39,093 nt of DNA from Peptococcaceae bacterium (lineage in GTDB: Bacteria > Bacillota > Peptococcia > DRI-13): positions 1 through 39,093 of the forward strand of contig JAIHAN010000007.1 in assembly GCA_020054815.1 (NCBI GenBank), written 5' to 3'. Position 1 is the stretch's first letter. Every line of letters starts with the position of its first letter. Position numbers and translations under genes: made by a program. Below, piece by piece: positions 1 to 39,093 of the stretch. The notes beneath the pieces were generated by a model, which ran no database searches, was not told the origin of the DNA, and saw only the letters and a list, made by a program, of their open reading frames with translations.

Positions 1-6
1 CGCGCC

Positions 7-1692
7 TTGAGTGATACCATTCCCCACGGCATCCTGGCAGTTAATAAGGATGGGAAGATCATTGTCCTGAATAAAGTCTTTTCAGAAATACTAAATCTTT
101 GTGAAGAGGAGGTCCTGGGCAAGGATATTCAAGAAGTGGTGCCCAGGTGCCAAATTCGCGCCGTCATGACTTCGGGGCAAGCCAGGACGAGGAATCTGTA
201 TAAGCTAAACGGCCGCATCTTTTTCGCGGATTATTTTCCTTTGAAAAACGGGGAGGAGATTATCGGAGGTGTGGCTGTTTTTGAGGATATAACAAAAGTC
301 AAAAAAGTCGAGACTGAACTTCAGGAAGTTACGGCCTACAAAAAAATTTTGGAGGCCGTCCTGGAGAATGCTTACGAGGGTATCGTCATTGTGGACAGGG
401 ACGGGAAAATCATCATGTTCAACGGGGCTTACGCCGATTTTTTGGGGATTAAGCCGGAGGATGCTATTGGCCGTCATGTCACGGAGATTATCGAAAACAC
501 ACGGATGCATGAGGTGATTAAAACAGGTATAGCTGAGATCGGGCAGTTGCAGCGTATTGGCAAGCATAATGCCGTAGTCCAGCGCCTCCCCATTAAAATT
601 AATGACCAGGTGGTAGCGGGAGTAGGTAAAATATGGTTCAAAGATTTACGGGATATGGAAAATCTCTTTAAACATCTTCAATCCTTGCAGGACGAATTAG
701 CGTATTACAAAGAGGAATTACGACGTACCCAGGGCGGGCGTTATACCATAGAAAATATCGTAGGGAATAGCCCCCGGATTATCAGATTGAAAGATCTTAT
801 CGCCCGCGCTGCCCGGTCTTCCTCCACCGTACTTATCCTGGGAGAAAGCGGTACGGGAAAAGAATTAGTAGCCCATGCCATCCACAATCTCAGCAGCCGC
901 AGCCATCATCCCTTTGTACGCATCAATTGTGCCGCCATACCCGAAAACATCCTGGAGTCAGAGTTATTTGGCTATGCCGAAGGGGCTTTTACCGGTGCCC
1001 AGCGGGGTGGCAAAGTAGGTAAATTCGAACTGGCCCACAGAGGGACTATTTTTCTCGATGAAATCGGGGATATGCCTTTTTCCATGCAGGCCAAACTTTT
1101 GCGCTTTCTTCAGGAAAAAGAACTGGAGCGCCTGGGCGAGAACAAAACGCGGCACATTGATGCCCGGGTCATTGCGGCCACCAATCAGGATTTACCCAAA
1201 AAAATAAAAAAAGGGGAGTTCCGCGAGGACTTATACTACCGTCTGCAGGTGATGACCCTGGAAGTTCCGCCTTTACGTGAGCGAAAGGAGGACATCCCCT
1301 TTCTTGTAAATTACTTTATTGAAAAATTCAACCGGGAATTTGGCCGGCTGATCCGGAAAGTTGACAGCAAAGTCATGGAGACTCTGCTAAGCTATGAATG
1401 GCCCGGTAACGTACGTCAACTGGAAAACGTTATTGAGAGAGCCTATAATTTAACGGAAGGTGATTGTATTACTTTAGAAGCGTTGCCCTTATACCTGGCG
1501 GAAATGTCACCCAGGACTCCTATTAAGGAGGGGGTAAGCCTTTCTCTTCTGCAGGCCAAAGATGAATTAGAAAAAAACACCATCGAAACCATCCTGAAAG
1601 AGGTGCAGGGAAACCGGAGTAAAGCGGCGAAGCTTTTAGGCATAACCAGAGCATCCTTGTACCAAAAACTTAAGAAGTATGGTCTGATGTAA
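7..1692 (+). CDS. PAS-domain sigma-54-dependent transcriptional activator (AAA+, Fis-type HTH); 5' end may lie outside the window
   Basis: Two PAS-like segments, Walker A GESGTGKE, sigma-54 contact motif GAFTGA, C-terminal HTH (NRSKAAKLLGITRASLYQKLKKYGL). ORF opens at TTG at the window edge. Confidence 0.93.
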   Translation: MSDTIPHGILAVNKDGKIIVLNKVFSEILNLCEEEVLGKDIQEVVPRCQIRAVMTSGQARTRNLYKLNGRIFFADYFPLKNGEEIIGGVAVFEDITKVKKVETELQEVTAYKKILEAVLENAYEGIVIVDRDGKIIMFNGAYADFLGIKPEDAIGRHVTEIIENTRMHEVIKTGIAEIGQLQRIGKHNAVVQRLPIKINDQVVAGVGKIWFKDLRDMENLFKHLQSLQDELAYYKEELRRTQGGRYTIENIVGNSPRIIRLKDLIARAARSSSTVLILGESGTGKELVAHAIHNLSSRSHHPFVRINCAAIPENILESELFGYAEGAFTGAQRGGKVGKFELAHRGTIFLDEIGDMPFSMQAKLLRFLQEKELERLGENKTRHIDARVIAATNQDLPKKIKKGEFREDLYYRLQVMTLEVPPLRERKEDIPFLVNYFIEKFNREFGRLIRKVDSKVMETLLSYEWPGNVRQLENVIERAYNLTEGDCITLEALPLYLAEMSPRTPIKEGVSLSLLQAKDELEKNTIETILKEVQGNRSKAAKLLGITRASLYQKLKKYGLM

Positions 1693-1713
1693 AAGAATAC
1701 AGCTGTATGCTTT

Positions 1714-1727
1714 TGTGACATGTCACA
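1714..1727. promoter_or_regulatory. Candidate activator-binding palindrome (UAS)
   Basis: Perfect 14-bp palindrome TGTGACATGTCACA between the activator stop and the sigma-54 promoter. Confidence 0.5.
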
Positions 1728-1881
1728 TTTATTGACAGTATACACAGAACATTACCCGCTATTTGTTTTTTCTGTTTATGGTATTAAGGGAATGCCTTAG
1801 TACAGACAGGACAAGGAGGAGCGGGCTTTTTTGTATGTAATGACGGGAGTCGGGAAAGGGATAGGGGAAAGCCTTTTTAGA

Positions 1882-1898
1882 TTGGCACGGTTCTTGCA
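1882..1898 (+). promoter_or_regulatory. Sigma-54 (-24/-12) promoter
   Basis: TTGGCACGGTTCTTGCA; GG (1884-1885)-N10-GC (1896-1897) spacing exact. Confidence 0.88.
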
Positions 1899-1951
1899 AT
1901 ATAAAACTATCGAAGATATGTTAATTTTTTCACTTGAAAGGAGAGATAACA

Positions 1952-3103
1952 ATGCAATTTTTCCAATTTACCGAAGAGCAGGAGATGTTAAGAAAAGCGG
2001 TGCGTGAGTTTGTGGAAGCAGAAATCGCACCCAAAGCGGCCGAGTGGGATGAAAAAGACTACTGTCCCGTGGAGCTCTTTCCCAAAATGGGAGAAATGGG
2101 CATTACCGGCATCTTTGTACCCGAACAGTACGGCGGAGCCGGCCTGGGCCATGTAGAACGGGCTATCTGCCTGGAAGAAATCTCCCGGCATTCCGCAGGC
2201 TTAGGCATAGCCCTCATGACCCACCATCTTTGTGTTGCGGGTATTCTCTACTATGGTACAGAAGAGCAAAAACAAAAATACCTGCCCGAACTGGCAGCAG
2301 GTACCAAGATCGGCGGTCTCTCCGTCACTGAACCGGGCGGCGGCTCTGACTTCATGGGCCAGAAATCCACCGGAGAATTAAAAGACGGATACTGGGTCTT
2401 AAATGGCCGCAAGTGTTTCATCACCAACTCCCATGTGGCTGACATCGACATCTGGACCGTCATCACCGGTCAGGATGAAAAAGGCCGTCCTGTCATGACC
2501 GCCTTCATCATCGACCCTGATACACCCGGTCATACCCCTGGCCGTAAAGAACACAAACTGGGCTTAAGAGGCTCTGTCACCGGTGATGTCAACTGCGTCG
2601 AAGTCAAAGTAGCGCCGGGACAAATGCTGGGTAAAGAAGGAGCGGGAGCAAAAATAGCCATGACCACCATCCAGGAAGTAGGCCGTGCGGGCATGTCAGC
2701 CATCAACGTCGGTATCTTAAGGGGCTGTGTGGAAGAAGGCGTCAAATTTGCCAACGAGCGTATTGTTTACGGCAAGCCTATCGCCAAACTCCAGGCCATC
2801 CAGTTTGATATTGCCGAAACCAGGCTGGAGTACGAAGCCGCCAGGCTTCTCACCTACCGGGCTGCCGGTATGAAAGATGCCGGGATTCCCTGTGCTACCG
2901 AATTCGCCATGGCCAAGCTCTATGCCACCGAAGCCGCCTGCCGGGCTGCCAAGAGGATTATGGACATGATGGGCGGCTACGGTATCATCAACGAATATCC
3001 CATAGGCCGTTTCCTGAGAGATGCCTTAGCTTCCATTCCTGCCGGCGGCACCTCCCATATCCAGAAACTCATCATTGCCGGCAGCACCTTGAGCGGCAAA
3101 TAA
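1952..3103 (+). CDS. Acyl-CoA dehydrogenase
   Basis: Acyl-CoA DH signatures (SVTEPGGGSDFMGQKSTGEL, GGYGIINEYPIGRFLRDA). RBS aaggagag before ATG 1952; ORF-track start 1934 is an upstream TTG. Confidence 0.95.
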   Translation: MQFFQFTEEQEMLRKAVREFVEAEIAPKAAEWDEKDYCPVELFPKMGEMGITGIFVPEQYGGAGLGHVERAICLEEISRHSAGLGIALMTHHLCVAGILYYGTEEQKQKYLPELAAGTKIGGLSVTEPGGGSDFMGQKSTGELKDGYWVLNGRKCFITNSHVADIDIWTVITGQDEKGRPVMTAFIIDPDTPGHTPGRKEHKLGLRGSVTGDVNCVEVKVAPGQMLGKEGAGAKIAMTTIQEVGRAGMSAINVGILRGCVEEGVKFANERIVYGKPIAKLQAIQFDIAETRLEYEAARLLTYRAAGMKDAGIPCATEFAMAKLYATEAACRAAKRIMDMMGGYGIINEYPIGRFLRDALASIPAGGTSHIQKLIIAGSTLSGK

Positions 3104-3120
3104 CACAGGGAGGTTGAGCC

Positions 3121-3957
3121 ATGAGCTTTAACATCGCCGTCTGTATCAAACCCGTACCGGACCCCAGCCACTATGACAAAATCACCATCCATCCCGTAAA
3201 CAAAACCATCACCCGGGAAGGCATCCCTACCATCATCAACCCTGTGGACAAAAACGCCATCGAGGCGGCCCTGCAGGTCAAAGAAAAATGGGGGGGCAAA
3301 GTCACCGTCATCACCATGGCTCCTCCCTCTGCCGAAGAAAACCTGCGGGAAGCCTTAGCCATGGGGGCTGACGAAGCAGTGCTCCTAACCGACCGGGCCT
3401 TTGCCGGAGCCGACACCTGGGCTACCTCCTACACCCTGGCCCAGGGTTTAAAGAAAATCGGTCACTTCGACTTAATCTTTACCGGCACCGAAAGCGCCGA
3501 CGGCGCCACCTCCCAGGTCCCGGCCCAGCTGGCCCAGTGGCTTAAGATTGCCCACCTCTGGAATGTCCAGCAGTTTAAAATAACCAATAAAGAAGAACTC
3601 CAGGCCCAGATGAAAATCGAAAACGGCTACATCGAGTATGCCCTCAAACTCCCCGCTCTTTTAGCCGTATCCCGGGAGTGCAACAAACCCAGGTACACCA
3701 CCATCATGGGCGTCATGAAAGCCAAAAAGAAACCCTTAATCACCTATACCGCCGATGATTTAGACCTAAACAAAGATTTTATCGGATTAAAAGGGTCACC
3801 TACCCAGCCCGGTGACATCTACACCCCCGAACTGGGGAGAAAAGGGCAGGAGCTTACAGGGGAAGTGGAAGAAATCGTAGCCCAGCTCATTCAGAAACTG
3901 CGGGCTGCCGGGTTAAACTTAGAATCCTGGAACGCCTGTGCCGTAGGGAGGGAGTAA
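3121..3957 (+). CDS. etfB: Electron transfer flavoprotein beta subunit
   Basis: N-terminus IAVCIKPVPDPS, TGTESADGATSQVPAQLAQWL; adjacent to etfA. Confidence 0.93.
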   Translation: MSFNIAVCIKPVPDPSHYDKITIHPVNKTITREGIPTIINPVDKNAIEAALQVKEKWGGKVTVITMAPPSAEENLREALAMGADEAVLLTDRAFAGADTWATSYTLAQGLKKIGHFDLIFTGTESADGATSQVPAQLAQWLKIAHLWNVQQFKITNKEELQAQMKIENGYIEYALKLPALLAVSRECNKPRYTTIMGVMKAKKKPLITYTADDLDLNKDFIGLKGSPTQPGDIYTPELGRKGQELTGEVEEIVAQLIQKLRAAGLNLESWNACAVGRE

Positions 3958-3959
3958 AC

Positions 3960-4985
3960 ATGAACCTAAAAGACTACCAGGGAATTTGGGTCATTGCCGA
4001 ACAAATGGCAGGTTGCCTTAACTCCGTAAGCTTCGAACTCCTGGGTAAAGCCCAGGAACTCAAAAAACAGCTCCAAACGCCCGAGCCAGTTACTGCCGTG
4101 TTAGTAGGTAAAGATGTGGAAGAGTTGGCTCCGGAACTGGGCGCTTATGGGGCCGAAGAAATCATCGTTGTTGATCACCCCGGGCTAGAACTCTACCAGA
4201 ACCAAACCTATGCCGAGGTACTGGCAGACCTGATCAAAGAAAAGAAACCTTCCATCCTGCTTATGGGAGCAACCGGCATAGGCCAGGACCTGGCTCCCAT
4301 CTTAGGAGTCAAAGTCAACACCGGTGTGGCTGCACATTGTGTAGATTTACGCATCAATCAAGACAACAACCTGGTGGCAGTAGTCCCGGCCTTTGGCGGT
4401 AAAGTCTTAGGAGACATCCTCTGTCCGAAGCACCGTCCCCAGATGGCTACCTTAAAACCCGGTGTTTTGGGGAAGCCAGAACGGAATAACCAGGCCCATT
4501 ACACCATCACCAAATATGACCCCGCGGAGTCCTTGAAAAAAGATGCAGGCAGAGTCAAAGCTTTAGGCATCTATAGACAGGAAGTGAAGGGAGTGCCCCT
4601 GGAAGAGGCCGAAATCGTCGTGGCCGGAGGCTGGGGCATGGGTTCCAAAGAGAACTGGCAGCTTCTAGAAGAGCTGGCTTCCCTCCTGGGAGGAGCCGTA
4701 GGCTGTACCAGACCGCCGGTGGATGAGAAATGGGTAGAAGGGGAACACCAGATGATCGGCACCAGCGGGAAGACTGTACGGCCTAAAGTGTACATCGGTG
4801 CGGCTATTTCCGGGGCCACCCATCATGTCTGCGGCATGAAAGATTCAGGCCTGGTAATCAGCATCAACAAGGACCCCAAGGCGCCTATTTTTGAGGTATC
4901 GGATATTCGTATTGTAGGGGATGCGAAGACGATTCTTAGTAAGTTAATAGAAGAGATAAAGAAGATACGGGGGAATGTTAATTAG
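3960..4985 (+). CDS. etfA: Electron transfer flavoprotein alpha subunit
   Basis: C-terminal FAD domain ISGATHHVCGMKDSGLVISINKDPKAPIFEVSDIRIVGD. Confidence 0.94.
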   Translation: MNLKDYQGIWVIAEQMAGCLNSVSFELLGKAQELKKQLQTPEPVTAVLVGKDVEELAPELGAYGAEEIIVVDHPGLELYQNQTYAEVLADLIKEKKPSILLMGATGIGQDLAPILGVKVNTGVAAHCVDLRINQDNNLVAVVPAFGGKVLGDILCPKHRPQMATLKPGVLGKPERNNQAHYTITKYDPAESLKKDAGRVKALGIYRQEVKGVPLEEAEIVVAGGWGMGSKENWQLLEELASLLGGAVGCTRPPVDEKWVEGEHQMIGTSGKTVRPKVYIGAAISGATHHVCGMKDSGLVISINKDPKAPIFEVSDIRIVGDAKTILSKLIEEIKKIRGNVN

Positions 4986-5018
4986 TTGAGGTGCCTGGCA
5001 CCTTAACTAATTAACATT
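4974..5018. repeat. 45-nt dispersed palindrome, copy 1
   Basis: AATGTTAATTAGTTGAGGTGCC-T-GGCACCTTAACTAATTAACATT: 22-nt arms, 1 mismatch (G.U in RNA), 1-nt centre; second copy at 19976-20020. Confidence 0.9.
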
Positions 5019-5028
5019 AATTTAACAT

Positions 5029-5058
5029 AAATAAGAGGAGCGAGCGCTCCTCTTATTT
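5029..5058. terminator. Bidirectional intrinsic terminator between convergent etfA and gntR
   Basis: AAATAAGAGGAGCG-AG-CGCTCCTCTTATTT, perfect 14-bp stem. Confidence 0.85.
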
Positions 5059-5763
5059 GTCTTTGGCGTCTGTCACAATACGGAAGGAATTATGGAGGTG
5101 CTTTAGCATGGCGGCATGGGCTTCCTCCGGAACATTCCCTATGATGGCCCGAGCTATTGTCTTATGTTCCTCCAGGGAAACGGGTATTCTGCCGGGGCGG
5201 GCATAAGTATTTTTTACTGCTTCACTGAGCATTTCTACAATAATGGCCATGATGCGAATCAGGACGTCATTTCCGGCCGCTTGCGCTATCAGCATGTGAA
5301 ACTCACGGTCTTTTTCGGCGTAGATATCGGGGTCCAGCTTCTTTTTCATCTGGCGTTCCGTTTCTTTAATATTTTGTTCCAGTGAACCAAGTATTTCTTC
5401 ATCGGCCCTTTCCGCGGCCCACATACAGGCCTGGGGTTCGATGATGCTGCGGATTTCGTAAAGTTCAAAGGTCCGGCCATTGGTAAGCTGTAGCCCCAGC
5501 AAGTTCAGGGCAGTGGTTTCGAATTCATCACTGACGAATACGCCCTGGCCGTGGCGGATGGTAATCATCCGGTATGCAGCCAGGATTTTGTAGGCTTCCC
5601 TTATGGTGTTGCGTGATACATTCAAAAGTTGAGCCATTTCCCTTTCGGGGGGAAGTTTTTCCCTGGGGTTTAATTTGTTTTCCAGGATTAAATTACGTAT
5701 ATAGTCCACTATCTGGCTTGTCACACTGCTGCTGGTTGTTTGGAAATCCCTGAAAAGGTCCAC
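5053..5763 (-). CDS. GntR/FadR-family transcriptional regulator (FCD domain)
   Basis: N-terminal wHTH (LPPEREMAQLLNVSRNTIREAYKILAAYRMITIRHGQGVFV) plus FCD-like helical domain. Confidence 0.93.
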   Translation of the reverse strand: MDLFRDFQTTSSSVTSQIVDYIRNLILENKLNPREKLPPEREMAQLLNVSRNTIREAYKILAAYRMITIRHGQGVFVSDEFETTALNLLGLQLTNGRTFELYEIRSIIEPQACMWAAERADEEILGSLEQNIKETERQMKKKLDPDIYAEKDREFHMLIAQAAGNDVLIRIMAIIVEMLSEAVKNTYARPGRIPVSLEEHKTIARAIIGNVPEEAHAAMLKHLHNSFRIVTDAKDK

Positions 5764-5773
5764 GGTACCACCT

Positions 5774-6682
5774 CTAATTCTCTGAATCCATGTGGAGCCG
5801 GTTCCTGATAATTACTTCAAAAGGAGTTTTCCCGTCCTGGGGACCGCTTTTGTCTGTGTAGAGTGTCCAGTAGAGGAAAAGGTGTTGATTGTTTTTGGTG
5901 GCCTGTGCATCCAGGGATGGGAGGAATTTAGGGTCCAGGAAAGTACGAAATCCGGGGAAAATATACTGGTTGGGGTTAGACTGCTTAATAAATTCTCTAT
6001 ACCAGAGGCCGTCCAGTTGAATTTTTCGACCGCCTCTGAAATCACCGGGTCTGATGATTACTTCAGGGATGCAAAGACGCACGGCGAAATGCCGGACAAA
6101 GGTTTCTCCTATATTTCTAATGACAATTTGTAATTTATAGATGCCGTCTTTTTCCGCTTGTTTGGGGGTAGTAAAAATAGGAAAGAGCCGGGGTTTATCC
6201 AGGCGGTTCATGACGTCCCGGACCTCATAATCCTCCATAGGTTCCGACTTAAAGTTATGCCGTTTATAGTAACGGTTATTACCGGCCATATGAGCCGTTG
6301 TACTTTGCGGTATAACCACAACCAGGATGTATTTTTCGTTGGGAAGTTTGACGGGGTTAATGTATAGTCCTTCTATCCTGGGACTGATGCGGGAGACAAT
6401 AATGTTCTCCAGCCATTCTTTGTTTATGGGGCCATTAGGGTCTAAGCCTTCTTCCAACTCCAGGCGGATAGTAGGACCTTCTTTTACTTCCTTGATACCA
6501 TAAATGATGATGCCTCCAGCAGAGTTGGCGAAACTGGAGACATCCTTACTTATTTCATCCTTGGCTTCGGGAACCAAAGCCCCCAGGCTTTTGAATTCCA
6601 GGTTTTTATATTCCGTCGTGTTGCTGGAAACAATCTTTTCTATATCTTTATATGTCCAGGAACGGGCTCGGTCTATATACAT
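5774..6682 (-). CDS. AlbA_2 / Schlafen-like putative DNA- or RNA-binding protein
   Basis: N-terminal NTTEYKNLEFKSL...EISKDVSSFANSAGGIIIYGIKE characteristic of the AlbA_2 domain. Confidence 0.8.
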   Translation of the reverse strand: MYIDRARSWTYKDIEKIVSSNTTEYKNLEFKSLGALVPEAKDEISKDVSSFANSAGGIIIYGIKEVKEGPTIRLELEEGLDPNGPINKEWLENIIVSRISPRIEGLYINPVKLPNEKYILVVVIPQSTTAHMAGNNRYYKRHNFKSEPMEDYEVRDVMNRLDKPRLFPIFTTPKQAEKDGIYKLQIVIRNIGETFVRHFAVRLCIPEVIIRPGDFRGGRKIQLDGLWYREFIKQSNPNQYIFPGFRTFLDPKFLPSLDAQATKNNQHLFLYWTLYTDKSGPQDGKTPFEVIIRNRLHMDSEN

Positions 6683-6765
6683 GGGTATCCCCCTTATACT
6701 CTCTCTTATGAAAACTATATCTTAATCATAAAAAGTATGCAATGAGAGGACAACTTGGAGAAAAA

Positions 6766-7491
6766 TTAATATTTTTGGGAGATATACCTAAAGGCAATAT
6801 AGACAAGGGCGGAAAGAAAGAGCAGGACAAGGAGACGCGGCCAGTAGGTTTGCCAGAGGAGAAGGTCATGACCCACAAAGGTTTCAAACACTAAGGAAGG
6901 GATTTTTCCTAAAGCCGTTGCGGCTACGAAGGTTGTCAAGGGTATCCTGGTCAGGGCCGCCAGTAAATTTACCAGCCCGGAAGGAACTAAAGGCAGCAGG
7001 CGGGCCACCATAACGGCTTTAAAACCATTAGCTGGGGTAAAGTTTTGCAAAAACCGGTAAGGTGTAGTTTGCTCTGCCAGTACATGCAGAGAGGAATCCA
7101 CAAAATAACGGTAAAACAGGAAGGAGAGGCCGGCGCCTGTAACCTCGCCCAGCCAGGAAACAACACCGCCCCAAAAAAGGCCAAAAACCAGGGCGTTGGC
7201 GCCTGAAAGAAAGACGGAAGGAAGTAGGCCAGAGACACTGATAAGAACATTAAGACCTATGCTGATAAAAAAGGCCCACGGTCGGTACTGCTGTAAAAAG
7301 GATACCAGCTGGGTAAGGTTAATATAACGAAGGGAAAAAAGCATGGACACGGAAAAGAAAACCACCAGCAATATTTTCAGTGTAGCCTTAAGTTTCTCAT
7401 TTTGTATTGATGGCAAGGGATTGCTCCTTTCAAAAGTATCGTCAATGCAACTGTCGATATTGGATGGTGTATAAACTTTTTCTAATTTCAT
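6766..7491 (-). CDS. TVP38/TMEM64 family (DedA/VTT domain) membrane protein
   Basis: Multi-TM; ALVFGLFWGGVVSWLGEVTGAGLSFLFYRYF and VARLLPLVPSGLVNLLAALTRIPLTTF motifs. Confidence 0.85.
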   Translation of the reverse strand: MKLEKVYTPSNIDSCIDDTFERSNPLPSIQNEKLKATLKILLVVFFSVSMLFSLRYINLTQLVSFLQQYRPWAFFISIGLNVLISVSGLLPSVFLSGANALVFGLFWGGVVSWLGEVTGAGLSFLFYRYFVDSSLHVLAEQTTPYRFLQNFTPANGFKAVMVARLLPLVPSGLVNLLAALTRIPLTTFVAATALGKIPSLVFETFVGHDLLLWQTYWPRLLVLLFLSALVYIAFRYISQKY

Positions 7492-7575
7492 AACTTAATT
7501 ATACAATTTCATCATGCTCTATTCCATTTTTAGAAAGGCATAGTACAGAATTGTACCAAATCGTTAAGAAATCAA

Positions 7576-7605
7576 TAGTCAAATGGTATGACAAGCTGCT
7601 AGAAT
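7576..7605 (+). promoter_or_regulatory. Candidate sigma-A promoter containing a GntR/FadR-type operator
   Basis: TAGTCA-N18-TAGAAT; TGGTATGACAA (7584-7594) fits TNGTNNNACNA and lies between -35 and -10. Confidence 0.45.
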
Positions 7606-7636
7606 ATTCTTAAGACGTAATGGAAGGAGAGTGCAC

Positions 7637-8395
7637 ATGAAGCTGGCACGTTTTCGGTATCAGAACACCATTTATTATGGACAAGTGGACGGTTCTAAAG
7701 TTTTTGTTATTGAAGGCGATATTTTTGCTCAATATCAGGTTACAGCAAAAGCTTTTGAATTAAGCCAGGTAAAATTGCTGGCTCCCATAGACCCGGGAAA
7801 AATGATTTGTGTGGGATTCAATTATTTATCCCATATTAGTGAAATGCGAAAGGATATGCCTATTCCCGAGGAACCGGTAACCTTTATGGTTTCTCCCACA
7901 GCAGTCATCGGACCTGAAGACGTAATCGAACTACCCTTTAGCGACCACGAGATTCATCACGAGGCCGAACTGGCTGTAATTATTGGAAAAGAGGCTAAAA
8001 ACATAAGTCCGGAGAATGCTGATGATTATATTTTAGGGTATACATGTGGCAACGACGTTTCTGACAGGACCCTGCAGAAAAAAGACGGCCAGTGGACCAG
8101 AGCCAAGTCTTTTCCTACCTTTAAGCCATTAGGACCGTACATTGTTACCGACCTTAATCCTTCAAACCTGCAGATCCAGGCCCGTGTAAACGGGGTAGTG
8201 AAACAAAATAGCAATACACGTCACCTGATCAAGGATGTTCCATATTTAGTGAGTTTTGTTTCTCAATACATGACCCTAAAACCAGGAGATGTCATTATGA
8301 CGGGTACTCCTGAGGGGGTAGGTCCTATTAATCCTGGAGATGTTTGCGAAATCGAAATAGAAGGCATTGGTATATTAAGAAATCCCGTTCGTTAG
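7637..8395 (+). CDS. Fumarylacetoacetate hydrolase (FAH) family protein
   Basis: HHEAELAVIIGKEAKN, YILGYTCGNDVSDRTLQKKDGQWTRAKSFPTFKPLGP, GDVIMTGTPEGVGP. RBS aaggaga before ATG 7637. Confidence 0.93.
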   Translation: MKLARFRYQNTIYYGQVDGSKVFVIEGDIFAQYQVTAKAFELSQVKLLAPIDPGKMICVGFNYLSHISEMRKDMPIPEEPVTFMVSPTAVIGPEDVIELPFSDHEIHHEAELAVIIGKEAKNISPENADDYILGYTCGNDVSDRTLQKKDGQWTRAKSFPTFKPLGPYIVTDLNPSNLQIQARVNGVVKQNSNTRHLIKDVPYLVSFVSQYMTLKPGDVIMTGTPEGVGPINPGDVCEIEIEGIGILRNPVR

Positions 8396-8408
8396 AACGG
8401 GATTTCTT
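8377..8408. terminator. Hairpin/terminator overlapping the FAH stop codon
   Basis: AAGAAATCCCGTTC-GTTA-GAACGGGATTTCTT, perfect 14-bp stem; related copy at 16562-16587. Confidence 0.85.
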
Positions 8409-8418
8409 ATGCCTTACC

Positions 8419-8922
8419 TTATTCCATTTGTGCGGTTATTTTGCGGAAAAGGGGTTTGATTCCGCCATGGGCGAGAATTTCCAGGGCGTAATCGGAAAGT
8501 TTTTCGCCTTTAATTGTTTTGCCCGTAGTCTTATTGATTACCAGGCCCTCACCCAGATTAACTTCCAGAATATCTCCTTCATTGACCTCTTTAGTAATTT
8601 CCGGGCATACCAAAAGAGTAATTCCTAAATTAATGGCATTGCGATAAAAGATACGGGCAAAGGATTCGGCTACTACGGCTCCTACTCCGGCATGGAGTAA
8701 AGTTATAGCGGCATGCTCCCGGCTGGAACCGCAACCAAAATTACGACCTGCTACGATAATATCACCTGGGGTGAATCTTTGCACGAGGGTAGGGTCCGCA
8801 CCCTCCATACAGTGGGAAGCGATTTCTTGGGGGTCTACCAGTTCCAGGTAGCGTCCGGGATAAATCTGGTCTGTATCGATGTTATGGCCAAAGACAAAGG
8901 CTTTTCCTGTAACGTTATGCAT
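8419..8922 (-). CDS. Aconitase-superfamily hydro-lyase small subunit (LeuD-like)
   Basis: [26 protein letters not shown] motifs; adjacent to LeuC-like subunit. Confidence 0.92.
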
Positions 8923-8923
8923 C

Positions 8924-10186
8924 TTATTCTACCCCCTTGTTAATAGTTCTTGGGTCAACCAGGTGACCTGTAAGGGCAGCGGCAGCAGCGGTAGCAGGAG
9001 AAGCCAGGTAGACAGAAGCGCCTGTACTGCCCATCCGTCCGGGAAAGTTACGGTTAGAAGCGGTAACACAAACCTCACCGGAGGCGAGAACGCCTTCATG
9101 GGCACCTAAGCAAGGGCCGCAGCCGGGTGTAGAAAAAGTAGCCCCTGCTTTGATCAGGTCCTCCACATAACCCAGTTTGTTTGCTTCCAGGAAAACCTCA
9201 TTGGAGGCGGGAATTACCACCAGCCTGGTATGGGGATGGATTTTTTTCCCCCTTAAAAGGTCAGCTGCCGCTTTAATGTCCTCCACACGTCCCCCGGTGC
9301 AGGCTCCAATGAAGGCCTGGTCTACTTTCACGGAAGGGGCTTCTTCAATAGGGACAACATTGTCCACACTATGGGGTACGGCCACTTGAGGTGATAGTTG
9401 ACTTATATCAAAGATATAACTTTCGGCATATTTAAAATCCGGATCGGTTTCTAAGATATCGAAAGGACGATTAGTTCTAGCTTTTACATACTCCAGGACC
9501 TGTTGATTTGGCACCATATATGCTGTTTTGGCACCCATTTCTACCGCCATGTTACAGATAACCATTCTTTCCGCAACACCCAGGCTTTCCACATAGCTGC
9601 CACAGAATTCAATGGCTTTGTAGACAGCAGCATCGGCGCCCAGTTTACCTAAAATATAGAGGATGACATCCTTGGCCATGACGCCCTCTGGCAATTGGCC
9701 GTTGATTTCAATCTTAATAATTTCCGGCACTCTGAACCAGAGTTCACCCGAAATCATAATGGTGGCCATATCGGTAGCTCCCACACCTGTGCCAAAAGCT
9801 CCGAAAGCTCCGTGGGTTGTGGTATGGGAATCGGTAGCCACCAGAATCATTCCAGGCCAGACTACGCCTGCTTCCGGCATGACCTGATGACAAACTCCCG
9901 TATTGATATCGAAATGATGGGTTAACCCCTGTTCCTGGACAAACTGGCGCATTTCTTTGTGAATCTGGGCTGATTTTATGGTAGGGGCCGGGGCATAGTG
10001 GTCAAAGACAAAACATAATTTGTCCTTATCCCAGACTTTTTTACCACCCATCTCATAAAAGGAGTAGATGGTTTGCAGATACAGGTCATTAACTTCGGCA
10101 AAGTCAACCTTGGCTTTGACAATTTCCCCAGTGGTTACTGTATCTTTTCCGGAAGCTCTGGCCAGGATTTTTTCTATGGCGTGCAT
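8924..10186 (-). CDS. Aconitase-superfamily hydro-lyase large subunit (LeuC-like)
   Basis: VATDSHTTTHGAFGAFGTGVGATD, IGACTGGRVEDI, STPGCGPCLGAHEGVL (4Fe-4S cysteines). Confidence 0.93.
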   Translation of the reverse strand: MHAIEKILARASGKDTVTTGEIVKAKVDFAEVNDLYLQTIYSFYEMGGKKVWDKDKLCFVFDHYAPAPTIKSAQIHKEMRQFVQEQGLTHHFDINTGVCHQVMPEAGVVWPGMILVATDSHTTTHGAFGAFGTGVGATDMATIMISGELWFRVPEIIKIEINGQLPEGVMAKDVILYILGKLGADAAVYKAIEFCGSYVESLGVAERMVICNMAVEMGAKTAYMVPNQQVLEYVKARTNRPFDILETDPDFKYAESYIFDISQLSPQVAVPHSVDNVVPIEEAPSVKVDQAFIGACTGGRVEDIKAAADLLRGKKIHPHTRLVVIPASNEVFLEANKLGYVEDLIKAGATFSTPGCGPCLGAHEGVLASGEVCVTASNRNFPGRMGSTGASVYLASPATAAAAALTGHLVDPRTINKGVE

Positions 10187-10197
10187 TGTTTCTCCTC

Positions 10198-11460
10198 CTA
10201 TTCTTCAACGAAGGGTAAGGTCGAGTTGGCATAGGGCATTACCAGGATTTTAGCCTCAGGTCCCATTTCTGCCAGAGCTTTCTCCAGAGCTTCTTCTACG
10301 GACTTTGCAGGTTCAAAGAAACACTTCCTGGTGATGTCATCGGGAATGTCAGAGATGAGATAGGCTTTCTTTTTCTGCAGGACCAGACAGATAACCACAG
10401 CCTTGTGGGCTCCCAGGACGAACTCTTCCTGAATCCAGTTAACGGGGTCATCAACAGAAGTGGCTCTAAACATCCAGTCTTCGAAGGTCTTTTCCCCCAG
10501 CATTTCACCGCATTTGGCAAAAAGGATGATGATACCGCCGTCTTTTACGGCATAACTGGCATTTTCAAAACCCTTTTGGGCCTGGTAGAGGTTGATGTCT
10601 TTGGGATGCCCGCCGGGGCAGCAGATGACGATGTCCGCCTTTTCCGGGATAGGACGTTTATACATCATATCGATATATTTGCAGCCTTCGCGGTGAGCCT
10701 TGACAGGATGACCTGCCACACATTTCACTATTTCTTTATTGGAGTTAAGAACGGGGTTCACAATAAACTTCACACCGGCAATTCTGCCGATTTCTTCAAT
10801 ATCTTCCCGCATGGGATTACCATCAGCTTTGCCCGGCATGGTTCCGGGACGAATCATCATTACATGGTTAGCCTGGATTGTTTCTTTACTACAGACACCG
10901 GGCATCAAGGCTTTGTCTCCACCGCTGTAACCGGCCTTGTAGTGAAATTCCAGGTTAGCAGTACCGATAATCAGGTCAGCTTTGGCTACTGGCTCGAAAA
11001 CCCAAATCGGTGTACCCCGGGAAGACTGGCCCAGATAGACACAGTTATTACGGTCATGGTCTATGCATTTTACCCGGCGATAGACTTCTTCCCCTATCAG
11101 CTTTTTCTTTTCTTCCTCAGTATGGGGCCGGTGATAGCCTAAACCGAACACGACAGTAATCTTGTCATCTGTCACCCCTGCGGTGTTGAGCTCTTCCAGG
11201 ATAGGAGGAACTAACAGGTAGCTGGGGGATGGCCTGGTGATGTCACTGCAGAGAATAACCACATTTTCTTTACCTTTGGCCAGAACCGAAAGGGGTTCTG
11301 ATTCTATGGGTTCACGTAAAGCACGCCTGACTTCTTCCATTTGATCAGGTACACCGGGCAGGTCTTCCGGAATAATAATATCCATAATATTTTTAGTGGG
11401 GACAGAGACTGTATGGTAATCATTCCCATATTTCAGCTTTATCGTAGTTACTTCAGACAT
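10198..11460 (-). CDS. LarA-family nickel-dependent lactate racemase-like protein (DUF2088)
   Basis: ILCSDITRPSPSYLLVPPILEEL, FGLGYHRPHTEEEKKKLIG, FHYKAGYSGGDKALMPGVCSKETIQANH: LarA-like motifs. Confidence 0.9.
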   Translation of the reverse strand: MSEVTTIKLKYGNDYHTVSVPTKNIMDIIIPEDLPGVPDQMEEVRRALREPIESEPLSVLAKGKENVVILCSDITRPSPSYLLVPPILEELNTAGVTDDKITVVFGLGYHRPHTEEEKKKLIGEEVYRRVKCIDHDRNNCVYLGQSSRGTPIWVFEPVAKADLIIGTANLEFHYKAGYSGGDKALMPGVCSKETIQANHVMMIRPGTMPGKADGNPMREDIEEIGRIAGVKFIVNPVLNSNKEIVKCVAGHPVKAHREGCKYIDMMYKRPIPEKADIVICCPGGHPKDINLYQAQKGFENASYAVKDGGIIILFAKCGEMLGEKTFEDWMFRATSVDDPVNWIQEEFVLGAHKAVVICLVLQKKKAYLISDIPDDITRKCFFEPAKSVEEALEKALAEMGPEAKILVMPYANSTLPFVEE

Positions 11461-11513
11461 GTTAACCCTCCTAGGACTAAATTTTCATTTTCCATATTAA
11501 CAAATATAGTGGG

Positions 11514-12791
11514 TTATTTCATCAGATTAGGCAGGAACATTACTATTTGCGGAATATAAGTGATAAGCAGCAAGTCGACAATTAAAATTAACATAAAGGG
11601 CCAAATTAACTTTGTGATACGTTCCAGGGAGACTCCTGAGACTGTTTGCGCTACAAAGAGGTCCACGCCTACGGGTGGAGTGATGGTACCGATAGCCATG
11701 TTAACTGTCATTACCACCCCAAAGAAGACAGGGTCAATTCCCACGCTGGTAATAACAGGTACCAGAATGGGAGCGAGAATGATAACGGCAGCGGAAGCGT
11801 TTAAGAAAGTTCCTACAATGAGGAGAAGGATGTTGATGAAGAGCATGATTATGTTAGGATTCTTTGTCACTTCCAGGAAATAGGCTGCCAGGTTTTGGGG
11901 AATGCGGTTTGAGGTAATTATCCAGCTGAAAAGCCCGGCCGCATCCATAATGAACATGACGACCGCGGTGGAGATAATGGCAGAAGTAATAATTTGAGGC
12001 AAGTCTTTAAGCTTTAATTCTTTGTAAATGAAGAGACCTACTACAAGCCCATAAATGGCAGCTACTGCTGCTGCTTCAGTGGGCGTAAAAATCCCGCCGT
12101 AAATACCCCCCAGGATAATGACCGGCATTAAAAGACCCCAGATACTGTCCTTGAAGGTGGTAATAATTTGCTTGGCATTGGCACGCTTCTCCCCTACATA
12201 GCCCCGTTTTTTGGCCATGAAATAGATAAGAAGCATCATGGATAATCCCATCAAAACACCGGGGCCAAAGCCGCCTATAAAAAGGTCACCGATAGAAACA
12301 CCGGCGATAACGCCGTAGACCACCATGGTAACACTGGGAGGAATAACGATACCGGTAGTACCGGAGGCGGCGATTACAGCTGCCGAAAATTCCTTATCAT
12401 AGCCCTTTTCTTTCATGGCGGGAATCATGGTAGAACCTATCGCGGCACAGGTAGCGGCTGAGGAACCTGAAATGGCGGCAAAAAACATAGAGGTGAGGGT
12501 GACCACCATGGCCAAACCTCCTGTGAGCCAGCCCACCAGGGAGTTGGCAAAGGCCACCAGGCGGGTGGAGACACCCCCCGAGGACATTACGGAACCGGCC
12601 AGCATGAAGAAAGGAATAGCCAGGAGTGGAAAGGAGTCGTTGGAGACAAAGATACGTTGCACAATCAGTGTCATGGGCAGGCGGCCATCATAAAGAATAG
12701 AGGTGGTGGTGGCCAGGCCCAGGGCTACGGCAATAGGAACATTTAAAACTAAGAAGAGGGCCAGTGCGCCGAATAAGACAAAACCAATCAT
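11514..12791 (-). CDS. dctM: TRAP transporter large permease (DctM)
   Basis: 425 aa, many TM helices; SGSSAATCAAIGSTMIPAM, IPPSVTMVVYGVIAGVSIGDLFIGGFGPG. Confidence 0.95.
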   Translation of the reverse strand: MIGFVLFGALALFLVLNVPIAVALGLATTTSILYDGRLPMTLIVQRIFVSNDSFPLLAIPFFMLAGSVMSSGGVSTRLVAFANSLVGWLTGGLAMVVTLTSMFFAAISGSSAATCAAIGSTMIPAMKEKGYDKEFSAAVIAASGTTGIVIPPSVTMVVYGVIAGVSIGDLFIGGFGPGVLMGLSMMLLIYFMAKKRGYVGEKRANAKQIITTFKDSIWGLLMPVIILGGIYGGIFTPTEAAAVAAIYGLVVGLFIYKELKLKDLPQIITSAIISTAVVMFIMDAAGLFSWIITSNRIPQNLAAYFLEVTKNPNIIMLFINILLLIVGTFLNASAAVIILAPILVPVITSVGIDPVFFGVVMTVNMAIGTITPPVGVDLFVAQTVSGVSLERITKLIWPFMLILIVDLLLITYIPQIVMFLPNLMK

Positions 12792-12794
12792 AGC

Positions 12795-13310
12795 CTATTT
12801 ACCTCCTTGTGCCAGAGAGGCAGAGGTTGTAGTGGCGGAAAGTTTTTTAAGATCTTCTATCAGGTGTTCAATGGTATAAAACATCATAATGATACCGCTT
12901 ACAGGTATGGAGGCATAAACTAACCCCATTCTAATTTCATTTGCCGGCGAAAATTGCATCATGGTAACCTGGGAGACTTCTATCCCTTTAACAATAATGA
13001 TTCCATAGAAAACCATACTTAGTACATCGGCAAGGACTGTGGCATAATTTCTGATTTTTTCCGGGAGGGACATCATGACAATCTCTACACCCACATGTCC
13101 CCTTCTCTTGGCAACCATGCTGGAGCCTAAGAGGACAGACCAGATAAACATATAACGGGCTAATTCTTCCGACCATTCCAGGGAATTGCCAATGACGTAA
13201 CGGGCCAGGATTTGTGCCCCTGCGGCAAAAACCATGATAGAGAAGAGGAGGATACAAATCCAGGTCACTATCTTGTCTAGCCCATTAGTAATTTTGCGAT
13301 AAGTTTCCAT
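12795..13310 (-). CDS. dctQ: TRAP transporter small permease (DctQ)
   Basis: 4-TM protein with SLEWSEELARYMFIWSVLLGSSMVAKRRGHVGVE. Confidence 0.93.
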   Translation of the reverse strand: METYRKITNGLDKIVTWICILLFSIMVFAAGAQILARYVIGNSLEWSEELARYMFIWSVLLGSSMVAKRRGHVGVEIVMMSLPEKIRNYATVLADVLSMVFYGIIIVKGIEVSQVTMMQFSPANEIRMGLVYASIPVSGIIMMFYTIEHLIEDLKKLSATTTSASLAQGGK

Positions 13311-13338
13311 TCCTTTCCCTCCTTTAATTTAATTGAGG

Positions 13339-13365
13339 CTTGAGGCAGGTTTGCCCTGCCTCAAG
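13339..13365 (-). promoter_or_regulatory. Intercistronic hairpin downstream of dctP
   Basis: CTTGAGGCAGG-TTTGC-CCTGCCTCAAG, 11-bp stem between the dctP stop and dctQ start within one operon. Confidence 0.75.
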
Positions 13366-13380
13366 TTTATTCAGCGATTG

Positions 13381-14394
13381 TTATTTAGTAGCAAGGATTT
13401 TTTCAATGAGGTCTTTGCCTACCACATTTTCAAACTGGGCCCACACGGGCTTCATGGCATCAGCAAAAGCTTTTTTCTGTTCCGGGGTCAATTCAATAAT
13501 CTCCATGCCGTTTTTCTTACAGGTATCCAGCATCATAGCTTCGTCATCGGCCATTTTCTTTCTTTCCCAGTCACGTACTTCCTCGGCAGTCTTTTTAATG
13601 ATGTCCACATATTCTTTCGGCAATTTATCAATGGTCTTTTTACTAAACACCACAACGGAAGGGGAATAAGTGTGGCCATCTAAAGTAAGATATTTTTGTA
13701 CTTCGTAGAAACGAGAGGCAAAAATTTGGGAGATGGGGTTTTCCTGGGCATCTACAGTCTTTTGCTGGAGAGCGGTAAATACTTCACCCATGGCCATGGG
13801 GGTGGGATTAGCACCTAAAGCTTTCATCATTTCAATGTAAACCTTGTTTTCCATGACCCGGATTTTCAGGCCCTTCATATCTTCAGGTTTGGTGATGGGA
13901 TGTTTGGAGTTAGTTAAATGACGGAATCCGTTTTCCCAGGTACTCATGTAGACCATACCTACTTTATCAAGCCCTGCAAAAATCTCCTGGGCCAGAGGAC
14001 CGTCAACTACTTTGTAAACATGCTGCTTATCTCTGAAGAGATAGGGCAAATCAATAACCTGTGCTTTCGGGGCGAACTGGGCTAATACAGCTGATGAAGT
14101 GACAGTGGCATCAACTGTACCCAACTGTAAACCTTCTAACAAGTCTCTTTGATCACCCAATTGACTGGAAGGGAAAACTTGAATTTCAACATTACCGTTG
14201 GTTCTTTCCTTTACAAGCTGGGCCAGGCGTTCGGCAGCCTGGGCATAAGGGTTGGCAGGGTTGGCTACGTGACCTAATTTTAGAAGATACTTTTCCCCTT
14301 CTTTAGGTTTTTCGGGAGCCTTTTGACCGGAAGAACAGCCGGCCAGGCTGAATACGAATAAAACAATAAGAGTCCAAACGAGAAATTTCTTCAT
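13381..14394 (-). CDS. dctP: TRAP transporter substrate-binding lipoprotein (DctP family)
   Basis: Signal with lipobox LAGCSSG; DctP-type sequence; GGGAGG RBS before ATG at 14394 (ORF-track start 14409 is TTG). Confidence 0.94.
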   Translation of the reverse strand: MKKFLVWTLIVLFVFSLAGCSSGQKAPEKPKEGEKYLLKLGHVANPANPYAQAAERLAQLVKERTNGNVEIQVFPSSQLGDQRDLLEGLQLGTVDATVTSSAVLAQFAPKAQVIDLPYLFRDKQHVYKVVDGPLAQEIFAGLDKVGMVYMSTWENGFRHLTNSKHPITKPEDMKGLKIRVMENKVYIEMMKALGANPTPMAMGEVFTALQQKTVDAQENPISQIFASRFYEVQKYLTLDGHTYSPSVVVFSKKTIDKLPKEYVDIIKKTAEEVRDWERKKMADDEAMMLDTCKKNGMEIIELTPEQKKAFADAMKPVWAQFENVVGKDLIEKILATK

Positions 14395-14501
14395 TATAAA
14401 ACCTCCCAATTTTATCTTAATAGTTAAAGGATAAATTTAGGAAAAACTGCCCTCCTTTCTTAACAAACAATAGTTGCAGAATATTGACAGGCATTTGTAT
14501 A

Positions 14502-14518
14502 TGCAAGAGATATGCCAA
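14502..14518 (-). promoter_or_regulatory. Sigma-54 (-24/-12) promoter of the TRAP operon
   Basis: Minus strand TTGGCATATCTCTTGCA; GG-N10-GC spacing exact. Confidence 0.85.
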
Positions 14519-14600
14519 GGTTCTAACAGAACTGCAAAAGCTTGAGATTAAAAGGAACTATAGTTTTTGTAACTGGGAAATAATGTTCTTAACAAAAAAA

Positions 14601-14640
14601 GCGTTACATTTTGTAACGCATTTTTGTTACAAGTTGTAAC
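14601..14640. promoter_or_regulatory. Two tandem palindromes, candidate UAS for the PrpR_N-type activator
   Basis: GCGTTACA-TTT-TGTAACGC (14601-14619) and GTTACAA-G-TTGTAAC (14626-14640), about 85-125 bp upstream of the -24 element. Confidence 0.75.
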
Positions 14641-14651
14641 GCGGGATCTCC

Positions 14652-16511
14652 TCAATGTTTTTTTAAAAATCGCCATAATTGAGTTCTGCTAATACCTAAT
14701 TTTTTGGCGGTAAGCGTCCGGTTACCCTGGCATTCTTCCAGAGTTTTCAGAATGATATCTTCCTCAATCTCTTTTAGTAGTGATTTACCTTCTCGGGTAA
14801 TGGAATGACAATGTTCCTCCAGAATTTCCCGGACCTGCGCTTTGGTCACTGTCGTTTCGCACAATACAGCCAGGCGCTCCATGACATTTTCCAATTCCCT
14901 GATATTACCTGGCCAGGAATAATTGATTAGTTCATCAAGTGCCTCGTTGGAAAACTTTATTTCTTTAAGGAGCTTGAAGGAAGCTTTTTTAATAAATTCA
15001 TGGCAGAGCAAACCAATATCTGCTTTACGCTCCCGGAGGGTCGGGATACGTAGATTCAGGATATTTAAACGGTAATAGAGGTCACGGCGAAAACGACCAG
15101 AATTTACTTCTTCTAACAGGTTTTTATTGGTGGCTGCAATGACCCGAACATCAATAGGTATGACTTTATCGGAACCGAGAGGTCGTACTTCCCGTTCCTG
15201 CAAAACTCTCAGTAAACGGGCCTGCAGGTCAAAAGATATTTCCCCTACTTCATCCAGGAATATGGTGCCACCATGGGCCTGGGTAAAGAGACCTTTTTTA
15301 CCTTCTTTAAGGGCCCCGGTAAAGGCACCGCCTTCATAACCAAAGAGCTCACTTTCCAATAAATTTTCGGGTATAGCCGCGCAGTTGACAGCCACAAAGG
15401 GTCCCTTATTACGGCGGCTGGCTGTATGAATACTCTGGGCGAACATCTCTTTCCCAGTGCCGCTTTCTCCTGTGATGAGAATTGTACTATCTACCTTAGC
15501 GTATTTCAAAGCCTTTTCTTTTACCTCAAGTAAAGGCTTACTTCTTCCTAAAATATGTGAAAAGGAATATTTCGCTATATGTCCCTTAGCTAATAAGGTG
15601 GAGCGTATTTTTTCTTCGTATTCCTGGATCTTGGTTACGTCCTCAAAAGTAGCTACTGCCCCAACAGTTTTTCCCTTTATCATGATAGGTACCCGATTTG
15701 TTAAACCTAAGGTCGAACCAAAAGTCTGAAGTTGACCTAGTTCAGGTTTTCCATGTTTCATCACTTCGATTAATTTACTGTTTTCTATGACACTGGTAAT
15801 GACTTTACCCAAAATATCAGTCTGCCGAATACCGGTTATTCTTTCAGCAGCGGGGTTAAAGGTGGTGACGCGGCCATTTTCATCCACGGCGATGACACCT
15901 TCACTAATATAATGAAGGATGGCTTTGACTTGCTCTGTTTTTTCCTTTTCTTTTCGCCTGACTGCAACAATTTTTCTGGCCTCATTAATACTAAACTCGA
16001 TGGCATTGGCTCCGGTTTCCAACAATACAGTAGGGATCCCATGCTTGATGGCCAGGTCTTCGGCAATGGTTCCTCCTAAAAGTACATCTATCTTTGATTT
16101 TAAGACATCTTCCAAATAGTGATTGGCCTCTTCCTCGTTGTTTATATGATAAATTTTAATATTAATATCAAGGATGGGGCCCAGATTTTCCACACCCCGG
16201 ATAATATTATCGAAACCGATCACGGCCACATTTTTGCCGAATTTTTTTGCGCGATGCAGGGCATTTAACATATCGTAGGGCGAAACGGGGATTTCTACTA
16301 CAGGCGCTGTTAGATTAGCTTTTTGGATGGCCAGCGCTGTCCCTCCTCTGGAAATGATGGCTTCAACACCCATTTGCTCAGCATCCCGGGCTATTTTCAC
16401 AGCCTGTTCTAATAAACCTAAACGTACTTCTACATCATGGGCGCCTGCCGTTACTTTTTCGGCCAGCGTAACCATTTCTTTGTAGGGAGCGAGAAGCAGA
16501 ATAGGTTTCAC
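14652..16511 (-). CDS. PrpR_N-domain, PAS-domain sigma-54-dependent activator
   Basis: N-terminus resembles PrpR_N (VEAIISRGGTALAIQKANLTAPVVEIPVSPYDMLNAL); PAS; GESGTGKE; GAFTGA; C-terminal HTH. Confidence 0.93.
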   Translation of the reverse strand: MKPILLLAPYKEMVTLAEKVTAGAHDVEVRLGLLEQAVKIARDAEQMGVEAIISRGGTALAIQKANLTAPVVEIPVSPYDMLNALHRAKKFGKNVAVIGFDNIIRGVENLGPILDINIKIYHINNEEEANHYLEDVLKSKIDVLLGGTIAEDLAIKHGIPTVLLETGANAIEFSINEARKIVAVRRKEKEKTEQVKAILHYISEGVIAVDENGRVTTFNPAAERITGIRQTDILGKVITSVIENSKLIEVMKHGKPELGQLQTFGSTLGLTNRVPIMIKGKTVGAVATFEDVTKIQEYEEKIRSTLLAKGHIAKYSFSHILGRSKPLLEVKEKALKYAKVDSTILITGESGTGKEMFAQSIHTASRRNKGPFVAVNCAAIPENLLESELFGYEGGAFTGALKEGKKGLFTQAHGGTIFLDEVGEISFDLQARLLRVLQEREVRPLGSDKVIPIDVRVIAATNKNLLEEVNSGRFRRDLYYRLNILNLRIPTLRERKADIGLLCHEFIKKASFKLLKEIKFSNEALDELINYSWPGNIRELENVMERLAVLCETTVTKAQVREILEEHCHSITREGKSLLKEIEEDIILKTLEECQGNRTLTAKKLGISRTQLWRFLKKH

Positions 16512-16561
16512 AATAACACCTCTTTAATTTAATGATTTGGGGAAGGTTTTGGTATTCTAAA

Positions 16562-16587
16562 AAATCCCGTTCGTCAGAACGGGATTT
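16562..16587 (-). terminator. Terminator-like hairpin upstream of the activator gene
   Basis: AAATCCCGTTC-GTCA-GAACGGGATTT; minus strand continues into T6. Nearly the same core as 8377-8408. Confidence 0.75.
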
Positions 16588-16766
16588 GATTATATATGTA
16601 TTTTCTATATATTTTACTATATTCAAAAAGGAAAATAAATATTTATTGATAATGGCCTTTTGCCGGTTAAGCTTTAACCCTCATAATCTTTAGTTCGTTT
16701 CATAGTTATAATACAAAGAGTATAATTTTCCCATTCGCAAGAAAATGCTGGTGATGTGGTGATGGT

Positions 16767-17894
16767 ATGGTCAGATGGCTTGTATCATTATTAATCCTAG
16801 TTTTACTTATATCTGGAACCTGGTTTTGGTTTAGCTGGGAGCAGGGGGATTGGGCGATCACGTTAAACGCCTTGGAGTACCCGGGAAGTTTAAGGGTGGA
16901 CGAAAAAGAAGAGATCAATTTTTTCTTAAAAGAAGTCGAGAAATCCATACCGCAAAAAGAGCTTGCCCTCAAACCTTACCGCTACAAACTGACCTTGACT
17001 AAAAATAAGAAAATAAACAACTACTATCTGGATGACCCTTCCGCACTGTTTAGAGAAGAAACAGGAGAAGGGCTGACAACAACACCTGAATTACAGGAAT
17101 ACTTACATGCCAAAATTAAGGAACTCCATAAATCTACTCCTTTTGGAGCGCCTTTGGAATGGGATGAAGTAAAGGAAATTTTCCCCCGCTATACCCTTGC
17201 TGTTATTACCGATGTTGAAACGGACAAAAGTTTTCAAGGAGAACGGCGCGGGGGTACTTTTCATGCTGATGTCCAGCCCCTTACGGCCCGGGATACTCAA
17301 GTTTTAAAAGAAGTGTACAAGGGACGCTGGTCCTGGCAACGCCGGGCTGTGGTCGTAGAGATAGGGGGGCGTAAGATTGCAGCATCTATGAATGGTATGC
17401 CCCATGGCAGCGGTAAGATCCAGGGGAATGATTTCCGGGGGCACTTCTGTATTCATTTTTTACAAAGCCGTGTCCATAAAAGCGGGAAAGTGGATTTGGC
17501 TCATCAGATGATGGTTTGGAAAGCCGCAGGCAGGCCGGAGTACTTGTTTAATAAGGCCAGTCCCGAACAAATCATCAATCTTGTTTTGACAGCTCTGGAT
17601 CAGAGGGATGAGAGACTTTTGGCCTTAGGATTGTTGTCAGCAAAAGGTAATGATATCAATTCCGCTTCCCGTAAACTTGTACAGGAGATTGCATCTATTG
17701 CCCTGGGAAAAATGGAACCCGTTGAAATTGGAGAGAATCCGGACTGTAAGGAATATAACGTTAAGGTAGAATTTTATTACCGTAATGAGCAGGCTAAAAG
17801 GGAAAAACAAGGACCCCTTAATGTTTTAACAGACCCTGCTACGGGGCGTCATTTCCTTGAGTTAGAAAGTTTGGAGGATCTTTTGGCCAAGTAA
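16767..17894 (+). CDS. Membrane-anchored protein of unknown function with HGSG...GHFCIHF motif
   Basis: N-terminal TM helix; long ORF with GGTGATGG upstream; no family recognised with confidence. Confidence 0.8.
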   Translation: MVRWLVSLLILVLLISGTWFWFSWEQGDWAITLNALEYPGSLRVDEKEEINFFLKEVEKSIPQKELALKPYRYKLTLTKNKKINNYYLDDPSALFREETGEGLTTTPELQEYLHAKIKELHKSTPFGAPLEWDEVKEIFPRYTLAVITDVETDKSFQGERRGGTFHADVQPLTARDTQVLKEVYKGRWSWQRRAVVVEIGGRKIAASMNGMPHGSGKIQGNDFRGHFCIHFLQSRVHKSGKVDLAHQMMVWKAAGRPEYLFNKASPEQIINLVLTALDQRDERLLALGLLSAKGNDINSASRKLVQEIASIALGKMEPVEIGENPDCKEYNVKVEFYYRNEQAKREKQGPLNVLTDPATGRHFLELESLEDLLAK

Positions 17895-17960
17895 GCAGGA
17901 CTTTAGGTAAAGAAAAGCTAATATAAAAGTGAATGAGATATGCAGAGGGGGTTGTTTAGT

Positions 17961-18107
17961 ATGGAGCAAATTATAAGACTGCTAAAGAGCGAGATAGAGG
18001 TTCTTAAGTCCCATTTGGCAGAAGTCCATCCAGGCAGTAAGTGTTATAGTTTTCTGAATGAGCGGTGTGCAAACTTAGAAAAAATACTACAATACTTTCA
18101 GAAATAA
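17961..18107 (+). CDS. 48-aa small protein (MEQIIRLLKSEIEVLKSHLAEVHPGSKCYSFLNERCANLEKILQYFQK)
   Basis: ATG after agaggggg RBS-like sequence, terminator directly downstream; below the ORF-track cutoff. Confidence 0.6.
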   Translation: MEQIIRLLKSEIEVLKSHLAEVHPGSKCYSFLNERCANLEKILQYFQK

Positions 18108-18110
18108 GAA

Positions 18111-18132
18111 GAGCAGGAACTAGATCCTGCTC
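18111..18132 (+). terminator. Hairpin after the 48-aa ORF
   Basis: GAGCAGGA-ACTAGA-TCCTGCTC followed by AATTT. Confidence 0.65.
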
Positions 18133-18141
18133 AATTTAGTT

Positions 18142-18211
18142 AGTTGCTAGTTGGGAGTTGGCAGTAATTTTTAATGTGAACCGTTAACAGTTAACCGTGA
18201 ACTGTAAATAT
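18142..18211. repeat. Degenerate 7-nt repeat array A
   Basis: AGTTGCT AGTTGGG AGTTGGC AGTAATT TTTAATG TGAACCG TTAACAG TTAACCG TGAACTG TAAATAT in one phase. Confidence 0.8.
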
Positions 18212-18236
18212 GATCCGGTAGGGAAATTTTTTTAAA

Positions 18237-18306
18237 ACTGTTCACTGTTTATGGTTTACGAATGTAGGTAACTTAATACCGGACACTGGATGCCGGTTAC
18301 TGAAAT
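18237..18306. repeat. Degenerate 7-nt repeat array A', extending into the 3' end of comB
   Basis: ACTGTTC ACTGTTT ATGGTTT ACGAATG TAGGTAA CTTAATA CCGGACA CTGGATG CCGGTTA CTGAAAT. Confidence 0.7.
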
Positions 18307-19002
18307 AATACCTTCCCTGTAAACCGGTACAAGGGAGAACTCATCTTTTAAGCAGCAGTATTCAATGTCAGCCCAGCGTCCTTTGGCTTGCAGGACCTGA
18401 CCGTTCCGGGATTTACTTAAATGAAAAGGCAGGTTTTCTGCATAGGTTTGGTAGAGGGCCAGTGCTCCCAAAGCAGCGTCGCTTAATTTAGGCGTAAGCC
18501 ATTGACTTAGGAGCTTGATAAGATATCCTGCACAGCAGGTATCTTCCAAGGAATAAGTAGCTTTCGTACCGGCACAGGCCAAATATATGTCAAGATTCTG
18601 ATCAAGTATTTTTCTTACCAAAGCTGAAGCGTTAAGGAAAGAGCCAATATAGATATCCTTTGCACCCGAGGAGTTACAAATGGCCTTTGTGCCATTGGTG
18701 GTACAAAGGATGATTTTTCGCCCGCTTACTAGATCCGGTATATATTCCAGCGGGGAATTACCCAGGTCAAAGCCCGTAATTTTATCACTGTTTTCTTCAC
18801 CACCCAAAAGAGCTTCGGGATAAATGTTCTTTAAACGGTAGGCTTCCTCCACGGAAGATACAGGATAAACGGCGCCTGCTCCATGGGCCAGGGCTGTGGT
18901 GATTGTACTGGTAGCCCGGAAAATATCAAGAATGACTACCAGTTTGTTTTCTATGAGCTGGGTAGTAATAGACTGGGCTGTAAAACCGATATGGATTTCC
19001 AC
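18256..19002 (-). CDS. comB: 2-phosphosulfolactate phosphatase
   Basis: VVILDIFRATSTITTALAHGA, LGGEENSDKITGFDLGNSPLEY, LCTTNGTKAI are typical of ComB. Confidence 0.92.
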   Translation of the reverse strand: MEIHIGFTAQSITTQLIENKLVVILDIFRATSTITTALAHGAGAVYPVSSVEEAYRLKNIYPEALLGGEENSDKITGFDLGNSPLEYIPDLVSGRKIILCTTNGTKAICNSSGAKDIYIGSFLNASALVRKILDQNLDIYLACAGTKATYSLEDTCCAGYLIKLLSQWLTPKLSDAALGALALYQTYAENLPFHLSKSRNGQVLQAKGRWADIEYCCLKDEFSLVPVYREGIISVTGIQCPVLSYLHS

Positions 19003-19019
19003 ACGAAACCTCCTCCATA

Positions 19020-19835
19020 CTATTTACCAACGATGGCTGCCTCCTGCTGGCGGAGAACAAGGCGTAAGGTGTCGCCGCGCAATCCGGTGCGAAGGGCTTC
19101 CAGGGACATCAATTCATTGGGCTGGATATTACCCAGGTTCACGTCTGAGCCAAAACGGGTTATCATCTCCACTTGTTGATTCTTCAGGGGTGCTTCCCAA
19201 ATAATAGAGGTTAGGTCTCCTATGCCCATGATGAAATCTTCCAGTTTCTCTTCCAATATTTCACCATTCATATCATATATACCAATACCTTTTCCGCTTT
19301 CCCGGGCTTCCATGATGACTTTCCAGGCGCCTGCCGCAAGATCATGATCTGCTTGTTTGAGTAAATCACTAATGTCAGGATTTACCTTAGCATCCTTTTT
19401 GCCTAATTCTGTAAGTACCGTCAGTCCTTCACCGGCGGCTCGTTTTATACAGTACTGGCGTATTTTAGGGTCAAGGGTAATGGTGCCGTCGGATATTTCT
19501 ATGGTATTGAACCCCAGTTCTTTAATACGTGTCAAAAAGGCTTCATAGCGACCCTGCAGTAAGGCTACCTCCATAAAGGTACCGCCCGGGTAGATCTTAA
19601 CATCATATTTACGGCAAAGATCAATCTTAGCCTTTAAATATTCTTCACTGTAAAGGGCAGGTGTGCCAAAACCGAGTTTGAGAAAATCCAGGTAGTTTCC
19701 GGCTACCTCCAGGAGGTCTTTTAATTCTCTCATTCCCAGTCCTTTATCAATGACCATGGTTATCCCGCTTTTTCTGGGTTTTAAACCTCTTTCTCCCAAA
19801 GGATAATGAATGATACCCTGCCATGATTTCATCAT
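19020..19835 (-). CDS. comA: Phosphosulfolactate synthase
   Basis: GITMVIDKGLGMRELKDLLEVAGNYLDFLKLGFGT, KIYPGGTFMEVAL, FNTIEISDGT. Start at 19835 after AAGGAGAT; ORF-track start 19964 unlikely. Confidence 0.92.
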   Translation of the reverse strand: MMKSWQGIIHYPLGERGLKPRKSGITMVIDKGLGMRELKDLLEVAGNYLDFLKLGFGTPALYSEEYLKAKIDLCRKYDVKIYPGGTFMEVALLQGRYEAFLTRIKELGFNTIEISDGTITLDPKIRQYCIKRAAGEGLTVLTELGKKDAKVNPDISDLLKQADHDLAAGAWKVIMEARESGKGIGIYDMNGEILEEKLEDFIMGIGDLTSIIWEAPLKNQQVEMITRFGSDVNLGNIQPNELMSLEALRTGLRGDTLRLVLRQQEAAIVGK

Positions 19836-19975
19836 GAATGCCCATCTCCTTATAATTGAAGCCGCTAGTGCGGTTTCTTTCACCTCCTGCTTATGTGATA
19901 TGATAGGACAATTGAGAGAAGTGCCTGATTTCACAAAGGTCAGACCACCAACCTTCTCTGTCAAGCCTCCCCCTA

Positions 19976-20020
19976 AATGTTAAATAGTTGAGGTGCCTGG
20001 CACCTCAACTATTTAACATT
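19976..20020. repeat. 45-nt dispersed palindrome, copy 2
   Basis: AATGTTAAATAGTTGAGGTGCC-T-GGCACCTCAACTATTTAACATT: perfect 22-nt arms. Confidence 0.93.
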
Positions 20021-20168
20021 ATCTTAACAATACTGAATAGAACCAGTCATGTTATAAAAGGGGGGATGGGACTGGGAAACATGACTTCTAGACACTTGTA
20101 CACATGTAAGGTATTATGGATTAAGTAAGCACTTACCGATACTTTAGATAGTTCTGGGGTGAAAAACC

Positions 20169-21623
20169 ATGGCATATCGTAATTTACGAGATTTTATGCA
20201 GGAACTGGAGAAAAAGGGATTGCTGCACAAGGTTGAGGCAGAGGTAGACCCTGTGCTGGAGATTACGGAAATTACGGACAGGATCTCCAAGTCCTTTGGT
20301 CCCGCTTTATATTTTTCCAAGGTGAAAGGCTCACCTTATCCTGTCCTCATTAATACCTTCGGCAGTATGGAACGAATGACAATGGCTTTAGGGGTGCAAA
20401 ATCTCGATGAAATCGGCGCCCGTATTGAAGAGTATTTAGCCCTGCCCCATGTAGCAGGGGGAAACTTCATGGATAAACTCCTGGCTCTACCCAAAGTTGC
20501 GGAAGTAACCAGGTTTATGCCCAAAATGGTGAAAAAGGCTCCCTGCCAGGAAGTAGTGGAGCATGATCCTGATCTCAACACCTTGCCTATTTTGCACTGC
20601 TGGCCCCAGGACGGGGGAAGGTTTATCACCCTGCCTTTAGTCTTTACCAAAGACCCGGAGACGGGAAGGCGCAACTGCGGCATGTACCGCATGCATGTTT
20701 ATGACGGTAAAACCACCGGTATGCACTGGCACCTGCATAAAGACGGTTCCCGGCATTATCACAGGTATAAGGAAAAGAAGGGAAGGATGGAGGTTGCAGT
20801 AGCTATAGGCGCTGATCCTGCCACCATTTATGCAGCCACAGCTCCCCTGCCCAAAGATATCGATGAGATGATTTTTGCCGGGTTCTTACGGAAAGAACCG
20901 GTGGAAATGGTGAAATGTAAAACTGTGGATATAGAGGTGCCGGCAGAAGCTGAGTTTGTGTTAGAGGGGTATGTTGATCCTGAAGAGAGACGGATGGAAG
21001 GGCCCTTTGGCGACCATACCGGTTATTACTCCCTGGCTGATGAATATCCTGTTTTTCATCTGACCTGTATGACCCGCAGGGCTAAACCCATCTATCCTGC
21101 TACTGTAGTGGGTAAACCGCCTATGGAAGATTGTTTCCTGGGCAAAGCCACGGAGAGAATTTTTTTGCCTTTATTGAAACTCCAGTTGCCGGAAATTGTA
21201 GACATGAATTTGCCTTTGGAAGGTGTGTTCCATAACTGTGCCGTGATTTCCATCAGAAAAAGTTACCCGGGACATGCCAAGAAAGTGATGCATGCTATCT
21301 GGGGTATGGGCCAGATGATGTTTACCAAAATGATTATTGTGGTAGACGAACACATTGATGTCCAGGATATGTCTACCGTATGGTGGAAGGTCTTTAATAA
21401 TATCGATGCCAGGCGCGATGTGGTAGTGGTGGAAGGACCCCTGGATGCCCTGGACCACGCTTCGCCGCTTCCTCACTACGGCGCCAAGATGGGTATTGAT
21501 GCTACGAAAAAATGGCCCAGTGAGGGACATACCCGGGAATGGCCCGATGATATCGTGATGTCCCCGGAGATTAAGGACCTGGTGACGAGGAGATGGCAGG
21601 AATATGGCTTTAGTAAGAAATAA
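20169..21623 (+). CDS. UbiD-family decarboxylase (probable menaquinone biosynthesis)
   Basis: YRMHVYDGKTTGMHWHLHKDGSRHY, EGPFGDHTGYYS, CMTRRAKPIYPATVVGKPPMEDCFLGKATER. Confidence 0.93.
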   Translation: MAYRNLRDFMQELEKKGLLHKVEAEVDPVLEITEITDRISKSFGPALYFSKVKGSPYPVLINTFGSMERMTMALGVQNLDEIGARIEEYLALPHVAGGNFMDKLLALPKVAEVTRFMPKMVKKAPCQEVVEHDPDLNTLPILHCWPQDGGRFITLPLVFTKDPETGRRNCGMYRMHVYDGKTTGMHWHLHKDGSRHYHRYKEKKGRMEVAVAIGADPATIYAATAPLPKDIDEMIFAGFLRKEPVEMVKCKTVDIEVPAEAEFVLEGYVDPEERRMEGPFGDHTGYYSLADEYPVFHLTCMTRRAKPIYPATVVGKPPMEDCFLGKATERIFLPLLKLQLPEIVDMNLPLEGVFHNCAVISIRKSYPGHAKKVMHAIWGMGQMMFTKMIIVVDEHIDVQDMSTVWWKVFNNIDARRDVVVVEGPLDALDHASPLPHYGAKMGIDATKKWPSEGHTREWPDDIVMSPEIKDLVTRRWQEYGFSKK

Positions 21624-22464
21624 AGCTAAGACCTTTGCTGAACTGGTGAAATTTGAACACACCATCTTTGCCTTGCCTTTTGCTTATATGGGGGCTTTAT
21701 TAGCGAAAAAAGCCCTGCCTACCTGGCTGCAGTTTATTTGGATTACGCTAGCCATGGTCGGAGCCCGCAGTGCGGCCATGGGTCTGAACAGGGTTATCGA
21801 CCGCTATATTGATAAAGAGAATCCCCGTACTGCTAACCGTCACTTACCCCGGGGCTTAATTTCCGTGTGGGAAGTCATGGTTTTTGTGGTGCTGTCCTTT
21901 CTTTTACTCATCTATGCCACCTACCGGCTCAGTCCCCGGCATCTCATCTATTTACCGGTAATTATCTTAATTTTAACCGGGTATTCTTACACCAAACGAT
22001 TTACCTGGCTGTGCCATCTTGTTTTAGGGATTGCCATCGGGTTTGCCCCCATGGGGGGGTGGATCGGTGTCACCCAAAGTATGCAGCTGGAAACTTTTAT
22101 CTTAGGTTTGGTGGTAGCCTTTTGGATTGCCGGGTTTGATATCATTTACGCTACCCAGGATCTTGAATTTGACCGTCAATACGGCCTTTATTCCATGCCT
22201 GTCACCTTTGGTTTAAAGAAAGCCCTCTTTGTGGCCAAGCTGTTCCATGTGGTGGTAGTATTATTACTGGTTAGCCTGTATTCCCTGCTGGATTTGGGCT
22301 GGTGGTACCTGGCAGGGGTCTTCGTCACCAACCTCCTGCTTCATTACGAGCACTCCATCATCTCACCCCAGGACCTAAGCCGGGTCAATGTGGCATTCTT
22401 CAATATAAATGGGCTAATTAGTATACAACTGTTAGTGTTTACCCTGCTGGATGTATTGCTCTAG
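21604..22464 (+). CDS. UbiA-family prenyltransferase
   Basis: Polytopic; GLNRVIDRYIDKENPRTANRHLPRG and DIIYATQDLEFDRQYGLYSMP prenyl-diphosphate motifs; 20-nt overlap with ubiD gene. Confidence 0.93.
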   Translation: MALVRNKAKTFAELVKFEHTIFALPFAYMGALLAKKALPTWLQFIWITLAMVGARSAAMGLNRVIDRYIDKENPRTANRHLPRGLISVWEVMVFVVLSFLLLIYATYRLSPRHLIYLPVIILILTGYSYTKRFTWLCHLVLGIAIGFAPMGGWIGVTQSMQLETFILGLVVAFWIAGFDIIYATQDLEFDRQYGLYSMPVTFGLKKALFVAKLFHVVVVLLLVSLYSLLDLGWWYLAGVFVTNLLLHYEHSIISPQDLSRVNVAFFNINGLISIQLLVFTLLDVLL

Positions 22465-22577
22465 TTCGCGGTTGGTAGTTCCCTTAGTGACCGGTGACCC
22501 GTGATCTGTGACCAGTGAATTAACCGGACACTGGACTCTGGTCACTAATGTCGGAAATCGGATGTCGGCTATCGGAA
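22464..22577. repeat. Degenerate 7-nt repeat array B between ubiA and ubiE
   Basis: GTTCGCG GTTGGTA GTTCCCT (ta) GTGACCG GTGACCC GTGATCT GTGACCA GTGAATT AACCGGA CACTGGA CTCTGGT CACTAAT GTCGGAA ATCGGAT GTCGGCT ATCGGAA. Confidence 0.85.
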
Positions 22578-22602
22578 AGTCGTTATGCTAGGATGTGACA
22601 TC

Positions 22603-23346
22603 ATGAACAAAGACCTGGGGGAGCAGTTTGAAGGAAAAGAGGAGTATGTGAAGAATCTTTTCAACTCGATTGCTCCTTTCTATGACCGGATGAATATGAT
22701 TATGACCTGGGGGCTCTTGAAAAGCTGGCAAAAATTTGTGATGAACCAGACCAACCTTAAGCTTGGGGATAAAGCCCTGGATGTGTGTACAGGCACAGGG
22801 GAGCTGGCCTTTCAGATGGCGGAAAAGGTTGGTCCTACGGGGGAAGTCATAGGTTTGGATTTGTCTGGAGAGATGCTCAGTATTGCGCGGGAAAAATTAG
22901 TAAAGCAGTACCCTCAGTGTAAAGTAGTTTTTATGGAAGGTAATGCCCTTTCACTGCCTTTTCCTGCTGAGGAATTTGCTTGTGTTACCACGGGATTCGC
23001 CATGCGGAATGTGGTGGATATTCCCCTGGCTGTGCAAGAGATGACGCGGGTATGTAAAAAAGGGGGAAGGGTCATCTGCCTGGAAATTTCCCAGCCTACC
23101 ATTCCTCTTTTTCGGCAAGGATTTCGTTTATACTTTTTTCACTTCATCCCCCTGCTGGGGCGTCTTGTGGATAAAGGGCAAAAGATTTTCGGCCGCTTAC
23201 CTGCCTATACCTGGCTGCCGGAGTCTTTGAAAAGATTTCCTGATCGGCAAACCCTGGCCCAGATCTTTCGAGAGGCGGGTTTGCGGGAAGTCAAGTATTA
23301 TCCTTTGAGCGGGGGAGTAGTTACTGTGCATGTCGGCGTCAAGTAA
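22603..23346 (+). CDS. ubiE/menG: Demethylmenaquinone/ubiquinone methyltransferase
   Basis: FNSIAPFYDRMNMIMTWGLLKSWQKF, ALDVCTGTGELAFQMAE, GFAMRNVVD. Start could be ATG 22585 or 22603. Confidence 0.94.
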   Translation: MNKDLGEQFEGKEEYVKNLFNSIAPFYDRMNMIMTWGLLKSWQKFVMNQTNLKLGDKALDVCTGTGELAFQMAEKVGPTGEVIGLDLSGEMLSIAREKLVKQYPQCKVVFMEGNALSLPFPAEEFACVTTGFAMRNVVDIPLAVQEMTRVCKKGGRVICLEISQPTIPLFRQGFRLYFFHFIPLLGRLVDKGQKIFGRLPAYTWLPESLKRFPDRQTLAQIFREAGLREVKYYPLSGGVVTVHVGVK

Positions 23347-23381
23347 GTTACTAGTTATCAGTTACTAGTTATTAGTGAATA
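23347..23381. repeat. Degenerate 7-nt repeat array C
   Basis: GTTACTA GTTATCA GTTACTA GTTATTA GTGAATA, starting at the base after the ubiE stop. Confidence 0.85.
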
Positions 23382-23412
23382 AAGCACTATAATTTAAGTG
23401 TTAAGTATAAGT

Positions 23413-23450
23413 AGAAAGAGCCACTAACCAATTGGGTTATGGCTCTTTCT
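23413..23450 (+). terminator. Intrinsic terminator after ubiE
   Basis: AGAAAGAGCC...AACC-AATT-GGTT...GGCTCTTTCT. Confidence 0.75.
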
Positions 23451-23510
23451 TTGATTGTTCAGGAAAGTATAACTTTATAATCAGTAAGTAGAAAAGGGAT
23501 GTGGAAATTG

Positions 23511-23536
23511 ATGCGGCGTAGCCGCATTTTTATTTT
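23511..23536 (+). terminator. Second terminator-like hairpin
   Basis: ATGCGGC-GTA-GCCGCAT followed by TTTTATTTT. Confidence 0.7.
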
Positions 23537-23571
23537 ACTAGTAACTAAGAACTAGTAACTAGTAACTAATT
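23537..23571. repeat. Degenerate 7-nt repeat array D (inverted relative to C)
   Basis: ACTAGTA ACTAAGA ACTAGTA ACTAGTA ACTAATT. Confidence 0.85.
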
Positions 23572-23984
23572 TACCCAATAAGGTACAGCAATCTCATGGC
23601 ATTGAGGGCATGCTCGTGCATGGTGTCAAAGAAGATATCCCGGTAGCAGGTATCGGCAATAAGATACAATTCTTTTAGCCAGTCGAAGAGTTGAGCCTCT
23701 TCTTTAAATGCATAACGAGCGGCATCCACGAAATTGGCAAAGGTGCGGGGTTCTTCCAGGGCTTCTTCATGAAGCGGTGGAATAGCTTTTCCGCCCATTT
23801 CCATGTAGAGTTTTTCCATCTTTCTCATGGTATGATGGACGGTCATGCGGTTCATTTCCACCATCCTGCGGGCCTCTTCCGTGGGGGCATTTTGCACCAT
23901 GTAACCGTAGACCAGATCGAGTTCCATGAGTTCTCCCACAACTGTGGTTAAGAAAGCGGGTAAGGTGAAAGTTTGATATACCAT
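23571..23984 (-). CDS. Ferritin-like paralog lacking ExxH ligand motifs
   Basis: Shares NAPTEEARRMVEMN and overall length with the 24000-24407 protein; ligand positions replaced. Confidence 0.7.
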   Translation of the reverse strand: MVYQTFTLPAFLTTVVGELMELDLVYGYMVQNAPTEEARRMVEMNRMTVHHTMRKMEKLYMEMGGKAIPPLHEEALEEPRTFANFVDAARYAFKEEAQLFDWLKELYLIADTCYRDIFFDTMHEHALNAMRLLYLIG

Positions 23985-23999
23985 TCTTTTTCCTCCTTT

Positions 24000-24407
24000 T
24001 TAGTTTAACAAATAAGTGAGCAACATAGCATGACGGAATTCATCATGTATGGCATTAAAAAGTGTATCGCGATACTCAGGATTGTCTGTCATAAGATACA
24101 TATCTTTGTACTTTCTAAAATCGGCATATTCATCAAAAAGCTGCATGCGTACATGATCTAGAAAGGTCATGTTTTCGTTCACGGGCATCATATGCATACC
24201 CGTATCACGCGGCTCTGTTCCGGTAAGTTCTTCGTAGATTTTTTCAAAAGCCTCTGCATGCCTATGTTCATCCTGGGCATTCATCATCATTATTTGTCGT
24301 GCTTCTTCTGTGGGCGCCATTTGGGCCATCGTCATATAGTGGTGATGCGCCTGCATTTCTGCAAAATAGGATTCTAAAATCAGTTGAGTAAACCTGTCAT
24401 GAGCCAT
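24000..24407 (-). CDS. Ferritin-like (rubrerythrin-type) domain protein
   Basis: Two ExxH motifs (DEHRHAEAFEKIY, HDEFRHAMLLTYLL); RBS AAGGAGG before ATG 24407. Confidence 0.8.
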   Translation of the reverse strand: MAHDRFTQLILESYFAEMQAHHHYMTMAQMAPTEEARQIMMMNAQDEHRHAEAFEKIYEELTGTEPRDTGMHMMPVNENMTFLDHVRMQLFDEYADFRKYKDMYLMTDNPEYRDTLFNAIHDEFRHAMLLTYLLN

Positions 24408-24495
24408 TGTCACACCCTCCTTGATAGTGTCTCTATATACAATATGCTTAGTGTGGAAAAGGGTGACAGACAGTGGGAGTATCAAATAATAGAAA

Positions 24496-24525
24496 GCATA
24501 AATTTACCAAAGATGTAAAAGACTA
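24496..24525 (+). promoter_or_regulatory. Weak candidate sigma-G-like promoter of the ger operon
   Basis: GCATA-N18-AAGACTA upstream of gerA-type gene; -10 only partly matches. Confidence 0.3.
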
Positions 24526-24549
24526 AACAAATAGATAAGGGGGGATTCA

Positions 24550-26406
24550 ATGCCTAAGGAAAGCAAACAAAAAAAGGCCCAACAAGGGCCTAGTGGAGTT
24601 TGGGGGAGGGTATGGGCAGTCGCTAAAGATACCCTGACCTTTAAGGCCGAAAAGCAACGAGAAGGTTTTATCCTCCTGGGTGTAGATGACCGCCCTTTGA
24701 GTGAGAAAAAAAAAGATGGGGCTAATCAGGAAAATACAGGTGGAAAATCGGGTCAGGATGAAGACAAAAAAAATGGAAACAGAGAAGGTACCCGCAGTAC
24801 CAAAAAACCCATACGTGTCCAAAGAGTTTCTCCAAGCAATTCCAGGAAACCACAGGAAGACAAGAAGGACTTTTCCACGGAAACCCTGCTGGTAGATCCC
24901 CAGTTAAAAATAAACAAAAAAAATCTAGAAGAAATTTACTCTCTCCCCAAAAACAAGGATATTGTCATCCGGGAATTTACCATCGCTTTAAAACCTCCTA
25001 TTAAGGCATTTGTCGTTTTTATGGAGGGACTAGCAGATAAAAACGTGATCAATAATACGGTTTTAAAGCCTTTGATGATTCTTTCCAATATGGAGGAAAA
25101 GGTTACTATCCTGGAGCTGGCCGAGTATATCAAGGATCATATCTTACCGGGTAATCAAGTAGAAGTCCTTGCTGAATACAAACAGATTGTGGAAAGAGTC
25201 AATTTTGGCATGACCGCAGTTTTTATCGATGGTTCGCCCAAATGCCTGGTGGTAGAAACTAAGGGCTGGGATAAGCGTCCCATAGGAAAAACGGAGACGG
25301 AACAGGTTATCCGGGGTCCCCTGGAGGCTTTTAATGAGACTTTACGGAGTAATACAGCCCTTATTCGTAAACTGGTCCGTAATGAAAAACTTATTACGGA
25401 AATGTTTAAAGTTGGAGAACGTAATAAATCTGACGTGGCTATCATGTATTTGGAGGATGTGGCCAGTCCCGTTTTAGTCGAAGAGGTTAAACGGCGGATC
25501 ACTTCTATCAAAACGGATATTGTAGCGGAATCAGGGAGTTTAGAACAGTTCATCGAGGATCATCCCTTTATGCCCAGTCCTCAGATTTTAAATACAGAAC
25601 GACCTGACCGGGTAGCCTCTTTTCTCGTTGAAGGGAAGGTAGCCATCCTTGTTGATGGTAGTCCTCAGGTCCTCGTCGTTCCTGTCACCATCTTTTCCTT
25701 GTTACATAGTGCAGAGGATTACTACCTGCGTATGCCTTACGGCAATTTTTTGCGTTTTCTCAGGGTGGCCGCTATTTTTATTACGATTATGACTCCCAGT
25801 ATTTATCTGGCTATTGAGACCTTTCACCAGGAAATGATTCCTACAGATTTAATTCTAGTTATGGCCGCAGCCCGGGAAACGGTACCTTTCCCAACCATCA
25901 TGGAAGTCTTTATGATGGAGTTTGCTTTTGAACTTATCCGGGAAGCAGGGGTACGGGTTCCCGGTGTCATTGGTAACACCCTGGGAATTGTAGGGGCCTT
26001 AATCTTAGGCCAGGCCGCTGTCCAGGCCGGGATTGTGAGTCCGATTTTGATTATTGTCGTAGCAGTAACGGGACTGGCTTCCTTTGCCATCCCCAACTAT
26101 TCCATGTCCTTTGCCTTTCGGGGCGTACGCTTTATTTTTACTATCCTGGCCGGTATTTTCGGCTTTTTTGGTGTCTCTGCGGGGCTGTTTATTCTCTTAA
26201 CAACTATTGCTGGTATGAAATCCTTTGGGGTACCCCTGTTAGCCCCCATAGGTCCCCGGACTAAGGCCGGTCCAGACTTAGTGATCCGGGGTTCTGTGTG
26301 GTCCATGGAGCAGCGGCCTGACGAAACAGACACCTTAGACCGGCAACGGCAGCCAAAGATAAGTCGTGGCTGGGTAAAGCCGAAAAAAAGGGGAGAAAGA
26401 AAATGA
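24550..26406 (+). CDS. Spore germination protein, GerA/GerKA family
   Basis: GDPR-like core: VFIDGSPKCLVVETKGWDKRPIGKTETEQVIRGPLEAFNETLRSNTALIRK; C-terminal TM region. Confidence 0.95.
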   Translation: MPKESKQKKAQQGPSGVWGRVWAVAKDTLTFKAEKQREGFILLGVDDRPLSEKKKDGANQENTGGKSGQDEDKKNGNREGTRSTKKPIRVQRVSPSNSRKPQEDKKDFSTETLLVDPQLKINKKNLEEIYSLPKNKDIVIREFTIALKPPIKAFVVFMEGLADKNVINNTVLKPLMILSNMEEKVTILELAEYIKDHILPGNQVEVLAEYKQIVERVNFGMTAVFIDGSPKCLVVETKGWDKRPIGKTETEQVIRGPLEAFNETLRSNTALIRKLVRNEKLITEMFKVGERNKSDVAIMYLEDVASPVLVEEVKRRITSIKTDIVAESGSLEQFIEDHPFMPSPQILNTERPDRVASFLVEGKVAILVDGSPQVLVVPVTIFSLLHSAEDYYLRMPYGNFLRFLRVAAIFITIMTPSIYLAIETFHQEMIPTDLILVMAAARETVPFPTIMEVFMMEFAFELIREAGVRVPGVIGNTLGIVGALILGQAAVQAGIVSPILIIVVAVTGLASFAIPNYSMSFAFRGVRFIFTILAGIFGFFGVSAGLFILLTTIAGMKSFGVPLLAPIGPRTKAGPDLVIRGSVWSMEQRPDETDTLDRQRQPKISRGWVKPKKRGERK

Positions 26407-27512
26407 AAAACGTCGTTAAATTCGGTCACAGTGAAGCCGCTGCCATAGCCATTGTTTTTGTGGGTGTTAAGGCTTTTCTAGGATATCCCCGGGTAGTAAT
26501 CGAACTGGGATCAACGGCAGCCTGGTTAGTAGTCTTAATTAGCGGAATGGTCGGCATAGGGGCTTGGCTGGTCATTTCTGCTTTGTTAGCCCGTTTCCCG
26601 GGTAAATCGATTATGGTGATTACTGAATTGGTGTTAGGCCCCTTCTTAGGGATAGGTGTCAATATTATCTTTTTTCTCTATGTTATGATTACAAATGGTA
26701 TCCTTTTGCGGCAATTTAGTGAGGCTATCATCCTCACAACTCTACCCGAGGCTCCCATTAGTTCCCTGACTTTTCTTTTTATTATTCCTGTATGGCTGGC
26801 GGCCTACCTGGGGATTGAGGCCATTAGTCGCAGTGCCTATATCTCTCTTCCTTTCATCACGGCGGGTGTCACGGCAGTACTTTTAGCCCTTTACCCTTAT
26901 TGGAATCCCCTAATGCTTTTACCTCTCTTGGGAGAAGGTATTTTTCCTACCGTTAAATATGGATTTCTAAGCAGTACCGTCTTTGGGGAGATTTTCATAC
27001 TGGCCGTTTTGGCTCCCTTTTTTGCCTTTACGCAAAAAAAATTGAAAAACGTTGGCCTTTTTAGCCTGGGGTTTGTCATGGTATTTTTTATACTCATTGT
27101 CAATGTGTACTTGATGGTCTTTCCTTTACCTGTAGCCACAGAAAACCTGTTACCCTTTTACCAGTTGGCACGGACTATTTATCTGGGGCGATACTTTCAG
27201 CGCGTAGAGGCCGTTTTTGTCCTCTTTTGGACTTTTACCGCTTTCTTACGTTTATCTTTGGGCATCATCGTAGCTGCTTTTATCTTACAGGACGCCTTCA
27301 AGCTGCCGTATTATCGACCTCTCTTACCGGCTCTCTGTGTCCTGGCTTTTAGCCTGGCCCTAACTCCTGCTGACGTCATGCAAAACGCGTTCATTGAATA
27401 CAAAATTAGGCTTATCTACGGGTGGCTGTTTTCCCTGGCTTTGCCCTGTGGGATCTGGGCAGTAGCCCTACTTCGTAGAAAGGGGGAGGGGCATGAAGGG
27501 GAAAACACGTAA
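26403..27512 (+). CDS. Spore germination permease, GerB/GerKB family
   Basis: Polytopic, between gerA- and gerC-type genes; overlaps both neighbours. Confidence 0.92.
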   Translation: MKNVVKFGHSEAAAIAIVFVGVKAFLGYPRVVIELGSTAAWLVVLISGMVGIGAWLVISALLARFPGKSIMVITELVLGPFLGIGVNIIFFLYVMITNGILLRQFSEAIILTTLPEAPISSLTFLFIIPVWLAAYLGIEAISRSAYISLPFITAGVTAVLLALYPYWNPLMLLPLLGEGIFPTVKYGFLSSTVFGEIFILAVLAPFFAFTQKKLKNVGLFSLGFVMVFFILIVNVYLMVFPLPVATENLLPFYQLARTIYLGRYFQRVEAVFVLFWTFTAFLRLSLGIIVAAFILQDAFKLPYYRPLLPALCVLAFSLALTPADVMQNAFIEYKIRLIYGWLFSLALPCGIWAVALLRRKGEGHEGENT

Positions 27513-28788
27513 GATTAGTTTTATTTTGCTTTTTTCTTTTCTCTTTCTTTTTGCTCAAGGTTGCTGGGGCTCCCGGGAAACTGATGAACTGGCCTATATC
27601 CTTGCTATAGGTATTGATAAAGGAAAAGAAAATATAATTCAGGTTACTTTTCAAATTGCCCTCCCCCGAGCCCTAGGCGGGGGGGGCGGTGGTGGAGGTG
27701 GCGGTGAAGGAGGAAAGAGTACGGAGATTGTTTCCATAGAGGCTTCTTCCCTTTTCGGGGCCTTACAGCTGGCTAATGCTTTTGTATCCAGAGATCTTAC
27801 CTTCATTCATAATAAAGTGGTGGTGGTCTCGGAAGAGATTGCCCGGGAGGGTCTGGATAAATACATCAATCCCCTGGTGAGAAGTAGGGAAATACGACGA
27901 AACAATTTTCTTTTGGTGACAAAAGGCAAGGCCCGGGATTTTTTAGAGAAAAACCAATCTATCCTCGAAAAAAATCCTTCCCGCCAGTTTGAACTTCTTC
28001 TGCAAGCAAAAAACTTTACGGGTTTTATGCCCTTTGCCACCATCCAGCAATATCATTCATCCCTGAAGACTCCCGGTCGCCAGCCCATCACAGCTTTAGT
28101 AGGTGTGAACGAGGGTAAGGAAGGTAAAGAAAAGGAAAAGAGTTTTGTGGAAAAAATTGAAAGGGAAGTTGCTTATATCCCGGGGGAGATACCCCGGCAG
28201 GGTGGTAACAAAGCGGAAGTCATTGGTTTGGCGGTCTTTAATGGGGGTAAACTGGTGGGTTATCTTAATGGTGCGGAAACCCGCTTTTACCAAATGGTCA
28301 CAGGGGATTTTCAGAGTGCTATATTTACTTTTCCGGATCCTCAGAAGGCGGGAGATAGCTTTGTACTTGTTGTTGAGTTAAAAAAAGGGCGTAGCCCGGC
28401 TATTAAGGCAACCTTTCCTCAGGGAAGACCTGTGATTGAAGTTAATCTCATTCTAGAGGGGGAAATTTTCAGTATTCAAAGTGGCATTAATTATAAGCGT
28501 GGCCAAAAAGAGGCTGACTTGCAAAAATTTCTAGAGGATTATATCTCCCAGGAGGTTAGGAAGGTTATTGCTAAAACACAAAAAGAATTCAAAAGTGATA
28601 TCTTTGGTTTTGGTGAACGCACGCGTACATATTTTTGGACCTGGAAGGATTGGGAGAATTTTGACTGGTTGGAGAGGTATCCCCAGGCGGAGATCAAAGT
28701 CAATACCCGTGTGGAGATACGTCGTACCGGCCTGATGCTTAAAACAGAACCGGTAGAGTCTTATACAGGGGGAGGGCAAAATGAGTAA
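27493..28788 (+). CDS. Ger(x)C family spore germination lipoprotein
   Basis: Lipobox-like FAQGCWGSRETDELAYILAIGIDKG; RREIRRNNFLLVTKGKARDFLE; C-terminal GerC pattern. Confidence 0.94.
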   Translation: MKGKTRKISFILLFSFLFLFAQGCWGSRETDELAYILAIGIDKGKENIIQVTFQIALPRALGGGGGGGGGGEGGKSTEIVSIEASSLFGALQLANAFVSRDLTFIHNKVVVVSEEIAREGLDKYINPLVRSREIRRNNFLLVTKGKARDFLEKNQSILEKNPSRQFELLLQAKNFTGFMPFATIQQYHSSLKTPGRQPITALVGVNEGKEGKEKEKSFVEKIEREVAYIPGEIPRQGGNKAEVIGLAVFNGGKLVGYLNGAETRFYQMVTGDFQSAIFTFPDPQKAGDSFVLVVELKKGRSPAIKATFPQGRPVIEVNLILEGEIFSIQSGINYKRGQKEADLQKFLEDYISQEVRKVIAKTQKEFKSDIFGFGERTRTYFWTWKDWENFDWLERYPQAEIKVNTRVEIRRTGLMLKTEPVESYTGGGQNE

Positions 28789-28963
28789 CCTCTTCTATGA
28801 TTTGCTTTTGTGGACTGTACCTTTAGTTATCACTTTTTATACTTTGAGCTACGCCTGGTGGCTTTGGCAGCAGAAGCAGAAGAGGGGGGCAGTGGGTGTG
28901 GCTGCCCTGGCCCTTATCACTGCCCTTTATCCCGGTTTTGTCTTGTTCTTTATCCATAAGTAA
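28781..28963 (+). CDS. 60-aa small two-TM protein at the end of the ger operon
   Basis: Overlaps gerC end by 8 nt; two hydrophobic segments; terminator follows. Confidence 0.7.
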   Translation: MSNLFYDLLLWTVPLVITFYTLSYAWWLWQQKQKRGAVGVAALALITALYPGFVLFFIHK

Positions 28964-29003
28964 AAGAAAGGGGCGCCTTTTTCAGGCAACCCCTTTTTTC
29001 TTT
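28963..29003. terminator. Intrinsic terminator after the ger operon
   Basis: AAAGAAAGGGGCGCCT-TTTTC-AGGCAACCCCTTTTTTCTTT. Confidence 0.85.
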
Positions 29004-29008
29004 CATTT

Positions 29009-29043
29009 ACTACCAACTGCCAACTAACAACTACCAACTATTA
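29009..29043. repeat. Degenerate 7-nt repeat array E
   Basis: ACTACCA ACTGCCA ACTAACA ACTACCA ACTATTA; overlaps the 4-OT stop codon. Confidence 0.85.
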
Positions 29044-29226
29044 TTGGTCACACTTCAACACGCCACCGTCGGCGATGTTGTGTTTTTCCATGTCACGGAT
29101 GATGATTTTTACTGCCTCCGGCTTACAGTTTATTGTTCTTACTAAAGCATCTGTCACTTCCTTTACCATGGCCCTTTTTTGTTCAATTGTCCTGCCGCCG
29201 ATCATTTCAATTTGCACAACTGGCAT
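29041..29226 (-). CDS. 4-oxalocrotonate tautomerase family protein
   Basis: MPVVQIEMIGGRTIEQKRAMVKEVTDALV with Pro after Met. Confidence 0.9.
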   Translation of the reverse strand: MPVVQIEMIGGRTIEQKRAMVKEVTDALVRTINCKPEAVKIIIRDMEKHNIADGGVLKCDQ

Positions 29227-29344
29227 GATAAGTACCTCCTTTAAAAATATATTGCAAACTTTATATTCGCCTATTTTTAAAAAAATCCCTGCACGTTCTT
29301 TGGAAAAAATAAGTATTATATTTCACAAAAAAAGAAAAAACCTC

Positions 29345-29374
29345 TAGACAAAACCTTAAATTCCATTTTATAAT
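29345..29374 (+). promoter_or_regulatory. Sigma-A promoter for the PRTase leader
   Basis: TAGACA-N18-TATAAT. Confidence 0.65.
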
Positions 29375-29380
29375 GTATAC

Positions 29381-29507
29381 AAGAGCGGGATGAAGCCTCG
29401 CAAGAGTTCTTCCGCTTAGTAAAAACTGTATCTGCAGTGACATGGGTCACCCCATTGTTAAGAATGCAGGTAGTAAATCGCTTAAGTGATTTGCTGCCTG
29501 CTTTTTT
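29381..29507 (+). ncRNA. Structured leader RNA segment 1 ending in an intrinsic terminator
   Basis: AGCGGGA...TTCCGCT stem with CTC-GCAA-GAG tip; ATGGG-TCAC-CCCAT; terminator GCAGGTAGTAAATC-GCTTAAGT-GATTTGCTGCCTGC-T6. Confidence 0.65.
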
Positions 29508-29529
29508 AATTAAAATTATAATGATATAA

Positions 29530-29680
29530 GGCTTTGGGCCGGGGATCACCCTCTCCTATGGGGAGCGACCCCGGACCCACTTAAACTAGTCATTCTCTAC
29601 ACGGCCCGGTCTACCCCCGGTGCCATCTGTAGTTGAACAGGTAGCTAGCGTTCCCCTGGCTGCCTGTGTATGTTTTTTAG
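29530..29680 (+). ncRNA. Structured leader RNA segment 2 ending in an intrinsic terminator
   Basis: GGGCCGGGG...CTCTCC-TAT-GGGGAG...CCCCGGACCC, then ACAGGTAGC...GCTGCCTGT with downstream T6. Confidence 0.6.
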
Positions 29681-29715
29681 GGAAAGGTTGTAAATTATAA
29701 AGGAGGAAAACAAAA

Positions 29716-30195
29716 ATGCTTTCCCAGCAAGAACTAAAAAGTATCATCAATAAGACGGGGGCTATAGTCGATGGTGGGGTAGAACCAAGTAAGCTATTGC
29801 AATACCCCCAATACGCTGACTTGGTTTGTGGAGCCCTGGCCTGGAAACTAAGACACATCAAGGCAGATGTGGTATTGGGACTTCTAACCGGAAGTGTAAT
29901 GGCCGCCCGTGATGTGGCCCGTGCCCTTAACCTGAGGGTTATTTATGGGGAAAAGCGGGATAACCAGGTAGTGCTTTTACCTAATTTCGAGCTCAAAGCG
30001 GGAGAAAAAGTGTTAATCATCGAAGACCTCATCAATACCGGAACCACCGTCAAACAGGCCATAACTATGGCTAAGGCCCATGGCGGAGATGTTGTGGGTG
30101 TGGGGACCATTGTTGATTACCAGCATGGTGAGTATGATTTTGGTGTTCCCACTGAATCCCTGTTTACCCTGGAAAAGAAAAATTTTGCGGCTTAA
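29716..30195 (+). CDS. Orotate phosphoribosyltransferase-like PRTase
   Basis: PRPP loop VLIIEDLINTGTTVKQAI; GLLTGSVMAARDVARAL. Confidence 0.85.
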   Translation: MLSQQELKSIINKTGAIVDGGVEPSKLLQYPQYADLVCGALAWKLRHIKADVVLGLLTGSVMAARDVARALNLRVIYGEKRDNQVVLLPNFELKAGEKVLIIEDLINTGTTVKQAITMAKAHGGDVVGVGTIVDYQHGEYDFGVPTESLFTLEKKNFAA

Positions 30196-30227
30196 GTTGT
30201 TTCGCCGCCAGTAGGAGATGAAGATAG

Positions 30228-30338
30228 ATGTTTAACAGTATTATGTTTGGCAAAAACAATATGACAAGTCTAAAACTACAGCTAGCATACGTATCAATCG
30301 CCGTAGTTTCCATGTTAGCTGTAGCCATCATAATGTGA
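30228..30338 (+). CDS. 36-aa single-TM small protein (MFNSIMFGKNNMTSLKLQLAYVSIAVVSMLAVAIIM)
   Basis: GGAG RBS-like sequence, hydrophobic C-terminal helix; below ORF-track cutoff. Confidence 0.45.
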   Translation: MFNSIMFGKNNMTSLKLQLAYVSIAVVSMLAVAIIM

Positions 30339-30376
30339 ACCAAGCTATAAAAGAGATATATACGTTGGAGGGTACT

Positions 30377-30423
30377 AAAAAGGTTAAAACCCGGCTGCCT
30401 TGCGCCTGGGTTTTAACCTTTTT
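30377..30423. terminator. Bidirectional intrinsic terminator
   Basis: AAAAAGGTTAAAACCC...GGGTTTTAACCTTTTT. Confidence 0.9.
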
Positions 30424-30655
30424 ATGTGCCATTATGATCCCTTGCTTCTACCTGTTGTTCTGCCGCAGTCTGGTTATCTTCATCGAGAGTGGACTCTTCT
30501 TCCATCAGCTGCTGCCGTAATTTAACGGCCTCCGGAGAAGTATTTTCCGATAAAGAAAGAGCAAGTTTAAATCGTTCTAAAGCCAGTGCTCCCGGTGGTA
30601 AACTGTTGATGGCACCAGCGGAAACGGCAGGATTAATTTCCTGATTTTCACTCAT
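30422..30655 (-). CDS. Small conserved-looking hypothetical protein
   Basis: ORF MSENQEINPAVSAGAINSLPPGALALERFKLALSLSE..., convergent with a bidirectional terminator. Confidence 0.55.
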   Translation of the reverse strand: MSENQEINPAVSAGAINSLPPGALALERFKLALSLSENTSPEAVKLRQQLMEEESTLDEDNQTAAEQQVEARDHNGT

Positions 30656-30749
30656 AGGTTTCACCATCCTGAAGAATGTATTTTACATTCTTATCATTCC
30701 CGGCCCTCGTAAACTCCTATGCTGGTAAATAGCGACCTCTTAAATGCAA

Positions 30750-30773
30750 AAAATCCACCCGCAGGTGGATTTT
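30750..30773. terminator. Terminator-like hairpin
   Basis: AAAATCCACC-CGCA-GGTGGATTTT. Confidence 0.7.
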
Positions 30774-31062
30774 ATGATTACGCACTTTTGGTGATCAAAT
30801 AATTTTAGAAAAAGATTGCCCCTATTGTTGGGGGCATTACACAAAAATTATATAAAACATTGGAGGGTATAATTAAGAATACCATATATCTTGCGTATGA
30901 ACAATAAGGTAGCAGTCTTATCTGGGAAGGGGAAAAATATTTTTTCTCTTTCATGAGTATAGAGGCAATTATTATTTAATTTAATATATTGTATACATAA
31001 TACATCGTAAAATGGTATAATCAAGCTGAAAATTAGAAAAATTTTACAAGGGGGGATTAAAC

Positions 31063-32310
31063 GTGGAAAATAACCTTTTCTATCGAAGGGCTATCGGTTT
31101 GGTACAAAAAGCCTGTGATAACCTGGGACTTGATGAAGCAACCCGTCAGGTGCTGACTGAACCCAAACGGGCAGTGGAAGTGGCTATCCCCGTTAAGATG
31201 GATGATGGTTCAACCCGCGTTTTTAAAGGCTGGAGGGTGCTGCATACCGATGTGATGGGACCAGGCAAGGGCGGTATCAGGTTCCATCCCGAAACCACTT
31301 TCGATGAGGTAAAGGCCTTGGCCACGCTTATGACTTTTAAATGCGCTATAGCCGGCTTACCTTATGGCGGCGGGAAAGGTGGCGTACAGGTTAATCCCAG
31401 GGAATTATCAGTAATGGAATTAGAACGCTTAAGCCGCGGTTATATCAGAGCCATTGCTCCTGTCATCGGTGTTGATAAAGATGTTCCTGCTCCGGACGTG
31501 TATACAAACCCCCAGATCATGGCCTGGATGATGGACGAATTTTCCATTATCCAGCAAAATCCCGAATTCGGTGTCATTACCGGTAAACCTCTAAGTGTAG
31601 GCGGTTCCAAAGGTCGTGTATCGGCAACTGCCCAGGGCAGCCTCTATGTAACGAGAGCGGCTTATCGCAGTATGGGTAAGGAATTGGCCGGCGCTACCGT
31701 ATGTGTTCACGGTTACGGTAATGCCGGAGCCATAGCCGCCCGTCTCTTTGCGGCTGAGGGTGCCAAAATTATTGCTATTTGTGATAGCAAATCGGGAGTT
31801 TATGATCCAGAGGGGATTAATGTCGATCTGGCCGATGAAATCAAAGCCAAGACCGGCAGCTTAAAGACATACCCAGCCGGCAAACAAGTTACACCCGATG
31901 ATGTTTTGGAAATCCCCTGCGATATCTTTTTACCCGCCTCTTTAGAGGGGATTATTCACGAAGGTAATGTGGATAAAATCCAGACCAGCCTGATTTCCGA
32001 ACTGGCCAACGGACCAATTACACCGGAAGCCGATGAAGTTCTTAATAAAAAAGGTGTAATCATTCTTCCTGATATTTTAGCCAGCGCGGGTGGTGTTACC
32101 GTGAGTTATTTCGAATGGGTACAAAACAGAACCGGCCTCTACTGGTCTGATGCGGAGGTACAGGAACGGTTGGAAAAGATGCTGGTTGATGCCTTCTATA
32201 TCATCAAGAAATTTAAAGAGGAGAAAAACTGGGATAACTGGCGGGCGGCTGCTTTTGGTGTGGCTGTACAGCGTGTGGCTAAAGCTCTGAAAGATAGGGG
32301 CTGGTGCTAG
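31063..32310 (+). CDS. gdhA: Glutamate dehydrogenase (Glu/Leu/Phe/Val dehydrogenase family)
   Basis: GPGKGGIRFHPETTFDEVKALATLMTFKCAIAGLPYGGGKGGVQVNP; GTG start after aggggggat. Confidence 0.95.
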   Translation: MENNLFYRRAIGLVQKACDNLGLDEATRQVLTEPKRAVEVAIPVKMDDGSTRVFKGWRVLHTDVMGPGKGGIRFHPETTFDEVKALATLMTFKCAIAGLPYGGGKGGVQVNPRELSVMELERLSRGYIRAIAPVIGVDKDVPAPDVYTNPQIMAWMMDEFSIIQQNPEFGVITGKPLSVGGSKGRVSATAQGSLYVTRAAYRSMGKELAGATVCVHGYGNAGAIAARLFAAEGAKIIAICDSKSGVYDPEGINVDLADEIKAKTGSLKTYPAGKQVTPDDVLEIPCDIFLPASLEGIIHEGNVDKIQTSLISELANGPITPEADEVLNKKGVIILPDILASAGGVTVSYFEWVQNRTGLYWSDAEVQERLEKMLVDAFYIIKKFKEEKNWDNWRAAAFGVAVQRVAKALKDRGWC

Positions 32311-32377
32311 AATAACAATATTACCCGCTAAAACATATCATATAGGGCAAATCATATCATAAGGAGATGATTACCCT

Positions 32378-33445
32378 ATGCAATATGTAGTTCAGGCGGG
32401 TGATACTTTATCATCTATTGCCCAAAGATTTAATACTACAGTTGAGGCTATTGTACGGGCTAATAATATCAGCAACCCTAACCTAATTTTTGTTGGTCAG
32501 GTTTTGATTATTCCCACGGGGCCCACACCACCGCCGCCACCTCCACCTACAACTGTCTGTCCCCGCCTAAGTTTAGGAAGCCGAGGTCCTGCCGTTGCCC
32601 GGCTACAGGTCTTATTGAAGAATGCAGGCATTGACCCGGGACCCGCTGACGGTATTTTTGGACCGAAGACCGACGCTGCGGTAAGGGCTTTTCAACGACA
32701 GCGGGGATTACCCGTTACGGGTATAGTCGATGTACCAACCTGGGTTGCTTTAGGTGAGAATTGTGGTGTAACTCCCGGACCAACTCCCCCTCCTCCGCCT
32801 CCGCCGGAAGAATGCCATTGTCCTGTATTAAGACCGGGCCGTAGGGGTCCCGCTGTAAGGTTGCTGCAGAGACTTTTACAAGAACGGGGTTTTTATTCAG
32901 GTGCAATAGACGGAGATTTCGGTAGAAGAACAGAGCGGGCTGTGCGGCAATTCCAGCGTCAACAAGGCTTACCCGTAACGGGTGTGGTTGATGAAGCCAC
33001 CTGGAGGGCTCTGGGAGTAAGTTGTTGTCCAATTGAACCCAGACCCCCTGCTGGGATGCCCATTGATACCAAGGTTGTACGAGGTTTGCGACTTATACTT
33101 TTTACAGACAAACGTGTTTATCAACGGGGAGAGAGCATAAAAATTACCCTGACCAAAACAAACACCACGGATGATCCTATAACATTAAGGTATCCTACTA
33201 CTCAAATTATCGAAATTACAGCTATTAATGCCCAAGGGAATGTAGTATGGCGCTGGTCGGAAGGCCGTCAATTTGCCCAGGTCCAGCGGGTAATCACTAT
33301 CTTCGAGGGTGGTACTCAGGTAATTACCGAGTTTTGGAACCAGCTCGATAATAATGGGCGTCAGGTACCACCTGGAACATATACTATTACGGCGAGAAAC
33401 CTGGCTCTTGAAGTTACCCTGTCTGTACAGATTGAAATAAGATAG
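32378..33445 (+). CDS. LysM - two peptidoglycan-binding domains - BsuPI-like domain protein
   Basis: LysM YVVQAGDTLSSIAQRFNTTVEAIVRANNI; two PG_binding_1 repeats; C-terminal beta-rich BsuPI-like domain. Confidence 0.88.
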   Translation: MQYVVQAGDTLSSIAQRFNTTVEAIVRANNISNPNLIFVGQVLIIPTGPTPPPPPPPTTVCPRLSLGSRGPAVARLQVLLKNAGIDPGPADGIFGPKTDAAVRAFQRQRGLPVTGIVDVPTWVALGENCGVTPGPTPPPPPPPEECHCPVLRPGRRGPAVRLLQRLLQERGFYSGAIDGDFGRRTERAVRQFQRQQGLPVTGVVDEATWRALGVSCCPIEPRPPAGMPIDTKVVRGLRLILFTDKRVYQRGESIKITLTKTNTTDDPITLRYPTTQIIEITAINAQGNVVWRWSEGRQFAQVQRVITIFEGGTQVITEFWNQLDNNGRQVPPGTYTITARNLALEVTLSVQIEIR

Positions 33446-33448
33446 AAT

Positions 33449-33490
33449 CAAGAACAAAAGCACCTCGTAGCTGAGGTGCTTTTGTTCTTG
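33449..33490. terminator. Bidirectional intrinsic terminator
   Basis: CAAGAACAAAAGCACCTC-GTAGCT-GAGGTGCTTTTGTTCTTG, perfect 18-bp stem. Confidence 0.9.
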
Positions 33491-33492
33491 GT

Positions 33493-33714
33493 CTAGTCGC
33501 TATAAGGAGGGTAGTTAATATTGAAGAGGGAGGTTTTTTTTTCTCGAGAGAAGATGGCAAGGAGACAGAGTTCGGATTTTTTACATTGGTGGGGAAGGAT
33601 AGTTTCCAGGGTCCAGCCTTCGGCAGCCAGGTCATTTAAAGCAGAATCAAGAATGGTTCCGGATAGGCACGTATTTTGGTTTTCAATTCGTACAGTTTTA
33701 TATTCATAACGCAT
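33493..33714 (-). CDS. DUF4177-like small protein
   Basis: MRYEYKTVRIE...LNDLAAEGWTLETILPH pattern. Confidence 0.7.
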   Translation of the reverse strand: MRYEYKTVRIENQNTCLSGTILDSALNDLAAEGWTLETILPHQCKKSELCLLAIFSREKKTSLFNINYPPYSD

Positions 33715-33862
33715 ATTGCTCTCCCCAGTCACTTAAAATACTATAAGATTTATATCTTTCTCCTAACTTATACTATTCCTTGGGAAAACTACTGGGGACA
33801 AAAAAAGTGACCGGACAGCTTTGTGCATTTCTTATTTTAATTTATAGACAACATAAGAAAAA

Positions 33863-34831
33863 TTAATAAACGTAAACATAATTTTTCCCTCGTTCTTTAG
33901 CCTTATAGAGAGCCTCATCGGCTTTTTGCAAAATACCCTCCGTGCTATCGGCATCGCCGGGAAAAGCAGCAATTCCAATAGACAAACTAATACGTGAGTA
34001 CATTAAAAATTTGGGATGAATTAAGACCTTGTTACGGATTCTTTCCGCAATTTGCTTGCTGTCTTCTTTCGAGGTGTGAGGTAAGATAATGGCAAACTCA
34101 TCACCACCATAACGGGAGAAAATATCTGAAGATCTGGTGCATTCCCTGATGGTGGCGGCAATGATTTTCAGGACATAATCACCATGATGGTGACCTTGTG
34201 TATCATTAAGCATCTTAAAGTCATCAAGGTCTAAAAGCAGTAGGGAAAAAGGTGTTTTCTTCTCTACTAATTGAGACAAGGCGTGATTAAAAAAACGTCT
34301 GTTGTGAATTTTTGTTAACGTGTCCAGGTTAGCCTGGGTAAAATAGGTTTGACGATAACTTTGCTGTTGTGCCCACGTAAAAAGAGCAAGGATAAAGAAA
34401 AGAACAACCTGTAGACTCATCAGAGCTGGGGAAAAATTAGCATAATACCCGGTAAACAAATAAGCGAGGCCGGCGAGAAAAGCTGTAAATAAGGCTGGGT
34501 AGGGTTTTATATGGGAAGCCATACTGATGATGGGGAGAAAATAGAAAGCCGCCAGGATCTGACCATAAGGCCCGCCGTAGTAAACAAGAAGGCTGATGAG
34601 AATGAGGTCAACAAAGAAACTGGAGAAGAACAAGAGAGGAATATTCTTTTTAAGTCTGGTCAGAAAAAAAAGAGTAAGGGCATAGAGAAAGGTAACCCCG
34701 GCAACGTAATAAAGTTCCTGGGTTAAATTTTTGTCCATGAGTAGGAACCCGGGCAGGAAAAGGATACACACCATTAAACGCAAAAAAGAAACGTTATAGT
34801 AAATGTTCCTTTCTACGATTGAACTAACCAC
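33863..34831 (-). CDS. Membrane-bound GGDEF diguanylate cyclase
   Basis: N-terminal TM helices; DLDDFKMLNDTQGHHHGD, RYGGDEFAIILPH. Confidence 0.94.
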   Translation of the reverse strand: MVSSIVERNIYYNVSFLRLMVCILFLPGFLLMDKNLTQELYYVAGVTFLYALTLFFLTRLKKNIPLLFFSSFFVDLILISLLVYYGGPYGQILAAFYFLPIISMASHIKPYPALFTAFLAGLAYLFTGYYANFSPALMSLQVVLFFILALFTWAQQQSYRQTYFTQANLDTLTKIHNRRFFNHALSQLVEKKTPFSLLLLDLDDFKMLNDTQGHHHGDYVLKIIAATIRECTRSSDIFSRYGGDEFAIILPHTSKEDSKQIAERIRNKVLIHPKFLMYSRISLSIGIAAFPGDADSTEGILQKADEALYKAKERGKNYVYVY

Positions 34832-34961
34832 TTTTTTTGTTCCTCCTTATCTCTCCTTTCTTTTACTGTATTCTGTGTCAGAAGGCTTTTTACCTCTGAA
34901 AATCCCTTAAAATTCTGGAAAATCCACATAAAATAATCAACAAACAAATCAAGGTTTAAGA

Positions 34962-34973
34962 TGATTTAAATCA
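34962..34973. promoter_or_regulatory. Crp/Fnr-family binding site
   Basis: TGATTTAAATCA perfect palindrome, centred 41.5 bp upstream of the TSS predicted from CATAAT (34997-35002). Confidence 0.6.
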
Positions 34974-35048
34974 CAGACTGGGTTTTCCCTTTCTGTCATA
35001 ATGAAAGTACAAAATTAAACTGTTGAATTTGTTAAGGAGGTAATATAA

Positions 35049-35810
35049 ATGGCTTTACGTAAAATTGTGAAAATCGATGAGGAAAAATGTAACGGCTGTG
35101 GTATTTGTGTACCGGCCTGTGCAGAGGGTGCTATTCAAATCATTGACGGGAAAGCCCGCCTGCTGGCGGAAAACCTGTGTGACGGGCTGGGAGCCTGTTT
35201 AGGACCTTGCCCCATGAATGCCATCACCATTGAAGAAAGGGAAGCGGAGGAATTTGACGAAGCGGCTGTGGAAAAACACAAGAAGAGTATTGGACGGGAA
35301 CCCCATAAACACGAGCATCATGAAACCCCGAAACCTGTTGCACCGCCCGCCGGTGGCTGCCCAGGCTCCAGGCTGATGGCTTTCCGTAATGAAGAGGAAA
35401 AGGCCGGCACGTATCAGGGAGAGCTGCCCAGTGCTTTGAGACAGTGGCCTGTACAGTTAAATTTACTCCCTGTAACAGCACCGTTTTTTGAAGGAGCCGA
35501 CTTACTGCTGGCTGCTGACTGCGTACCCCTGGCTTATGCCGATTTTCACCGTAAATTCCTTAAAGGCAAAACAGTAGCCATGGGCTGTCCGAAACTGGAT
35601 AATGTGGAACATTACCTGGAAAAACTTACGGCTATCATTAAGCACAATAAACTAAAGAGTATTACTGTAACCCATATGGAAGTACCCTGCTGTTATGGTA
35701 TGGTACGCCTGGTGCAGGAGGCAGTAAAGCGCTCCGGTAAACAAGTTCCTGTACAGCGTGTGAAAATTGGGGTACGCGGGGAGATTCTCGAAACTGAATT
35801 AATGGTGTAG
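35049..35810 (+). CDS. 4Fe-4S ferredoxin-type iron-sulfur protein
   Basis: CNGCGICVPACAEGAI and CDGLGACLGPCPMNAI cysteine clusters. Confidence 0.9.
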   Translation: MALRKIVKIDEEKCNGCGICVPACAEGAIQIIDGKARLLAENLCDGLGACLGPCPMNAITIEEREAEEFDEAAVEKHKKSIGREPHKHEHHETPKPVAPPAGGCPGSRLMAFRNEEEKAGTYQGELPSALRQWPVQLNLLPVTAPFFEGADLLLAADCVPLAYADFHRKFLKGKTVAMGCPKLDNVEHYLEKLTAIIKHNKLKSITVTHMEVPCCYGMVRLVQEAVKRSGKQVPVQRVKIGVRGEILETELMV

Positions 35811-35860
35811 TGGTATAATAAACTAAGGCTGGTAAAATTGATACGTGTTTTGGAGGAAAA

Positions 35861-36301
35861 ATGAAACCTGGAATCGCTGTTGGCGTCCTTGTCATAGAAA
35901 ATGAAAGAGTCCTCTTGGGGAAAAGGCATCCAGATTTAGTCGGAGGCGGCCACTGGTGCGTTCCTATGGGCCGGCTGGAGTATGGCGAAGCCATACGGGA
36001 ATGCGGTTTGCGGGAGCTAGGGGAGGAAAGTGGCCTTAGTGCCCGGGAGATCCGTGTTTTATCGGTCCATAATGTTATTTTACCCACATCTCACTATTTA
36101 ACTTTTAGCCTCCTGGCTCTTGGTATTTCCGGTGAACCTCAAGTGAAATCCCCCCTGGAGATTACGGAATGGGCCTGGTTTTCTTTGGACGACCTTCCTG
36201 AACCCCTTTTTTATCCCATTCGGGAAATGATTGCAGTTTACCGGCAGCCATATACGGATATTAATAAAGTAATCCTGGAATATCACTCTTATGATGTATA
36301 G
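35861..36301 (+). CDS. NUDIX hydrolase
   Basis: Nudix box GRLEYGEAIRECGLRELGEESGL. Confidence 0.92.
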   Translation: MKPGIAVGVLVIENERVLLGKRHPDLVGGGHWCVPMGRLEYGEAIRECGLRELGEESGLSAREIRVLSVHNVILPTSHYLTFSLLALGISGEPQVKSPLEITEWAWFSLDDLPEPLFYPIREMIAVYRQPYTDINKVILEYHSYDV

Positions 36302-36441
36302 AAAAAGGGAATTACCAAACAATACTGATGTAAAAGTTAGGATAAAGAGGGAGAAGTAAGTATGGTGGTGACTGTAACAAACTCCGCTCATAACTAGTTG
36401 GAGAAATGGTCGTGAAGTGATAATATTATATTATCTTAGCT

Positions 36442-36467
36442 AAACAGAAGGAAATATCCTTCTGTTT
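36442..36467 (+). terminator. Intrinsic terminator
   Basis: AAACAGAAGGA-AATA-TCCTTCTGTTT. Confidence 0.75.
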
Positions 36468-36524
36468 CTTTATAGCAGGAGTCCATTATGTACTTTTTTG
36501 TTACAATTAAAGGTGGTGTAGAGA

Positions 36525-36977
36525 ATGGTGGAGATAAAAGAAGCAGAGTTAGGCGACATTGAGGGCCTCCTTATACTGGTTGGCGAACTGGGATATACCA
36601 TGACCAGGGAAGAAGAAAGAGATGTTCTCCGGTACATGTTAGAAAATCCCGAGTATTATGTGTACCTGGCCGTATACCAGGGAGAAATAGTGGGCCTGGT
36701 TAGCTTTAACATAAAATATTATCTGCATAAAGCAAAGCCAGTGGCTTACATCGGCAGCATGGTGGTAAAAGAAGGCTTGCGCTCACTGGGTATTGGCAAA
36801 ATGCTTATGGCCAAAGTGGAGGAAATTGCTCTCAAAAGAAATTGTCTGAGTATCCAGCTCAATAGTAACAAAAGAAGGGTCAGGGCCCACGAATTTTATC
36901 GAAAATTAGGTTATAGCGAAGTTTCTTTGAAGTTTGAGAAAATATTAAAAGAAGAATACTCAACTGTCAGTGATTGA
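36525..36977 (+). CDS. GNAT family N-acetyltransferase
   Basis: IGSMVVKEGLRSLGIGKMLMAKVEEIA, AHEFYRKLGY. Confidence 0.92.
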   Translation: MVEIKEAELGDIEGLLILVGELGYTMTREEERDVLRYMLENPEYYVYLAVYQGEIVGLVSFNIKYYLHKAKPVAYIGSMVVKEGLRSLGIGKMLMAKVEEIALKRNCLSIQLNSNKRRVRAHEFYRKLGYSEVSLKFEKILKEEYSTVSD

Positions 36978-36994
36978 GATGATGAGGTGAACCG

Positions 36995-37174
36995 ATGACC
37001 ACAAACAAGAAGCATGTTATATGTGGGCATCGGACAGCTCTTAGCCTGCTACTTTTTGGGGCTGCCCCTCTTATACCTGTTAAAACGTTACAACTGGGAC
37101 AGGTATTAGCAGGATTTTTCTTGTGGACGTGGAATACCTTTAAAAAGCTAATTTGGGGGAATAAGCATGACTGA
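36995..37174 (+). CDS. 59-aa hydrophobic small protein overlapping the ThiF-family gene
   Basis: ATG after gatgaggtg; MTTNKKHVICGHRTALSLLLFGAAPLIPVKTLQLGQVLAGFFLWTWNTFKKLIWGNKHD; stop overlaps ATG 37167. Confidence 0.55.
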   Translation: MTTNKKHVICGHRTALSLLLFGAAPLIPVKTLQLGQVLAGFFLWTWNTFKKLIWGNKHD

Positions 37175-37904
37175 GTATCCAAAAGATTTTTTGCGTTACG
37201 AGCGGCAGTTGATTCTTCCCCAGGTAGGCGAAGCTGGCCAGAAAAAGTTATTGGCAGCCAAGGTACTGGTCGTAGGAACAGGCGGATTGGGCTCCCCAGT
37301 TTTATATTATCTGGCGGCGGCAGGAGTAGGGACCCTGGGATTGGTAGACAGTGATACCGTAGAGATAACTAACCTTAATCGCCAGATTATTCACTGGGAA
37401 AAAGATTTATCCAGGCCCAAGGTTATTTCGGCCCGAGAGAAACTAGAGGCCTTTAACTCCCAGCTTAAGATAAACACCTATCAAATGCTTTTTGATCCCC
37501 ATACTGCCCGGGAGATCATTCCCCAGTATGATCTTGTCATCGCCGCTGTTGACAATTTAGAAACTCGCCGGGTAATCAATGAGGCCTGTTTCGCCCTGGA
37601 AAAACCCTGGATTGAAGGCGGCGTTAAAGATTTTGCCGGGCTTATCACTACTTTTCGCCCTCCCCAGGGACCTTGTTACCAGTGTCTTTATCCCGACTCC
37701 AATCTCCGGGAGAAGAGACCTATAGGGCTTATGGGTGTAATGCCCGGAGTGATTGGGGTACTGCAGGCCCAGGAAGCCATCAAGCTTATTCTGGGAATTG
37801 GCACACCTTTGGCAGGGAGGCTTCTAATTTTCGATGCCCTGGAAACAAGGTTTGAGACCATTACTTTAGCTCGTAATCCTCAATGTCCTATCTGCAGCCA
37901 CTAA
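37167..37904 (+). CDS. ThiF/MoeB/HesA family adenylyltransferase
   Basis: VLVVGTGGLGSPVLYYLAAAGVGTLGLVDSD, TNLNRQIIH, CxxC pairs (CYQCLYPD, CPICSH). Confidence 0.93.
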   Translation: MTEYPKDFLRYERQLILPQVGEAGQKKLLAAKVLVVGTGGLGSPVLYYLAAAGVGTLGLVDSDTVEITNLNRQIIHWEKDLSRPKVISAREKLEAFNSQLKINTYQMLFDPHTAREIIPQYDLVIAAVDNLETRRVINEACFALEKPWIEGGVKDFAGLITTFRPPQGPCYQCLYPDSNLREKRPIGLMGVMPGVIGVLQAQEAIKLILGIGTPLAGRLLIFDALETRFETITLARNPQCPICSH

Positions 37905-37931
37905 ATTTTTCACAAAGAGAATAAAAGATAA

Positions 37932-38091
37932 CTCCGAACTCACAATACCTAAGGGAAACTATGGTATTTGAGTCAATGGGTACCAGGAGAAATTCTGCTG
38001 CCTCCCGTGTTTGGAAAGGAGATTTGCTTCATAGTGATTTCACTGCCGGCATCTTTCCGAGGGAGGGAAAATGCTGGCAATTATTTTTATT
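37932..38091 (+). ncRNA. Moco (molybdenum/tungsten cofactor) riboswitch candidate upstream of moeA
   Basis: GCCTCCCGTGTTTGGAAAGGAGATTTGCTTC resembles the remembered moaA-leader Moco motif; CCTCCC/GGGAGG pairing; terminator-like TGCCGGCAT...ATGCTGGCA + T-rich. Confidence 0.8.
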
Positions 38092-38102
38092 GAGGTGATA
38101 AT

Positions 38103-39093
38103 GTGCGCCTTTTGCAAGTTACTTCACCGGAAGATGTACTAAGAATTATCAGGGAAAATTTTTCCTCTTTAGGTGGGGAAACCGTAGAGATTAAACATGC
38201 AGGGCAGCGTGTCGTGGGCAGCGATGTGATTGCCCCGGAAGATGTGCCCGGTTTTGACCGTTCCACAGTAGATGGCTATGCGCTGAGGGCTTGCGACAGT
38301 TTTGGCGCCGGTGAAGCCATGCCGGCCTTGCTCAACCTTGGAGGTGAGGTACGGATGGGTGAAGCAGCGCCTCACCTTCCCCCGGGAGCCTGCATCTATG
38401 TACCCACCGGGGGGATGATCCCTGAGGGTGCAGATGCAGTGGTCATGCTGGAAGATACAGAGGTTTTGGGGGATATCGTCAATTGTTACCGGCAAGTGGC
38501 TCCGGGAGAAAACATCATCAGGCGGGGAGAAGATATCAGCCGGGGGGAAGTAATCTTGAAAAAGGGACGCCTGCTGCGTGCTCCGGAAATCGGGGTACTT
38601 GCATCCCTGGGCATCACAGACCTTCAGGTGACAGTAAAACCCAGGGTAGGCATCCTCTCCACGGGTGATGAAATCGTTCCCTATACGACGGCTTCACTGC
38701 CGCCCGGGCAAGTCCGGGACAGTAATGCTTTAGCTGTAGGTGAACTGGCCCGGCAAAAAGGTGCGGAAATTATCTACGGAGGTATTCTGCGGGATTCCTA
38801 TGAGATTTTTAAATCCGGGGTGGAAGAATTACTAGAGCAGGTAGATTTTCTCGTTCTTTCCGGAGGAAGTTCCGTGGGCACCAGGGATTTTACTGCCCAG
38901 GTGCTGGAGGAACTGGGCAAACCGGGTCTTTTGGTGGAAGGGGTAGCCATACAGCCGGGGAAACCGACACTTCTGGCCAAGTGCCGGGAGAAACCCGTCC
39001 TGGGTCTTCCTGGGCATCCCGTTTCCGCTTTAAATATTTTTGCCTTGTTCGGTACAGCCATTATTGACAGGTTATTAGGCAGAGAGGAACAGG
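38103..39093 (+). CDS. moeA: Molybdopterin molybdenumtransferase (partial, runs off window)
   Basis: GTG start; VRLLQVTSPEDVLRIIRENF...APEDVPGFDRSTVDGYALRA...PRVGILSTGDEIV. Missing from ORF track because no stop in window. Confidence 0.92.
   Translation, partial: MRLLQVTSPEDVLRIIRENFSSLGGETVEIKHAGQRVVGSDVIAPEDVPGFDRSTVDGYALRACDSFGAGEAMPALLNLGGEVRMGEAAPHLPPGACIYVPTGGMIPEGADAVVMLEDTEVLGDIVNCYRQVAPGENIIRRGEDISRGEVILKKGRLLRAPEIGVLASLGITDLQVTVKPRVGILSTGDEIVPYTTASLPPGQVRDSNALAVGELARQKGAEIIYGGILRDSYEIFKSGVEELLEQVDFLVLSGGSSVGTRDFTAQVLEELGKPGLLVEGVAIQPGKPTLLAKCREKPVLGLPGHPVSALNIFALFGTAIIDRLLGREEQ

Follow-up and report, generated by a model that had tools for sequence, protein, structure and literature searches.

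Period-7 repeat arrays in a Peptococcaceae genome as probable arms of hairpin elements resembling rRNA intervening sequences

Repeat arrays in the window

The window, a stretch of 39,093 nucleotides from a Peptococcaceae bacterium, is one contig (G000:C60) of a 2.7-Mb MAG with 177 contigs and a completeness of 80.75% (G000), which we compared with a sister genome of the same genus in one contig (G001). Local matching at a lag of 7 nt gave segments at 18141–18165, 18176–18208, 22487–22518, 22523–22575, 23346–23381, 23537–23568 and 29009–29040 of the window, and at the same threshold the lags 8, 10 and 13 gave no match there. Tandem Repeats Finder independently called a period of 7 at 22486, 22551, 23346, 23537 and 29009. 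Period-7 tracts were thus found at every site that the initial annotation of this DNA had named, and what changed is their extent and their relation to each other. The stretch 18142–18211, described there as a single tract, is periodic and contains two arrays that differ in class and in register, AGTTGNN at 18142–18162 and GTNAACN at 18176–18203. The periodic tract at 18237 forms the inverted partner of the second of these, the one placed at 22464 shows a clear period only from 22487 on, and the tracts at 23346 and 23537, which had been listed separately, together make up the arms of a single 220-bp hairpin. All features are collected in Table 1; throughout this work gene ends are simple ORF calls.

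Table 1: Heptamer arrays and associated features of the window.
Feature	Position	Strand	Basis
Class A left arm, AGTTGCT AGTTGGG AGTTGGC	18142–18162	+	lag-7 match, class block
Class E left arm, GTGAACC GTTAACA GTTAACC GTGAACT	18176–18203	+	lag-7 match, class block
Core between class E arms; its start GTAAATATGA common to other module copies	18204–18238	.	E-module alignment
Class E right arm, inverted partner of 18176–18203	18239–18259	-	class block
Class B left arm, GTGACCG GTGACCC GTGATCT GTGACCA	22487–22514	+	lag-7 match, class block
Class B right arm CGGACACTGGACTCTGGTCAC, 10 nt past left arm	22525–22545	-	class block, B-module alignment
Class D right-type block, TCGGAAA TCGGATG TCGGCTA TCGGAAA	22551–22578	+	class block
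Class A left arm, starts at stop codon of ubiE-like ORF 22585–23346	23346–23373	+	class block
Class A right arm, inverted partner of 23346–23373	23540–23567	-	class block, predicted fold
Class A right-type array ACCAACTGCCAACTAACAACTACCAACT	29012–29039	-	lag-7 match, class block

No partner arm was detected for the class A array at 29012–29039. The stretch 18139–18273 matches several dispersed places in G001, and 22463–22577 is dispersed there as well. In the predicted fold of 23344–23572 as DNA (z = -6.97 against shuffles) the two class A arms pair with each other, and this outer stem makes a hairpin that spans the whole intergenic region. The other two of the three window clusters fold no better than shuffled DNA (18138–18325, z = -1.4; 22466–22582, z = +0.6), and fold energy by itself is not diagnostic of the arrays. 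No Rfam match was found at the arrays.

Two further features of the window were observed. The 3' end (18256–18302) of a minus-strand ORF at 18256–19002, which by eye resembles a 2-phosphosulfolactate phosphatase, overlaps both the class E right arm and a B-like stretch, and the element thus seems to encode the last residues of this ORF. A molybdenum/tungsten cofactor riboswitch (Rfam RF01055, 72.1 bits) lies at 37920–38037.

Periodicity and unit classes across the genome

For a genome-wide view local lag-k identity was scored over 60 stretches of the MAG, 942 kb in all (score at least 12), the census covering about 35% of G000 and 31% of G001. At lag 7 we obtained 88 segments, 81 of them intergenic and seven inside ORFs, compared with 0–5 segments for each tested lag that is not a multiple of 7 and none in order-3 Markov versions of the 942 kb. 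This is the comparison that the initial annotation had proposed, with a missing lag-7 excess as the outcome that would speak against it; since the excess is seen genome-wide, the period-7 intergenic arrays are confirmed as real and non-random.

Each tract had also been thought to carry a different core, with units specific to its locus. This does not hold, as the units fall genome-wide into about six recurrent classes which are common to many loci in G000 and in the sister genome. Read from the left side these are A (AGTTRNN), G (AGTTSGC), B (GTGACCN), E (GTNAACN), D (NNTCCGA) and F (a CCCG-containing unit), and a unit has four or five nearly invariant positions besides about two free ones.

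A slippage- or template-driven process had been suggested as the source of the arrays, and plain heptanucleotide microsatellites, in which slippage favours 7-nt units that subsequently drift by mutation, are the view of Mrazek et al. (2007) as far as it is relayed in PMC4679880. Such a process does act, if only now and then and by slippage or microhomology: some intergenic regions of G000 and G001 are identical except for a single difference of 7 nt, an 11-unit array of G001 is homogenised, and class A units are slightly more alike within an array than between arrays (identity 0.85 vs 0.79). In the classes B, E, D, F and G, however, the identity of neighbouring units (0.74–0.84) is not clearly higher than that between different arrays (0.74–0.89). 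Because a unit resembles its neighbours no more than it resembles units of other arrays, neighbour copying is not the main source of the unit variety here, and with five of six classes lacking this likeness slippage alone fails to predict the pattern. The sharing of unit classes by different loci also stands against microsatellites, as do the inverted pairing with fixed handedness, the conserved cores and the concentration of arrays beside IVP genes (all below), and we regard this explanation as very unlikely. Slippage alone as a sufficient cause is rejected on the neighbour identities together with the handedness of the inverted pairs.

Inverted pairing, handedness and cores

In every class the left block has the reading given above and the right block its reverse complement. 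For neighbouring blocks no more than 90 bp apart, the order left-then-right outnumbers right-then-left by 31:0 in G000 and 81:7 in G001, block counts which are descriptive because the class patterns were derived from the data themselves; the lag tests and the tests of IVP flanks are independent of these patterns. Class A blocks of other phyla gave 10:1 within 160 bp, and in the home genus the same-class inverted pairs all have one handedness. Many pairs enclose a conserved core, which measures 10 nt in most class B modules (9/15), 33–35 nt in class E and 39 nt in most class D modules, where it occurs in both orientations. The arrays are probably paired arms of hairpin modules.

Growth of arrays at broken DNA ends, be it telomerase-like or by end joining, would also give a fixed handedness but is disfavoured: Ku is present in array genomes and likewise in array-less relatives, reverse transcriptase genes fail to distinguish the two, and the conserved cores favour the copying of elements. 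Integron attC sites, too, presumably fit poorly, given the handedness and the form of the arrays.

The reading direction of the arrays tends to be away from the closest coding sequence, regardless of the direction of that gene. In other phyla A+ arrays lie nearer to the left gene (41:14) and A- arrays nearer to the right gene (39:7), counts that use simple ORF calls and in which stop codons within the units may bias the gene ends. Many arrays end near a ribosome-binding site, as would be expected from cis-regulatory binding sites, for example of a translational regulator acting near start codons as proposed in PMC4679880. Regulation of this kind is nevertheless highly improbable as an explanation of the arrays, as their orientation goes with the intergenic side on which they lie and not with gene direction, and as whole arrays have been replaced between the sister genomes at unchanged genes.

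Turnover between sister genomes

This replacement was followed at 38 orthologous loci of G000 and G001, whose syntenic stretches are about 86–99%, mostly 91–97%, identical. The window arrays at 23346, 23537 and 29009 are identical in both genomes; other orthologous arrays differ by 7 or 28 nt or occur in just one of the two genomes, and at some places (L008 11668, window 22487 and L058 8801) a whole cluster has been swapped for one of another class while the gene ends on either side are unchanged. Loci with an array in just one genome, among which clean empty sites are few, showed no target-site duplication and no other sign of transposition. At L064 (9820, 12020, 14615) and its counterpart L295 the arrays and their flanks are 100% identical between the genomes while other regions differ by several percent, which is due either to recent exchange or to an assembly mix-up. 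A tRNA-like gene with the anticodon TTT (by eye) was observed at L032 3114–3368 beside class A arrays of G000.

IVP genes between the arms

At one orthologous locus the sister genome carries a gene between the arms. The ORF between class D arms at L267 4052 of G001 encodes a 23S rRNA-intervening-sequence protein (IVP/S23; PF05635, E = 6e-42) with 2gsc as the closest solved structure (E = 9e-24), and its ortholog at L058 5431 of G000 keeps an arm and the first codons of the element that is intact in G001, the rest being lost. This G000 array is the remnant of an IVP element. Two further IVP copies of G001 were found, one enclosed by class A arms (L313) and the other next to AT-rich heptamers (L327). 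The arm classes of G001 IVP genes, D (L301) and A (L313), match those of gene-less arrays, and no IVP ORF was found in the window or in G000 as a whole. At L267 4021–4440 we also observed that the C-terminal tail of the IVP, GSRKSESGRRDI, is encoded by the heptamer arm of its own element.

As a test outside this genus we collected IVP genes from other genomes regardless of the repeats at their loci, giving 75 loci with some near-duplicates among them (L306 is identical to L338, and L357 is close to L385). At lag 7, 80 segments lie no more than 250 bp from the gene, compared with 20 in the longer stretch beyond 600 bp, at lag 8 the numbers are 32 and 15, and each of the lags 5, 6, 9, 10 and 11 gave 0–5 segments near the gene. 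Classified by locus, 39 have period 7, 17 period 8, one period 11 and 18 none. Left arms and the reverse complements of their right arms have 56% of their 6-mers in common, compared with 4.6% for shuffled partners (24 loci), and a separate cyanobacterial sample gave 48% vs 7% (14 loci). None of 10 control loci with genes for Y1 transposase, Ku or reverse transcriptase has such an array near the gene, and no match to Rfam or to rRNA was found at 20 IVP loci. The period of the arms clusters on the tree of the IVP proteins (eight changes against a shuffled mean of 14.8, with 0 of 500 shuffles as low), and periods 7 and 8 are found together in a single genome (G039), so that the period does not depend on the host alone.

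These data also bear on two other origins of the arrays. IVP elements could be separate entities which insert into the loops of pre-existing heptamer hairpins, so that the arms would not belong to them, just as 23S rRNA IVSs replace the loops of existing helices (PMC4990558); the excess of gene-less arrays over IVP genes in our genomes would agree with this. Yet most armed IVP loci have their own unit sequences, for example AGCTGTA, AGATGTG, GGAACAC, AAGAAGG or CTACTCC, and the arm period follows the IVP tree with both periods in G039, which makes loop insertion rather unlikely. The arrays could also be REP-like palindromes spread by Y1 (RAYT) transposases, whose genes occur in both genomes (one in G000, five in G001). 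At six Y1 loci no heptamer array lies closer than 250 bp to the gene, and the palindrome at the Y1 site of the window (19976–20029) is a different, non-heptameric repeat, so that this origin has next to no probability and was rejected on the array-free Y1 loci. That site holds a perfect 45-bp palindrome, AATGTTAAATAGTTGAGGTGCCTGGCACCTCAACTATTTAACATT, which is dispersed in G001, and as G001 has about 0.9 kb with a Y1 transposase gene at this place the window looks like an empty site.

The period, the inverted pairing, the fixed handedness, the dispersed modules with conserved cores, the arms around IVP genes in many phyla and the one remnant are what we observed, and they suggest that the arrays are probably the arms of IVS-like hairpin elements which stand free between genes and are mostly gene-less derivatives. 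A full element would consist of a left arm of tandem degenerate 7-mers, or 8-mers in some lineages, followed by the gene for IVP/S23 (PF05635), a four-helix-bundle protein that would thus be encoded between the arms, and a right arm as the inverted counterpart of the left one. Most copies of G000 and all of the window lack the gene and would represent shortened, nested or recombined derivatives with short cores. The elements may move or be copied between sites, the IVP may recognise their arms as RNA or DNA, and the step of 7 or 8 nt could reflect the geometry of this recognition, with units gained and lost by ordinary slippage or microhomology. Several results argue against the hairpin-element explanation. 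No IVP gene was found in the 80.75% complete G000 or in the window, the three IVP genes of G001 are far fewer than its gene-less arrays, around IVP genes of this genus only the classes A and D were seen and not B, E or F, and 18 of the 75 IVP loci have no arms. Remnants of the IVP interior were found in one gene-less element only, that of L058.

At the level of whole genomes, a scan of species genomes for AGTTRNY arrays gave, among the matches listed, Cyanobacteria, Bacteroidetes, Acidobacteria, Planctomycetes, Proteobacteria, Verrucomicrobia, Omnitrophota and others. PF05635 is present in 46 of 50 genomes that were chosen, among the matches listed, only by their AGTTRNY arrays and in 13 of 81 relatives of G000, two sets that differ in phylum, so that a test within one phylum weighs more. 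In a cyanobacterial sample IVP occurs in 21 of 25 array genomes and in 30 of the 74 other genomes (p = 0.0002), and within the set of 81 relatives arrays and IVP are associated with p = 0.004. Genome size is a likely confounder of this association, and together with lineage it may inflate it.

Relation to known repeats and elements

Cyanobacterial STRR heptamers are intergenic, tandem and present in many copies per genome, and they resemble the arrays described here as intergenic tandem heptamers of another host group. To our knowledge, inverted pairing and IVP do not belong to the picture of these repeats. The initial annotation knew of no described equivalent for the group of this bacterium; described relatives do exist, in other organisms (PMC4476775, PMC4679880, PMC4990558). 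TAACTGA direct repeats occur in Beggiatoaceae, Cyanobacteria and Bacteroidetes (MacGregor 2015, PMC4679880), and TAACTGA is the reverse complement of a rotated AGTTATC, a class A unit which occurs in 23346–23373, although the exact TAACTGA unit is not dominant here. Those repeats, too, are intergenic and often precede start codons, but they are reported as one sequence with few near variants and a likely regulatory role, whereas the arrays here fall into several classes, form inverted pairs and are linked to IVP. The heptamers in the P6b stem of the Nostoc trnL intron (PMC4476775) belong to two classes of degenerate 7-nt motifs from which both sides of the stem are built, with class replacement between relatives and length changes of 7 nt; unlike the arrays here they lie within a group I intron of one gene, and no IVP is reported for them.

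A further comparison is with rRNA IVSs, described as parasitic elements which have complementary borders forming a stem-loop and are cut from the RNA by RNase III (PMC4990558). In some species they carry an S23 ORF, the S23 protein of Xanthomonas being a homopentamer of four-helix bundles, and in the 23S IVS of Coxiella burnetii tandem heptamers in strain-dependent number precede this ORF (PMC4990558). Complementary stem-forming borders and tandem heptamers are common to both systems, and an IVP ORF belongs to the full element, here as seen in elements of the sister genome with the same arm classes. The arrays studied here differ in being free-standing, mostly without ORF and present in many copies and several unit classes per genome, and since the window elements lie outside rRNA, with no rRNA match in the window and all arrays intergenic, and lack an IVP, they are not 23S rRNA IVSs. 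They work like the stems of these IVSs. A MITE-like description fits them in part: terminal inverted repeats, no ORF and many dispersed copies were all found for the window elements, and ends in common with a gene-bearing partner were seen for the classes A and D and not for B, E and F. A weak profile match of IVP to the bAvd-like accessory proteins of diversity-generating retroelements (PF22296, E = 1e-4, below the curated cut-off) is a resemblance only; no reverse transcriptase linked to our elements was seen.

It is possible, though we propose it tentatively, that there is a bacterium-wide class of hairpin elements with rRNA IVSs as a special case, in which the IVP recognises arms of 7-mers or 8-mers, the step follows from the geometry of this protein and the arm sequences co-evolve with it; TAACTGA, STRR and other orphan heptamers would then be gene-less offspring moved in trans. 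Our data suggest that scattered and puzzling repeats belong to one poorly recognised element family. With the hairpin-element explanation the heptanucleotide repeats, noted for long but unexplained in scattered bacteria, become arms, and the widespread IVP/S23 becomes the product encoded between them. The link makes the role of IVP, which might bind, fold or move its own arms, and the reason for the 7-nt unit testable, and it offers a rule for finding such elements in genomes, namely a step of 7 or 8, inverted, with the left type before the right type.

Some details of the collected IVP loci may be added. Inverted arms of period 8 were observed, for example, at L361, L363, L364, L367, L373 and L383, and a clade of seven IVPs from the cyanobacterial phylum has period 8 only. 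The 1.1-Mb genome of L350 (G107) contains 11 IVP matches, several of them with in-frame TGA, which suggests that TGA is perhaps read as a residue there.
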